Shown here: positions 1 to 64,000 of the stretch, piece after piece | Position numbering within the stretch: position 1 is the stretch's first letter | How the letters are laid out: every line of letters starts with the position of its first letter | Assembly: GCF_000143885.2 (NCBI RefSeq) | Contig: NC_018581.1 | Span: 2,604,001-2,668,000 of the forward strand | DNA length: 64,000 nt | DNA from: Gordonia sp. KTR9 | GTDB lineage: Bacteria; Actinomycetota; Actinomycetes; Mycobacteriales; Mycobacteriaceae | Reading direction: 5' to 3' | Made by a program: the position numbers and the translations under genes | Notes under the pieces: model-generated | What the model was told of the DNA's origin: nothing | Database searches by the model: none | The model's input: only the letters and a program-made list of their open reading frames with translations

Positions 1-1176
1 CTGATCGAAGGGCAGGTGTGGTGCGCGTTTGAACACGAGCGCGATCTCGGTGACCCGTCGGCCCAGACGCTTACCGGTACGGAGGTAGAACGGCACACCG
101 GCCCAGCGTCGGGAGTCGACCTCGAGTGCGATCGCGGCGAAGGTCTCGGTCGTCGAGTCCTTCGCGAAGCCGTCTTCGTCTTTGAGGCCCGGGACCTTCT
201 CGCTGCCCTGCCAACCGGGTCCGTACTGACCGCGGGCGGTGTTCTCGTCGATCGGCAGGACGTTGCGGGTCGCGGCGAGGACCTTGATCTTCTCGGCCTG
301 TAATTGCTTGGGCTCGAAGGAGATCGGCTCCTCCATCGCGACCAGGGCCATGAGCTGCATGAGGTGGTTCTGGATGACGTCGCGCGCCGCGCCGATGCCG
401 TCGTAGTAACCCGCCCGACCGCCGAGACCGATGTCCTCGGCCATGGTGATCTGGACGTGGTCGACGTAGTGCGAACTCCAGAGCGGGTCGAAGAGCTGAT
501 TGGCGAACCGCAGGGCCAGGATGTTCTGGACGGTTTCCTTGCCGAGGTAGTGGTCGATGCGGAACACCGACGACTCCGGGAAGACGTTGTTGACGATCGC
601 GTTCAGCTCGCGGGCGGACTCGAGGTCGTGACCGAACGGCTTCTCGATCACCACCCGGCGCCAGCTGTCGCCCGTCGGGGCGGCGAGTCCGCTGCGTTCG
701 AGCTGCTCGCAGACCGTGGGGAACGCCTTCGGTGGGATCGACAGGTAGAAGGCGTGATTGCCGTCGGTCCCGCGTTCGACGTCGAGCGACTTGAGGGTGT
801 CGCGCAGCCGGTCGAAGGCGGCGTCGTCGTCGAAGGCGCCCTGCACGAAGCGGAATCCCTCGGCGAGGCGTTCCCACACCTCTTCGCGGAATCCGGTCCG
901 TGCGTGCTCGCGGACGGCGTCGTGAACGATGGCGCCGAAGTCCTCGTCGGTCCAGTCGCGACGGGCGAACCCGACGAGAGCGAACGAGGGTGGCAGGAGG
1001 CCGCGGTTGGCCAGGTCGTAGACCGCCGGCATCAATTTCTTGCGTGCCAGGTCACCGGTGACCCCGAAGATGACCAGGCTGCATGGTCCCGCGATGCGTG
1101 GCAGCCGTTTGTCCTGTGGGTCACGGAGCGGATTGGTCCACGAACCGGACCCGACCGACTGCTCGCCTCCGGCCAC
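1..1176 (-). CDS. zwf: Glucose-6-phosphate 1-dehydrogenase, 3' end beyond window
   Basis: First enzyme of the oxidative pentose phosphate pathway: it oxidises glucose 6-phosphate to 6-phosphogluconolactone and makes NADPH. Seen: 392 codons, reading off the left edge; the family is about 500 residues, so roughly the last 110-120 are missing. The N-terminal nucleotide-binding stretch LVIFGVTGDLARKK and the active-site motif RIDHYLGKE (near 539-564) are present. I chose the GTG at 1176 because it is the start that precedes the conserved NPLRDPQDKRLPRIAGP segment, and it lies only 6 bp after the tal stop. Gene order tkt-tal-zwf on one strand matches M. tuberculosis Rv1449c-Rv1447c and indicates one operon. 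Confidence 0.95.
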   Translation of the reverse strand, partial: MAGGEQSVGSGSWTNPLRDPQDKRLPRIAGPCSLVIFGVTGDLARKKLMPAVYDLANRGLLPPSFALVGFARRDWTDEDFGAIVHDAVREHARTGFREEVWERLAEGFRFVQGAFDDDAAFDRLRDTLKSLDVERGTDGNHAFYLSIPPKAFPTVCEQLERSGLAAPTGDSWRRVVIEKPFGHDLESARELNAIVNNVFPESSVFRIDHYLGKETVQNILALRFANQLFDPLWSSHYVDHVQITMAEDIGLGGRAGYYDGIGAARDVIQNHLMQLMALVAMEEPISFEPKQLQAEKIKVLAATRNVLPIDENTARGQYGPGWQGSEKVPGLKDEDGFAKDSTTETFAAIALEVDSRRWAGVPFYLRTGKRLGRRVTEIALVFKRAPHLPFDQ

Positions 1177-1182
1177 CTGCGC

Positions 1183-2304
1183 TCAGCCCTCGTTCGCTGC
1201 GGACAGTTGCTCGGCGGTCGCGCTGAGCAGATCGTTCCACGCGTCCTCGAACTTGCTGACGCCCTCGTCCTCGAGAACCTTGAAGACGTCGGCGACGTCG
1301 ACGCCCACCGCCGAGATCTTGTCGAAGATCTCCTGCGACTCGGCGGCGAGACCGATGATGGACCCGGTGTTGACCCAGCCGTGGTCGGCGAAGGCGTCCA
1401 TCGTCTTGCCGGGCATCGTGTTGACCGTGTTCGGCGCGACGAGCTCGCTCACGTACAGCGTGTCCGGGTAGTCCGGGTTCTTCACACCCGTCGACGCCCA
1501 GAGTGCGCGCTGGGGCCGCGCGCCCTTGGCAAGGAGGTCGGGGAAGCGGGACTCGACCTCGAAGACCTGCTGGTAGGCCGAGTAGGCGAGGCGGGCGTTG
1601 GCCAGTGCGGCCTTGCCCTTCAGTTCCACGGCCTCCGGGGTTCCGATGGCGTCGAGCCGCTTGTCGATCTCGGTGTCCACGCGCGACACGAAGAACGACG
1701 CGACGGAGTGGATGCGCGACAGGTCATGGCCTGCCTGGGCGGCGGCGTCGAGGCCGTCGAGGTAGGCGTCGATGACCTTCTCGTAGCGCTCGACCGAGAA
1801 GATCAGCGTGACGTTCACGCTGATGCCCTCGGCGATCACCTTGGCGATGGCCGGCAGGCCCGCCTCGGTGGCCGGGATCTTGATGAGCAGGTTCGGCCGG
1901 TCGACGATCTTCCACAGCTCGACGGCCTGGGCCACCGTGGCGTCGGTGTCGTGGGCCAGGCGCGGGTCGACCTCGATCGAGACCCGGCCGTCGACGCCGT
2001 CGGTCGCCTCGAAGGTCGGGGCGAGGACGTCACAGGCGTTGCGGACGTCGTCGGTGGTGACCGTCCGGATGGTGGCGTCGACATCGGCGCCCCGTGCGGC
2101 CAGCTCGTTGACCTGATCGTCGTAGGCGTTGCCCTTGGACAGCGCGGCCTGGAAGATCGACGGGTTGGTGGTCACCCCGACGACCGACTTGGTCGCGATC
2201 AGGTCTGCGAGGTCGCCGGAGCTGATCAGGTCCCGGGACAGGTCGTCCAGCCACACCGAGACTCCGGCAGCGGACAGTTCGGCGAGCTTCTCGTTCTGGG
2301 TCAC
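1183..2304 (-). CDS. tal: Transaldolase
   Basis: Transfers a dihydroxyacetone unit between sugar phosphates in the non-oxidative pentose phosphate pathway (cytosol). 373 residues, the length expected for the large actinobacterial form. The Schiff-base lysine is seen in NLLIKIPAT (about residue 142), and the N-terminal GVTTNPSIF motif is intact. The GTG start at 2304 has a good Shine-Dalgarno GAGGAG (2311-2316) 6 bp upstream. It lies 51 bp after tkt and 6 bp before zwf, so all three are very probably co-transcribed. Confidence 0.96.
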
Positions 2305-2355
2305 GATTCTCTCCTCATGGGGTTGGCTTGTCAGCCGGTGTTGTCTACGGCTTTG

Positions 2356-4434
2356 TCAGCCGGCGACGACGCGCTCGGCGGCCGCGGTCACGGCCTCGGC
2401 GGTGATACCGAACTTGGTGAACAGCACCTTGTAGTCGGCGGAGGCACCGAAGTGCTCGATCGAGACGATCTCGCCACCGGCGCCGACGATGCGGTACCAC
2501 GGCATCGCGATACCGGCTTCGACGGCGACGCGCGGGACCGACGGCGGCAGCACGTCGTCCCGGTAGCCCTGCGGCTGTTCGTCGAACCACTCGACGCAGG
2601 GCATCGAGACGACACGCGCCTTGATTCCCTTCTCCGCCAACGCCTTCTGCGCGTCGACGGCCAGGTGGACCTCGGAACCGGTGCCGATGAGCACGACCTG
2701 CGGGTCACCCTCGGAGTCGCTCAGGACATACCCGCCGTTGGCAACGCCCTGCGCCGAGGTGCCCTCGAGGATCGGGATGTTCTGCCGGGTGAGTGCCAGG
2801 CCGACCGGATGGTTGCGTCGCGTCAGCAGGTGCTGCCATGCGAACGCCGTCTCGTTGGCGTCGCCGGGGCGCACCACATCGAGATTCGGGATCGCACGCA
2901 GCGCGGCGAGGTGTTCGATCGGCTGGTGGGTCGGGCCGTCCTCGCCGAGACCGATCGAGTCGTGGGTCCAGACGTAGATCGGGTCGATCTCCATCAGGGC
3001 GGCGAGCCGGACCGCGGGACGCATGTAATCGGCGAACTGCAGGAACGTGCCGCCGTAGGCGCGGGTGGGACCGTGCAAGACGATGCCCGACAGGATCGAG
3101 CCCATCGCGTGCTCGCGCACACCGAAGTGCAGGGTGCGGCCGTACGGGTTCGCCGACCACTTCTTGGTGCTGATCGAGGTCGGTCCGAACGACGGTTCGC
3201 CGTCCATCGTCGTGTTGTTTGAGCCGGCGAGGTCGGCCGAACCGCCCCACAGCTCGGGCAGCACGGGCGCGAGGGCGCCGAGCACCTTGCCCGACGCGCT
3301 TCGCGTCGCGACGTCCTTGTCGCCCACGTTCCAGCTCGGGAGGGCGTCGGTCCAGCCCTCGGGGAGCTCCTGGGCGGTCAGCCGGTCGAACAGCTTCTTG
3401 GCGTCGGGGTTCTTCTCCGCCCAGGCGTCGAACGACGACGTCCACGCCTTGCGCTGCTCGGCGCCGCGGTCGATGAGCTTGCGGGTGTGCCCGATGACCT
3501 CGTCGCTCACCTCGAAGTTCTTGGCGGGGTCGAAGCCGAGGACCTTCTTCGTCGCCGCGACCTCGTCTTCGCCGAGCGCCGCACCGTGGGCCATGCCGGT
3601 GTTCATCATGTTGGGCGCCGGGTAGCCGATGATCGTCCGCAGGCAGATGATCGACGGCTTGTCGATGACCTGGCGGGCGGCCTCGACCGCGGCCTCGATG
3701 GCGACGATGTCCTCGCCGCCCTCGACCGTCTGGACGTGCCAGCCATAGGCCTCGTACCGCTTGGCGACGTTCTCCGACAGCGCGATGTCGGTGTCGTCCT
3801 CGATCGAGATCTGATTCTGGTCGTAGAACACGATCAGGTTGCCGAGCTGCTGGGTACCGGCCAGCGAGCTGGCCTCCGAGGTCACGCCCTCTTCGATGTC
3901 GCCGTCGGAGGCGACGACATAGATGTAGTGGTCGAACGGGCTCTGCCCGGGGGCCGCGTCCGGGTCGAACAGGCCGCGTTCGCGACGGGCGGCCATCGCC
4001 ATGCCCACCGACGACGCCAGACCCTGACCGAGCGGGCCGGTGGTGATCTCCACGCCGCGCGTGTGACGGAACTCGGGGTGGCCCGGGGTGAGGGAGTCCC
4101 AGGTCCGCAGCGCCTCGATGTCGGAGAGCTCGAGGCCGAATCCGCCGAGGTAGAGCTGGATGTAGAGCGTCAGGCTCGAATGCCCGCACGAGAGCACGAA
4201 ACGGTCGCGGCCGGCCCAGTCGGTGTCGGTCGGGTCGTGGCGCATCACCCGCTGGAACAAGGTGTAGGCCAGTGGCGCGAGGCTCATCGCGGTGCCCGGG
4301 TGTCCGCTTCCGCATTTCTGCACTGCGTCGGCCGCCAGGAGCCGGGCCGTGTCGACGGCGCGGGTGTCGAGGTCGGTCCAGTCGTCCGGGTGACGGGGGG
4401 TGGTCAAAGCGCGGATCTCGTCTGTGTCGGCCAC
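2356..4434 (-). CDS. tkt: Transketolase
   Basis: ThDP-dependent transfer of two-carbon ketol units between sugar phosphates. 692 residues from the GTG at 4434. Seen: the GSGHPGTAMSLAP loop (about residues 42-54), the ThDP/Mg site SDGDIEEGVTSE (about 166-177) followed by LGNLIVFYDQN, and the GVREHAMG segment bearing the catalytic glutamate. The frame stays open further upstream, but the protein family begins at the ADTDEIRALTTPRHPDDW segment, and an AGGAG lies 12 bp before this GTG, so I place the start here. First gene of the tkt-tal-zwf operon, divergent from ctaB across 291 bp. Confidence 0.95.
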   Translation of the reverse strand: MADTDEIRALTTPRHPDDWTDLDTRAVDTARLLAADAVQKCGSGHPGTAMSLAPLAYTLFQRVMRHDPTDTDWAGRDRFVLSCGHSSLTLYIQLYLGGFGLELSDIEALRTWDSLTPGHPEFRHTRGVEITTGPLGQGLASSVGMAMAARRERGLFDPDAAPGQSPFDHYIYVVASDGDIEEGVTSEASSLAGTQQLGNLIVFYDQNQISIEDDTDIALSENVAKRYEAYGWHVQTVEGGEDIVAIEAAVEAARQVIDKPSIICLRTIIGYPAPNMMNTGMAHGAALGEDEVAATKKVLGFDPAKNFEVSDEVIGHTRKLIDRGAEQRKAWTSSFDAWAEKNPDAKKLFDRLTAQELPEGWTDALPSWNVGDKDVATRSASGKVLGALAPVLPELWGGSADLAGSNNTTMDGEPSFGPTSISTKKWSANPYGRTLHFGVREHAMGSILSGIVLHGPTRAYGGTFLQFADYMRPAVRLAALMEIDPIYVWTHDSIGLGEDGPTHQPIEHLAALRAIPNLDVVRPGDANETAFAWQHLLTRRNHPVGLALTRQNIPILEGTSAQGVANGGYVLSDSEGDPQVVLIGTGSEVHLAVDAQKALAEKGIKARVVSMPCVEWFDEQPQGYRDDVLPPSVPRVAVEAGIAMPWYRIVGAGGEIVSIEHFGASADYKVLFTKFGITAEAVTAAAERVVAG

Positions 4435-4725
4435 GATGCTGATTGTCTCCTGTGCCTGCTCGGTGCGATTCGTACAAGTGGCGATCGGTCCTGAGGCTGT
4501 CGGCGCTCGGGCGACCGACGCCCGTCGGCGCGTACGGGTCCAGAGTAATCGGCGCCGGGCTCGCACTGCGCGCCGACCGATGGTTACCGGCGAGTTCAGG
4601 CGTCCGCGCCGGTCGTGGGCCCGCCCGCGTCGTCGCCGTGCCTCGATTCACGGTTCGCAAAGGCAAACGTCTACCATGCTGTGTAGTAGCCCGCGGGCGT
4701 CTGTGCGGGCGGACGAGGAGTGTTC
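4435..4725. other. Divergent intergenic region between tkt and ctaB
   Basis: 291 bp that must hold the promoters of the pentose phosphate operon (minus) and ctaB (plus). A TANNNT-type -10 candidate TACCAT lies at 4672-4677, about 48 bp before ctaB. I saw no convincing long inverted repeat or terminator here and no credible small gene. Confidence 0.5.
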
Positions 4726-5739
4726 GTGAGGATAGGGGAGCGTGTGAGCGGGGACAGTTCCGCCGCATCTCACTCGACCGACACCGCATCGAATCCGCAG
4801 GTATCGACCGATCCGGTCGCACCGGCCGATCAGTCGTGGGCCGGGCGCGTGCGTGCGACGGTGCTCGCCTACATCGCGTTGACCAAGCCGCGCGTCATCG
4901 AGCTGCTTCTCGTCGCGACCATCCCGGTCATGCTGCAAGCCGACCGCGGCCACGTCGACATCGCGGTCATCGCCTTCACCCTGATCGGCGGCTGGCTCGG
5001 AGCCGGGAGTGCGAACACTCTCAACATGGTGGCCGACGCCGACATCGACAAGAAGATGAAGCGCACGGCCCGGCGTCCGCTGGCCCGCCGCGCCGTCGCG
5101 ACCCGCAGTGCCCTGATCTTCGGTCTCGTCCTCTGGGCGGCGTCCTTCGCGGTCCTGTACTTCGCCGCCAATCTGCTCTCCGCCCTGCTCGTCTCGGCGA
5201 CCATCCTCTTCTACGTCGGTGTCTACACGCTCATCCTCAAGCGTCGGACCTGGCAGAACGTGGTCTGGGGTGGTGCTGCGGGCTGCATGCCGACCCTGGT
5301 GGGGTGGGCTGCGGTCACCGGCTCGCTGAGTTGGCAGCCGATCGTTCTCTTCGCCGTCATCTTCTTCTGGACGCCGCCGCACACCTGGGCGCTCGCGATG
5401 CGCTACAAGGAGGACTACAAGGCGGCAGGCGTGCCGATGCTCCCGGTCATCGCGACCGAGGAACGCGTCACCCGGCAGATGCTCATCTACACGTGGCTCA
5501 CCGTGGTGAGCTCTCTCCTGCTCATCCCGGCGACGAGCTGGATCTACACCGTGATCGCGCTGGCAGCCGGCGGCTGGTTCCTCGAGCGCGTGCACAAGTT
5601 GTACCGCGACACCAAGCGTGGCGCCGAAGTCGCTCCGCTGAAGGTCTTCCTGCAGTCCAACGAGTATCTCGCCATCGTGTTCTGCGGACTCGCGATCGAC
5701 GCGGTCGTCGGACTTCAGACCATCTCGTCCTACTTCTGA
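4726..5739 (+). CDS. ctaB: Protoheme IX farnesyltransferase (haem O synthase)
   Basis: Integral membrane UbiA-family prenyltransferase that adds farnesyl to haem B to make haem O, the first step to haem A for the aa3 cytochrome oxidase. 337 residues with about nine hydrophobic segments. The Asp-rich substrate motif [19 protein letters not shown] lies near residues 100-118, and a second conserved loop [19 protein letters not shown] follows later. GAGGAG at 4715-4720 sits 5 bp before the GTG at 4726, which decides the start; a GTG at 4744 is the alternative. The ctaA gene that completes haem A synthesis lies 1.4 kb downstream on the other strand. Confidence 0.94.
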
Positions 5740-5746
5740 GCCCCGC

Positions 5747-6721
5747 TCAGATCCCGGCGGGCAACAGCACCGTGGTGCCCGTCGTGACGCGCGCCTCCAG
5801 ATCGGTGTGCGCCGCCGCCGCGTCGGCGAGTCGGTACCGCTGCCCGACGCGCACCTCGACGCTGCCGTCGACGATCGCCTCGAAGTACTCGCCCGCTCGC
5901 CAGTGGAGTTCCTCGGCCGTGTCGGTGAAATGGCCCAGTGTCGGGCGGGTCACCGACAGCGATCCCGCCGGGTTGAGACGCTGCAGATCGAACGGCGGAA
6001 CCGGTCCGCTCGCCGCTCCGAAGAGCACGACGATCCCACGTATCGCGGTCGACGCCAGTGACTGCTCGAAGGTGTCGGCGCCGACGCCGTCGTACACCAC
6101 GGGCACGCCGCGCCCGTCCGTGAGTTCACGGACCCGCGAGCTCAGGTCCTCGCCGTAGCGAAGCACGTGGTCGGCGCCAGCCGCCCGGGAGAGTTCCTCC
6201 TTCTCGTCGGACGACACCGTCGTGATGACCCTCAGTCCGCGGCGTTTGGCCAGCTGGGTCAGGATCAGCCCGACACCGCCGCCACCGGCGTGCACGAGGA
6301 TCGATTCGCCGGACCGGGGATGAGCGCTTCCGTCGAGGAGGTAGTGCGCGGTCAGGCCGCGGAGCAGCGACGAACCGGCGACCGCATCGTCGACCGCGTC
6401 GGGCACCGGAACGGCTTTCGACGCCGGGACCGCGACGAGCTCGGCGTAGGAACCGGGCGCCGCACACCACGCCACACGCTGACCCTCGCGCAGCGACGTC
6501 ACGTCCGAGCCGGTCGCGACGACGACGCCGGCGCCCTCGCTGCCGGGGATGTAGGGCGGGGTCGAGGGATAGAGGCCGCGTCGTAGATAGGTGTCGATGA
6601 AGTTGACGCCCACCGCAGATGTCCGGACGATCACCTCGTCGGGCGCGGGTATGGGGTCGTCGACGCTGCCGAAGGTCAGGACGTCGGGTCCGCCGTGGCG
6701 GGTCACCTGAATCGCTCGCAC
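5747..6721 (-). CDS. qor: NADPH:quinone oxidoreductase-like MDR protein
   Basis: Medium-chain reductase of the zinc-independent quinone oxidoreductase (QOR) type, 324 residues. Seen: the GroES-like N-terminal half (DPIPAPDEVIVRTSAVGVNFIDTYLRRGLY with Asn-Phe-Ile-Asp) and the nucleotide-binding HAGGGGVGLILTQLAK (about residues 144-159). No structural zinc cysteines are visible. Likely reaction: NADPH-dependent one- or two-electron reduction of quinones or other enones; the true substrate cannot be read from sequence. It ends 7 bp from the ctaB stop (convergent). M. tuberculosis has qor (Rv1454c) in the same place. Confidence 0.85.
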   Translation of the reverse strand: MRAIQVTRHGGPDVLTFGSVDDPIPAPDEVIVRTSAVGVNFIDTYLRRGLYPSTPPYIPGSEGAGVVVATGSDVTSLREGQRVAWCAAPGSYAELVAVPASKAVPVPDAVDDAVAGSSLLRGLTAHYLLDGSAHPRSGESILVHAGGGGVGLILTQLAKRRGLRVITTVSSDEKEELSRAAGADHVLRYGEDLSSRVRELTDGRGVPVVYDGVGADTFEQSLASTAIRGIVVLFGAASGPVPPFDLQRLNPAGSLSVTRPTLGHFTDTAEELHWRAGEYFEAIVDGSVEVRVGQRYRLADAAAAHTDLEARVTTGTTVLLPAGI

Positions 6722-6752
6722 GACACCGTTCTACACGCCGAAACCGTCCCGG

Positions 6753-6758
6753 TATGCT
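6753..6758 (+). promoter_or_regulatory. -10 element of a probable leaderless promoter
   Basis: TATGCT ends 7 bp before the ATG at 6766, so transcription should start at or next to the start codon. No Shine-Dalgarno lies between them. This is the leaderless arrangement common in mycobacteria. Confidence 0.55.
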
Positions 6759-6765
6759 GACCCCC

Positions 6766-7140
6766 ATGACGAACACCACCGCCGACGAGAACTCGAGCCA
6801 GCAGAAGAAGGTCGATGCACCCACCGAGGTCGTCGCCTCGGTACGCAAGTTCGTCGAGCGCGAAGGTGGCAGCGCGAAGGTGGTTCTCCAGGCGATCGGG
6901 GACGCCGGGGTACGGATCACCATGGTGGGCGACGCGAACGGCATCCTCGGTGACCGGGTGGTGCCGGACCTGGCGACCGCACAGGCCGTGGTCGATGCGG
7001 TCGACGGTCTCGAGATCGCCGAGTGGGACCGCGACCTCACCTCGGAGACGACGGTGTCGACCTCGCACTACCGCAAGATGGCGGGCTGGGTCGCTCGGCA
7101 GAAGCGCTTCCCCCGAGCGCGTAACCGCGCCATCCTCTGA
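6766..7140 (+). CDS. Conserved actinobacterial protein of unknown function
   Basis: 124 residues. No signal peptide, membrane segment or familiar catalytic motif is seen. The N-terminus is polar and low in complexity (MTNTTADENSSQQKK). The remainder looks like a compact alpha/beta domain (RKFVEREGGSAKVVLQAIGD) with a basic tail (RQKRFPRARNRAIL). I place the start at the ATG at 6766, which follows a promoter-like TATGCT with no room for a ribosome site. The position between qor and ctaA is that of M. tuberculosis Rv1455, also uncharacterised. It ends 13 bp from the convergent ctaA stop, and its terminator lies inside the ctaA 3' end. Confidence 0.75.
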   Translation: MTNTTADENSSQQKKVDAPTEVVASVRKFVEREGGSAKVVLQAIGDAGVRITMVGDANGILGDRVVPDLATAQAVVDAVDGLEIAEWDRDLTSETTVSTSHYRKMAGWVARQKRFPRARNRAIL

Positions 7141-7153
7141 GGCCGGGCGTCGA

Positions 7154-8209
7154 TCAGGCAGACTCGCGCAGCGGGTCTGCCTTTTTCGTGCCTGAGTTAC
7201 TCACGTCTGTGTTCTTCGCGACCACGAGCTGCCAGGTGGCGCCGATGAGCAGCAGCGCGCTGCCGAACATGTGCGCGATGACGAGAGCGACGGGCAGATC
7301 GGTGGCGAACTGGACGAACCCGATCAGGCCCTGGAGCAGCAGGAGCAGCATGAACACCACGGCCGATCGCTGCTGCGGGCGAGCGAAGACGCGGGCGTAG
7401 ACGAGAGCTGCGATCGCGAGTCCGACGAGGGCGAAGACGGCGTCGGCATGCAGTTGGGTCGCGTTGTCGGGGTCGAGGCCGTTGCGCGGCGCGTCCGCGT
7501 CGCCGGCATGCGGTCCGGAGCCGGTCACCACTGTGCCGAGGTAGATCGTTCCCCAGGTGACGAGGTAGACGAGCCAGGCGAGGTAGATACCGAGCCGGCG
7601 GGTTGCGGTGGGCGGAGCGTCGGAGTCGGACGACTCGGGCGCGACGGGCGTCGGATACGGCCGCATCCGATAGACCAGCACCGTGGCCGCGGACACCAAG
7701 GCCATGGAGAGAAGGAAGTGCAGCGCGACGACCCACGGGTTGAGCTGCGTCAGCACCGTGATGCCGCCGATGACCCCTTGGAAGGGGATGCCCAGGGCGA
7801 TGAGGGTGACCAGCCACTTGTCCCGTCGCGCCGACCCGGCGAACCGGAGAACGGCCACCCAGGTCGCGATGGCGATGACGATCAGCACCCAGGTGAGCAT
7901 GCGGTTGCCGAACTCGATCGCGCCGTGCACGCCCAGCTCGCCGTGCGGCACGAAGGACTCGTCGGTGCATCGCGGCCAGGTCGGGCAACCGAGTCCCGAG
8001 CCGGTGACGCGGACGGCGCCGCCGGTGGCGACGATGCCCACGTTCGAGATGAGCAGGGCGATCGCCCAGCGGTGCACGAATCGCGCGGTCGGCCGGCCGA
8101 AGCCGGGGATGAACCGCCACGGACCGGTCAGCGGACGCGGTTCGTCGGTCGACGCCGGTCGCTCGCCGGACCGGGATGCCGCCGGCGCGTTCGAAGTATC
8201 GGATGTCAT
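7154..8209 (-). CDS. ctaA: Haem A synthase
   Basis: Membrane enzyme that oxidises the C8 methyl of haem O to give haem A for cytochrome c oxidase. 351 residues with about eight transmembrane helices. Seen: the extracytoplasmic cysteine pair GCPTWPRC and four likely haem-ligating histidines in HGAIEFGNRML, ALHFLLSMAL, QLHADAVFAL and IAHMFGSALL. The ATG at 8209 overlaps the TGA of the upstream ABC permease by 4 bp (ATGA), so the three genes ABC ATPase, permease and ctaA are translationally coupled. M. tuberculosis keeps the same trio (Rv1458c-Rv1456c). Confidence 0.94.
   Translation of the reverse strand: MTSDTSNAPAASRSGERPASTDEPRPLTGPWRFIPGFGRPTARFVHRWAIALLISNVGIVATGGAVRVTGSGLGCPTWPRCTDESFVPHGELGVHGAIEFGNRMLTWVLIVIAIATWVAVLRFAGSARRDKWLVTLIALGIPFQGVIGGITVLTQLNPWVVALHFLLSMALVSAATVLVYRMRPYPTPVAPESSDSDAPPTATRRLGIYLAWLVYLVTWGTIYLGTVVTGSGPHAGDADAPRNGLDPDNATQLHADAVFALVGLAIAALVYARVFARPQQRSAVVFMLLLLLQGLIGFVQFATDLPVALVIAHMFGSALLLIGATWQLVVAKNTDVSNSGTKKADPLRESA
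7156..7186 (+). terminator. Rho-independent terminator inside the ctaA 3' end
   Basis: Inverted repeat AGGCAGAC (7156-7163) and GTCTGCCT (7175-7182), extendable inward through CGC/GCG, followed by TTTTT. It ends the plus-strand gene 6766-7140, yet the DNA also encodes the last residues of ctaA on the other strand. Confidence 0.8.
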
Positions 8210-9021
8210 CGGAATCGGAACCACCTCACCGCCAAGGTGCCGGCCACCGCGGCCCACACCAGCAAGACACCCACCCCGAAGGCGTCGAACGAACCTTCCG
8301 AAGCCATCTCGAGCGCCTCGCTCAGGGCCCCCGACGGGATGCACCGCGCGATCCAGTACACGGCGTCGGGGACATTGGAATCGACGACGACGAGACTGCC
8401 GAGGCCGATCAACGCGAACCACAGCAGATTCGCCAGGGCCAGGACGACCTCCGCCTTGAGCGTGCCGCCCAGAAGCAGACCGAGAGCCGCGAAACACGCT
8501 GTGCCGATCACGAGGACAACCGCGCCGATGAGCAGGCCGACGGGACTCGGTCGCCAGCCGAAGGTCGCACCGATCGCACCCAGGATCACCGACTGCGACG
8601 CGACCACCACGAGCACCGCGATCGACTTGCCGACGATGATCCCCCAACGCGGGATCGGGGTGGCGCCGAGCCGTTTGAGGGCTCCGTAGCGGCGGTCGAA
8701 GCCCACCGCGATCGCCTGCCCGGTGAACGCCGTCGACATCACCGCCACGGTCAGGATCGCCGGGACGAACAGTGCCGCGCGCTCCGCCGGGCCCGCGCCG
8801 AAACCGGTGTCGATCGGCAGCAGGCACAGACCGACGAGCAGCGTGATGGGGATGAACATGGTGAGCAGCAGCTGCTCGCCGTTGCGGAGCAGGAGCTTGA
8901 GTTCGAGTCCGGACTGCGCGGCGATCATGGCCGGCAGTGACGCCGGCCGAGGAGCCGGGCGGAACAGGCCGTCGGGGAACGTGCCGGACCGCTGCGCGTC
9001 GGTGGGAACAGGTGAGGTCAC
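8206..9021 (-). CDS. ABC-2 type exporter permease
   Basis: Membrane half of an ABC exporter, 271 residues with six hydrophobic segments. The segment AVMSTAFTGQAIAVGFDRRYGALKRLGATPIPRW is typical of ABC-2 (DrrB-like) permeases. The GTG at 9021 overlaps the ATPase stop (GTGA), and its own stop overlaps the ctaA start (ATGA). Permanent pairing with ctaA suggests a role tied to respiratory or haem biogenesis, but the cargo is unknown. Confidence 0.85.
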   Translation of the reverse strand: MTSPVPTDAQRSGTFPDGLFRPAPRPASLPAMIAAQSGLELKLLLRNGEQLLLTMFIPITLLVGLCLLPIDTGFGAGPAERAALFVPAILTVAVMSTAFTGQAIAVGFDRRYGALKRLGATPIPRWGIIVGKSIAVLVVVASQSVILGAIGATFGWRPSPVGLLIGAVVLVIGTACFAALGLLLGGTLKAEVVLALANLLWFALIGLGSLVVVDSNVPDAVYWIARCIPSGALSEALEMASEGSFDAFGVGVLLVWAAVAGTLAVRWFRFR

Positions 9022-10043
9022 GGTCGTAGGGCCCGTCCGGTCAGATCGAGGAAGACGTCTTCGAGGCTGCGGGTCTCGACCCGGAGGTCGGTGGCCAGGA
9101 CGTTGATCTTGGCGCACCACGCCGTCACGGTCGCAAGCACCTGCGGCGTCATCGGACCGATCACGAGGTACGAACCGGGGGTGGCCTCGGTGCAGTGGTA
9201 TCCCTCCGGCAGGGCCAGCACCAGCATCGACAGATCGAGTCCGCGGGGAGCGGTGAAACGCAGTTCGTTCTCCGCGCCGGTGCTGGTGAGGTCGGCGGGT
9301 GTCCCGTCGGCGACGACCCGGCCGTGATCGATGATCGTCACGTGGTCGGCGAGTTCCTCGGCCTCGTCCATCAGATGCGTGGTCAGGAGCACCGATACGC
9401 CGTCGGCCCGCAGCCGGTCGATGAGTTCCCACACGACGAGCCGGGCGTGGGCGTCGAGCCCGGCGGTCGGCTCGTCGAGGAAGACCAGCTCTGGCCGGTT
9501 GACGACGGCGCACGCCAGCGCCAGGCGCTGTTGCTGCCCGCCGGACAGTCGCCGGTAGGACGTACGCCGCACCTCGGTCAGGCCGAGTGCGTCCAGAAGG
9601 AACTCGGGGTCGATGGGATCTGCCGCGTACGCCGCGACGAGGCGCAACATCTCCTCGGCACGCGCTCCCGGATAGGCGCCGCCGCCCTGGAGCATGACGC
9701 CGATGCGGCGCCGGAGTGCATCGTTGTCGGCGATGGGGTCGAGTCCCAGGACGCGGACGGTACCGGCGTCGGGCTCGGTGAATCCCTCGCAGATCTCGAC
9801 GGTGGTCGTCTTGCCCGCCCCGTTGGGCCCCAGGAGAGCCAGGATCTCGCCGCGTCGGAGCGTGAGGTCGAGCCGGTCGACGGCCGTACGGTCGCCGAAA
9901 CGTTTGACCAGGCCGCTGATCTCGACCGCGGGACCGGCGGAGTCCGACCGGTCCGCGGTCACCTCTCCGAAACCGGGATCGCGGAGCCGACGATCGTTCA
10001 CCCGATCGTCGTCGTTGATCTGCCGAGAGGTCGTGCTTCGCAC
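9018..10043 (-). CDS. ABC transporter ATP-binding protein (DrrA-like)
   Basis: Cytoplasmic ATPase partner of the permease downstream, 341 residues. Walker A LGPNGAGKTT (about residues 71-80), Q-loop region GVMLQGGGAYP, signature LSGGQQQRLALA, Walker B ELVFLDEPTAGLD and H-loop TTHLMDEAEEL are all intact, followed by a roughly 80-residue C-terminal domain as in antibiotic exporters. The start is uncertain: an in-frame GTG lies about 14 codons further in, and the conserved domain begins only near residue 40 (VEISGLVKRFG). Confidence 0.9.
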   Translation of the reverse strand: MRSTTSRQINDDDRVNDRRLRDPGFGEVTADRSDSAGPAVEISGLVKRFGDRTAVDRLDLTLRRGEILALLGPNGAGKTTTVEICEGFTEPDAGTVRVLGLDPIADNDALRRRIGVMLQGGGAYPGARAEEMLRLVAAYAADPIDPEFLLDALGLTEVRRTSYRRLSGGQQQRLALACAVVNRPELVFLDEPTAGLDAHARLVVWELIDRLRADGVSVLLTTHLMDEAEELADHVTIIDHGRVVADGTPADLTSTGAENELRFTAPRGLDLSMLVLALPEGYHCTEATPGSYLVIGPMTPQVLATVTAWCAKINVLATDLRVETRSLEDVFLDLTGRALRP

Positions 10044-10109
10044 ACAGGTCAGACTAGGCGCTCGGAGCCCAGGGACGAAAAACGGTGACCCGGCCCACCA
10101 CGCACGTCG

Positions 10110-11966
10110 TCATCGGCGCGTCGAGGCCGACCCGGCCGGCGTCTCGTCGTCATCCGGAGCGGACGTGCGCCGACGTCGGCGTCGCGGCGCGCGGTCCTCG
10201 AAGAACAGCGCGGTGAGGACCGCGACCATGATCACGCCGGCCAGAAGTCCTTGTGCCAGCACCACTCCGCTGGTGTTCGAACTCGTGGGCATCACCACGA
10301 TGGCGATGATCGCCGACGCGGCGATCGTCGAGATCCGGAACCAGGCGCCGGTCGCCCACGCGGCCAGCGGGATCACGGCCCACAGGAGGTACCAGGCCTG
10401 GACGAACGGGAAGAACAACACCACTGTGGCCATCGACACACCGAGCGCGCCGAGCGGATGGAGGCGGCCGCCGAGCGTGGCGAGCATCCACCGGACGATG
10501 AAGAGCGCGGCGACGAGCTGCGCGATCGGCCGGGCGACCTCGAGGATCGCCTGCGTGTGCTCACCGAGGCCCAGGGTCACCCCGATCCGCCCGGTGGTCA
10601 CCGACAGCAGCGTCGGCATCGACATCCAGGAGCGGACGATCTCACCCGTCGACAGCGTGCCGGTCCAGCCGAAGCCGAGCCCCGTGCCGAGGGAGATGGC
10701 CATCATCACGACGCCGAGGACCACCACGTAGAAGGCTGCGGACGCACTCAGCATGAGCACCGACCACCGCGACCGGCCCCACCATTCGCGGACCGGCGCG
10801 TGCCGGAGCGCGGGCAGGGTCGCGCCCCACCGCATGGCGAGGGCGATGCCGACGAAGCCCAGCGCGAGCATCGACGTGACCTTGATCATCGCCGACGCCG
10901 CGAGCACCGCGCCCCCGGCGATGAGCAACCAGCCCGCGCGGGTGGGGACGAGGGTGCCGGGTCTGCGGAGGCGTTCGGCGCCGTAGATCGCGCGGAAGCT
11001 CAACTCGAGACCGACGAGCATCAGCCCGAGCATCAGGGCCTCGTTGTGGATGCCGCCGACGAGATGCAGGATGACCAGCGGGTTCATCGCGCCGAGCCAC
11101 AGTGCGGCCACCGACGACACCCCGCATCGGCGGGCGAGCCGGGGGAGTGCCCACACGATGAGTGCCACACCGATCAGCGCGACGATGCGGTGCAGGAAGA
11201 TCGCGGCGGTGATGTTGTCGCCGGTGACCTTGGTGATGCCCTCGCCGATCCACAGGAAGAAGGGACCGTAGGGCGCCGGGGTGTCACGCCACAGGTTGGG
11301 TACCGACCGGGTCAGGATGTGGTCGACCCCGAGTCCCCGGACCGGGCTGACCGAGTACGGATCCATGCCGCGGGACGCGATCGCGCTCTGGGCGAGATAG
11401 GAGTAGATGTCCTTGCTGAGCAGCGGGGGCGCGACGATGATCGGGGCGATCCAGAGCATGAGGGTCCGGTCGGCCTGGCGGCGGCTCATACGGCGCTCTG
11501 GGCTCCGCCCGTGGCGCACCTCGACGCTGAACCGGCCGACCGCGAACCGCCCGAGCAGCAGCCATGCGACGACGAGGGTGATCGCGCCGCCGATGGACAG
11601 GGCGAGCGCGGTGCCGAACATCCGTGACGGCAACGACAGAACCCGCATCCCAGCCACCGGATTCTGCAGCACGGGTACTGCGCCGGTCCCGAGGGCACCG
11701 ATGAGGATGAGGACCGACCCGGTGGCACCGAACAGCTTGATGCGGCGGAGCCTGCGGGTCTCCTCGGCGTTGAGCGGCCCGACCTCGCGCTCGTCGTCGT
11801 GCAGGCGGGCGACGGTCTTGCCGTAGTCGCCGCGGGCGGTGTCGGCGGACGCGGCGTCGGCAGGGCGCTGTTTGCGCAGTCCGAGATAGTTCAGCACCGC
11901 CAGCAATCGCGTCCACACGAGTCCGAAGTAGTCCGGCACGCGGCGCGGAGCTGTGGTTTCGGGCAC
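10110..11966 (-). CDS. mptB: Polyprenol-phosphate-mannose alpha-(1->6)-mannosyltransferase, MptB-like
   Basis: GT-C family glycosyltransferase that elongates the mannan core of lipomannan and lipoarabinomannan with mannose from decaprenyl-phosphate mannose on the outer face of the plasma membrane. 618 residues, about 12-13 transmembrane helices, with the catalytic acidic loop PPLLSKDIYSYLAQSA in the first large outer loop and a conserved PYSVSPVRGLG segment. Length and position (next to sufR, as Rv1459c in M. tuberculosis) fit MptB. MptA paralogues are similar, so the exact step is inferred from context. A basic, disordered tail closes the protein. Confidence 0.82.
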   Translation of the reverse strand: MPETTAPRRVPDYFGLVWTRLLAVLNYLGLRKQRPADAASADTARGDYGKTVARLHDDEREVGPLNAEETRRLRRIKLFGATGSVLILIGALGTGAVPVLQNPVAGMRVLSLPSRMFGTALALSIGGAITLVVAWLLLGRFAVGRFSVEVRHGRSPERRMSRRQADRTLMLWIAPIIVAPPLLSKDIYSYLAQSAIASRGMDPYSVSPVRGLGVDHILTRSVPNLWRDTPAPYGPFFLWIGEGITKVTGDNITAAIFLHRIVALIGVALIVWALPRLARRCGVSSVAALWLGAMNPLVILHLVGGIHNEALMLGLMLVGLELSFRAIYGAERLRRPGTLVPTRAGWLLIAGGAVLAASAMIKVTSMLALGFVGIALAMRWGATLPALRHAPVREWWGRSRWSVLMLSASAAFYVVVLGVVMMAISLGTGLGFGWTGTLSTGEIVRSWMSMPTLLSVTTGRIGVTLGLGEHTQAILEVARPIAQLVAALFIVRWMLATLGGRLHPLGALGVSMATVVLFFPFVQAWYLLWAVIPLAAWATGAWFRISTIAASAIIAIVVMPTSSNTSGVVLAQGLLAGVIMVAVLTALFFEDRAPRRRRRRTSAPDDDETPAGSASTRR

Positions 11967-12052
11967 ACGACGACTGTAATCGGCGGACGTGGGGGCCTCA
12001 CGACCCCCTGCGATTAGGGCACCCTTGCTGGCAGCTGGGAAGCAATTACGTC

Positions 12053-12067
12053 ACACTCGTGTTGTGA
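12053..12067. promoter_or_regulatory. SufR operator (ACACT-N5-TGTGA)
   Basis: ACACTCGTGTTGTGA matches exactly the ACACT-N5-TGTGA inverted repeat described for M. tuberculosis SufR (Rv1460) at the suf promoter. It overlaps the presumed sufR start (GTG at 12064), so bound repressor would cover the transcription start. A weak -10-like TTACGT lies just upstream at 12046-12051. Confidence 0.8.
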
Positions 12068-12924
12068 AAACCATGCGGAACGATGTTGTGCTGTCGTCAG
12101 ACAGCTCCGGCGCCGTGCCATCCGCTGGTACCGGCGCCACGACGACCGGTGGTGCCGACCCGCACCACGACGGTCAGACCCGTGAGGCCGTGGTCACCTT
12201 GCTCGTCGAGGACGGCCCGCTCACCGCGGGCGAGATCGGCGAGCGCCTCGGGATCTCCGCGGCGGGTGTCCGACGTCACCTCGATGCCCTCGAAGGCGCG
12301 GGGGACATCGAGGTCGCCTCTCCGGGATTCGGCCAGCGCGGTCGCGGCCGGCCGGCGAAGTACTTTCAGCTCACCGCTTCCGGACGCGGCAAGATGCGCC
12401 ACGCCTACGACGATCTGGCCGGCGCGGCGATGCGCAAGCTCCGCGACCTCGGCGGATCCGACGCGGTCACCGAGTTCGCCCGCGAGCGAGTCGAACGCAT
12501 CGTGGCCGGCGTCCGTCCCAACACCGACCCGGTGACGGTGGCGGACACGGTCGAGGAGATCGCCGACGCGCTCACCAGCGCCGGATACTCCACCAACACC
12601 CGGCAGGTGGGCACCGGCCTGCAGATCTGTCAGCACCACTGCCCGGTGGCGCACGTCGCCACCGAGTTCCCGGAGCTGTGTGAGGCGGAGACCGCGGTCT
12701 TCACCGAACTCCTCGGCACGCATGTGCAGCGCCTGGCGACCATCGCCAACGGTGACTGCGCCTGCACGACACACGTGCCGATCCACCCGCCGCCGGGCGG
12801 GACCACCGACGAGAGACCCGATCGATCCGGGGCCGTCGCGGTGTCCGATACGCAGCCCGTATCGCGCCGCGCCACCCCGATTCCCACCCCGACCGCCACG
12901 ACAACCCGAAAGGCCACGCGATGA
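12064..12924 (+). CDS. sufR: SufR, Fe-S-sensing transcriptional repressor of the suf operon
   Basis: Winged-helix (ArsR/MarR-like) repressor that uses a 4Fe-4S cluster to tune Fe-S assembly. About 286 residues. The DNA-binding domain is [25 protein letters not shown]. Cluster-ligand cysteines are visible in the C-terminal half: [18 protein letters not shown] and DCACTTH. The extreme C-terminus is Pro/Thr-rich and probably disordered. I place the start at the GTG at 12064; the ATG at 12073 is possible. No Shine-Dalgarno is seen, and the operator overlaps this point, so the transcript is probably (near-)leaderless. Its stop overlaps the sufB start by 4 bp (ATGA), making it the first gene of the operon. 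Confidence 0.92.
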
Positions 12925-14372
12925 CTGTCACCGATCCGGCCGCCACCCCGACCCCAGCGGCGCCCCTCACGCAAGAGGAGACGATCGCCGCCCTCGGCAA
13001 GTACGGCTACGGCTGGGCCGACTCCGACGTCGCGGGCGCGAGCGCCAAGCGCGGGCTGTCCCCGGCGGTCGTCGCCGACATCTCGGCGAAGAAGAGCGAG
13101 CCCGAGTGGATGCTCGAGCAGCGCCTCAAGGCACTCAAGATCTTCGACAAGAAGCCGATGCCGGGCTGGGGCGCGGGGCTCGAGGGCATCGACTTCGACA
13201 ACATCAAGTACTTCGTGCGGTCCAGCGAGAAGCAGGCCGCCACGTGGGACGACCTGCCCGAGGACATCAAGAACACCTACGACAAGCTCGGCATCCCCGA
13301 GGCGGAGAAGCAGCGTCTGGTCTCCGGCGTCGCGGCGCAGTACGAGTCCGAGGTCGTGTACCACTCGATCCGCGAGGACCTCGAGAAGCAGGGTGTCATC
13401 TTCCTCGACACCGACACCGCGCTCAAGGAGCACCCGGAGATCTTCCAGCAGTACTTCGGGACCGTCATCCCGGCCGGTGACAACAAGTTCTCCGCGCTCA
13501 ACACCGCGGTCTGGTCGGGCGGCTCGTTCATCTACGTGCCGCCGGGTGTCCACGTCGACATCCCGCTGCAGGCCTACTTCCGGATCAACACCGAGAACAT
13601 GGGCCAGTTCGAGCGCACGCTGATCATCGTCGACGAGGGTGCCTATGTGCACTACGTCGAGGGTTGTACCGCGCCGATCTACAAGACCGACTCGCTGCAC
13701 TCGGCAGTCGTCGAGATCATCGTGAAGAAGGGCGGCCGCTGCCGGTACACGACCATCCAGAACTGGTCGAACAACGTCTACAACCTGGTGACCAAGCGCG
13801 CCAAGGCCGAGGCCGGCGCCACGATGGAGTGGGTCGACGGCAACATCGGCTCCAAGGTCACCATGAAGTACCCGGCGGTCTGGCTGACCGGTGAGCACGC
13901 CAAGGGCGAGGTCCTCTCGGTCGCGTTCGCAGGTCCCGGCCAGCACCAGGACACCGGATCGAAGATGGTCCACCTGGCGCCGAACACCTCGAGCAACATC
14001 GTCTCCAAGTCGGTGGCGCGGGGCGGTGGCCGCGCGTCCTACCGCGGCCTGATCAAGATCAACAACGGTGCTCACGGCAGCCGGTCGACAGTGAAATGTG
14101 ATGCGCTGCTGGTGGACACGATCTCCCGCAGTGACACCTACCCCTACGTCGACATCCGCGAGGACGATGTGACGATGGGCCACGAGGCGACCGTCTCGAA
14201 GGTCAGCGACGATCAGCTCTTCTATCTGATGAGTCGTGGCCTGACCGAGGACGAGGCGATGGCCATGGTCGTTCGCGGCTTCGTCGAACCGATCGCCAAG
14301 GAACTCCCGATGGAATACGCGCTCGAGCTCAACCGCCTGATCGAGCTCCAGATGGAAGGAGCTGTCGGCTGA
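12921..14372 (+). CDS. sufB: Fe-S cluster assembly scaffold SufB
   Basis: Scaffold subunit of the SufBC2D complex on which nascent Fe-S clusters form. 483 residues, full length. Conserved blocks include YVRSSEK-type [16 protein letters not shown], the [23 protein letters not shown] beta-helix segment and the C-terminal [25 protein letters not shown]. No intein is present, unlike M. tuberculosis SufB (Rv1461), which carries one. Its TGA shares one base with the sufD ATG. Confidence 0.97.
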
Positions 14373-15559
14373 TGGCCGATCCCACACTCCCCGTGTCCAC
14401 CCCCGGCTCCCAGGCGCCCGTCGTCAACAAGGGGGAGCTGTTCACCTCGTTCGACGTGAACGCCTTCGAGGTGCCGAGTCCCCGGGAGGAGGCCTGGCGG
14501 TTCACCCCGTTCCGTCGTCTCCGTGGTCTGCACGACGGTTCCGCGGTACGCACCGCGGAGGCGAACGTGGAGGTGACCGGGCTTGCCGACGGTGTGACCG
14601 TCGAGACCGTCGGTCGCGACGACAAGCGACTCGGCGATGGCGGTGTGCCGTTCGACCGTGTCGCCGCGCAGGCTTATTCGTCGTTCACGCAGGCGACCGT
14701 GGTGACCGTCGGCCGCGAGGTCGAACTCGCCGAGCCGGTCACTGTCACGGTCACCGGCCCCGGTGAGGGCGAAACCGGCTTCGGCCACACCCAGGTCCGT
14801 CTGGAGGCGTTCGCCCGCGCAGTCGTCGTCCTCGACCAGAGGGGCAGCGGAACGTACGCGGAGAACGTCGAGTTCGTCGTCGGCGACAGCGCGGCCCTGA
14901 CCGTCGTGAACATCCACGACTGGGCAGACGACGCCGTTCATGTCGCGACACACCACGTGCGCGCGGGTCGCGATTCCGTGGTGCGGCACTTCGCGATCAG
15001 CTTCGGCGGCAACCTGGTTCGCCTGTCGCCGATCGTCCACTACGACGCACCGGGTGGTGACGTCGAGTTGTGGGGTCTGTACTTCGCCGACGCCGGCCAG
15101 CACCTCGAGCAGCGTCTTCTCGTCGACCACAGTCAGCCGCACTGCCGCTCGAACGTGGTCTACAAGGGTGCGCTGCAGGGCGACACCTCCGGTGATCGGA
15201 CCCGCGAGGCCCACACCGTGTGGGTGGGCGATGTGCTGATCCGCGCGGAGGCCGAGGGCACCGACACCTTCGAACTCAATCGCAACCTGGTGCTCACCGA
15301 CAATGCGCGCGCCGACTCGGTGCCCAACCTCGAGATCGAGACCGGCGAGATCGTCGGCGCCGGACACGCCAGTGCCACCGGACGATTCGACGACGAGCAG
15401 CTGTTCTACCTGCAGGCGCGCGGCATCCCCGAGGATCAGGCGCGTCGACTGGTGATCCGCGGCTTCTTCGGCGAGGTGATCGCCAAGATCGGCGTGCCGG
15501 AGCTCCGCGAACGCCTGTCCGCAGCTGTCGAGCGAGAGCTCGAGCTCGCCGACGCCTGA
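14372..15559 (+). CDS. sufD: Fe-S cluster assembly protein SufD
   Basis: Paralogue of SufB in the SufBC2D scaffold, needed for iron entry. 395 residues. The C-terminal DDEQLFYLQARGIPEDQARRLVIRGFFGEVIAKI closely matches the family, and the conserved histidine-bearing VDHSQPHCRSNVVYKG is present. The start codon overlaps the sufB stop by 1 bp, which suggests coupled translation at a fixed ratio. Confidence 0.95.
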   Translation: MADPTLPVSTPGSQAPVVNKGELFTSFDVNAFEVPSPREEAWRFTPFRRLRGLHDGSAVRTAEANVEVTGLADGVTVETVGRDDKRLGDGGVPFDRVAAQAYSSFTQATVVTVGREVELAEPVTVTVTGPGEGETGFGHTQVRLEAFARAVVVLDQRGSGTYAENVEFVVGDSAALTVVNIHDWADDAVHVATHHVRAGRDSVVRHFAISFGGNLVRLSPIVHYDAPGGDVELWGLYFADAGQHLEQRLLVDHSQPHCRSNVVYKGALQGDTSGDRTREAHTVWVGDVLIRAEAEGTDTFELNRNLVLTDNARADSVPNLEIETGEIVGAGHASATGRFDDEQLFYLQARGIPEDQARRLVIRGFFGEVIAKIGVPELRERLSAAVERELELADA

Positions 15560-15610
15560 CCGCATTGCGCGCCGGACCACGAACATTCCACAGCCTGAGA
15601 AAGAACACAC

Positions 15611-17718
<2,108 letters not shown>

Positions 17719-17721
17719 GCC

Positions 17722-18189
17722 ATGCGGATGGAACAGATGTACCAGGAAGTGATCCTCGATCACTACAAACATCCGCACGGCCGCGGACTCCGTGAGCCGT
17801 TCGGCACCGAGGTCCATCACGTCAACCCGACCTGCGGTGACGAGGTGACCCTACGCGTCGCGGTGTCCGAGGACGGCTCCCGGATCGACGACGTCTCCTA
17901 TGACGGGCAGGGGTGTTCGATCTCGCAGGCGTCGACGTCGGTGCTGCACGATCTGATCGTCGGCCGCCCGGTCGGGGAAGCCCTGGCCACCGTCGAGTCG
18001 TTCAGCTCCATGATGACCTCACGCGGTAAGGACGCCGGGGACGAGGACGTCATCGGCGACGGGATCGCCTTCGCCGGGGTGAGCAAGTACCCGGCGCGCG
18101 TCAAGTGCGCACTCCTGGGCTGGATGGCCTTCAAGGACGCACTCGCGCAGACGATGGACAGCCACGAGACACGAGCGGAGACAGCATGA
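17722..18189 (+). CDS. sufU: Zinc-dependent sulfurtransferase SufU
   Basis: IscU-like protein that in Gram-positive bacteria accepts sulfur from SufS through a zinc-bound cysteine. 155 residues. The three ligand cysteines are in NPTCGDEV, GQGCSISQAS and RVKCALLGWMAF, with the conserved Asp in the TCGDE segment. The GKDAGDEDVIGDGIAF insertion is typical of SufU rather than IscU. It follows sufS by 3 bp, and its stop overlaps the sufT start (ATGA). Confidence 0.95.
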   Translation: MRMEQMYQEVILDHYKHPHGRGLREPFGTEVHHVNPTCGDEVTLRVAVSEDGSRIDDVSYDGQGCSISQASTSVLHDLIVGRPVGEALATVESFSSMMTSRGKDAGDEDVIGDGIAFAGVSKYPARVKCALLGWMAFKDALAQTMDSHETRAETA

Positions 18190-18611
18190 CTGACGACACA
18201 GTGACCACCGATACGGTCACCACCGAGACAGCGACCACCGAGACAGCGACCACCGACACCGGCGTGACGGGCACACCCCCGGCACCGGCGACCTCGCTGC
18301 CGGCCATCGAGGACGTCGAGGAGGCCATGCGCGACGTGGTGGATCCCGAGCTGGGCATCAACGTCGTCGACCTCGGGCTGGTCTACGGAATAGAGGTGAC
18401 CGACGACGCGGTCGCGAAGATCGACATGACCCTCACCTCGGCGGCCTGCCCGCTGACCGACGTGATCGAGGACCAGTCCCGCGGGGCACTGGTCAGCAGT
18501 GGTCTGTGCACCGAGTTGGAGATCAACTGGGTCTGGCTGCCGCCGTGGGGCCCCGACAAGATCACCGACGACGGTCGCGAGCAGTTGCGCGCCCTGGGCT
18601 TCACCGTCTAG
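18186..18611 (+). CDS. sufT: SufT, DUF59/MIP18-type Fe-S maturation factor
   Basis: Small accessory protein of Fe-S cluster maturation. 141 residues. The DUF59 core is EEAMRDVVDPELGINVVDLGLVYGIEV followed by TLTSAACPLTDVIEDQ, which carries the conserved cysteine. The first 35 residues are unusual: a Thr-rich low-complexity leader made of four TT(D/E)T(V/A/G) pentapeptide units, encoded partly by perfect 15-bp DNA repeats. Last gene of the suf operon, followed 23 bp later by a strong terminator. Confidence 0.92.
   Translation: MTDDTVTTDTVTTETATTETATTDTGVTGTPPAPATSLPAIEDVEEAMRDVVDPELGINVVDLGLVYGIEVTDDAVAKIDMTLTSAACPLTDVIEDQSRGALVSSGLCTELEINWVWLPPWGPDKITDDGREQLRALGFTV
18219..18248 (+). repeat. 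15-bp tandem repeat inside sufT
   Basis: Two perfect copies of ACCACCGAGACAGCG (18219-18233, 18234-18248), with degenerate copies on both sides. The unit is a multiple of three, so copy-number change keeps the frame and only alters the Thr-rich leader. Confidence 0.85.
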
Positions 18612-18634
18612 CCGACGGTCGGGAACTCCCACGC

Positions 18635-18678
18635 GCCGGCACTCGGGTCACCATCGGTGACCGGGTGCCGGCGTTTTT
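18635..18678 (+). terminator. Strong Rho-independent terminator of the suf operon
   Basis: Stem GCCGGCACTCGGGTCACC (18635-18652), loop ATC, then GGTGACCGGGTGCCGGC (18656-18672) with one mismatch, followed by GTTTTT. It is the longest suf-related hairpin and directly follows sufT. Confidence 0.92.
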
Positions 18679-18714
18679 CCGATCATGGTGCTGGGCGTGC
18701 GAGGAGTTGATCGC

Positions 18715-19107
18715 ATGAGACGTTTCGAGTCGCGAGTCGAGCGGATGATCCGCGAGGCAACCGAACGCGGCGAGTTCGACAATCTGCCGGGCGCGGGCAA
18801 GCCGCTCGATCTCACCGACAGTGACGACCCCGACTGGTGGGTCAAACGCAAGATCCGCGACGAGAACCTGGACTCGTCGGCGCTGCTTCCCGCGCCGCTG
18901 CAATTGCGCCGGGAGGCGCAGGACTTCCCGGAGTCGTTGCGCGACATCGCCGACGAGGCGGCGGTCCGTGACATCCTCGTCGACTTCAATCGCCGTGTGC
19001 GCGAAGCACATCTCGCGTCGCGCCAGATCGCGCTGCCGCACAGTGTCGTCGCGCACACCGTTGACGTCGACGACATGATCAGGCGCTGGCGGGCATTGCG
19101 GCGCTGA
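18715..19107 (+). CDS. DUF1992 (DnaJC28-like) family protein
   Basis: 130 residues. The DUF1992 signature is clear: VERMIREATERGEFDNLPGAGKPLDL, then WWVKRKIRDENL. The family (bacterial YhdN-like proteins and the C-terminal part of human DNAJC28) has no settled biochemical function. GAGGAG lies 8 bp before the ATG at 18715; an ATG 30 bp upstream lacks a ribosome site. It stands alone between the suf terminator and an iron-box promoter. Confidence 0.85.
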   Translation: MRRFESRVERMIREATERGEFDNLPGAGKPLDLTDSDDPDWWVKRKIRDENLDSSALLPAPLQLRREAQDFPESLRDIADEAAVRDILVDFNRRVREAHLASRQIALPHSVVAHTVDVDDMIRRWRALRR

Positions 19108-19133
19108 TCGTTAGTGCCCGGGATGCCAGGATT

Positions 19134-19152
19134 TGAGGTTAGCCTAACCTGC
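19134..19152. promoter_or_regulatory. DtxR/IdeR-type iron box
   Basis: TGAGGTTAGCCTAACCTGC matches the 19-bp IdeR consensus TTAGGTTAGSCTAACCTAA at 16 of 19 positions, with a perfect core palindrome AGGTTAGCCTAACCT. It lies 60 bp upstream of the acyltransferase start at 19213. Confidence 0.82.
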
Positions 19153-19212
19153 ATGCTAGCTTCGCCTCAGGAGCTGCGCGGGTAGCTCACTGGGGAGCGA
19201 AGGCAGGGGCCG

Positions 19213-20451
19213 GTGGCAGTCGCAGTCGGTGCCGCGCGCGATGATCAGCCCGCCGTTTCCAGACACCTTCGCAGTCCCGTCGTGCAGGGCCTGCGCGCGG
19301 TCGCGGTTCTGGTGGTCATCCTCGACCATGTCGGAATGCCCGGTTTCCCAGGCGGTTTCATCGGCGTCGACGTCTTCTTCGTGATCTCCGGGTATGTCAT
19401 CACCCAGATGCTCCTGCGGCGGTCCACCGAATCGCGCGGCGCCTGGTTCCTCGGTTTCTACGCCGCACGTGCGCGACGTATCGTGCCCGCGGCGACCCTG
19501 GTGATCGTTCTCACCGTCATCGCGACATTCGAGTTCACGAACTTCGTCCGGGGCGCCCGGGTGTTGCCGGACGCGACGGCCGCGTCGCTGTTCCTCGCGA
19601 ACTTCCACTTCATCGAGACCGGGTCCGACTATGCCCGGCTCGGCGCCGATCCGTCACCGCTGCAGCACTATTGGTCGCTGGCCGTCGAAGAGCAGTTCTA
19701 TCTGGTCTGGCCGGCGCTGATGATCGTGGCGATCGGCATCGCCGCCCGGACGAGCCGGGTGACGTTGCGACAGTTGCTGTTCGCTCTTCTGATCGTGCTT
19801 GCGGTGGCCGCCTACCTCTACTCGATCGTGCTGACACCGGTCAACGGGACCGAGGCCTTCTTCTCGCCGTTCACCCGTGCCTGGGAGCTCGCGGTCGGCT
19901 GTCTGCTCGCCGTCGCGGGCCCGTGGTTGATGAACGCTGTCGCGGATCGGCCGGTCGTGGCCGCCGGGCTCGGCTGGGCCGGGTTCGCGGCCATCGCGTG
20001 GTCGGTCGTGGCCCTGGACGGCACCGACGGTTTCCCGGGGTGGGTCGCCGTCGTCCCGGTGTTCGGCACGGCCGCGTTGCTGATCGCCGGAATGTGCTGT
20101 CGCGGCACGGTTCCCGTGTCGGTGCTGGGCACCCGCGTGCTGGTCTACCTCGGGAACATCTCGTACTCGCTCTACCTCGTGCACTGGCCGCTGTTCACCC
20201 TCACCGCCGCCCGTATCGGCGCCGACTTCACGCTGCCGATGCAGCTGCTCCTCGTCGGTGTGACCGTCGTGTGTGCGGCGGTCATGTACCACGCGTTCGA
20301 GAACCCGATCCGCCGGTCGCGCGGACTCGCCGGCCGGCCGTGGTGGAGCCTGGCCGTCATCCCGGTGAGCATCGCGGTCGTGTTCGCGGTCGCAGCATTC
20401 GAGCGCTACCGATGGGCGCTCCCCGTTCCCCTTGTCCAACAACTGTTCTGA
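19213..20451 (+). CDS. Membrane acyltransferase, acyltransferase-3 family
   Basis: 412 residues with about ten transmembrane helices. Family motifs: VVILDHVGMPGFPGGFIGVDVFFVISGYVIT (catalytic-type His), RARRIVPAATL, WSLAVEEQFYLVWP and NISYSLYLVHWPLF. Members O-acylate cell-envelope polysaccharides or other exported molecules. Usual OafA-type relatives are about 650-700 residues because a periplasmic SGNH domain is fused at the C-terminus; here that domain is a separate lipoprotein gene 23 bp downstream. The start is the GTG at 19213, but the conserved region begins near residue 20. The iron box upstream suggests induction in low iron. Confidence 0.85.
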   Translation: MAVAVGAARDDQPAVSRHLRSPVVQGLRAVAVLVVILDHVGMPGFPGGFIGVDVFFVISGYVITQMLLRRSTESRGAWFLGFYAARARRIVPAATLVIVLTVIATFEFTNFVRGARVLPDATAASLFLANFHFIETGSDYARLGADPSPLQHYWSLAVEEQFYLVWPALMIVAIGIAARTSRVTLRQLLFALLIVLAVAAYLYSIVLTPVNGTEAFFSPFTRAWELAVGCLLAVAGPWLMNAVADRPVVAAGLGWAGFAAIAWSVVALDGTDGFPGWVAVVPVFGTAALLIAGMCCRGTVPVSVLGTRVLVYLGNISYSLYLVHWPLFTLTAARIGADFTLPMQLLLVGVTVVCAAVMYHAFENPIRRSRGLAGRPWWSLAVIPVSIAVVFAVAAFERYRWALPVPLVQQLF

Positions 20452-20474
20452 GAGTTTCACGAAAGGGTCAGCGG

Positions 20475-21464
20475 ATGACCAGGAGAGTCACCGCCACGGT
20501 CGTGGCGGTCGTGTCGTTGTGTGTGGCCGTGATGGTGGCCGGGTGCCAGGCGGTGCCTGAACGGCCCGCCGCCGCGACGTCAGAGTCCGAGGCGGTCCCA
20601 TCGGCGGTGTCCACCGCCGATGTTCTCGCAGCGGTCCGGGCCGCGACCGCGGTGCGAGACCTCCCGCCGACGATCACCACCGACGAGTTGCTCGCCGCCA
20701 GCGGTGACTACTCCGATCAATGGTCGATCGAGGGGTGCGAACCACCCCTGGAGGTCAGCCGTCTCGACGACATCGGACCGTGCATCCTCGGTGACACGAC
20801 CAGCGACCGAACCGTGGCGCTGATCGGCGACTCGGCGGCATCGATGTGGCATTCGGCGCTCGATCTCGTCGGCAAACGCCACGGCTGGCGAGTACTCGCG
20901 CTGACCAAGAGCAACTGCGGACCGGCCGCGCTGACGTACTACCAGTGGCAGCTCAAGCGGGCCTACACCGAATGTGACGACTGGCAGGACTGGCGGATGG
21001 AGACCATCGCCCGCGAGAACGCCGAGATCGTCGTGATGGCCGGCTGGCACGACGGCGGCAACCAGGGACCCGGGCGGGACACGACGCCGGAGGTGTGGCG
21101 CGACGGCCTGGTCTCCACGATCAACGACCTCCCGGCGGGCACGAGGGCATTTCTGCTCGGCGGTGTCCCGCGTCCGTCGCAGAGTCCGTCGGAGTGCGTG
21201 GCGGCCAACCCCGCCGACCTCACCCGGTGCGCGGAACCGGCCGCCGACGCCCTCCCGGTCCAGTCGGGGTGGTCGGCCGCCGCGGAGCTCACCGGACAGA
21301 CTTTCATCGACGTCGACCCCTGGTTCTGCGCTCAGACGTGCCCCGCGGTGATCGCCGACCGGCTGGTGTACTCCGGCAAGTTCCACGTGACGGGCCAGTA
21401 CGCCCGGCTCCTGTCGGGTCCGCTCGAGGAGATCATGGCGCCCGCGCTGCGCGCGCAACCTTGA
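20475..21464 (+). CDS. SGNH-type secreted lipoprotein, partner of the acyltransferase
   Basis: 329 residues. The signal peptide ends in the lipobox VAGC (Cys about residue 21), so a lipid anchor is expected. The SGNH block I is VALIGDSAASMWHSAL and block III-like is VMAGWHDGG. It corresponds to the detached C-terminal domain of OafA-like acyltransferases and probably completes the acyl transfer outside the membrane. Odd: the final block, usually DxxH, reads YSGKFHVTGQYA, so the His is present but the Asp position is not acidic. The ATG at 20475 follows GAAAGGG. Confidence 0.75.
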   Translation: MTRRVTATVVAVVSLCVAVMVAGCQAVPERPAAATSESEAVPSAVSTADVLAAVRAATAVRDLPPTITTDELLAASGDYSDQWSIEGCEPPLEVSRLDDIGPCILGDTTSDRTVALIGDSAASMWHSALDLVGKRHGWRVLALTKSNCGPAALTYYQWQLKRAYTECDDWQDWRMETIARENAEIVVMAGWHDGGNQGPGRDTTPEVWRDGLVSTINDLPAGTRAFLLGGVPRPSQSPSECVAANPADLTRCAEPAADALPVQSGWSAAAELTGQTFIDVDPWFCAQTCPAVIADRLVYSGKFHVTGQYARLLSGPLEEIMAPALRAQP

Positions 21465-21479
21465 CACCTGCGCGAGCGG

Positions 21480-22607
21480 TCAGTCGGTGTCGCCGGCCCA
21501 TTCCGGCGTCGACATCGCACCCCGCGCCACCACGGCGCGGGTGCGCATGTCGACGGCCTTGATGACACGCGTCATCGCGCCCATCGTGCCGGTGAGATCG
21601 TCGCGTCCGCTGAGGTAGCTGCGCTGGGCGGCGATGGGCATGGCGAAGAACGCCTCGAAGAAGGCGATGGTCTGCGAAGGACTCAGCCGCAGTAGCGCGC
21701 TGAGCCCGCGCAGACGGAGGTTGTGTACCGCGCGGGCGGACGACGGCCACAGCTCGGTGGCGGGGTCGCGACCCGAGGCAAGAGCGGTGACCACCGCGTC
21801 CGTGCACATCAGGGATGTCGCGACGCTGTAGCCGGTCGTCGGGTTCTTGAAACCACCCGCGGCGCCGAACCGGAAAGTGGGATCGCGCCACGGTTGTGGC
21901 GACGAGCCGGTCAGCGGGAAGTCGACGTGCTCGACCCGCAGGACCTCCGACGGCATTCCGCCCAGGCGGTCGGCGAGCCGCCGCTGGAGTTCGTCGAGGC
22001 CCAGCGCGGGGTATCCGGCGAGGCAGGTCTCTTCGAGGAGATACTCGCCCCCGCCGAGGGGTACGACGTACAGGAACGACGGCAGCGCCCGACGATGCTT
22101 CGCGCCGCCCCGCCAATCCATCAGCAGCGCTTCGTGTCCGGCCAGGATCGGCTCGGCGGTCCGGGCGCCGACGACGATCCCGTATGCGGTCTGCCGGGGT
22201 GCGTCGTGGGGGAGCGCACCACGACAGTCGACCACCGCCTCGCCGGTCAGGACCTTTCCGTCGTCGAGACGCACACGCGCACCGTCGATCTCGACTACGC
22301 GTGCGGCCACGGCCGGAACCCCGTCGAGGGTCAGCGACCGTTGCAGCCCGGGGGTGTCGAAGACGGTGTAGCCGCGGGCGATCTCCTCGAGGTCGCGACC
22401 CGCGACGCCGATGCGCGCGGTGCTGGCGGCGATCGCGGCCGGATCGATCCAGTCGGGCAGCTCGTCGGACCAGCAGGCGAACGTGGACCGCCAGATCCGC
22501 TCGGGAGACGGGTCGACGAGGGTCACGGACACACCCGCGCGTGCCAGCCGGTGCACGAGGGCCCGCCCGGCCGGCCCGGCCCCCGCGACGATGACTCCAG
22601 AACTCAC
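21480..22607 (-). CDS. crtL: Lycopene cyclase (CrtL/CrtY-type)
   Basis: FAD-dependent cyclase that forms beta-ionone rings from lycopene. 375 residues. The N-terminal dinucleotide fold VIVAGAGPAGRALVHRLARAG, the DCRGA segment typical of lycopene cyclases and GAAGGFKNPTTGYSVATSL near the C-terminus support this. GAAGGA lies 6 bp before the GTG at 22607. No other carotenoid gene is in the window, so its pathway partners must be elsewhere. It lies 58 bp after a short-chain dehydrogenase on the same strand. Confidence 0.85.
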   Translation of the reverse strand: MSSGVIVAGAGPAGRALVHRLARAGVSVTLVDPSPERIWRSTFACWSDELPDWIDPAAIAASTARIGVAGRDLEEIARGYTVFDTPGLQRSLTLDGVPAVAARVVEIDGARVRLDDGKVLTGEAVVDCRGALPHDAPRQTAYGIVVGARTAEPILAGHEALLMDWRGGAKHRRALPSFLYVVPLGGGEYLLEETCLAGYPALGLDELQRRLADRLGGMPSEVLRVEHVDFPLTGSSPQPWRDPTFRFGAAGGFKNPTTGYSVATSLMCTDAVVTALASGRDPATELWPSSARAVHNLRLRGLSALLRLSPSQTIAFFEAFFAMPIAAQRSYLSGRDDLTGTMGAMTRVIKAVDMRTRAVVARGAMSTPEWAGDTD

Positions 22608-22665
22608 ATCCCGTCCTTCGTCGCGGGCGGCGATCCGGACGGGCACGCGCCGTCGGGCAGGAGGC

Positions 22666-23466
22666 TCACGAACCGCCGGTGGCCAGCATGCCACCGTCGA
22701 CGGTGAGGGTTTCGCCGGTGATCCACGCCGACTCGTCGCTCGCGAGGAACGCGACGGCGCGGGCGACATCCTCCGGCTCGCCGATGCGCTTCAGCGGATA
22801 CGAATTCGCGACGCGTGCCTCGTTGTCGCCCTCGGTGAACACCGAGGCGAACTTCGTCCGCACGACCGACGGGGCGATCGCATTGACCCGGATGTTCGGT
22901 CCGAGCTCCCAGGCAAGTTCGGCGGTGAGGCGGATCAGCGCCGCCTTCGACGTGCCGTAGGCCGCGATCACACCGGTCGACCGCAGGCCCGCCACGGACG
23001 CGATGTTGACGATCGAACCGCCGGTGTCCTTCATCCCCGCCCGGTAGGCCTCCTGGACGAACCCCAGCGCGGCGACCACGTTGGTGTCGAAGGTCTTGCG
23101 GTACGCGGAGAGATCGGCGCCCATCAGCGGGCCGGCCAGCGGCGCGATGCCGGTGTTGTTGACGAGGATGTGGATACCGCCCTGGGCGACGGCCGCGGCC
23201 ACCGCAGCCGACCGGTCGTCGGCGTCACCTGTGTTGGCCGCGCACACCGAGACGGTCGCGCCGGGCACCGACTCACGAATCCGGCCGGCGGCCTCCTCGA
23301 GGGGCTCGGCCTTGCGGCTGGTGATGACGACCGAGGCGCCGCGCCGGGCGAGTTCGGTCGCGATCGCCTCTCCGATGCCGCGACTGGCGCCGGTGACCAG
23401 TGCCGAGCGGCCCGTGAGGTCGGAGGACTGGGGAAAGTTCTGCGGAATCGGTGTGGAGTGCGTCAC
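22666..23466 (-). CDS. Short-chain dehydrogenase/reductase (FabG-like)
   Basis: 266 residues, classical SDR. Cofactor motif ALVTGASRGIGEAIA, structural motif VNNTGIAPLAG (Thr where Ala is usual), catalytic Ser in NIASVAGL and YGTSK, and a C-terminal ITGETLTVDGGMLATGG typical of FabG-like reductases. Arg after the first Gly suggests NADPH preference. The substrate cannot be read; proximity to lycopene cyclase is not proof of a carotenoid role. I place the start at the GTG at 23466, preceded by GGAGC. It is divergent from the ABC-F gene. Confidence 0.82.
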   Translation of the reverse strand: MTHSTPIPQNFPQSSDLTGRSALVTGASRGIGEAIATELARRGASVVITSRKAEPLEEAAGRIRESVPGATVSVCAANTGDADDRSAAVAAAVAQGGIHILVNNTGIAPLAGPLMGADLSAYRKTFDTNVVAALGFVQEAYRAGMKDTGGSIVNIASVAGLRSTGVIAAYGTSKAALIRLTAELAWELGPNIRVNAIAPSVVRTKFASVFTEGDNEARVANSYPLKRIGEPEDVARAVAFLASDESAWITGETLTVDGGMLATGGS

Positions 23467-23560
23467 GCTCCACACCGTATCGGTCCACCGTGTCGCCGCG
23501 GGCGGAGTCGGTGGCGTCGCCGGCGATGAGCGCGTGGTCAAACCAGTGGCGCGGCACCGG

Positions 23561-23566
23561 TAGAAT
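23561..23566 (+). promoter_or_regulatory. -10 element of a near-leaderless promoter
   Basis: TAGAAT ends 8 bp before the GTG at 23575, with no Shine-Dalgarno between. Transcription of the ABC-F gene should start within a base or two of its start codon. Confidence 0.55.
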
Positions 23567-23574
23567 GGAACGTC

Positions 23575-25186
<1,612 letters not shown>

Positions 25187-25203
<17 letters not shown>

Positions 25204-26245
25204 TCGCGGCGATGACCAGGTCGGTACCGGCCCGGTCGGGCACCGTCAGCCGGTGTCCGTGACCGTCGAACTCCCGGCCGACGACTCCGGCGGACCGCAA
25301 CCGTCGACCGAACTCGATGCCGTCGGCACCCGGCACGTACAGGAAGTTGGCCTCGCTCGGCAGCGCCGGATGGCCCGCGTCGTCCAGGGCGGCGGCGAGA
25401 CGACCGCGTTCGCGGCGCATCGCCGTCACCCGGCCGGCCAGTTCGTCGGAGGCCGCGAGCGCGAGCGACGCCGCCTGCTCGGCGGCCGCGGTGATCGAGA
25501 AGGGGACTTCGTGGCGCCGCGCGCCGCGGATCGAAGTCGCCGATCCGGTCGCGTATCCGACACGCAGGCCCGCGAGGCCGTGGGCCTTGGAGAAGGTCCG
25601 CACCACGATCAGATTGGGATGCTCGGTCAGCAGCGTCCCGATGTCGGGCGCAGTCGAGCTGTACTCGATGTAGGCCTGATCGAGGATCACCGGAGTGGAC
25701 GCGTCGACGGTCGCCAGCAATCCCCGGATCTCGTCGTCGGTGACCACCGATCCGGTCGGGTTGTGGGGACTGCAGACGATGACGGCCGCGGTGTCGGAAC
25801 CGGCCGCCGCGGCGAGCGCGGTCATGTCGGGGCGCCCGTCGTCGAGCAGCGGGGTCGTGTCGAGCATCATCCCGATCATGTCGGCGAGCAGTGCGAAGCC
25901 CTCGAATGTCGGTGCCGGGGTGGCGATTCGAGGTGTCCGACAGCCCGCGGTCCGGAACCGCGCCGCCGAGTCCTGCAAAATCGCCGACAGAACCGCGGTC
26001 GCACCCGCGCCGATGGTGATGTTCTCTTCCTCCGAACCGATGTGCTCGGCGACGGTCGTCCGCAGGTGCTCGGGACGGAAGGACGGATAGTGGTGCGCGT
26101 CGGCCGAGTGGCGACGCAGTGCGGAGACGACGGCGGGAAGAGGTGGGTACGCGGACTCGTTCCGGTCGCATCGCACGATGTCCGTCGATCGCGTCAGCGC
26201 GTGCTCGAGGCCTGCACCCGTCGGATCGGGGAGGACGACGGTCAC
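25187..26245 (-). CDS. PLP-dependent aminotransferase, HisC/aromatic-type fold
   Basis: Class I/II (HisC-like) aminotransferase, 352 residues. Seen: Asn in CSPHNPTGS (about 162), Asp and Tyr in ILDQAYIEY (about 189 and 192) and the PLP lysine in VRTFSKAHGLAGLRVGYA (Lys220). The HisC-like family includes histidinol-phosphate and aromatic amino acid aminotransferases. Here it closes a four-gene overlapped cassette, so a role in supplying an aromatic 2-oxo acid, or aminating the product, is more likely than histidine synthesis. The GTG at 26245 overlaps the stop of the upstream ketosynthase-like gene by 4 bp (GTGA). Confidence 0.85.
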
Positions 26246-27270
26246 GAACGCCCGCTCCACCGGATCGCGCCGGCGGCGGCGAAGTCGCCCGCATGGGCGA
26301 ACGCCGACATCATCACGACGTCTCCGGGGCGGACGCGACCGTCGTCGATCGCCGCGTCGAGTGTCATCGGTATCCCGACCGCGAACAGGTTGCCGCACTC
26401 GTCGAAGGTGTCCGGATGTCTCGACTCGGGCAACTCGAGGGCCTCGCGCCAGTTGCGCAGGAAGATCCGGTTCGGCTGATTGGTGACGAGGACGTCCAGG
26501 TCGGCGGGTCGAATGCCGATCCGATCGGCCAGCGCGACAGCCACTTCCGGAACCATCCGGTTTCCGCGGGCCAGGACCTTCGCGATCTTCGCCTCGGTGA
26601 AGCCCACGTGGATCTGGCCCGGACCCGCCTCCCAGTACTTGCGCTCCGGCTGCGCGACGGCGGTCATGTCCGCCGAGAACTGGCCGAAGGACCGGGATTC
26701 GGTGCCCAGCACCGGGTTCCCCGCATCCCCGAGCGTCAGGGTCGCGACCGCCGCCCCGTCTCCGGGAATCGCGGCCTGCGCCTTCACGCGGACCTGCTCC
26801 TGGGTGAAGATCTGACCGGCGCTGTTCTGCGCCAACCCGATCAGGGCTTTGCGACCGCCGCCGGCGCGGAGGAGCGCGCCGGCGATCTCGATCAGATGGA
26901 CGAACGCGGCACAGCCGCCGTTGTGCACATCGAGCACGGTCCGCGGAGCGAGTCCGAGGCGGTGGGCGACCTCGCCCACGCACCCGCGGACCGGGACCTC
27001 CGGCAGCTGACTGTGGGTGAGCACGACGTCCACGTCATCGAGGTAACCGTCGCCGTGCCGGTCCTGGAGCCGGCGCGCAGCCGCGACGATCATGTCCGCG
27101 GAGGTCTCGCCTTCGGCCGCATGGTGGCGGAAGGCCGGTGCCCGGAACATGACGTTGTCGGCGAGTTCGTCGTCCTCGGCGAACTGCGCGAAGAACTCCG
27201 CGGGCACCCGTGCGGCGGGCCGGTAGGTGGCGAGATCGGCGAGGGCGACGGTCGGGGCGATCGCGGTCAT
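26242..27270 (-). CDS. KAS III (FabH)-like thiolase-fold enzyme with Asn in place of the catalytic His
   Basis: 342 residues, beta-ketoacyl-ACP synthase III fold. Compared with E. coli FabH, the nucleophile aligns to Cys120 (VLDVHNGGCAAFVHL) and the second Asn to Asn294 (ECGNLFAVGIPMTLD). The loop that is normally PHQANLR reads TNQPNRIF, so the catalytic His is Asn264. Family knowledge: the His-Asn pair drives decarboxylation of malonyl-ACP. Its loss suggests a non-decarboxylative acyltransferase or a condensing enzyme with another nucleophile. I place the start at the ATG at 27270, overlapping the upstream stop (ATGA); an ATG at 27282 is possible. Confidence 0.82.
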   Translation of the reverse strand: MTAIAPTVALADLATYRPAARVPAEFFAQFAEDDELADNVMFRAPAFRHHAAEGETSADMIVAAARRLQDRHGDGYLDDVDVVLTHSQLPEVPVRGCVGEVAHRLGLAPRTVLDVHNGGCAAFVHLIEIAGALLRAGGGRKALIGLAQNSAGQIFTQEQVRVKAQAAIPGDGAAVATLTLGDAGNPVLGTESRSFGQFSADMTAVAQPERKYWEAGPGQIHVGFTEAKIAKVLARGNRMVPEVAVALADRIGIRPADLDVLVTNQPNRIFLRNWREALELPESRHPDTFDECGNLFAVGIPMTLDAAIDDGRVRPGDVVMMSAFAHAGDFAAAGAIRWSGRS

Positions 27271-27932
27271 GAGCGCATCCATTCGGGGGTCAGCGGAAGT
27301 CCGTTGCGGTGGCGGTGTTCGGCGATGGCCGTGAGATTGTCGAGTTCGATCTGGTGTCCGGCGCCGAACATGTCCCACAGGTCGCCGACCCACTCCTCAC
27401 GACCGGCAGGCGCGGTGTCGGGGTACGGGTTCTCGTCGTAGAACGGGTGGTGGCAGTTGTTCCACAGGACCACCGAACCGGGGCGGTCGAGAACGAGCTG
27501 TGCGTCAACCACGCGCATCAGGTAGATCATCCACAGATGCTTTCCCTGATCCCACGCGCAGTGATAGTCGACGGTCATGGCGTCGGCGTTGGCCACCGTG
27601 CGGACGTAGATCTTCGTGTCCTCGTTCAGGCGATCGTGTCCGACCCACAGGCCCGGTTCCTCGGTTTCCGTGAAATCCCGTGTGCTGTAGGTCCATTCCT
27701 CGAGTGAACGCGTGTCGGCGAGCCACTCGAACAGTTCGCGGGGAGGTGCGTCGACGTATCCCTGGACAGGGCAGTAGTCGCCGAACACCTGGTGATGGGG
27801 ATACACCGAGCGGACCTTGTCGACGACGAGTGCGGTGTTGGCGGAGCGGGGGTGGGTCTCCACCCGGACCACGCCGTCGAGCGTGGCCGCGGTGTCCCCG
27901 AGGTCGGACAGGGCCGAGGAGTGCGTGGTCAT
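27267..27932 (-). CDS. SRPBCC (START/Bet v1-like) family protein
   Basis: 221 residues, soluble. The opening of the domain is clear: GDYCPVQGYVDAPPRELFEWLADTRSLEEWTYSTRDFTE. The beta-strand-rich middle (GLWVGHDRLNEDTKIYVRTV) and the C-terminal helix fit the hydrophobic-cavity SRPBCC fold used by polyketide aromatase/cyclases and ligand-binding proteins. It is rich in Trp, Tyr and His, which is unusual for a simple lipid binder. It overlaps by 4 bp with both neighbours (ATGA on each side), so it is translated with the ThDP enzyme and the ketosynthase. A cyclase role is inferred from context. Confidence 0.72.
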   Translation of the reverse strand: MTTHSSALSDLGDTAATLDGVVRVETHPRSANTALVVDKVRSVYPHHQVFGDYCPVQGYVDAPPRELFEWLADTRSLEEWTYSTRDFTETEEPGLWVGHDRLNEDTKIYVRTVANADAMTVDYHCAWDQGKHLWMIYLMRVVDAQLVLDRPGSVVLWNNCHHPFYDENPYPDTAPAGREEWVGDLWDMFGAGHQIELDNLTAIAEHRHRNGLPLTPEWMRS

Positions 27933-29695
27933 GGAGTGCCTCTCGCGATCAGTGGGGCGAACGGGGGTGCTTCGTCGGGATCGGCATTAACGACGATGCA
28001 ATTCGGTCCGGGACGCGACAGCAGCTCGTCGCACGCCGCACGCAGGGTCTCCAGGTCCGGGGCGGAGCGGACCGCCACGCCGGCGAACATCGCGTCGAGC
28101 CCGCCCGCGACGTCGGTGTGACGGAACCTGTTGACGCTCGGCGCGCCGGGGAAGAAGCGGGCCTCGCGGGTGACGCACATGCCGTGCGCGTCGTTGTTGA
28201 GGACGATCAGGGTGATCGGCGCGTCGTGTTCGATCGCGGTGTGGATCTCCATGCCGTGCATGAGAAACGAGCCGTCACCGGCGATGACGACGACCCGGCC
28301 GCCCGGGATGGGACGGCGCGCGGCGATCGCGGACCCGATTCCCGCGGCGATCGCCCACCCCATCCCGCCCATGCCCAACGCGACGACGAACCGGCCGACG
28401 CGGAACCGACCGTCGCCGAACGGGAGGTGGTGGATCGCCGCGGCACCGGTGTTCCCGGCGTCGGCGAACACCGCGCAGCCCGTGGGCAGGGCGTCGCCGA
28501 TGGTGACGAGCGCGTCCCGCATGCCGACAGCCGTCGCCGACGGGACGACCTCCAGATGCTCGATCGGATGGACCCGGGGTGGGCGAGGTCCGGGAACCCG
28601 GTCGGCGAGCGACCGGTGGATCGCGCCGACGGTGTCGGTGAGACGTTGCGTGGCGATGTGCTCGACGGCGGCCGCGGTGCGCGGCGGCGCGCCGCCGAGA
28701 TGGACGACCGGGATCGTCGCCAAGGCGTCGTCGAGGCCCGCGCGGTCCGTCATCGACATTCGGCAGCCGATCGCCAGGATCAACTGCGCATCGCGCACGG
28801 CCCGGTGTGCCGACGGATGTCCCATCACGCCGGTGACCCCGGAACACGACGTACGGCCGATGTCGCGGCCGCCCGGGGAGACCACGACAGCGGCGCCGAG
28901 GAGGCCCGCGAGATTGTCGACGGCATCCGCCAGCCCGAGCCGGGATGCTTCCTCGCCGGCCCAGATGCACACGGTCCCGCCGGCTCGCGACACCTCCGCG
29001 AGGCGGTCGGCGAGATCGTCGACCGTTGCGGCCGGTACCGATGCGAGGTCTGCCGGCCTCGCCGGTGGCGAATGTGCTTCGGTCCAGGGCGACGTCTGGA
29101 CGTCTTTCGGCAGGATCACCGCGGCCGGTAGCCCCCGCGCCGTGGTGGCGAATGCCTCGTCGAGGACGCCGTCGAGACGGGAGGGCTCGTCGACCAGCCC
29201 GCAGAAGCCGACCACGCCGGACAACACGGCACGCAGGTCGACGGTGTCGGGCGGGTCGAGCATGTCCTGGAACCCGCCGCGTCCCACCGCGGGTGTCGGT
29301 GCCGAACCGATCAGGGCGATCACCGGAACGCGGCTGTCGTAGGCCTCGCCCAGTGCCGGTACGACATTGAGTGCCCCGCCGCCCGACGTCGTCAGGACCG
29401 CGGCCGGCTCACCGGTGAGCCGCGTGTGCCCGTCGGCCATCGCGCCGGCGCCGAACTCGTGCTTGGCGACGACCGGGGCGAGTCGCGGGTGCCGCACGGC
29501 CGCGTCGAAGACGTCTTCGATGTTGGCGCCGTGGACGCCGAAGGCGGTACGCACACCGGCGTCGACCAGTCGTGCGACGACCCGGTCGGCCACCGTAAGA
29601 GCCGTGTGCCCGTCTCGCGCGTTCAAACCCTGTACTCCCAGCCCCGAACCGTGGTGCGGCACCGGTCGATTCGTCGATGTCCGAACATCGGACAC
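27929..29695 (-). CDS. ThDP-dependent acetolactate-synthase-like enzyme
   Basis: 588 residues, three-domain ThDP enzyme. The activating Glu is in VAKHEFGAGAMADGHTRLTG (Glu80). The ThDP/Mg motif is IAGDGSFLMHGMEIHTA (about 471-487), ending in LIVLNNDAHG (Asn500-501). It resembles acetolactate synthase and benzaldehyde-lyase relatives, but it sits apart from any ilv gene and starts a cassette with SRPBCC, KAS III-like and aminotransferase genes. The likely role is C-C bond formation between a decarboxylated 2-oxo acid and an acyl partner. The GTG at 29695 has no good ribosome site; a promoter and a palindromic box directly upstream suggest a leaderless transcript. Confidence 0.85.
   Translation of the reverse strand: MSDVRTSTNRPVPHHGSGLGVQGLNARDGHTALTVADRVVARLVDAGVRTAFGVHGANIEDVFDAAVRHPRLAPVVAKHEFGAGAMADGHTRLTGEPAAVLTTSGGGALNVVPALGEAYDSRVPVIALIGSAPTPAVGRGGFQDMLDPPDTVDLRAVLSGVVGFCGLVDEPSRLDGVLDEAFATTARGLPAAVILPKDVQTSPWTEAHSPPARPADLASVPAATVDDLADRLAEVSRAGGTVCIWAGEEASRLGLADAVDNLAGLLGAAVVVSPGGRDIGRTSCSGVTGVMGHPSAHRAVRDAQLILAIGCRMSMTDRAGLDDALATIPVVHLGGAPPRTAAAVEHIATQRLTDTVGAIHRSLADRVPGPRPPRVHPIEHLEVVPSATAVGMRDALVTIGDALPTGCAVFADAGNTGAAAIHHLPFGDGRFRVGRFVVALGMGGMGWAIAAGIGSAIAARRPIPGGRVVVIAGDGSFLMHGMEIHTAIEHDAPITLIVLNNDAHGMCVTREARFFPGAPSVNRFRHTDVAGGLDAMFAGVAVRSAPDLETLRAACDELLSRPGPNCIVVNADPDEAPPFAPLIARGTP
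29678..29694. promoter_or_regulatory. 17-bp palindrome at the start of the ThDP gene
   Basis: TGTCCGA-ACA-TCGGACA, perfect 7-bp arms around 3 bp, covering codons 1-7 of the ThDP gene. It could be an operator or an RNA hairpin that gates initiation. Its function is unknown. Confidence 0.45.
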
Positions 29696-29707
29696 ACTCA
29701 GTGCTAA

Positions 29708-29726
29708 TTAGCTTAGCGTAAGCTAA
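29708..29726. promoter_or_regulatory. Palindromic DtxR-like box in front of the four-gene cassette
   Basis: TTAGCTTAGCGTAAGCTAA: 8-bp arms TTAGCTTA/TAAGCTAA around GCG. It is similar in length and outline to the IdeR box but with C/G changes at symmetric positions. It lies 12-31 bp upstream of the GTG at 29695, where it would block the promoter. Its 15-bp part CTTAGCGTAAGCTAA recurs with one change at 33054. Confidence 0.7.
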
Positions 29727-29768
29727 TGTCCGGCGGCAGGGGGAGTGACTCGGCGAGTGCCCGGCGCC

Positions 29769-31322
29769 TCAGCCGACCGGCGTCTCCGGCCAATACCGCT
29801 TGCGCAGATCGCCTTTCACGAGCTTTCCGGTGGGCGTACGAGGTAGGTCGTCGACGAAGTCGACCGATCGAGGCGCCTTGTACGCCGCGATGTTGTCGCT
29901 GGTGAACGCGATCAGTTCCTCGGCGAGCCGATCGGTGGGCTCGATGCCGTCGGCGAGCTGGACGCACGCCTTCGCAACCTCGCCGAGGTCGGCGTCGGGA
30001 ACGCCAATCACCGCGACATCGAACACCGCGGGGTGGTTGATGAGGACGTTCTCGGCCTCCTGCGGATAGATGTTGACGCCGCCGGAGATGATCATGAACG
30101 CCTTGCGGTCGGTCAGGTACAGATAGCCTTCGTCGTCGACATACCCGACATCGCCCGTGGTGGACCAGTTCTCGTGCTCGGGGTGCTGGGCCTTGCGGGT
30201 CTTGTCCGGGTCGTTGTGGTACTGGAAGGCCACCTCCTCGCGTTCGAAGTACACCTGGCCGACCTCACCGGTCGGCAGTTCCCTGCCGTCCTCGTCGCAG
30301 ATGTGGACCACGCCGAGGAGCGGTTTGCCCACCGAACCCGGATGATCCAGCGCCTCCTGCGGACCGATGAAGGTCGCACCGGCGGCCTCGGTCGACGCGT
30401 AGTACTCGTGGATGACCGGTCCCCACCACTCGATCATCGCGCGCTTGACCTCGACGGGGCACGGTGCGGCGGCGTGCACCGCCACCTTGAGGCTGCTGAC
30501 GTCGTACTTCGTGCGGACGTCGGCGGGGAGCTTGAGCATCCGGATGAACATGGTGGGAACCCACTGGCTGTGGGTCACGCGGTACTTCTCGATGGCGGCG
30601 AGGGCCGCCTCGGGATCGAACCGGTCCATCATGACGACGGTGCCGCCCACCGAGTTCGTCATCCCGCAATAGCGCAGTGGCGCAGCGTGATACAGCGGCG
30701 CGGGGGAGAGGTAGACGGCGGTGTCGTCGTAGCCGTACATCGGCGCGAAGATCGCGGTGTAGGCGTCGGGCACCTGGTCGACCTGCCCCTCCGGCATCGG
30801 TGTCTTGATGCCCTTCGGGCGTCCGGTGGTCCCGGAGGAGTAGAGCATGTCGGTACCGCGCGGCTGGTCGGTGCGCGGCTCGGCCGACGCATTGGCCAGG
30901 ACCTTGTCGTAGCTCTCGAAGCCGTCGAGGTCTCCACCCCAGACGACGCGTCGCCCCGGACCCGCCAGTGCCTCGATCTCCCCGGACGCCGCCACGGCGT
31001 CGACGACGGATGCGCCGGCGAACAGGACCTGCGCGTTGCAGTCGGAGAGGATGTAGTTCGTCTCGGCTGCGGTGAGATGGTGATTGACGGCCGTCACGTA
31101 CAGGCCGCTGCGCAGTGCCGCCCAGTACACCTCGAAGACGTGGAAGTCGTTGGCCGAGACCACGGCGATGTTGTCACCGCGCCGGAGGCCCAGTGACTCG
31201 AGATAGTTGGCGAGCCGGGTCGAGTTCTCGTCCAGCTGGCGGTAGGTCAGTTCCTCACCGGTCGCGGCACGGATGACGGCCGGCTTGTCGGGAGTGGATT
31301 TCGCGAAGACTCCAGGGAACAA
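29769..31322 (-). CDS. AMP-dependent acyl-CoA ligase/synthetase (FadD-like)
   Basis: ANL-superfamily enzyme, 517 residues, that activates a carboxylic acid as acyl-AMP and normally transfers it to CoA. Seen: P-loop LYSSGTTGRPKGIK, the acyl-pocket motif YYASTEAAG, hinge STGDVGYVDDEGYLYLTDR and the catalytic lysine in RTPTGKLVKGDLRKR. I place the start at the TTG at 31322 because AGGAG (31331-31335 on this strand) lies 8 bp upstream; a GTG at 31355 has no ribosome site and falls in a long palindrome. The gene lies upstream of the ThDP cassette but has its own control region, so it may or may not feed the same pathway. Confidence 0.85.
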   Translation of the reverse strand: MFPGVFAKSTPDKPAVIRAATGEELTYRQLDENSTRLANYLESLGLRRGDNIAVVSANDFHVFEVYWAALRSGLYVTAVNHHLTAAETNYILSDCNAQVLFAGASVVDAVAASGEIEALAGPGRRVVWGGDLDGFESYDKVLANASAEPRTDQPRGTDMLYSSGTTGRPKGIKTPMPEGQVDQVPDAYTAIFAPMYGYDDTAVYLSPAPLYHAAPLRYCGMTNSVGGTVVMMDRFDPEAALAAIEKYRVTHSQWVPTMFIRMLKLPADVRTKYDVSSLKVAVHAAAPCPVEVKRAMIEWWGPVIHEYYASTEAAGATFIGPQEALDHPGSVGKPLLGVVHICDEDGRELPTGEVGQVYFEREEVAFQYHNDPDKTRKAQHPEHENWSTTGDVGYVDDEGYLYLTDRKAFMIISGGVNIYPQEAENVLINHPAVFDVAVIGVPDADLGEVAKACVQLADGIEPTDRLAEELIAFTSDNIAAYKAPRSVDFVDDLPRTPTGKLVKGDLRKRYWPETPVG

Positions 31323-31352
31323 GGGTGGCGCTCCTCGTGACGAAGGGATGGT

Positions 31353-31389
31353 CACCCCGAACGACCGTATCTAACGATCGTTCGGGGTG
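31353..31389. promoter_or_regulatory. Long inverted repeat upstream of the acyl-CoA ligase
   Basis: Perfect 12-bp arms CACCCCGAACGA (31353-31364) and TCGTTCGGGGTG (31378-31389) around 13 bp; the inner part of the right half contains a second palindrome, AACGATCGTT (31373-31382). The layout fits a TetR-family operator at the ligase promoter. The regulator is not identified. Confidence 0.65.
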
Positions 31390-31434
31390 GTGCGAGTCAC
31401 ATTACCCTAGCGCCGTGTCCGATTTCGCAGATCC

Positions 31435-33048
31435 TCAGTGCGTCGCGAGAAACCTGTCCATGGTGCGTTCCGCGAGGGCGGTGATCGTCAGCGCGGGATT
31501 CACCAGACCCACGGCGCCCGGCACGAACGAGCCGTCGACGACCCACAGGTTGTCGTACCCGCGTACGCCGCCGTCCATGTCGGCCGCTGCGCCCATCACC
31601 ACGCCGCCGAGTCCGTGATACGTGCTCGCGGAACCGAATCCGAGCGCACGCGATGATATGTGAGTGCCGTTCGCGCGGAAGCCGAAGCGGCCCTCGGTGC
31701 GTTCGTGGAACCGTGCGATGAATGCATTGCTGCGGCGGTCGAGATCATTGCGGTCGGCCGGGTGGGGGTAGTTCAGCTGTGCGCGCCGCGTGCGGTGGTC
31801 GTAGTCGATCGTGCCGCGCTCGTCGGTGTGTGCCTGCACCAGGTGGGTGGTCGCGGCCTTGCCGAGCGGGGCGGGCAGCGGGGTGGCCTGATAGACCATC
31901 GAGACCGGCCCGCCGGGCAGATCGTCCTCGTAGATCCGGGCGTAGCCCGGTCCGCCCTGGACGGCACCGAAGTCCTCGCGCGGGTTCGCCCGGATGGTGA
32001 GGAAGTCGCCGTTCACGCCGAAGCCGTCACCGATGCGCGACGACAGCCGTGGCAGGCGCCCCTGGGCGCGGGCCTCGACGAGCAGCCGGGTGGTGTGGAA
32101 GGAGCCCGCGGCCATGAAGAGATGATCGGCCTCGCTGGTCACGGTGCGTACCGTGCGCCCCTGTTCGTCGAGAACCCTTGCGGTGACGACGAATCCGGCG
32201 CGCCGCGACCGGGGCCGGATGTCGAAGACCTCGTGCATCGGCTTGACGGAGACGTTGCCGGTCCGTTCGGCGGCGAGGAGGTAGCTGCGGTCGAGTGACT
32301 TCTTGGCGCCGCTGTTGACTCCGTAGCTGAGTTCGCCGGCGGAGACCGACGGGGTGGCCCGGCCGGCGAGTTCGTCGCGGACGATGTCCCAGTCGATGGC
32401 GAAGTCGAAGAAGTGCGGTGACGCCCCGTAACGCTCGATGACCTTGAGCCACGAGCGGGCGCCGACGTACTTGGGATGGGCGAGGATGTCCGCGGGCAGC
32501 GGCGAGACGCCGAGCCCCGCCTTGGCGCGCGGGTAATAGGTCTGGGCGAGCTGCGCGTAGTCCGCGGCCGCCGGGAAGATGTGGTTGAAGTCCTGGCGGC
32601 GGGGGACGGGCGTGAACGAGCCGAAGACGAGTGACCCGCCACCCACGCCCGCGCCGTACACGGCCTCGACGCCGTTGCCCATCACGTGGTCGAGAACACC
32701 GGGGTACGGCTCGACCGGGATGCCGCTCGCCGCACTTGCGCCGGCCGGGCTGCCGAACCACGCCGCGCGTTTGTCCGGATTGGTCGTCGTGGCGAAGGTG
32801 TTGCCGTCCGGGCGGATCGGCCAGCGGCGACCGCGCTCGAAAACCGTTGTCTTGTATCCGGCCTCGCCGAGGCGTCGGGCCGCCACCGCGCCGCCGAAGC
32901 CGGTGCCGATGACAATCGCGGTCTGCCCCGGCGCCGCCTGCGCCGGAGTCGTGGTCGCGCCGAGCGCGGCGAGGGCCCCGACGCCGGCCGCGGAGCGCAT
33001 GAGGGTCCGGCGAGAGACTGCCGGACCGGAATTGTCGTAGTTCACCAC
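31435..33048 (-). CDS. Exported GMC flavoprotein, cholesterol-oxidase-like
   Basis: 537 residues. A twin-arginine signal (SRRTLM near residues 12-17, hydrophobic stretch, AQAA about 36-39) predicts Tat export of the folded flavoprotein. The FAD site is TAIVIGTGFGGAVAARRL. Extended similarity to class I cholesterol oxidase is visible in NPDKRAAWF, PYPGVLDHV, GVGGGSLVFG and the C-terminal GYDNLWVVDGSFVPGAVG. Catalytic His and Asn align to His478 and Asn517, but the Glu of the known enzymes (361 in the Streptomyces protein) aligns to Gln387. The substrate is therefore uncertain: a sterol or another hydrophobic alcohol. The start is the GTG at 33048; a DtxR-like box overlaps its promoter. Confidence 0.85.
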   Translation of the reverse strand: MVNYDNSGPAVSRRTLMRSAAGVGALAALGATTTPAQAAPGQTAIVIGTGFGGAVAARRLGEAGYKTTVFERGRRWPIRPDGNTFATTTNPDKRAAWFGSPAGASAASGIPVEPYPGVLDHVMGNGVEAVYGAGVGGGSLVFGSFTPVPRRQDFNHIFPAAADYAQLAQTYYPRAKAGLGVSPLPADILAHPKYVGARSWLKVIERYGASPHFFDFAIDWDIVRDELAGRATPSVSAGELSYGVNSGAKKSLDRSYLLAAERTGNVSVKPMHEVFDIRPRSRRAGFVVTARVLDEQGRTVRTVTSEADHLFMAAGSFHTTRLLVEARAQGRLPRLSSRIGDGFGVNGDFLTIRANPREDFGAVQGGPGYARIYEDDLPGGPVSMVYQATPLPAPLGKAATTHLVQAHTDERGTIDYDHRTRRAQLNYPHPADRNDLDRRSNAFIARFHERTEGRFGFRANGTHISSRALGFGSASTYHGLGGVVMGAAADMDGGVRGYDNLWVVDGSFVPGAVGLVNPALTITALAERTMDRFLATH

Positions 33049-33053
33049 GGAAC

Positions 33054-33069
33054 CTTAGCGTGAGCTAAG
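33054..33069. promoter_or_regulatory. DtxR-like palindrome upstream of the GMC oxidase
   Basis: CTTAGC-GTGA-GCTAAG, perfect 6-bp arms. The 15-bp CTTAGCGTGAGCTAA differs by a single base from the box before the ThDP cassette (29712-29726). A further iron-box-like half site, AAGGTTAGG, follows at 33071-33079. Confidence 0.68.
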
Positions 33070-33184
33070 TAAGGTTAGGAACTCCTTAACCCTTTGCGCT
33101 TCCTGTGGGATGGATCACCACTCGGCTCGTCCCCGCCGACGGCACAGGATGCACATCCGCGAGAGGGCGAGTACGCCGGGCGAT

Positions 33185-33190
33185 AGGCTC
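33185..33190 (+). promoter_or_regulatory. -10 element of a leaderless promoter
   Basis: TAGGCT ends 6 bp before the GTG at 33197, with no ribosome site between. This marks 33197 as both probable transcription start and translation start. Confidence 0.55.
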
Positions 33191-33196
33191 CGCGGC

Positions 33197-34060
33197 GTGA
33201 CGACGTCGTTGGAGATCGAGGTGGACCGCGACAGTGTGGCGATGGGGGATGACGTCTCGTGCCACGCACGGCCGCTCGCGGTGAAGCCGGGTACGGCGCT
33301 GAGTGTCGTGCTCGCATCGGCCGCACCCGAGATCCGTTCCCGCGGATGGGCGTGGGTCGCCGACGTCGACGGCCGGGTCGCTGCCGTCTGGTCGGTCGAC
33401 CATGGCGTCCAGATGCTCGTCGAGGACCGTCCGGTGTTGGCAGCAGACGTGCCGTCTCGAATCCACTATCGGTACTTCATGCAGATCGATCCCGCCTGGC
33501 TGCACCGGCGGCTGGCCGACGGCGCTGCGGCGGATCGGACATCGCTCGAACGCGACTATCGGCCGATCGGTGATCGACGACGAGAGGAGGAAGAGCGTCG
33601 CCGGGAGCGGGACTCGCCGGCGCGGTATCTGTCCGTCGACTGCACCGAGGCGTTGCGCGGTTTGGGCGCGGAGTTCGACCTGCACAACGACCGCATGGCG
33701 CGCTTCACACTGTTCGGGTCATCGATGCGGGTACTGCGCGCCGACACCATGACCATGACCTTCGACGGTACGAACGGGGTCTTGTCGTCGATTCGACCCG
33801 TTGCGGTCGCCGAATGCTGGCTGGTCGCCGTCGCAGGACAACGGGCGCGGCAGGCACGGGGACTGGGCCCGGTCGGCGACGACCCCCGGAGGCCGGCGCC
33901 GGAGCTCTGGCCCATGGCGTCGGGGACCGCCGGGACGAGGCGCTGGACGACCAGAGGCACTCCGGTCGTCCAGCTGACGGGTGACGACGCGGTCCGGGCC
34001 TACCGGTTGTCGGCGGGCCGGTCGATCCGGGAGGTCGTGGCGATACTGACCGCCGGGTGA
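33197..34060 (+). CDS. Hypothetical protein, no recognised family
   Basis: 287 residues. I do not recognise it. No signal peptide or membrane segment is seen. The N-terminal half contains beta-rich sequence (RGWAWVADVDGRVAAVWSVD) and a conserved-looking IHYRYFMQIDPAWLHRRL. A highly charged stretch, RRREEEERRRER (about residues 127-138), then links to a second half with SVDCTEALRGLG and PVVQLTGDDAVRAYRLSAG near the C-terminus. The high GC and codon pattern match the neighbours. It is divergent from the GMC oxidase and convergent with acnR, and it is the last gene of the accessory island. Confidence 0.7.
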   Translation: MTTSLEIEVDRDSVAMGDDVSCHARPLAVKPGTALSVVLASAAPEIRSRGWAWVADVDGRVAAVWSVDHGVQMLVEDRPVLAADVPSRIHYRYFMQIDPAWLHRRLADGAAADRTSLERDYRPIGDRRREEEERRRERDSPARYLSVDCTEALRGLGAEFDLHNDRMARFTLFGSSMRVLRADTMTMTFDGTNGVLSSIRPVAVAECWLVAVAGQRARQARGLGPVGDDPRRPAPELWPMASGTAGTRRWTTRGTPVVQLTGDDAVRAYRLSAGRSIREVVAILTAG

Positions 34061-34064
34061 GACG

Positions 34065-34631
34065 TCAGTCGAACGCGCGCACGGACTCTTCGACGAGGTC
34101 GAGCACGGCGTGTAGGTCGTCGGTGGGCTGTCCGGTCGCCAGCCGGGTGATCAGGCCGTCGAGCACCAGGTCGAGATAGTTCAACAGGACGTCCGTCGGC
34201 ACGTCGTCGCGCAGGCGCCCCGCCTGGCGGCCGCGTTCCAGCCGGTTGAGTGTCGCCTGCTCGACCTCGGCCGAATAGGATACCCACTCCGCCCGGAAGC
34301 TGTTGTCCGTCCGCAGTTTTCGTGCGATCTCCAAGCGCGTCCCGAGCCAGTCGAAATCCTGCGGCCGGGTGAGCATGTCGCGCATGACCTGCACCAGACC
34401 CTGCTCGGCCGCCACATCGGCCATCCGTTCGGCGTCCTCACGCGCGAGAGCGAGGAACAGCGCTTCCTTATCCCGGTAGTGATGGAAGATCGCACCCCGG
34501 GACAAGCCGGTGGACTCTTCGATCCGTTTGACGGTCGCGCCGTCGTATCCGTACTCCGCGAAGCAATGCCGCGCGCCGTCGAGAATCTCCCGACGACGCG
34601 CGGCAAGCCGGTCATCGCTGACCTTGGGCAC
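34065..34631 (-). CDS. acnR: AcnR, TetR-family repressor of aconitase
   Basis: 188 residues. The N-terminal TetR helix-turn-helix is TVKRIEESTGLSRGAIFHHYRDKEALF. The all-helical C-terminal half ends VLDLVEESVRAFD. It lies 15 bp downstream of acn on the same strand, the same arrangement as acn-acnR in Corynebacterium glutamicum, where AcnR represses acn. AGGAGG lies 8 bp before the GTG at 34631. A site matching the AcnR consensus lies in the acn promoter region at 37647-37668, supporting the assignment. Confidence 0.9.
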   Translation of the reverse strand: MPKVSDDRLAARRREILDGARHCFAEYGYDGATVKRIEESTGLSRGAIFHHYRDKEALFLALAREDAERMADVAAEQGLVQVMRDMLTRPQDFDWLGTRLEIARKLRTDNSFRAEWVSYSAEVEQATLNRLERGRQAGRLRDDVPTDVLLNYLDLVLDGLITRLATGQPTDDLHAVLDLVEESVRAFD

Positions 34632-34646
34632 GTCGCGTGCCTCCTG

Positions 34647-37842
<3,196 letters not shown>

Positions 37843-38454
37843 ATGGGTCCGCAGGCGACGACGCTGGTGCTGGCAGCTCCCACGGAGAACAACGAACTCT
37901 CCGGACTCGTCGGAGTCGACATGGGCGAACTGTCCCGGGACATCGCCGACGACGGTGTCGCCGGCGCGACCCCCGAGCAACTGCCCCGGATGCTCGAGGT
38001 CGTCGAGTACGCCGGGTCCAAGGGCCACGACGTGAGCTTCGTGGTCGTCGATCAGGTGCAGCCGCGGTTCACCCTCTACCGCGACATCGCCAACCAGTTG
38101 CAGGATCAGGTCGGTGGCACCGTCATCGTGCTGGGTCCGAACTCGGTCGGCAGCTCGTCGCCCGACTTCAGTCGCGTGGTGCAGGAGCAGGCCACCGACG
38201 GACTGACCCTCACCGACCCGGCGGGTGCGGCGCGGCAGATGATCGACACGATGACCGGTCCCAACGTGGACTGGACGATCGTCGGCGTCCTGCTGGTCCT
38301 CGTCGTCGCGGCCGGTGCCGTGCTCGCCAGGGTCCGCCGGGTCCGCGCGCGCAAGACCGAGGCCGCCGGCCCGCTGGGGCCCGTGCAGGCGACGGTCGAC
38401 GCCTCGGACGAACTGTCGTCGCGAGATCGCGAACCCTCCTCCTCCGGTCAGTAG
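37843..38454 (+). CDS. Conserved membrane protein (Rv1476-like)
   Basis: 203 residues. The N-terminal about 140 residues are an extracytoplasmic-looking alpha/beta domain without a signal peptide, with regular DVSFVVVDQVQPRFTLYRDIANQLQDQVGGTVIVLGP-type strands. A single transmembrane helix (WTIVGVLLVLVVAAGAVLARVRRV, about residues 145-168) and a Ser-rich tail follow. Order before ripA and moxR matches M. tuberculosis Rv1476, and proteins of this type resemble the TPM phosphatase-like membrane proteins. The function is unproven; an envelope role is suggested by its neighbours. GAGAGG lies before the ATG at 37843. Confidence 0.78.
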   Translation: MGPQATTLVLAAPTENNELSGLVGVDMGELSRDIADDGVAGATPEQLPRMLEVVEYAGSKGHDVSFVVVDQVQPRFTLYRDIANQLQDQVGGTVIVLGPNSVGSSSPDFSRVVQEQATDGLTLTDPAGAARQMIDTMTGPNVDWTIVGVLLVLVVAAGAVLARVRRVRARKTEAAGPLGPVQATVDASDELSSRDREPSSSGQ

Positions 38455-38828
38455 TCCGGCCCCTCGCGCCCTGCTCCGAACCGTCGCTGCGCGGCGCACG
38501 ATCCGAGCCCATGCCACCTGCATCCGGCCGCGCGCGGACGCTGTCCGGCGTGTCGGGCGGTCTGTTGCCAATTCGAGACCTTGACGACGGTCCGATCTTT
38601 CGCCAGTTCACGGCATTTTCGCAGGTAATCACGCGTTTGTAATTCACGAACGCGGTTTTCGCGTGTGGTTGATGTGACGTACGGTTCTGATGTCACGTGT
38701 GATGCCTGTGTCCCCTGCAGGGTCCCTTGTGACGTAAGTGCAGTGCGTGATCGCCGCGGTTCTGACAACCCGGACGATCGCCGGGCCGGGGATCGCGAGA
38801 TCCCCGCACATACCGCGAGGAGTTCCAG
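38455..38828. promoter_or_regulatory. Long leader region upstream of the RipA-like gene
   Basis: 374 bp without a gene. It contains three TGTGAC/TGTCAC elements (38673-38678, 38691-38696, 38728-38733), two of them within the identical octamer GTGACGTA, plus a CCCTGCAGGG palindrome (38713-38722) and a stable hairpin near the start codon (38788-38805). MtrA and CRP/GlxR sites in relatives contain such pentamers, so control by one of them is possible. I looked for the c-di-AMP (ydaO-type) riboswitch core and did not find it. Confidence 0.55.
38788..38805 (+). promoter_or_regulatory. Hairpin with GCGA tetraloop before the RipA-like gene
   Basis: GGGGATC (38788-38794), loop GCGA, GATCCCC (38799-38805). 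It has no T-tract. It ends 12 bp before AGGAG (38818-38822), so in mRNA it could affect ribosome access. Confidence 0.5.
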
Positions 38829-40340
38829 GTGAGGCGAGGAAGAACTGGTGCGTCGTGGCCGGCGCGCGTCTCGGCGGCCCTGGCTGTCGTACTCATCTGC
38901 GCGGTCGGCGCGGGTCATGCCGACGCGGCACCGAAGAAGACGCCCGAGTCGCCCATCTCCGGGTTGATCAACCGCATCGCGACGGTCAACCAGGACATCG
39001 CCGACCTCGACCAGGCGCTCGCGGCCCGTCAGGAGAACGTGAACCGGTCGATCGCCGATTTCCAGAACTCACTCGCGCAGCGGCGCCTGGCCACGGTCGC
39101 CGCGCGCGGAGCCCGGACCGAACTCGACCGCTCGAGCAAGGCCGTCGTCGACGCGCAGAAGGAGTTCGACCGCTTCGCGCGTCTGGCCTATCAGCAGGGT
39201 CCCGAGCAGGGCTCGATGTCGAACTACGTGTCCTCGGAAGACCCGCAGGCCGTGCTGGACCGGATGAAGCTGATCGACCAGGTCGGCAAGAAGCAGCAGG
39301 AGATGATCCGGCGCCTGCAGGTCGCACGCAATCAGAAGGCCAACCGCCTCGCCGCCGTGGAGGCCACCCGCCGGCAGGCATCGTTCGCGGCCAAGAGTGC
39401 CGAGCAGCGCAAGATCGACGCGATGGCGGCGGTCACCGAGGCGAAGACGGCCATCGCGACCCAGCAGAAGCGCAAGGCCACGCTGATCGGTGAACGCGAC
39501 CGGGTGCAGAAGCGCCTCAACACCATTCGCGGATACGTCCCGAAGAAGACGGTCGAGGGGCCGTCGGCGAGCGATCTGCTCACCAACCTGTTCCCGACGG
39601 GTCCGTCGGCCGAGGGAGCCCTGAAGGCGCTGCCGGCCACCCCCGCCACCGACAACCAGGCACTCGCCGTCGCGGCCGAGGCCGCCGCACGCCTGGCCCT
39701 CGACGTCGGTCAGTCGATCCTCGCGGGTCTCGTCGGTCAACAACAGTTGCCCCAGTCGGAGTTGCTGAACGAACTCGGCATCGGGGGTGCGGACCTCACC
39801 GGCAGCAGCGGGGGCGACACCCTCAGTGCGCGACTCGGTTCCGGGAGCCTCGGCACCCTGTTCGGCAGTTCCTCCGGCGGTGGCGGCGGAGGCGGCATGG
39901 TCCGTCCCGGACTTCGCGGCCCGCAGGCCGTGGAGATCGCCGTCAACCGCGCGCTCTCGCAGCTCAACGTGCCCTACGCCTGGGGCGGCGGTGACGCCAA
40001 CGGGCCGACGCAGGGCATCCGGGACGGCGGCGTCGCCGACAGCTACGGCGACTACAACAAGATCGGTTTCGACTGCTCGGGCCTGATGATCTACGCGTTC
40101 GCCGGCGTGGGCATCGAGTTGCCGCATTACACGGGCTACCAGTACACCTCGGGTCCGCAGTTCCCGCTGTCGCAGATGCGTCGCGGCGACATGATCTTCT
40201 ACGGCCCGAACGCGAGCGCACACGTCGCGCTGTACCTCGGTGACAACAAGATGGTCGAGGCACCGCAGTCGGGTGACGTCGTGAAGGTGTCGCCGTTGCG
40301 CACCGACGGCGCGATGCCGAACGTGGTGCGTCTGCTCTGA
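38829..40340 (+). CDS. ripA: Secreted NlpC/P60 peptidoglycan endopeptidase, RipA-like
   Basis: 503 residues. A Sec signal peptide (first about 33 residues, ending GHADAAPK) is followed by a long helical region (about 45-240) predicted to form a coiled coil that blocks the active site in RipA. A Gly/Ser linker comes next (GSSSGGGGGGG near 350), then the catalytic NlpC/P60 domain. The catalytic Cys is in IGFDCSGLMIYAF and the His in NASAHVALYLG. It cleaves the D-Glu to DAP bond to separate daughter cells. M. tuberculosis has ripA and ripB side by side here; only one is present in this window. AGGAG lies 6 bp before the GTG at 38829. Confidence 0.93.
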   Translation: MRRGRTGASWPARVSAALAVVLICAVGAGHADAAPKKTPESPISGLINRIATVNQDIADLDQALAARQENVNRSIADFQNSLAQRRLATVAARGARTELDRSSKAVVDAQKEFDRFARLAYQQGPEQGSMSNYVSSEDPQAVLDRMKLIDQVGKKQQEMIRRLQVARNQKANRLAAVEATRRQASFAAKSAEQRKIDAMAAVTEAKTAIATQQKRKATLIGERDRVQKRLNTIRGYVPKKTVEGPSASDLLTNLFPTGPSAEGALKALPATPATDNQALAVAAEAAARLALDVGQSILAGLVGQQQLPQSELLNELGIGGADLTGSSGGDTLSARLGSGSLGTLFGSSSGGGGGGGMVRPGLRGPQAVEIAVNRALSQLNVPYAWGGGDANGPTQGIRDGGVADSYGDYNKIGFDCSGLMIYAFAGVGIELPHYTGYQYTSGPQFPLSQMRRGDMIFYGPNASAHVALYLGDNKMVEAPQSGDVVKVSPLRTDGAMPNVVRLL

Positions 40341-40417
40341 CAGCCGACGATTCGGGCGGGGCTCGTGAACGACCGACACCCGCCGAGTCTTCTTGGCACC
40401 TTTTCAGTTCACACGGC

Positions 40418-40423
40418 TAGGCT
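40418..40423 (+). promoter_or_regulatory. -10 candidate upstream of moxR
   Basis: TAGGCT in the 193-bp gap between the RipA-like gene and moxR. It predicts a leader of roughly 100 nt before the TTG start at 40534. Confidence 0.45.
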
Positions 40424-40533
40424 GGCACAGACACGCGGGGTCGACGCCTGCGCGCTGCGCGATCGCGGCCGCGCCCACGGGCCGACGCATCGTGGTTCGA
40501 CGGAACAGCAGTCCAGAGGAACAGGAGCACGGG

Positions 40534-41730
40534 TTGACCGAATCGCACTCCCTCGGCAAGGCGGCCACGGGGGATCCCGCGGCGGCAGGAGCGGACTCGG
40601 TGCTGAGCGACGCCGACGTCGCCCTGCTCGAGCGGGCCATCTACGAGGTCAAGCGCGTCATCGTCGGCCAGGATCAGCTCGTCGAGCGCATACTCGTCGG
40701 ACTCCTCGCGCGTGGCCACATCCTGCTCGAGGGTGTGCCCGGCGTCGCCAAGACACTCGCGGTCGAGACGTTCGCCCGCGTCGTCGGCGGATCGTTCTCC
40801 CGTGTGCAGTTCACCCCCGACCTGGTGCCGACCGACCTGATCGGTACGCGTATCTACCGCCAGGGCCGTGAGGAGTTCGACACCGAACTCGGCCCGGTCG
40901 TCGCGAACTTCCTGCTCGCCGACGAGATCAACCGCGCACCCGCGAAGGTGCAGTCCGCCCTGCTCGAGGTGATGGCCGAGCGTCATGTGTCGATCGGCGG
41001 CAAGACGTATGCGATGCCGGACCCGTTCCTGGTGATGGCGACGCAGAACCCGATCGAGAACGAGGGCGTCTACCCGCTGCCCGAGGCGCAGCGGGACCGC
41101 TTCCTGTTCAAGGTCCTCGTCGACTATCCGTCGGTGGAGGAGGAGCGCGAGATCGTCTACCGGATGGGCAACGTCCCGCCGACCGCGTCCCAGGTCCTGG
41201 ACCCCGAGGCGATGCTCCGACTGCAGCGGACCGCGGCGAACGTCTTCGTCCACCACGCCCTCGTCGACTACGTCGTCCGTGTCATCAACGCCACCCGCCG
41301 CCCGGCCGAGCTCGGCCTCAACGACGTCGCGTCCTGGTTGTCCTACGGCGCGTCCCCGCGCGCGACGCTGGGCATCGTGGCCGCCGCCCGGGCGCTGGCG
41401 CTGGTCCGCGGGCGCGATTACGTGATCCCGCAGGACGTCGTCGAGATCATGCCCGACGTGCTCCGGCACCGTCTGGTGCTGTCGTACGACGCACTGGCCG
41501 ACGAGATCGATGCCGATCAGGTCATCGCCCGGGTCCTGCAGACCGTCGGACTGCCGCAGGTCGGCGCGCAGCCCGTGCCGCAGGGGCAGTACCCCGCCGG
41601 GCAGGCACAGGCGCCCCACGCCGGGCACGGGCCGAACGGTTATGCAGGACAACAGGTCTCGCAGTCCGCCGGCCCGCTGGACCCGAATTCGGCCCCGGCG
41701 AACCGGAATTCGCCTCAGTATGGCGGCTAA
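40534..41730 (+). CDS. moxR1: MoxR-family AAA+ ATPase
   Basis: AAA+ chaperone ATPase, 398 residues. Walker A EGVPGVAKT, Walker B LLADEINRAP, sensor-1 MATQNPIENEGVYPLPEAQ and an arginine-finger region are intact. The last about 60 residues are a Gln/Pro/Gly/Ala-rich tail absent from shorter MoxR proteins. MoxR proteins act with adjacent DUF58 and VWA proteins in metal insertion or complex assembly at the membrane. AGGAG (40523-40527) lies 6 bp before a TTG at 40534, giving LTESHSLGK; I prefer this rare start. M. tuberculosis counterpart: moxR1 (Rv1479). Confidence 0.93.
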   Translation: MTESHSLGKAATGDPAAAGADSVLSDADVALLERAIYEVKRVIVGQDQLVERILVGLLARGHILLEGVPGVAKTLAVETFARVVGGSFSRVQFTPDLVPTDLIGTRIYRQGREEFDTELGPVVANFLLADEINRAPAKVQSALLEVMAERHVSIGGKTYAMPDPFLVMATQNPIENEGVYPLPEAQRDRFLFKVLVDYPSVEEEREIVYRMGNVPPTASQVLDPEAMLRLQRTAANVFVHHALVDYVVRVINATRRPAELGLNDVASWLSYGASPRATLGIVAAARALALVRGRDYVIPQDVVEIMPDVLRHRLVLSYDALADEIDADQVIARVLQTVGLPQVGAQPVPQGQYPAGQAQAPHAGHGPNGYAGQQVSQSAGPLDPNSAPANRNSPQYGG

Positions 41731-42658
41731 CCGGGACCTCCCGCGGCTCGGCGCCGGTCTGCTCGACGAGGCGCAACTGACGGCGGCGCTGAAGATGCTC
41801 GAGCTCACCGTGCGACGCAAGCTCGACGGCGTGCTGCAGGGAGAGCACCTCGGGCTGATCCCCGGACCGGGTTCGGAACCGGGGGAGGCGCGGGCCTACC
41901 AGCCGGGCGATGACGTCCGGCGCATGGAGTGGTCGGTCACCGCCCGCACCACCCAGCCCCATGTCCGACAGATGATCGCCGACCGCGAACTCGAGACGTG
42001 GCTCGTGGTCGACGCCTCGGCCAGCCTCGACTTCGGCACCGTCGACTGCACCAAACGCGACCTCGCGGTGGCCGCGGCCGCGGCTCTGGTCCACCTCACG
42101 ACCGGCGGCGGCAACCGGCACGGAGCGCTGGTGGTGACCGGCGACGACATCGTGCGGGTACCGGCCCGCGCCGGACGCGCGCACGCCCAGAACCTGCTGA
42201 AGGCCATCGCCACCGCCCGGCGCAGTTCACCCGGCGTGCGCGGTGATCTCAAGGCGGGTATCGAGGCGCTCCGCCGGCCCCAGCGCAGGCGCGGCCTCGC
42301 CGTCGTGATCAGTGACTTCCTCGGGCCCATCGACTGGGAACGGTCGCTACGCGCCATCGGCGCCCATCACGAACTGCTGGCGGTCGAGGTCCTCGACCCC
42401 CGTGACCTCGACCTCCCGGCGATCGGGGAGGTCACCCTGGCGGATGCCGAGTCCGGCGAGATCCACGACGTGACGATCACCGAGGACCTCCGGCGCGATT
42501 TCGCGGCCGCGGCCGCGGCTCACCAGCAACGGGTACACCGCACGTTGCGGAGCTGTGGCGGTTCGGTCCTCACGCTGCGCACCGACCGGGAATGGATCGC
42601 CGACACCGTCAAGTTCGTCGCACGACGCCGCCGCGGGCTGGCGGCGGGGGTGGGGTAG
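41720..42658 (+). CDS. DUF58 domain protein
   Basis: 312 residues. The DUF58 signature RAYQPGDDVRRMEWSVTARTTQPHVRQM lies near residues 60-90, and VVISDFLGPIDW is a degenerate VWA-like core. Such proteins pair with MoxR ATPases and VWA proteins. The ATG at 41720 lies 11 bp inside the moxR gene, so the two are translationally coupled. It corresponds to Rv1480. Confidence 0.9.
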   Translation: MAANRDLPRLGAGLLDEAQLTAALKMLELTVRRKLDGVLQGEHLGLIPGPGSEPGEARAYQPGDDVRRMEWSVTARTTQPHVRQMIADRELETWLVVDASASLDFGTVDCTKRDLAVAAAAALVHLTTGGGNRHGALVVTGDDIVRVPARAGRAHAQNLLKAIATARRSSPGVRGDLKAGIEALRRPQRRRGLAVVISDFLGPIDWERSLRAIGAHHELLAVEVLDPRDLDLPAIGEVTLADAESGEIHDVTITEDLRRDFAAAAAAHQQRVHRTLRSCGGSVLTLRTDREWIADTVKFVARRRRGLAAGVG

Positions 42659-42662
42659 GCCG

Positions 42663-43631
42663 ATGTTGTCCAGTCCCTGGTGGTTGCTGCTGCTCCTGGT
42701 CGTCGTGCTGCTCGGCGTCGCCTACGTGTACATGTTGCGCCGCCGCCGGCAACGCGCGTTGACCTTCGCCAACCTCGACCTGCTGAAGTCGGTCGCGCCG
42801 GCCGACCGCGGCCGGCTGCGGCACGTGCCGATCGCGCTGCTGATCATCGCGCTGATCCTGCTGACGGTTGCGCTCTCCGGCCCACAGGCGGACCGGAAGG
42901 TACCGCGCAACAAGGCGACCGTGGTCCTGGTCATGGACGTGTCGCGGTCGATGAATGCCACGGACGTGTCGCCCTCGCGGATCCACGCGGCACAGGAGGC
43001 GGCCAAGAAGTTCGCCGACGAGCTGACCGAGGGGATCAACCTCGGACTGATCTCGTTCGCCGGGACCGCGGCGAGCCTGGTGTCGCCGACACCGGACCAC
43101 AACGCGACCAAGGTCGCCGTGGACAAGCTGCGGCTCGACGACAAGACGGCGACCGGTGAGGGCATCTTCGCCGCGCTCCAGCAGATCAGCACGCTGAACG
43201 CGGTCCTCGGCGGCACCGAAGGGGCGCCGCCCGCCCGCGTCGTGTTGCTGTCCGACGGCAAGGAGACCGTCCCGGACGATCCCGACGACCCGCGCGGTGG
43301 CTTCACCGCGGCCCGCAAGGCCAAGGAGGAGAAGATCCCGGTCTCCACCATCTCCTTCGGCACCCGGACGGGCACCGTCGAACTCGAGGGTGACCGGGTG
43401 CCGGTCCCCGTCGACGACGACTCGCTGCGCAAGATCGCCAACCTGTCCGGCGGCGACTTCTTCACCGCGGCCAGCCTCGACGAACTGAACAAGGTCTACG
43501 AGCAGCTCCAGGACGAGATCGGTTACGAGACCCGTCGAGGGGACAATTCGAAGCCGTGGCTGATCGCGGGTACGTTGTTCGCGCTGGTGTCGGCGTTCGC
43601 AGCGCTGGCCATCAACCGCCGGCTGCCCTGA
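42663..43631 (+). CDS. Membrane-anchored VWA-domain protein (BatA-like)
   Basis: 322 residues. Two N-terminal transmembrane helices (about 5-24 and 58-72), then a von Willebrand factor A domain with an intact MIDAS metal site DVSRSMNATD (about 94), and a C-terminal helix (SKPWLIAGTLFALVSAFAAL). It binds divalent metal and presents an extracytoplasmic or cytoplasmic docking surface for the MoxR/DUF58 machinery. It follows DUF58 by 4 bp. It corresponds to Rv1481. Confidence 0.9.
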   Translation: MLSSPWWLLLLLVVVLLGVAYVYMLRRRRQRALTFANLDLLKSVAPADRGRLRHVPIALLIIALILLTVALSGPQADRKVPRNKATVVLVMDVSRSMNATDVSPSRIHAAQEAAKKFADELTEGINLGLISFAGTAASLVSPTPDHNATKVAVDKLRLDDKTATGEGIFAALQQISTLNAVLGGTEGAPPARVVLLSDGKETVPDDPDDPRGGFTAARKAKEEKIPVSTISFGTRTGTVELEGDRVPVPVDDDSLRKIANLSGGDFFTAASLDELNKVYEQLQDEIGYETRRGDNSKPWLIAGTLFALVSAFAALAINRRLP

Positions 43632-43740
43632 GTCGGGTTGCCGGCGCCGGGATGGAAGCGAGCGGCCCACACTAACACGGCGCCGGGGTCGTCCCGGCCC
43701 GAGCGGGCCACCGCGATGCCACCCCCGCAACGAGAACGGA

Positions 43741-43746
43741 TAGGTT
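43741..43746 (+). promoter_or_regulatory. -10 element before fabG1-inhA-hemH
   Basis: TAGGTT ends 8 bp before the fabG1 ATG at 43755. There is no clear ribosome site, so the operon's first transcript is probably leaderless or nearly so. Confidence 0.55.
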
Positions 43747-43748
43747 GA

Positions 43749-44489
<741 letters not shown>

Positions 44490-44551
44490 CCGATCCGCAC
44501 CGCGCGGCTGCACGACACGTCAATCAACGTCGATCTCAGGAGCACATCTAC

Positions 44552-45391
44552 GTGAGCGGAATCCTGGACGGGAAGACCGTCCTCATCACGGGCATCATCA
44601 CCGATGCGTCGATCGCCTTCCACGCCGCCGCCATGGCGCAGGAGCAGGGCGCGACCGTCATCATCACCGGCATCCCCGAGCGGCTGCGGCTGATCGACCG
44701 GATCGCCAAGCGGTTGCCGAAGGAGGTGCCGCCCGCGATCGGGCTCGACGTCACCAACGAGGACGACCTCGACGCGCTCGCCGGGAAGATCACCGAGCTG
44801 GCGCCGCAGGGCATCGACGGCGTCATGCATTCGATCGCCTTCGCGCCCCGGACGCTGATGGGTCCCGAGGCCAAGCCGTTCCTGGAGGGGCCCGGCCCCG
44901 ACGCCGCGAAGGCCTTCGAGATCTCGGCGTGGAGCTACGCCTCGCTCGCGCGCGCCGTGCTCCCCGCCATGAACGAGGGGGGCTCGATCGTCGGCATGGA
45001 CTTCGATCCCCGCACCGCGATGCCGTACTACAACTGGATGGGCGTGGCGAAGGCGGCTCTGGAGTCGGTCAACCGGTACGTGGCGCGGGAAGTGGGCAAC
45101 GCCAAGAACGTCCGGTCGAACCTCGTGGCCGCCGGACCGATCAAGACCCTGGCCGCGAAGGCCATCGCCGGCACCGCCACCGACGACGCCAAGCAGCTCA
45201 ACATGCTCAACGAGTACTGGGACGGCGCGTCGCCGATCGGCTGGGATGTCGACGACCCGACTGTCGTCGCCAAGTCGGTCTGTGCGCTGCTGAGCGACTG
45301 GCTGCCCGGAACCACCGGTTCCATCGTCTACGTCGACGGCGGGGCCAGCCACAACACCTGGTTCCCGGAGGGCATGACCACCGGCTCATGA
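44552..45391 (+). CDS. inhA: Enoyl-ACP reductase InhA
   Basis: NADH-dependent reduction of trans-2-enoyl-ACP in FAS-II; the isoniazid-NAD target in M. tuberculosis. 279 residues. Catalytic Tyr and Lys are in [14 protein letters not shown]. The cofactor loop reads [12 protein letters not shown], so Ser94 and Ile95 (same numbering as M. tuberculosis) are present but Gly96 is Ala. The C-terminal tail ([13 protein letters not shown]) differs from the M. tuberculosis protein and is longer. CAGGAG lies 9 bp before the GTG at 44552, and its stop overlaps the hemH start (ATGA). Confidence 0.96.
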
Positions 45392-46530
45392 CCTCGTCAG
45401 CACCGGGGAGTTCGGCACCCGCCGACCCCACTCCGACCGATTCGGCTCCTTTCGACGCCGTCCTGTTCCTGTCGTTCGGCGGGCCGGACGGACCCGAGGA
45501 CGTGATGCCGTTCCTGGAGAACGTCACCCGCGGTCGGGGAATCCCGCGCGAGCGGCTCGAGTCGGTGGCCGAGCACTACCTCCACTTCGGGGGTGTCTCG
45601 CCGATCAACCGCCTGAACCTGGAGATGATCGACGCGCTCCGGCGTGAGCTCGACCGACGCGCTGTGGACCTCCCGGTGTATTTCGGTAATCGCAACTGGC
45701 ACCCGATGGTCGAGGACACGCTGGAAGAGATGTACCGGGCCGGACACCGCCGGATCCTCGTGTTCCCGACGTCGGCGTGGGGCGGTTACTCGGGATGCCG
45801 GCAGTACCACGAGGACATCGACCGCGCGCGCAAGGCCCTGGCCGAACGTGTGCCGGCGAGCGCCGGACCCGACGGCACGGTGGTGCTGCGCAAGCTTCCC
45901 CAGTACTGGTCGCACCCCGCGTTCGTCGCGGCGGGGGCGGATGCGGTGCGCCGCGCGCTGGACACCCTCGGGCCCGGTGACGAGACGCCGCGGTTGGTGT
46001 TCACCGCCCACTCGGTACCGACCTCGGCCGACGCCGCGTCGGGTCCCGCAGCGGACGGTGGGCGCTTGTACTCGCGTCAGGTGATGGCCGCGTCGCAGGC
46101 GGTCGCCGACGAGCTCGGCGTCACCGACTTCGACCAGGTCTGGCAGTCGCGGTCGGGTCCGCCGCAGATCCCGTGGCTGGAGCCGGACATCTGCGATCAT
46201 CTGGAGAACCTTGCCGCCGAGGGAGTCCGGCGAGTGGTGGTGTACCCGGTCGGGTTCATCTCCGATCATCTCGAGGTGATCTGGGACCTCGACAACGAGG
46301 CCGCCGAGGTCGCCGAACGCCTGGGCATGGACTATGCGCGCGCCGACACCGTGGGTGCCGACCCGCGTTTCATCTCGATGATCGGCGAGTTCGTGGAGGC
46401 CTACGCCGGGGGGCTCGGTGATCTCTCCGCGATGGGGTGCGCCGACAACGGCCGCACGTGCCGGGAGAACTGTTGTGTGCCCGCGGCTCGTCCGAGGTCG
46501 TCGGCGAGTCCTGCCGGCCGCGGTCGGTAG
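45388..46530 (+). CDS. hemH: Ferrochelatase (coproporphyrin ferrochelatase type)
   Basis: Inserts Fe2+ into coproporphyrin III in the actinobacterial haem route. 380 residues. The catalytic His is in [12 protein letters not shown]; the acidic residue lies in [13 protein letters not shown]. Four cysteines near the C-terminus ([14 protein letters not shown], residues 351, 358, 362 and 363) are placed like the 2Fe-2S ligands reported in actinobacterial ferrochelatases. The first about 20 residues are Ser/Pro/Ala-rich and disordered. Overlap with inhA (ATGA) links haem synthesis to the fabG1-inhA transcript, as in M. tuberculosis Rv1483-Rv1485. Confidence 0.95.
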
Positions 46531-46600
46531 AGACGCAGGCAACCCGTGCGGCGTCGTCTCCGAACGCCCGCCGCGGCCATGGGTGCGACAGGTCGGGGAC

Positions 46601-47467
46601 TCAGTGACGCAGCAGTTCGAGGATCGTCTGGTTGACCGCGGCGGCACGCGCCGTCCGGGTCAGCACCTGCAGTCCGCGAAGGGTCGCGTCGCCGGAATCC
46701 CATTGTCCGGCAGTGTCGCCGATCTCGACACTGCGTGCGCCCGCGAGGTCGACGATGGCCTCCACCTGCGCGGCCGTGTCGATCAGACGGGTCGAACGCG
46801 CGTCGAGGATGTGCGGGGGCAGGGCGACCCGGTGCCGTGAGGTGAGCGCGGCGAGTTGAGTCCGGAGATCGGTCGCGTCGGCCGCCCGGCGTCCGCCGAG
46901 CCCGCCGATGATCGAGGTCGCATCCCGAACAGCTTGGCGCAGTTCGTATTCCAGGTCACCGGCGCTGGGGCCGGCGGACACGAGGTGCCCGAGGTCGAGT
47001 GCGGCGTCGTAGCGGTAGGCCGACCATGTGCACGAGACGAACGGCGGGTCGGTGGCCTCCGCGGCGGACGCCCGCGCGGTGAATGCGGGCACGAGTGCGA
47101 GGGTGCCGGTGCTCGACGCGTCGTCGACGAGCAGCACCTCGCCCGCGCCGAGGGCGGCCGACGTCGCGGGATGAGGCGGCAGACCCTGCGGGTCGCCCGT
47201 GGACGGCAGGCGGACCACGAGGCGCCGCGCCGGTCGGAGAAGCGCGAGGAGATCGAGCACGCCGTTCGCCGAACCCGTTGCGGGCGACACCTGTTCGTCC
47301 GGTGTTCCGGGCCCGTCCGGCCACCGCACCGCGTGCCGGTCGGCGGATTCCGCGAGTGCTTCGATCACGTCGTCGGGGGAGCAACGACCGGTGAGCCAGG
47401 CAGCCGACCATGCGCCGAGTGCACACGTCGGCCACGCGACGGTCGAGGAGAAGAGGCTGCGATTCAT
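46601..47467 (-). CDS. Conserved hypothetical protein (Rv1486c-like)
   Basis: 288 residues, soluble, no signal peptide. Recognisable only by position next to hemH, as Rv1486c. The middle contains an alternating hydrophobic stretch LLALLRPARRLVVRLPSTGDPQGLPPHPATSAAL and VLLVDDASSTGTLALVPAF; the C-terminal half is helical and rich in Ala and Arg. There is no catalytic motif I can name. I place the start at the ATG at 47467. It is divergent from the DUF3097 gene across 144 bp. Confidence 0.75.
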   Translation of the reverse strand: MNRSLFSSTVAWPTCALGAWSAAWLTGRCSPDDVIEALAESADRHAVRWPDGPGTPDEQVSPATGSANGVLDLLALLRPARRLVVRLPSTGDPQGLPPHPATSAALGAGEVLLVDDASSTGTLALVPAFTARASAAEATDPPFVSCTWSAYRYDAALDLGHLVSAGPSAGDLEYELRQAVRDATSIIGGLGGRRAADATDLRTQLAALTSRHRVALPPHILDARSTRLIDTAAQVEAIVDLAGARSVEIGDTAGQWDSGDATLRGLQVLTRTARAAAVNQTILELLRH

Positions 47468-47611
47468 CAAGATGCCAGGATACCGCCGGGGCCGACGGCC
47501 GGGCCGGGCGTGGCAACCCGGTGGTCGGAGTCGCCGGGGCTTAGGGTGTGTGCGCCACCGAAACGGGTTCCACCACGGCGGCGAGAAGACGGATCGAGAA
47601 GGTGGTGTGCG

Positions 47612-48439
47612 ATGGATGACCGATACGGTCGCGACGTGCTCTCTCAGCCCCGCCGGGCGAAGCCGCGTCCTGCGGAGGTCGCGGCGGAGCGAGACCTGGT
47701 CGTCGAGGACGCCGCCACCGGATTCTGCGGTGCGGTCGTCGGACTCGAGAAGAGTTACGCCGGCGACCTCGTGCGTCTGGAGGATCGCCGGGGTCAGACG
47801 CGGGTGTTCCTGATGCACCCGGGCGCGTTCCTGATCGACGGGCGGCCGGTGACGCTCGTGCGGCCGCGCACCAGGGGCCCACAGAAGCCGGCCACGACGG
47901 CGTCGGGTTCGCGCGCCGCCCCCCGTGCCCGTGCGCGTACGGCCCGCGCGAGCCGGATCTTCGTCGAGGGGGTGCACGACGGCACGCTTCTCGAACGCGT
48001 GTGGGGCGACGACCTCCGCGCCGAGGGCGTGGTCGTGGTCAGTCTCGACGGCCTCGACAACCTCGACGCGGCGCTCGACGAATTCCAGCCGGCGCCCCAC
48101 CGTCGGGCGGGGGTACTCGTCGACCATCTGGTCGCCGGCTCCAAGGAGGCACACCTCACCGCCGAGGTGGGTGAGCACGTCCTCGTGTGCGGGCATCCCT
48201 ACATCGACGTCTGGGAGGCCGTGAAGCCTGCCTCCGTCGACATCCGGGCGTGGCCGCGGATCCCGCGGGGCACGGATTGGAAGACGGGGGTGTGCACCGA
48301 GCTCGGCTGGGGCGATCCCCGCGCCGGCTGGCGCCGAGTGCTGAACGGCGTGAGCAGTTTCCGCGACCTCGAGGTCGATCTCCTGCGCTCGGTCGAGGAA
48401 CTCATCGACTTCGTGACCGCGGCCGAAGAACCCAGCTGA
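47612..48439 (+). CDS. DUF3097 family protein
   Basis: 275 residues. DUF3097 is actinobacterial and of unknown function. Seen: an N-terminal beta-barrel-like part (GAVVGLEKSYAGDLVRLEDRRGQTRVFLMHPGAFLIDGRPV), a basic Ala/Arg-rich linker, then a Toprim-like C-terminal part with RIFVEGVHDGTLLERVWGDDLR, GVLVDHLVAGSKEAHL and a long acidic helix. The EG(V)HD and DH pairs resemble Toprim metal ligands, which would suggest a nucleic-acid role; that is inference. AAGG precedes the ATG at 47612. Confidence 0.78.
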   Translation: MDDRYGRDVLSQPRRAKPRPAEVAAERDLVVEDAATGFCGAVVGLEKSYAGDLVRLEDRRGQTRVFLMHPGAFLIDGRPVTLVRPRTRGPQKPATTASGSRAAPRARARTARASRIFVEGVHDGTLLERVWGDDLRAEGVVVVSLDGLDNLDAALDEFQPAPHRRAGVLVDHLVAGSKEAHLTAEVGEHVLVCGHPYIDVWEAVKPASVDIRAWPRIPRGTDWKTGVCTELGWGDPRAGWRRVLNGVSSFRDLEVDLLRSVEELIDFVTAAEEPS

Positions 48440-48509
48440 CGCCGTCGGCCGGACGCCGCCGGCGGCCCGTCCGGGTCCCGAGCGGCGAGGCCGGTCCGGG
48501 CATCTCTGG

Positions 48510-48515
48510 CAGACT
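48510..48515 (+). promoter_or_regulatory. -10 element of a leaderless promoter for the NfeD gene
   Basis: CAGACT ends 6 bp before the GTG at 48522, with no ribosome site between. Confidence 0.45.
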
Positions 48516-48521
48516 GGACGC

Positions 48522-48950
48522 GTGAGCGCCCTGCTGTGGTTGGCGGCCGCGATCGTCCTGACGGTCGCGGAGATGTTCGGGGGCGAACTCGTCCTGCTCA
48601 TGCTGGCCGGCGGTGCACTCGCCGCCGCAGGCGTCGATTTCGTCTTCGAGCCACCGCTCTGGGTGGACGGTCTCGTCTTCGCGCTCGTCTCGGTGCTGCT
48701 GCTGGTCGCGATCCGTCCGGTGGCCCGCCGCCACATGCTCAACCGACCCGCGGTGCTGATGAACACCGAGGCTCTCGAGGGACGACCGGCGGTCGTGACC
48801 GAACAGGTCGACGCCACCGACGGACGCGTCAAGATCGACGGCGACGTGTGGTCGGCCCGCGCGATGGACCCGTCCCAGGTGCTCGAACCCGGAACCCACG
48901 TGACCGTCGTGCAGATCGACGGCGCGACCGCGGTGGTGTTTCGCGCCTGA
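48522..48950 (+). CDS. NfeD-family membrane protein
   Basis: 142 residues. Two to three transmembrane helices (LWLAAAIVLTVAEMFGGELVLLMLAGGALAAAG and LVFALVSVLLLVAI) are followed by a C-terminal OB-fold domain (LEGRPAVVTEQVDATDGRVKIDGDVWSARA). NfeD proteins pair with SPFH/stomatin-like proteins in membrane microdomains, and such a gene follows 63 bp later. It corresponds to Rv1487. Confidence 0.9.
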   Translation: MSALLWLAAAIVLTVAEMFGGELVLLMLAGGALAAAGVDFVFEPPLWVDGLVFALVSVLLLVAIRPVARRHMLNRPAVLMNTEALEGRPAVVTEQVDATDGRVKIDGDVWSARAMDPSQVLEPGTHVTVVQIDGATAVVFRA

Positions 48951-49013
48951 GACGTGCAGCGCTGCGGCACCAGCAGTGCGGACCGCCGAGAACGACAACG
49001 CAGGAAGGTGACC

Positions 49014-50240
49014 ATGGAGTACGAGATCTTCGGCCTGACCGTCCTCGTCTTGCTCGTGTTGCTCGTGGTGGTGATCCTGGTCAAGTCGGTGGCGCTCATC
49101 CCGCAGGCGGAGGCAGCGGTCATCGAGCGGCTGGGCCGCTACACACGAACCGTGTCCGGACAGCTCACGTTGCTGTTGCCGTTCATCGACCGCATCCGTG
49201 CCCGCGTCGACGTCCGTGAACGGGTGGTGTCGTTCCCGCCGCAGCCGGTCATCACCGAGGACAACCTGACCCTGTCCATCGACACCGTCGTCTACTTCCA
49301 GGTCACCAACCCGCGGGCCGCCGTGTACGAGATCGACGACTACATCGCGGGCGTCGAGCAGCTGACCATCACGACACTGCGCAACGTGGTCGGCGGGATG
49401 ACGCTCGAGGAGACCTTGACCTCCCGCGATTCAATCAACGGTCAGCTGCGCGGCGTGCTCGACGAGGCGACCGGCCGCTGGGGACTCCGCGTCGCACGCG
49501 TCGAGCTGAAATCGATCATGCCGCCGCCGTCGATCCAGGAGTCGATGGAGAAGCAGATGAAGGCCGACCGCGAGAAGCGGGCGACGATCCTCTCGGCCGA
49601 AGGTCAGCGCGAGTCGGCGATCAAGACCGCCGAGGGAAACAAGCAGTCGCAGATCCTCGCCGCCGAGGGTGCCAAGCAGGCCGCGATCCTGGCCGCCGAG
49701 GCCGAACGGCAGTCGCGCATCCTGCGCGCGCAGGGTGAACGCGCGGCATCGTACCTCAACGCGCAGGGTGAGGCGAAGGCGATCGAGAAGACCTTCGCCG
49801 CGATCAAGGCCGCCAAACCGACCCCGGAACTCCTGGCCTACCAGTACCTGCAGCAGTTGCCCGAGATGGCGAAGGGCGAGGGCAGCAAGGTGTGGGTGGT
49901 GCCCTCCGACTTCGGTTCGGCCCTGCAGGGTTTCGCCAAGTCCTTCGGTGTGCAGGGCGACGATGGCGTGTTCCGGTACGAACCGGCGGACTCACCGCCC
50001 TCCGAGGTCGACGAGTCGGAGACCGAGGACTGGTTCTCCCTCGCGTCCGATCCGAAGGTCGCCCAGGCCGTCGCCGAGGCCGAGGCCGTGGCCCGGACCC
50101 CGGTGGCCCCCGAGATCACCGCTCGCGCGGCGCGGGCCTCCCGCCATGTGCCGCCGGTGGGGTCCGAGCCGGCCGAACTGGCCGACGGCGCCTGGGCCCA
50201 GCCCGAGCAGCCCGACCCCGCACCGACCGAACCCTCCTGA
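49014..50240 (+). CDS. SPFH/Band 7 (stomatin-like) membrane protein
   Basis: 408 residues. An N-terminal transmembrane anchor (LTVLVLLVLLVVVILVKSVAL) is followed by the SPFH domain beginning IPQAEAAVIERLGRYTRTVSGQLTLLLPFIDR, with the motif VVYFQVTNPRAAVYEIDDY. A long Glu/Ala/Lys-rich coiled coil spans about 180-255 (ILSAEGQRESAIKTAEGNKQS). An acidic and Pro-rich tail of about 100 residues is longer than in basic stomatins. Likely function: oligomeric scaffold at the membrane with NfeD. It corresponds to Rv1488. Confidence 0.93.
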   Translation: MEYEIFGLTVLVLLVLLVVVILVKSVALIPQAEAAVIERLGRYTRTVSGQLTLLLPFIDRIRARVDVRERVVSFPPQPVITEDNLTLSIDTVVYFQVTNPRAAVYEIDDYIAGVEQLTITTLRNVVGGMTLEETLTSRDSINGQLRGVLDEATGRWGLRVARVELKSIMPPPSIQESMEKQMKADREKRATILSAEGQRESAIKTAEGNKQSQILAAEGAKQAAILAAEAERQSRILRAQGERAASYLNAQGEAKAIEKTFAAIKAAKPTPELLAYQYLQQLPEMAKGEGSKVWVVPSDFGSALQGFAKSFGVQGDDGVFRYEPADSPPSEVDESETEDWFSLASDPKVAQAVAEAEAVARTPVAPEITARAARASRHVPPVGSEPAELADGAWAQPEQPDPAPTEPS

Positions 50241-50369
50241 TCCGAAGGAACCGGCCGACCGGTGGGTCCGGAGTCAGTGGATCGCGATCCTCGGAGGCGG
50301 CCTGAGTCGCAGCAGATGGCCGACGCCCGGCGGTCGCGCCGCGACCGCCAGACCTCAACTCGACCGATG

Positions 50370-50385
50370 GACTTCGATCGAAGTC
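50370..50385. promoter_or_regulatory. 16-bp perfect palindrome in the gap after the SPFH gene
   Basis: GACTTCGATCGAAGTC, perfectly self-complementary, in the 250-bp gap between the SPFH gene and the convergent membrane-protein gene. No T-tract follows. It may be an operator or a structural end element; nothing else was seen in this gap. Confidence 0.45.
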
Positions 50386-50490
50386 TGGCTGTCGAGGTGA
50401 AGTCTGTCTGTCAGCGCTGGCTGTGACCAACGCCCGCTCTGGTGGCCGTGACCGCCGCCGGGCCGCAGATGCTGAGGTGGTCGTGCCAGG

Positions 50491-51132
50491 TCAGTGGGTG
50501 AGGAGGTGCTCGACGCCCGCCATCCCGACCGCCCACATCACCGAGGCGAAGGTGCCCATGATGAACTGCTCGGCGGCGTGCGGCGCACGGAGTTCGGGGT
50601 AGCGGGCGAGGCTCTTCACGGCGAGGATGATCGCGAGGCCCTCGGGCCACCCGGCCATGAGAGTGGTGACGACCGCGAGACGTTCGAGATATCCGATGAC
50701 CCGGCCGCCGCGGAGCGGTCCGGCTTCGCCGGCTCCCGCCGGCCCGGGACCAGGGTTCTCCGTCGAATCGGGCGTGTCGGCGTCGTTCCCGGGCTCGTGG
50801 TCCGGCGCCCCCGGAGCGTCGGATCCGGTGTCCGGGCGCACGCCGACGCCACCGGCGACGAGAACCGTCCGGACCACGGGTCCACCGCCGGTGACCGCGG
50901 CGAGGGCGGCGAGGACCGGGACCGCCGATGCGAGGAAGCCGGTGGCCGGCCCGGCCGCGGCGGCGAGGACAGCGGCCACCGCGGCCGGCATCAGGAGGAC
51001 GACGGCCCCGATCACGTCGAGCCTGCGCACGACGGCCTCCGGCGCCTCGCGGCGTCGCTTCCGCGTCGCGAGTGACCAGATCGGCGTCGTCAGGGCGGTC
51101 ACGAGGAGAAGGACGACCGCGGCGATGATCAT
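50491..51132 (-). CDS. Membrane protein paired with the SatD-like regulator
   Basis: 213 residues with about five hydrophobic segments: MIIAAVVLLLVTALTTPIWSL, IGAVVLLMPAAVAAVLAAAAG, PVLAALAAVTGGGPVV, a Pro/Gly/Asp-rich loop (about residues 95-130), then LAVVTTLMAGWPEGLAIILAVKSLARYPEL and FIMGTFASVMWAVGMAGVEHLL. The C-terminal KSLARYPELRA...AEQFIMGTF segment is conserved-looking. I cannot assign a function. The ATG at 51132 overlaps the SatD-like stop (ATGA), so the two are made together; SatD genes in other bacteria are also found next to small membrane proteins. Confidence 0.75.
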   Translation of the reverse strand: MIIAAVVLLLVTALTTPIWSLATRKRRREAPEAVVRRLDVIGAVVLLMPAAVAAVLAAAAGPATGFLASAVPVLAALAAVTGGGPVVRTVLVAGGVGVRPDTGSDAPGAPDHEPGNDADTPDSTENPGPGPAGAGEAGPLRGGRVIGYLERLAVVTTLMAGWPEGLAIILAVKSLARYPELRAPHAAEQFIMGTFASVMWAVGMAGVEHLLTH

Positions 51133-51734
51133 TCCGATCCTCCGGTCGGGGTGTGTCGGTCCGCTTCGGCGAGCGCGTCGGCGACGAGATCGAGGGAATC
51201 GGACTCGAGGTCCCATCCCGCGGCGCGTAGTCGTTGGCTCATCGCCTGCGGGGTGATGTCGAGCTCGGCGGCGGCCTCGACCTGGGTGAGCCCGCGGCGC
51301 ATCAGTTCGACCGCCTCGCGGCCGGCGGAACTGCGAGCGGTGATGACGTCGGCGATGAGTCGCCCGGCGGTCTGGGCATGACGGCACCAGCGGGTGTCGG
51401 TGCCGCGGACGCAGAGCGGGACCCGCTGCCGTTTGGCGGCCTCGACGGCGTCGCGGGCATGGACGAAGGCGGGCCCGCGCCCGGCGCGGGTGGACGGGGG
51501 GAGCGGCTCGTCGACCGCCCCGGCGCCGATGCCGACGCTCCAGTGCCCGTCGGCGGTGAGTTCGACGGCCAGTCGGGCGGTGGCCACCGGGTCGGCGAGG
51601 ATGCCCTGGATCTCGTCGCCCGCGGTGCGTTCGAAGGCCCGCACCGTGTCGACTGCGTCGAGTGCGGCGAGGACGGTGTCCACACGGTCGATGTCGCGGC
51701 GGCTTCCGCGCTGGTCGACGGTGAGAACGAACAT
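51129..51734 (-). CDS. SatD-like protein with C-terminal helix-turn-helix
   Basis: 201 residues. The N-terminal about 140 residues resemble the SatD family: FVLTVDQRGSRRDIDRVD, RTAGDEIQGILADP (GDExxG motif) and GRGPAFVHARDAVEAA. The C-terminus adds a helix-turn-helix, RGLTQVEAAAELDITPQAMSQRL, so it probably binds DNA and senses something with the SatD domain. The ATG at 51734 follows TAGCCT by 6 bp (leaderless promoter). A CTTAGAT-free but clear CTTGAT-N8-ATCAAG palindrome covers the -35 side, consistent with autorepression. Confidence 0.78.
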   Translation of the reverse strand: MFVLTVDQRGSRRDIDRVDTVLAALDAVDTVRAFERTAGDEIQGILADPVATARLAVELTADGHWSVGIGAGAVDEPLPPSTRAGRGPAFVHARDAVEAAKRQRVPLCVRGTDTRWCRHAQTAGRLIADVITARSSAGREAVELMRRGLTQVEAAAELDITPQAMSQRLRAAGWDLESDSLDLVADALAEADRHTPTGGSE

Positions 51735-51750
51735 CGTTCAAGGCTATGTA

Positions 51751-51770
51751 CTTGATCTACAAGAATCAAG
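51751..51770. promoter_or_regulatory. Operator copy 1, CTTGAT-N8-ATCAAG
   Basis: CTTGAT (51751-51756), 8 bp, ATCAAG (51765-51770), 17 bp upstream of the SatD-like start and just upstream of its -10 (TAGCCT on the minus strand, 51741-51746). Together with copy 2 it forms a 50-bp spaced pair. Confidence 0.75.
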
Positions 51771-51800
51771 CCCTACAACTGGATTGATCAACGCCGGTGA

Positions 51801-51820
51801 CTTGATCGGCGACGATCAAG
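51801..51820. promoter_or_regulatory. Operator copy 2, CTTGAT-N8-ATCAAG
   Basis: Same half sites and same 8-bp spacer length as copy 1, exactly 50 bp further upstream, within extended arms ACTTGATC/GATCAAGT. A small TTGATCAA palindrome (51784-51791) lies between the copies. This copy overlaps the stop codon region of the TVP38 gene (stop at 51816). Confidence 0.75.
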
Positions 51821-52601
51821 TCCGAGGGGTTGTTGCTGGCGCGTTCGCCACGGGCAAGCGGGAGTCCAGGACCAGGCCCGCGATGCCGATCGCGAAGAGA
51901 CCTCCGGTCACCGCCAGTTGAAGCGGATGCGTGTCGCCGGTCAGCGAATCGCCCAGCATCACCACGGCGGCGGTGCCCGGCGCCATGCCGAGGATGCTGG
52001 CCACCGTGTACGGCACCGGGCGCACCGACGACAGTGCCGAACAGTAGTTCGCCACCGAGAACGGGCAGACCGCGATGAACCGCAGCGAACCGACCGCCAA
52101 CCATCCGCGACGCTCCAGCCGGTACTCGACCGCGCGGACCACCGGGCTCTTCAGGTACGGCTGCACGCGATCACGCCCGACGCTGCGGACCAGGGCGAAG
52201 GCGGCCACCGCCGCGATCGAGGAGGCGATCATCGCACCCGCGAACCCGACGAGCGGCCCGAAGAAGATCCCGGACATGACGGTGAACGTCGAACGCGGGA
52301 TCGGGGCGATGGTGATAACCGCATAGGCGAGGAAGAACAACCACACGAAGGCCGGCCCCAGATCGGCGCCCCAGTCGCGCACGCTCGCGACCGAGGGCAG
52401 CGGGACGAAGTAGGACCCGGCCAGGACGGCCGCGAGAAGTGCTGCGACAACCAGTGCCCGGCGGATGACCCGACGATCGAATCCCCGGCGATCCGCCGAC
52501 TGGGCCCGGCCGTCACCGGTCGTCCGGGCGTCCGCGACACCGCCGGCGTCGTCCCCGGTCGCGTCGGCGATGTCTTCGCTGACAGTGGAGGGATCGGGCA
52601 C
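51816..52601 (-). CDS. TVP38/TMEM64 (DedA-superfamily) membrane protein
   Basis: 261 residues, about six membrane segments after a polar, acidic first 40 residues. Family motifs: AYAVITIAPIPRSTFTVMSGIFFGPLVGFAGAMIASSIAA (re-entrant loop region) and LRFIAVCPFSVANYCSALSSVRPVPYTVASILGMAPGT. DedA/TVP38 proteins act in lipid (for example undecaprenyl phosphate or phospholipid) translocation. It corresponds to Rv1491c. It is divergent from mutA and lies upstream of the SatD-like pair on the same strand. Confidence 0.88.
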   Translation of the reverse strand: MPDPSTVSEDIADATGDDAGGVADARTTGDGRAQSADRRGFDRRVIRRALVVAALLAAVLAGSYFVPLPSVASVRDWGADLGPAFVWLFFLAYAVITIAPIPRSTFTVMSGIFFGPLVGFAGAMIASSIAAVAAFALVRSVGRDRVQPYLKSPVVRAVEYRLERRGWLAVGSLRFIAVCPFSVANYCSALSSVRPVPYTVASILGMAPGTAAVVMLGDSLTGDTHPLQLAVTGGLFAIGIAGLVLDSRLPVANAPATTPRT

Positions 52602-52695
52602 CCGGACACTCTACTCTGGACAACAGCGGTGGACCGGTTCCGGCGAGTGCGCCATGTCACGCCGACCTCGACGCCGAGCCGAGCGAGCGATCGGC

Positions 52696-52701
52696 TAGTG
52701 T
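52696..52701 (+). promoter_or_regulatory. -10 candidate for the mutA-mutB-meaB operon
   Basis: TAGTGT about 50 bp before the mutA ATG in a 147-bp divergent gap. The match is weak and no -35 was recognised. Confidence 0.35.
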
Positions 52702-52748
52702 CGTCTACGCGCTCATCACAGTGCATTCACGGAGGTGTGCTTCCCCAC

Positions 52749-54691
52749 ATGCCACAGCAAACTGACCAGCCCACAACGGACCCAGAACTCGATCAGGCCT
52801 ACCAGACCTGGTCCACGGCCGCGGCGGCCGTTCTGGCGAAGTCGCGACGTGTCGACGTCGACGAGCTGCCCGACACGCCCGAGGCGCTGCTCTCGACCGA
52901 CACCGCCGACGGGTTGACCATCCGGCCGCTGTACACGCGTCGCGACGAGCTCGCCGAACCCGGTGTGCCCGGCCGCTTCCCGTTCGTCCGCGGCGCCGAC
53001 CCCGCTCGTGACGTCACCACCGGCTGGCGCGTCACCGAGAGGTTCGGCGACGACGCGACCGCTGCGGAGGATCTCAACGAGCTCATCCTCGAGGCGATGT
53101 CCAACGGGACGAGCGGCCTCTGGCTCTCGGTGAGCAGGCCCGGTGACGGGCTCGGGGTCGCCGACCTCGCGACCGCGCTGCGCGGCGTCTACCTCGATCT
53201 GGTGCCGGTGACCCTCGACGCGGGCACCGAGGGGATCGCAGCGGCCCGCGAGTTGCTGTCCCTCAAGGAGCAGGCGCAGGCCGCCCCGGTGGCCGCCGCT
53301 CCGACCGCGGCCACCGTCCATTCCTTCGGGCTGTCGCCGCTGACGGCCGCCTTCTCCGGCCGACCCACCGTCGATCCGGACGAGGCGACCGGGCTCGCGG
53401 CCTCCGGGTTGCCCGTCGGCGTGCGCACGTTCCGCGTCGACGGAAGCGACTTCGCCACCGCGGGTGCCGACAACGGCCTCGAACTGGCCCTCACGGTGGC
53501 GGCTGCGGTCGCCCATCTCCGTGACCTCACCGCGTCCGGCCTGTCGGCAGAGGCGGCGCTGGGTCAGATCACCTTCGGCGTCTCGGCCGACGACGACCAG
53601 TTCGCCACGATCGCGAAATTCCGTGCGCTGCGCAAGATCTGGGCCCGGGTGGCCGAGGTGCTCGGTGCACCCGAGGCCGGCGGCGCGCTGACCCACGGAG
53701 TGACCGACCTGTCGATGTACTCCCAGCGCGACCCGTGGGTGAACATGCTCCGCAGCACCATCGCGGCGTTCGGAGCCGGTGTCGGCGGTGCCGACCAGCT
53801 CACCGTCCTGGGTTACGACGCGACCATCCCGGCGGACAAGCGCACCTCGAGTGCGTCGTTCTCGCGTCGTATCGCCCGCAACACCCAGCTGTTGCTGCTC
53901 GAGGAGTCCAACATCGGACGCGTCCTCGACCCGGCCGGCGGTTCGTGGTTCGTCGAGTCCCTCACCGACGACCTCGCGACCAACGCCTGGGCGGCGTTCA
54001 CCGAGGTCGAGGCCGCCGGCGGATACCGCGCCGCGCTCGACACCGGCTGGATCGCCGAGAAGGTCGACGCTTCACTGGCACGCCGCGACACCGAGGTCGC
54101 GCACCGTCGGATCTCGGTCACCGGCGTCAACGAATTCCCCAACATCGACGAACGCGCACTGTCGGAGACGACCGGGGCGCCGGCCTCGGCGGTCACCGAC
54201 GTCGTCACCGGGACGCCACGCCTCGCGCGGATCGGACGCGCCTTCGAGGCGCTGCGGGATCGTTCCGACGTCGTGCTCGCCGAGCACGGCGCGCGGCCGT
54301 CGATCCTGCTGATCCCGCTGGGCAGCGTCGCCGAACACAACGGGCGCACCACCTTCGTCGCGAACTTGCTGGGGGCCGGCGGCATCACCGTCGTCAACCC
54401 CGGTCCGCTGACCGCGGACAAGGTCGGCGACGCGGTGGCCGGGGCGAACACCCCGATCGCGGTGCTCTGCGGCACCAAGGCGCGGTACGCCGAGGAGGGG
54501 CCCGCGGCACTCGCGGCCGCTCGGGCGGCCGGGCTGTCGAAGGTCCTGCTCGCCGGACCGGACCGGGAGTGGCCCGAAAGCGACGATCGGCCCGACGGTT
54601 CACTGCGGGTGGGCATCGACGCGGTGAGCACCCTCGGCGACCTCCTCGACGAGCTGGTCTCGACATCCCTGAAGACGGCGGGAGCAACGGC

Positions 54692-54695
<4 letters not shown>
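52749..54695 (+). CDS. mutA: Methylmalonyl-CoA mutase small subunit
   Basis: Beta subunit of adenosylcobalamin-dependent methylmalonyl-CoA mutase, 648 residues. The catalytic-barrel segments [27 protein letters not shown] and [32 protein letters not shown] are conserved. The C-terminal cobalamin-like domain has lost the DxHxxG ligand motif ([15 protein letters not shown] instead), as expected for the non-catalytic subunit. GGAGG lies 13 bp before the ATG at 52749; a GTG at 52737 is too close to it. Its stop overlaps the mutB start (ATGA). Confidence 0.94.
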
Positions 54696-56979
<2,284 letters not shown>

Positions 56980-56980
<1 letters not shown>

Positions 56981-57978
56981 TGGCGGTCCAACCTCGACGT
57001 CAGATCGACGTCGACGCGCTGGCCGATGCCGTACTGGCCGATCGCCGCGCCGATCTGGCGCGCGCGATCACGCTCGTGGAGTCCAAGCGCGCCGACCATC
57101 GGGCGGCCGCCCAGGAGCTGTTGCTGAAGCTGACGCCGCACGCGGGAAAGTCGTTCCGCGTCGGCATCACCGGTGTCCCCGGCGTGGGCAAGTCGACGAC
57201 GATCGAGGCGCTCGGCATGCATCTGCTGGAGCTCGGTCACAAGGTGGCGGTGCTCGCCGTCGACCCGAGTTCGACGCGCACGCGGGGTTCGATCCTCGGC
57301 GACAAGACCCGGATGGGCCGGTTGTCGACGGCGGAGAACGCCTACATCCGGCCGTCGCCGACGTCGGGCACACTCGGCGGCGTGGCCAAGGCCACCCGGG
57401 AGAGCATCGTGCTGGTCGAGGCCGCGGGGTTCGACGTGGTGCTGGTGGAGACCGTGGGCGTGGGCCAGTCCGAGGTGACGGTCGCCAACATGGTCGACAC
57501 GTTCACGTTCCTCACCCTCGCCCGGACCGGAGACTCGTTGCAGGGCATCAAGAAGGGTGTGCTCGAACTCGCCGACGTGGTCGTCGTGAACAAGGCCGAC
57601 GGCAAACACCTCAACGAGGCGAAGGGCGCGGCTCGCGAGCTCAAGAACGCGCTGAAGCTCATCTACCCGCACGATGCGCTGTGGATGCCACCGGTGCTCA
57701 CCATGAGCGCGATCGAGAACTCCGGGGTGGACGAGTTCTGGAAGACCGTCGTGCGTCACAACGAGACACTCACCGAGGCAGGGGAGTTCACCGCACGACG
57801 CAATCAGCAGCAGATCGACTGGACGTGGGCGATGGTCAACGACATCGTGCTGTCCCGGCTCGGTGACTCGCCCGCCGTCCGAGGCATCCGCGGCGAGGTC
57901 GAGCAGCAGTTGCGCGACGGGTCGCTGACCCCGGCGCTCGCCGCCCAGCGGATCGTGGACGCGTTCGACGAGCGCTGA
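56980..57978 (+). CDS. meaB: MeaB/ArgK-type GTPase, mutase chaperone
   Basis: G3E-family GTPase that protects and reloads methylmalonyl-CoA mutase with adenosylcobalamin. 332 residues. Walker A GITGVPGVGKSTT (about residues 62-74), VDPSSTRTRGSILGDKTRM, VETVGVGQSE and the guanine motif NKAD are intact; the C-terminal dimerisation arm is present. The ATG at 56980 shares its A with the mutB TGA. The mutA-mutB-meaB order matches Rv1492, Rv1493 and Rv1496. Confidence 0.95.
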
Positions 57979-58321
57979 GCGGCCGTTACGGTACTCGCCC
58001 CGACGTGCGTTGAGCGGCAGCCGGTTTCATCTGCTCCCTGAGGTGCGTTGAGCGGCAGCCGGTTCCTTTGCTCCCTGAGGTGCGTTGAGTGGCAGCCGGT
58101 TTCATCTGCTCCCTGAGGTGCGTTGAGCGGCAGCCGGTTCCTTTGCTCCCTGAGGTGTGAGGAGCGCTGTCCGGTTCCTTTGCTCCCTGAGGTGCGAGGA
58201 GCGCTAGCGACGAGCCACGAAGGGTCCGGCGACTCGTCTCACCACGACCCTTCGTGGCTCGCTTCGCTCGCACCTCAGGGAGCAGTGGTGGTTTCGCTCA
58301 ACTCACCTCAGGGAGCAGCGG
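57979..58321. repeat. Intergenic repeat array after meaB
   Basis: 343 bp between the convergent meaB and LLM genes. Five directly repeated units of alternating length: 58005-58042 (38), 58043-58079 (37), 58080-58117 (38), 58118-58154 (37) and 58155-58191 (37), sharing GTGCGTTGAGCGGCAGCCGG and a CTCCCTGAG end, with TTTCATC or TTCCTTT in alternating units. The array leads into a long inverted repeat, and ACCTCAGGGAGCAG copies recur in reverse orientation up to the LLM stop codon. There are no spacers, so it is not CRISPR. It probably acts as a bidirectional end element. Confidence 0.85.
58181..58284. repeat. Long composite inverted repeat
   Basis: Outer arms TGCTCCCTGAGGTGCGAG (58181-58198) and its exact complement (58267-58284); inner arms GAGCCACGAAGGGTC (58212-58226) and its exact complement (58246-58260). 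In RNA this folds into a strong stem with an internal loop. The inner-arm sequence looks like a dispersed intergenic repeat known to be common in Gordonia-type genomes, but I could not check other loci. Confidence 0.82.
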
Positions 58322-59272
58322 TCAGGCAAGCAGCGGCGCGAGCGTCTCGCCGAGAAGCGAGACCCGGCCCGGCACATGGCCGTTGGCGGGTGCGTTCACG
58401 GTGACGCCGTCGACCCCGGTGGCCAGGATGTCGGCGTAGCGGGCGGCGACCTCGTCGGGGTCGCCGACGATCGTCGACCCGCGGCGCACCTCGGCCGCCG
58501 GTGTGCGCTGCAGGTAGGCCTCCAGCTCGGCATTCGCCTCGTCGTGGGTGGGAGCCACGCACGCCGACGTCTGCACCGTCACGGTGATCTCCGAGCGGTC
58601 CCGGCCGAGCCGTTCGCAGTGTTCGGCGAGGGCGTCGAGCTTGCGCGGGATGTCGGCGGGCAAGCACAGCAAGTTCGATTCGTCGGCGTACTGCGCGACC
58701 ATCCGCAACGTCTTGCGTTCGCCCCCGCCGCCGATCATCACCGGGATCTTCGACAGCGGCGCCGGCACATTGAGGGCTTTCGCGACCCGGTAGCGCTTGC
58801 CGTCGAGGCTCGGAGCCTCCCCGGCGAGCATGCCGAGGATGATCTGCAGCGCCTCCTCGAGACGTTCGAACCGGTCGGTGAACGTCCCGAACTCGTAGCC
58901 GAGGGAATCATGTTCCAGCTCATACCATCCCGCGCCGATGCCGAGCTGGGCCCGACCGCCGGACACGACGTCGAGTGCCGTGATCGTCTTCGCGAGCAGG
59001 GTCGGGTTGCGGTAGGTGTTTCCGGTGACCAGCGACGACAGGCGCACCGTCGAGGTGTGCTGGGCAAGAGCCGCGAGAAGGGTGTAGCACTCGATCATCG
59101 GATCGTCGGGCTCGCCCAGCATCGGCAGCTGATAGAAGTGGTCCATCACGAACACGGTGTCGAAGCCGGAGTCCTCGGCTTCGCGTGCCTGCGCGACCAC
59201 GGTGGGGAACAACCGGTCGGCGGGGACTCCGGGGTAGGTGAAGTTCGGGATCTGGTAACCGAGTCGAGTCAC
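58322..59272 (-). CDS. LLM-class (F420-dependent type) oxidoreductase
   Basis: 316 residues, TIM-barrel luciferase-like fold. Seen: FPTVVAQAREAEDSGFDTVFVMDHF, LVTGNTYRNPTLLAKTITALDVVSGGRAQLGIGAGWYELEH and PVMIGGGGERKTLRMVAQYAD, which together fit the F420-dependent subgroup frequent in mycobacteria. Use of F420 rather than FMN is family inference; the substrate is unknown. It lies 9 bp after the nucleoside hydrolase gene on the same strand, so the two are probably co-transcribed. Its stop codon abuts the repeat array. Confidence 0.85.
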   Translation of the reverse strand: MTRLGYQIPNFTYPGVPADRLFPTVVAQAREAEDSGFDTVFVMDHFYQLPMLGEPDDPMIECYTLLAALAQHTSTVRLSSLVTGNTYRNPTLLAKTITALDVVSGGRAQLGIGAGWYELEHDSLGYEFGTFTDRFERLEEALQIILGMLAGEAPSLDGKRYRVAKALNVPAPLSKIPVMIGGGGERKTLRMVAQYADESNLLCLPADIPRKLDALAEHCERLGRDRSEITVTVQTSACVAPTHDEANAELEAYLQRTPAAEVRRGSTIVGDPDEVAARYADILATGVDGVTVNAPANGHVPGRVSLLGETLAPLLA

Positions 59273-59281
59273 CCGTCCAGA

Positions 59282-60346
59282 CTAGTCCGTGGACTTCTCC
59301 GGGGCGGTGCCGACGACCTCGGGAGCACGGCTGCGGGCGAACGCGCCGATCGTCTCGATGAGTTCGTCGAACACGGCGTCCACGTCGACGGAGGTCGCGA
59401 TACGGGCGTTGGGTCCCGGCGAGGTCATCCACCGTTCGTCGGCAACGGTCATGCCCCGGGTCAGGGTGCCGGCGAGTTCGACGTCGACGCGCGCGGCGCG
59501 CGTCTGCACCGTGTCGGGGGCCAGCGCGACCAGCGCGGCGAACGGGTCGTGGAGGTGGGCGATGTAGCCCTCGTCGTGGTCGTCGTGGAATTCGAAGTAG
59601 AACCGCAGGGCGTCGACCAGGTGCCGGATCAGCTCGTTGTCGGCGACCGATCGGAGTCCGCGGTCGTCGGTCGGGTCCGGGCACTCGACGGGTGTGCTGC
59701 CGGCGGCGGCCGCGAGCCGGACCACGTGGTCGGGGGTCAGGATGACCGACTCGGTGATATCGAGTGCGCAGACGATGGGCTCGGTGGCGCCCGCGGTGCC
59801 GAACGCGGCGAACACCTCGGCGGCCGCCTCCGGATCGACGGCGACGTTCCACTCCGAGGTGGGCGTCGTGTTGCCGTGCGTGTGGAAGGCGCCGCCCATG
59901 ATGACCAGGCGCCGCAGACGAGCCGGTAGGCCCGGATCCCGTCGGATCGCGGTCGCCAGAGACGTGAGCGGTCCGGTCACCAGGCCGACGAGTTCGCCGT
60001 CGTGTGCCTGCGAGGCCTCGATCCAGGCGTCGGCGGCGTCGAGATGGCTCGGTGTCGTCGTCGGAGCCGGCAGCTCGGCGTGTCCGACGCCCAGCGGTCC
60101 GTGCGTGTCCTCGGTGGTCATCAGAGCCGCGACCAGGGGAGTGGCCGAACCGGTGTGGACCGGTACCTCAGTGCGACCGCACAGCTCCAGCCACGAGAGA
60201 TTGTTGGCCGTGACGACGTCGACGGGCACGTTGCCTGCGGTCGACGCCACGCCGACGAGGTCGACATCGGCGCGAGCGAGCAGGTAGATCAGCGCGAGTG
60301 AGTCGTCGATTCCGGTGTCGCAGTCGAAGAACAGGCGCTGGGTCAC
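59282..60346 (-). CDS. Inosine-uridine preferring nucleoside hydrolase family protein
   Basis: 354 residues. The calcium-binding Asp cluster DCDTGIDDSLALIYLLA at the N-terminus is the family hallmark. GPLTSLATAIRRDPGL, VIMGGAFHTHGN, EWNVAVDPEAAAEVF and the C-terminal HDPFAALVALAPD follow in the usual order. It cleaves ribonucleosides to base and ribose; the exact base preference cannot be read. I place the start at the GTG at 60346; another GTG lies one codon upstream. It is divergent from the M23 lipoprotein gene. Confidence 0.88.
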   Translation of the reverse strand: MTQRLFFDCDTGIDDSLALIYLLARADVDLVGVASTAGNVPVDVVTANNLSWLELCGRTEVPVHTGSATPLVAALMTTEDTHGPLGVGHAELPAPTTTPSHLDAADAWIEASQAHDGELVGLVTGPLTSLATAIRRDPGLPARLRRLVIMGGAFHTHGNTTPTSEWNVAVDPEAAAEVFAAFGTAGATEPIVCALDITESVILTPDHVVRLAAAAGSTPVECPDPTDDRGLRSVADNELIRHLVDALRFYFEFHDDHDEGYIAHLHDPFAALVALAPDTVQTRAARVDVELAGTLTRGMTVADERWMTSPGPNARIATSVDVDAVFDELIETIGAFARSRAPEVVGTAPEKSTD

Positions 60347-60458
60347 CACACAATTGTGCCGGGTGCGGCCCGAAGGTCGGCGCGCCACCCCGCCGGGCCC
60401 CTACGCTCACCGCAGCCGGGACGAACGGTCGTCGGCCTGATGAGTCCCGGAGGAGCCG

Positions 60459-61721
60459 ATGGCCTCGACACGACTCGCGCTGGCAGCCCTCGGCGCCGGC
60501 GCGATACTCCTGGCGAGCGCGTGCGGCACGGATTCGTCGGATCCGGACGCCTCCTCGGGCAGTGCCGCGGCCTCGTCGAGCGGCGCACCATCGGAGCCCG
60601 TCGTCACACCGGTGGTCGGTTCGGTGATGTTCGCCCCGACGCCGTTCGCCGGTTCCGACGGGAACAACCACCTCGTCTACGAGGTCTCGCTGACCAACTA
60701 CATGCGCACACCGGTGACGATCGCCGGGGTGGGGGTGCTCGACGCGACCGCCGACGACGAACCGCTCCTCGTCCTCGACGAGAACGGGGTCCGCACCCGG
60801 CTCAAGCCCACCGGCGCACCGTCGGTGCCGCCGGCCCCGGGAGCACCGGAGGAGTACTCGCAGGTGCTGGCGCCGGGACAGAACGGAGTCCTCTTCGTCC
60901 ATGTGGTCTTCTCGTCGGAAGCGCCGAAGCAACTCGTCCACGAGGTCTCGGTGCGCGCCGACACGGCACCGCCGGGTATGCGGGAGGTCGACGAACGCAT
61001 CGCGCCCGTCACGGTGAGCGACTCGACCGTCCCGGTCCTGGGACCCCCGCTCGCCGGCGAACGCTACATCGCCGCCGACGCGTGCTGCGACGCGGTCCGG
61101 CACACCCGCGCGATCCTCCCGCTGAACGGGTCTCCCGTCCTCGCCCAGCGCTACGCGGTGGACTGGGAGCAGGCCGACGCGGACGGACGGATCTTCGTCG
61201 GTGACGCGAAAGACCCCGCGAGCTATCGGATCTTCGGCGACGACGTGCTCGCCGTGGCCGACGGCACGGTCGTCGCCAGTCGCAACGATCTGCCGGAGCA
61301 GACGCCGGGGTCGTTTCCCGCGGATCTGGCGATCGCAGACGCCGACGGCAACAACCTCGTTCTCGACATCGGCGACGGCTTCTATGTGAACTATGCGCAC
61401 ATGCAACCCGGTTCGGTGCGTTTCGCGCCGGGCGATCGCGTACGGCGCGGCGACGTCATCGGCAAGGTCGGCAACAGCGGGAACTCGGTGGCACCACACC
61501 TGCATGTGCATGTCATGAACGGACCGGAGTTCCTCGGGTCCCAGGGTGTCCCGAGTGTGACCGAGGAGTTCACCATCACCGGGCGGGTGGCCGACACCGC
61601 GGCCTTCGACGTCTCCGAGGGAACCGGGGTGCCGCTGCGGCTCGTCCCCGGCGTGACGGAGAGCACACACGAGGATCAGATGATCCTCGATCAGAACATC
61701 GTCACGTTCACCGCAGGCTGA
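60459..61721 (+). CDS. M23-type (LytM-like) secreted lipoprotein
   Basis: 420 residues. Signal peptide with lipobox LASAC (Cys about residue 22), then a Ser/Ala-rich linker, a beta-sandwich-like middle (NHLVYEVSLTNYMRTPVTIAGVGVLD) and a C-terminal M23 domain. Seen are VNYAHMQPGS and APHLHVHVMNGP (HxH zinc pair). The first zinc-ligand motif HxxxD reads QRYAVDW, so its His is missing. It may be a degenerate or altered M23 protein that binds rather than cuts peptidoglycan. A conserved Cys pair occurs in AADACCDAV. The ATG at 60459 follows a GGAGGAG. Confidence 0.82.
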   Translation: MASTRLALAALGAGAILLASACGTDSSDPDASSGSAAASSSGAPSEPVVTPVVGSVMFAPTPFAGSDGNNHLVYEVSLTNYMRTPVTIAGVGVLDATADDEPLLVLDENGVRTRLKPTGAPSVPPAPGAPEEYSQVLAPGQNGVLFVHVVFSSEAPKQLVHEVSVRADTAPPGMREVDERIAPVTVSDSTVPVLGPPLAGERYIAADACCDAVRHTRAILPLNGSPVLAQRYAVDWEQADADGRIFVGDAKDPASYRIFGDDVLAVADGTVVASRNDLPEQTPGSFPADLAIADADGNNLVLDIGDGFYVNYAHMQPGSVRFAPGDRVRRGDVIGKVGNSGNSVAPHLHVHVMNGPEFLGSQGVPSVTEEFTITGRVADTAAFDVSEGTGVPLRLVPGVTESTHEDQMILDQNIVTFTAG

Positions 61722-61800
61722 CAACGGTTTCCGATCCCGCACATCCGCCCTGCCGCGCCGGCGGGGTGCCGCGGTGACTGGACAACGATGTCATCGTCCG

Positions 61801-61806
61801 TACGGT
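61801..61806 (+). promoter_or_regulatory. -10 element of a leaderless promoter for the MscS gene
   Basis: TACGGT ends 7 bp before the ATG at 61814, without a ribosome site between. Confidence 0.5.
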
Positions 61807-61813
61807 CGGACCC

Positions 61814-62743
61814 ATGTCGATTCAGGACTCTGCCTTCGAATGGACGGAAACGAATCGCGAATGGCTGATCGAGAATCCCGCTCGCATCGTCGCTTACGTG
61901 ATCGTCGCGTTGATCGTCCGGTTCGTCATCCACCGCTCCATCGACCGCGCCACCCGGCCACGGGCCGCCGGCGGGGAGCCGGGCCGGGGTGCGGCCCTCA
62001 TGCGCGGGCTGCGCTCCAAGTCGGCATCCACCGAACGCAACGCGCAGATCGCCGCGCGGCGGGCCCAGCGGGCCGCGACGATCGGCTCGGTACTGAAATC
62101 GACGGTCTCGATCGTCTTGCTCGTCTGGGTCGTGCTGTCGGTGCTCAGCGTGCTGGGCGTCAACATCGCACCGTTCATCGCCTCGGCCGGGATCGTCGGC
62201 CTCGCAATCGGTTTCGGTGCGCAGAATCTGGTGCGCGACTTCGTGACCGGTGTGTTCATGCTGCTCGAGGACCAGTACGGCGTGGGTGACATCGTGGACC
62301 TCGGCGAGGCGGTCGGCGAGGTGGAGTCGGTGGGACTGCGTGTGACCACCCTGCGCGACATCGACGGCACCCTCTGGTACGTCCGCAACGGTGAGATCGC
62401 CCGCGTGGGCAACATGAGCCAGGAGTTCGCGGTCGCGCGCGTCGACGTCCCGGTGGCACCCGGCGCCGACATCGACAAGGCGCAGCAGGTGGCCGATGAC
62501 GCGGCCCGCACCGCGATCGAGGAGGACTCGACGGACATTCTCGGACAGATCGAGATGCTCGGCGTCCAGGAGGTGTCGTCGGATCAGGTCGTCCTGCGAT
62601 TGACGGTGAAGACCAAGCCGAACGGCCAGTGGGCGGTGCAGCGACGACTGCGCCGGGCGATCCTGCGGTCGTTCGTGGAGAACTCGATCGACCTGCCGTA
62701 CTCGCGGGCCTGGGGGGCGCTGGCGGATTCCGTCGCGCCCTGA
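61814..62743 (+). CDS. Mechanosensitive channel, MscS family
   Basis: 309 residues. An N-terminal helix (IVAYVIVALIVRFVIH), a helix at STVSIVLLVWVVLSVLSVLGV, and the pore-lining helix APFIASAGIVGLAIGFGAQNLVRDFVTGVFMLLEDQYGVGDIV, followed by the MscS beta domain (VESVGLRVTTLRDIDGTLWYVRNGEIARVGNMSQ). It opens on membrane tension to release osmolytes. There is no fused ligand-binding domain. A strong bidirectional terminator lies 43 bp downstream. Confidence 0.93.
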   Translation: MSIQDSAFEWTETNREWLIENPARIVAYVIVALIVRFVIHRSIDRATRPRAAGGEPGRGAALMRGLRSKSASTERNAQIAARRAQRAATIGSVLKSTVSIVLLVWVVLSVLSVLGVNIAPFIASAGIVGLAIGFGAQNLVRDFVTGVFMLLEDQYGVGDIVDLGEAVGEVESVGLRVTTLRDIDGTLWYVRNGEIARVGNMSQEFAVARVDVPVAPGADIDKAQQVADDAARTAIEEDSTDILGQIEMLGVQEVSSDQVVLRLTVKTKPNGQWAVQRRLRRAILRSFVENSIDLPYSRAWGALADSVAP

Positions 62744-62785
62744 GGGCTGCGGCGGGACGATTGACCCACAAGACGATCAACCCAC

Positions 62786-62826
62786 AACGAGAAGAACCCC
62801 GGCGGTGAGCCGGGGTTCTTCTCGTT
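62786..62826. terminator. Strong bidirectional terminator
   Basis: Perfect 18-bp arms: AACGAGAAGAACCCCGGC (62786-62803), loop GGTGA, complementary arm 62809-62826. T-rich on the plus strand end (TTCTTCTCGTTGTT). It separates the MscS gene from the minus-strand tRNA gene and can serve both. Confidence 0.9.
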
Positions 62827-62833
62827 GTTCTCG

Positions 62834-62922
62834 TGGTGTCCGAGGGGGGACTTGAACCCCCACGTCCGTTAATAGGACACTAGCACCTCAAGCTAGCGCG
62901 TCTGCCATTCCGCCACTCGGAC
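62834..62922 (-). tRNA. tRNA-Leu (anticodon GAG)
   Basis: 89 nt with encoded CCA. Acceptor stem GTCCGAG/CTCGGAC with discriminator A; anticodon arm CTAGC-TTGAGGT-GCTAG gives anticodon GAG; long variable arm GTGTCCTATTAACGGAC as in class II leucine tRNAs; T arm GGGGG-TTCAAGT-CCCCC. It reads CUC and CUU codons. Confidence 0.95.
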
Positions 62923-63042
62923 CTGCGTGCCGCGGTGAGGGTTCCGGCGATCTCTCGCCGGTGATCTTTCGACCCGTCTCGCTGCAGCGGGATAACCCTA
63001 ACCGAGGTTGCCCGTGTATCCCAAATCCCGTAGGAGTGAGGG

Positions 63043-64000
63043 GTGTCTACACAGTCTGCGACCGACGAAGTGGTCGATCTGGTCAGTCGATTGATCCGTT
63101 TCGACACCTCCAACACGGGCGAGCCCGAGACCACCAAGGGCGAGGAGGAGTGCGCCCGCTGGGTGGCCGAGCATCTCGAGGAGGTGGGCTACACGACCCA
63201 GTACGTCGAATCCGGGCGGCCGGGCCGGGGCAACGTGTTCGCGCGGCTCGCCGGACCTCCGGATTCCGAACGTGGCGCACTGCTCATCCACGCCCACCTC
63301 GACGTCGTGCCCGCCGAGCCGGCCGACTGGAGTGTGCATCCGTTCTCCGGGGCCATCAAGGACGGTTACATCTGGGGTCGGGGCGCGGTCGACATGAAGG
63401 ACATGGCCGGCATGGCCCTGGCGCTCGCGCGGCAGTTCAAACGGGACGGCACCGTCCCGCCCCGTGAGCTCGTGTTCGCCTTCCTCGCCGACGAGGAGGC
63501 CGGCGGGTCGTGGGGTTCGCACTGGCTCGTCGAGAACCGGCCCGACCTGTTCGAGGGCATCACCGAGGCGGTCGGCGAGGTCGGCGGCTTCTCACTCACC
63601 GTCGACCGGCCCGACGGCACGCAGCGGCGGCTCTATCTGGTCGAGACGGCCGAGAAGGGCCTCGCGTGGATGCGACTCACCGCAGAGGCCCGCGCGGGAC
63701 ACGGATCGTTCCTGCACGAGGAGAACGCCGTGACCGAGGTCGCCGAGGCGGTCGCCCGGATCGGACGGCACCGGTTCCCTCTGGTGATGACCGAGTCGGT
63801 GAGCCAGTTCCTGGCCGAGGTCAGCGCGGAAACGGGCCTGGACCTGAGTCCCGAGGCGCCCGACCTGGAGACGTCGCTGTTCAAACTGGGCAATCTCGCG
63901 CGGATCATCGGCGCGACGCTCCGCGACACCGCCAATCCCACGATGCTCAAGGCCGGCTACAAGGCCAATGTCATCCCGCAGAAGGCGGAGGCGGTCATCG
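63043..64000 (+). CDS. M20-family metallopeptidase, 3' end beyond window
   Basis: 319 codons are visible. Di-zinc ligands of the M20 (ArgE/DapE/carboxypeptidase) family: HAHLDVVPAE (His, Asp), GRGAVDMKDMAGM (bridging Asp) and ADEEAGGSWGSHW (Glu-Glu, catalytic base). The dimerisation/lid domain starts around EKGLAWMRLTAEARAGHGSFLHEENAV. Most similar in outline to the mycobacterial M20 peptidase Rv2141c (sometimes labelled dapE2); the substrate is unknown. AGGAG (63032-63036) lies 6 bp before the GTG at 63043. A weak possibility is that the tRNA and this gene share the 120-bp gap's divergent promoters. Confidence 0.9.
   Translation, partial: MSTQSATDEVVDLVSRLIRFDTSNTGEPETTKGEEECARWVAEHLEEVGYTTQYVESGRPGRGNVFARLAGPPDSERGALLIHAHLDVVPAEPADWSVHPFSGAIKDGYIWGRGAVDMKDMAGMALALARQFKRDGTVPPRELVFAFLADEEAGGSWGSHWLVENRPDLFEGITEAVGEVGGFSLTVDRPDGTQRRLYLVETAEKGLAWMRLTAEARAGHGSFLHEENAVTEVAEAVARIGRHRFPLVMTESVSQFLAEVSAETGLDLSPEAPDLETSLFKLGNLARIIGATLRDTANPTMLKAGYKANVIPQKAEAVI

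Follow-up and report, generated by a model that had tools for sequence, protein, structure and literature searches.

Four consecutive genes in Gordonia sp. KTR9, encoding a ThDP enzyme, an SRPBCC cyclase, a KAS III-like enzyme and a PLP aminotransferase, raise the question of whether they constitute a ring-forming pathway, and of how such a pathway relates to the known routes to the carbazole natural products of some Streptomyces. We addressed this in a window of 64,000 nucleotides (contig NC_018581.1, positions 2,604,001 to 2,668,000), by which we mean the whole stretch of DNA that was analysed. On balance, we favour the view that together these genes specify a CqsB-like ring-forming pathway, inherited largely vertically in Mycobacteriales, whose enzymes form a clade beside the known carbazole enzymes.

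Organization of the four-gene cassette

The open reading frames reported for all four genes in an earlier, sequence-only reading of this DNA were found in the same positions, all on the minus strand (Table 1), and the 4-bp overlap that it described at every junction is present, as ATGA at 27929-27932 and 27267-27270 and as GTGA at 26242-26245. Across 19 Gordonia/Williamsia-type loci, which include one from a differently labelled MAG, start and stop codons overlap by 4 bp at the ThDP/cyclase, cyclase/KAS and KAS/aminotransferase junctions in 16, 19 and 18 cases, respectively; the same junctions overlap in this way in only 0, 5 and 10 of 32 Mycobacterium loci, where the rest are short gaps. The overlaps of the Gordonia/Williamsia-type cassettes exceed chance. 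The earlier reading allowed that the gene order might be found only here; it recurs widely, with a contiguous ThDP-SRPBCC-KAS arrangement in 90 of the 97 loci in which these three genes are intact (the four carbazole loci excluded). The aminotransferase gene comes next in 77 of the 97 and does not adjoin the KAS gene in the other 20. As the start of the ThDP gene, the TTG at 29626, which is closely preceded by GGGAG, looks more probable than the GTG at 29695, the furthest GTG and the outer limit used previously, because a comparison by eye with Gordonia sp. OPL2 and Gordonia lacunae shows poor conservation of the stretch between the two.

Table 1. Features of the cassette and its upstream neighbours, in window coordinates.
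Feature	Position	Strand	Properties
PLP aminotransferase, HisC/aromatic type	25187..26245	-	352 aa; PF00155; best NCBIfam PRK03321, below cut-off
KAS III-like condensing enzyme	26242..27270	-	342 aa; PF08541 above cut-off, PF08545 just below
SRPBCC / Bet v1-like cyclase, CqsB2-type	27267..27932	-	221 aa; phmmer to 6ipv/6ipw CqsB2, E 8.4e-47
ThDP-dependent carboligase, acetolactate synthase fold, CqsB3/NzsH-like	27929..29626	-	565 aa; Pfam PF02776, PF00205, PF02775
19-bp palindrome TTAGCTTACGCTAAGCTAA, probable operator of cassette	29708..29726	.	identical in 7/59 Gordonia genomes
FadD4-like acyl-CoA ligase upstream of palindrome	29769..31355	-	PF00501, PF13193; PRK13390 and FadD4 models below cut-off
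GMC-type oxidoreductase	31435..33048	-	PF05199; accompanies cassette in the window's Gordonia group

Relationship to carbazole biosynthesis

The nearest characterised relatives that we found are biosynthetic, not catabolic, and the carbazole analogy drawn in the earlier reading is borne out in that the cyclase matches CqsB2 and the four functions are alike. The carquinostatin (cqs) pathway uses the same set, an SRPBCC cyclase of this type with an aminotransferase and with ThDP and KAS III-like enzymes (PMC7466098), and these functions are co-located in the cqs and neocarazostatin (nzs) systems as CqsB7, CqsB3/NzsH, CqsB1/NzsJ and CqsB2/NzsI. The gene order differs, being ThDP-cyclase-KAS-AT in the window and KAS-cyclase-ThDP-...-AT in cqs/nzs. 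The published carbazole pathway also includes a dedicated ACP and a second KAS III (PMC7466098); neither these nor the prenyltransferase and P450 of cqs/nzs are among the four cassette genes of the window, and the adjacent ligase and GMC genes provide no dedicated ACP or KAS III either.

The AlphaFold2 model of the cyclase (mean pLDDT 70.7) has 6ipv_A (CqsB2) as the top fold match, and suggests a fold shared with the cqs/nzs cyclases; the Foldseek superposition gives a TM of 0.53 and an rmsd of 17.8 with a model of middling quality. Cyclase residues D100, Y137, Y165, H193 and E196 align with E105, Y144, Y172, H206 and E209 of CqsB2, such that all five catalytic positions proposed for CqsB2 are kept, four of them identical and E105 replaced by D100. 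Identity to the cyclases of carbazole loci is 41%, while the match to the model of the scytonemin protein ScyC is faint (E 4e-4) and, at 19.8 bits, far below its cut-off of 400. The KAS enzyme is 27% identical to its carbazole-locus counterparts, and the ThDP enzyme shows 31-32% local identity, or 29% over the alignment, to the ThDP gene of the four carbazole loci. Mean identity of the aminotransferase to that of three carbazole loci is 39%; it is equally near to the host's own paralogue (37%) and to the Mycobacterium cassette aminotransferases (37%), and since its tree is long-branched and uncertainly rooted, we claim similarity for it, and not orthology.

For the favoured CqsB-like pathway we infer substrates and a product, as well as regulation via promoter or operator motifs. 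The pathway would couple two oxo acids, one of them aromatic and probably derived from tryptophan, with an acyl group, and would then close a ring. The aromatic 2-oxo acid, in all likelihood indole-3-pyruvate formed from tryptophan, would come from the aminotransferase; decarboxylative joining to an acyl thioester would fall to the KAS III-like enzyme, and the SRPBCC protein would hold the unstable KAS product in its cavity and both close and aromatise the ring. The end product would be an alkylated carbazole-type catechol or quinone, or a close variant. A ThDP enzyme with KAS III-like partners also occurs in the xenocyloin (Xcl) pathway, named in the earlier reading, which is not known to include an SRPBCC cyclase.

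Possible substrates of the ThDP enzyme and aminotransferase

Among the 25 of 54 matches listed for the ThDP enzyme, no NCBIfam model reaches its cut-off. Naming by BbmA/CsmA, its best matches in the PDB, was set aside, as the literature search yielded nothing relevant. The ThDP enzyme and the aminotransferase are the most divergent proteins of the cassette and diverge together (rho 0.91 between distance matrices, with 13 of 114 loci left out for missing, truncated or odd-length genes). Such joint divergence is expected if substrates vary, and would fit a pathway in which the same machinery takes another aromatic oxo acid, phenylpyruvate or 4-hydroxyphenylpyruvate, to an acylated ring system that is not a carbazole. 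The aminotransferase falls in the HisC/aromatic group, which has no fixed substrate, and related ThDP enzymes that couple two oxo acids, as in the proposed cassette route, do vary: ScyA of scytonemin biosynthesis couples 4-hydroxyphenylpyruvate with indole-3-pyruvate (PMC9822442), and CybE serves furanolides (PMC13288894). We nevertheless regard a different oxo acid as unlikely, since the positions proposed in CqsB2 for closure onto indole are kept, one of them as Asp, and since a TrpB-like gene is linked to the cassette in Tsukamurella-type loci, all cases being of one genus type.

Active-site changes in the KAS and cyclase

The window KAS enzyme has the triad Cys120-Asn264-Asn294, where KAS III, including that of cqs/nzs, has Cys-His-Asn. 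The catalytic His is replaced by Asn in 108/109 clade members and retained in 4/4 carbazole loci, while Cys120 is kept in 109/109 and Asn294 in 108/109. A parallel change is seen in the cyclase, in which the catalytic Glu, present in 4/4 carbazole loci and in cqs/nzs, is Asp in 109/110 clade members; the clade-wide counts for both enzymes may include decayed copies. Because of these changes the cassette is not simply the compact carquinostatin/neocarazostatin-type set that it had been taken for, and its chemistry may differ from that of the carbazole pathway. In a tree of 43 KAS rows and three FabH sequences long branches meet, and we therefore claim no branching order for CqsB1 and FabH.

The loss of the KAS His across the clade would also be compatible with an Asn-type enzyme that acylates oxygen, with no decarboxylative C-C condensation, to give acyloin esters or furanone-type products on which the SRPBCC protein then acts. 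The furanolide enzyme CybF starts with a decarboxylative O-acylation (PMC13288894), and assays of NzsJ gave indole-acetyl ester isomers, which were explained by rearrangement (PMC7466098). The conservation of Cys120 and Asn294, together with that of the cyclase residues proposed for carbocyclisation, makes O-acylation decidedly improbable; an Asn in place of the His might still hold substrate in the CqsB-like reaction that we prefer.

Distribution and inheritance

The cassette had been thought a new, compact version in a Gordonia-like genome; it is in fact widespread in Mycobacteriales and also occurs in Streptomyces. Cyclase matches, some of them decayed, were found in 34/59 Gordonia and 107/158 Mycobacterium genomes, and further matches in Nocardia, Tsukamurella, Rhodococcus and Streptomyces, with mostly the same gene order. 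Extracts of the open-access PMC matches listed hold no description of the cassette in Mycobacteriales; clusters of NzsJ/I/H homologues have already been noted in S. cattleya, Sorangium and Scytonema (PMC7466098). A tree of 43 of the 114 cyclase rows largely follows host groups, yet Tsukamurella sits inside the Gordonia group, and the cyclase is found in six records of a plasmid collection. The cassette is absent from many complete genomes and decayed in others, including those of two mycobacteria with small genomes (3.3 Mb), and is thus dispensable. That the genes form an unrelated catabolic or primary-metabolic operon merely resembling the carbazole set is very hard to credit: the commonness of the cyclase match in Mycobacterium, a host-like cyclase tree, unusual for a specialised pathway, and the FadD-like ligase and GMC oxidoreductase adjoining the cassette in the window would point that way, but the specificity of the cyclase for CqsB2, the missing and decayed copies and the plasmid records all argue against it.

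Some loci carry additional genes. In L184 the cassette is followed by an ACP gene and one that is acyl-AMP-ligase-like, and L171-L173 have a second KAS III-like gene and an 80-aa gene that is read as an ACP from its size and place only. If the CqsB-like reading is correct, a ring-forming pathway that has yet to be characterised is present in about two thirds of the sampled Mycobacterium genomes and more than half of those of Gordonia (counts of cyclase matches, decayed ones among them). Its enzymes differ consistently and testably from the characterised carbazole enzymes, and with only four genes it would be a compact system in which to study carbazole-type cyclisation without a cofactor.

Control of the cassette

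The cassettes of Mycobacterium and Nocardia are located at sigL-rslA and have a TGAACC-N16-CGT element, which we take to resemble the SigL consensus. A printed SigL consensus was not found among the literature matches listed, so that support for the motif comes from its own conservation and from the sequences upstream of sigL. The strict form stands upstream of the first cassette gene in 21/33 Mycobacterium loci, being missing from the other 12, and in 16/16 Nocardia/Antrihabitans loci, as against 14/492 and 0/250 other genes of the same loci; a single divergent gene family, represented in L067 by an ABC-transporter ATPase, accounts for 11 of those 14. Two Mycobacterium loci that lack upstream DNA, L059 and L080, were excluded from this count. 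A looser TGAAC form is present in 16/17 adjacent-type and 8/10 distant-type Mycobacterium loci (27 of the 33 taken in). Upstream of sigL itself, the motif is strict in 16/31 Mycobacterium and 5/15 Nocardia loci and loose in 25/27 and 9/14. Judged by these elements, the cassette in the two genera appears to be under a promoter of the stress type, with control that looks SigL-like. The motif is absent from all five Gordonia A loci (the window included) and all 13 Gordonia B/Williamsia-type loci; elsewhere the strict form occurs in 0/2 Rhodococcus, 0/4 Tsukamurella-type, 1/16 Streptomyces, 0/4 carbazole, 2/4 second-copy and 2/7 other loci.

In the window's Gordonia group, a 19-bp palindrome stands in place of the SigL-like promoter. 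It occurs once per genome: in six of the seven Gordonia genomes that have it, the site is between the acyl-CoA ligase and ThDP genes, and in the remaining one it adjoins the ligase where the contig ends. The metal-type operator proposed from the sequence is thus a real and conserved palindrome, but its metal-type label is unproven: the outline is IdeR-like, with two symmetric positions differing from the IdeR consensus, and a pattern scan of its own genome gave the one exact site and one 2-mismatch site elsewhere; a control scan with the pattern reversed likewise gave a single site on each strand.

We would go further only tentatively, and propose an ancestral pathway of mycobacteria and their relatives in which a Cys-Asn-Asn KAS and its cyclase partner make a carbazole-like, redox-active and possibly lipid-tailed metabolite, switched on by the redox-sensitive SigL-RslA pair in Mycobacterium and Nocardia and rewired to a new operator in Gordonia. 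The sigL locus of mycobacteria would thereby gain a concrete metabolic output. The same proposal could explain why the Rv0737 orthologue adjoins rslA in M. tuberculosis and is variably placed elsewhere (PMC13002591); by published gene order, M. tuberculosis has no cassette in the interval from rslA to Rv0737, a MarR gene.

The link of the FadD4-like ligase to the pathway is uncertain, and its candidacy as acyl donor is weakened because in L037 and L046 it adjoins an ABC-F gene, about 4 kb from the cassette. The GMC oxidoreductase gene lies upstream of the cassette in L031, L032, L037, L041, L046 and L050.

An overlapping four-gene cassette beside the carbazole enzymes

The cassette runs on the minus strand of the window in the order ThDP enzyme, SRPBCC protein (the cyclase), KAS III-like enzyme and aminotransferase (AT), with start/stop overlaps of 4 bp at all three junctions (ATGA, ATGA and GTGA). 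Both the coordinates and the overlaps thus confirm the overlapped four-gene set of the sequence-only reading. The genome carrying the window measures 5.89 Mb; the cyclases of the window and of Gordonia lacunae share 96% identity. The TetR/aconitase/ABC-F order around the cassette matches what we take to be the mycobacterial Rv1473-Rv1475c order, and because of this match the cassette seems to be inserted in a conserved block of that type.

Cassette genes and their neighbours in the window
Feature	Position	Strand	Remarks
Lycopene-cyclase-like flavoprotein	21480-22769		
SDR reductase	22666-23475		Adjoins ABC-F gene
ABC-F gene	23575-25203		Other side of cassette from aconitase
Aminotransferase	25187-26245	-	Assignment supported by Pfam
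KAS III-like enzyme	26242-27270	-	Assignment supported by Pfam
SRPBCC protein	27267-27932	-	Without Pfam match
ThDP enzyme	27929-29626	-	Alternative start 29695; assignment supported by Pfam
TetR-type regulator	34065-34631		Adjoins aconitase
Aconitase	34647-37772		

In the reviewed carquinostatin pathway (PMC7466098), CqsB7 produces indole-3-pyruvate, the ThDP enzyme CqsB3 couples this to pyruvate, the KAS III-like CqsB1 adds an acyl unit with decarboxylation, and CqsB2 performs the cyclisation. The set in the window has the corresponding four enzyme types, and the likeness to carbazole pathways originally drawn from the sequence was sound. By this analogy the cassette would work like the CqsB set, with a product that may or may not be a carbazole; it represents a sister-type pathway rather than strictly a carbazole cluster, as the KAS feature tested, the Cys-His-Asn of the carbazole enzymes, is absent.

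Four comparison loci (L171, L172, L173 and L174), whose cyclases are 82, 98, 97 and 71% identical to the CqsB2 stretch, are assigned on sequence grounds as true carbazole-type clusters. The first three have in common a second KAS III-like gene, an ACP assigned by size only, and gene families identified by eye as a phytoene-synthase-like prenyltransferase, IPP isomerase and TrpD. Mean identities of the window proteins to those of the carbazole loci are 29% (ThDP), 41% (cyclase), 27% (KAS) and 39% (AT, three loci), and to those of three Mycobacterium loci 41, 69, 57 and 37%, respectively.

Trees of 43 cyclases, and of 43 KAS proteins with three FabH, place the four carbazole rows on one side of a branch with support of 100 and 98, respectively, the KAS tree being flagged for long branches. 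One KAS position holds Asn in 108 of 109 non-carbazole members (80/81 in L031-L110 plus the window, 16/16 in Streptomyces, 12/12 in further loci) and His in all four carbazole loci, while the Cys is kept in 109/109 and the second Asn in 108/109 of these non-carbazole members. The position of cyclase Glu105 is Asp in 109/110 non-carbazole members against Glu in 4/4 carbazole loci; the other four proposed catalytic residues are identical in 114/114. The cassette enzymes form a clade with its own active-site signature, beside the carbazole enzymes. Pairwise distances of the four proteins are correlated with one another (rho between 0.53 and 0.91, with no permutation above 0.29), which is partly shared inheritance, because all four follow host descent.

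Distribution and decay

A protein search returned 1140 relatives, and those named among the 120 listed belong to Gordonia, Nocardia, Rhodococcus, Mycobacterium and kin, and one Streptomyces. Matches occur in 41 of 397 genomes of the order sample (37 of the 41 in the window's family), in 14/396 of the phylum sample, in 34/59 Gordonia genomes, in 107/158 of the genus read as Mycobacterium (100/146 among good-quality genomes) and in 29/343 of that read as Streptomyces. Six plasmid-collection records also carry the cyclase, two of them more than 2.6 Mb long. Among 97 loci with intact genes the ThDP-cyclase-KAS order holds in 90, and the AT comes next in 77. The cassette is thus a widespread sister-type pathway and no Gordonia oddity, and the novelty claimed for it in this genus falls away.

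Several Gordonia cyclase copies are fragmentary or interrupted, and at least four copies in the Mycobacterium set are partial or interrupted; many stops run through two of the latter, each in a single-contig genome of 3.3 Mb. At L176 a CqsB2-family gene stands alone, with neither a ThDP nor a KAS match within 19.5 kb; its genome (G239) also has a cassette at L177.

Regulatory settings

The palindrome TTAGCTTACGCTAAGCTAA, at 29708-29726, is the sole exact site in the window's genome and a putative operator of the window's own cassette. With at most one mismatch it occurs once each in 8 of 59 Gordonia genomes, and in seven the sequence is identical; six of the seven are flanked by the ligase and ThDP genes, and the seventh, at a contig end, by the ligase side only. 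The eighth site (G074) is placed elsewhere. The seven genomes are those with a cyclase at least 82% identical to that of the window; no such site (at most one mismatch) was found in the next two Gordonia genomes, with cyclases 81% identical.

Of the 35 Mycobacterium loci fetched from named contigs, 23 have rslA no more than 300 bp upstream of the ThDP gene and 10 have it about 5.7 kb upstream; in the other two it is off the contig. In 32 of the 35 the gap from the AT to a MarR gene behind it is at most 161 bp. In 13 of 15 Nocardia loci sigL-rslA precedes the ThDP gene by 0.75 to 2.65 kb, and the MarR gene is missing; rslA was not found in the one Antrihabitans and the two Rhodococcus loci. Pfam and NCBIfam confirm the ECF sigma factor, zinc-finger anti-sigma factor and MarR protein of one Mycobacterium locus (L067), and the neighbours secY, adk and map (names that are our reading of the sequences) suggest that these are SigL, RslA and the Rv0737 orthologue.

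The element TGAACC-N(14-18)-CGT, presumably the published SigL consensus, occurs no more than 300 bp upstream of ThDP in 21/33 Mycobacterium loci, all with N16, and in 16/16 Nocardia/Antrihabitans loci. Elsewhere in these loci it precedes 14 of 492 genes in the first group and 0 of 250 in the second, and 11 of the 14 belong to one divergent family (the ABC-transporter ATPase in L067). It is absent upstream of ThDP in 5/5 loci of Gordonia A, the window's group, and 13/13 of the Gordonia B/Williamsia type. Upstream of sigL itself, the strict motif is present in 16/31 Mycobacterium and 5/15 Nocardia loci and a looser one in 25/27 and 9/14, which might be the pattern expected of an autoregulated ECF factor.

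Published work describes RslA as a zinc anti-sigma factor that is sensitive to redox state (PMC2877774) and Rv0737 as a MarR gene directly downstream of sigL-rslA in M. tuberculosis, with variable placement elsewhere (PMC13002591). A sigL mutant is among those with impaired growth at low iron (PMC10449499). By the published gene order, M. tuberculosis would lack the cassette at this position.

An ABC-transporter pair (ATPase and FtsX-like permease; L067 4975-8159) diverges from the cassette. Its ATPase family has the TGAACC-N-CGT element in 11/11 Mycobacterium loci having that gene, and for this reason the pair may share control with the cassette.

Associated genes

A cassette-type AT was not found in six Tsukamurella-type loci (five by tblastn, L231 by annotation). 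A TrpB-like gene is present in four of these six, whereas the other 109 loci scanned showed no such gene. Two second copies (L184, L185) are also without AT. The gene families that follow are common to both; in L184 they are an ACP, MmpL, two methyltransferases and an enzyme resembling fatty acyl-AMP ligases, whose best model scores below its cut-off. In L175, ACP, HMG-CoA synthase-like and enoyl-CoA hydratase genes follow KAS.

A GMC oxidoreductase accompanies the cassette in the window's group, including L041 (9684-10004; second copy of G. oryzae) and L050 (G. effusa). At these two loci ThDP is reduced to a remnant or was not found, the AT was not found, and the GMC, cyclase and KAS genes remain. 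In ten Streptomyces loci (L155-L164) members of one gene family lie directly upstream of ThDP, and the protein of L156 combines DJ-1/PfpI and AraC-type parts, a regulator architecture.
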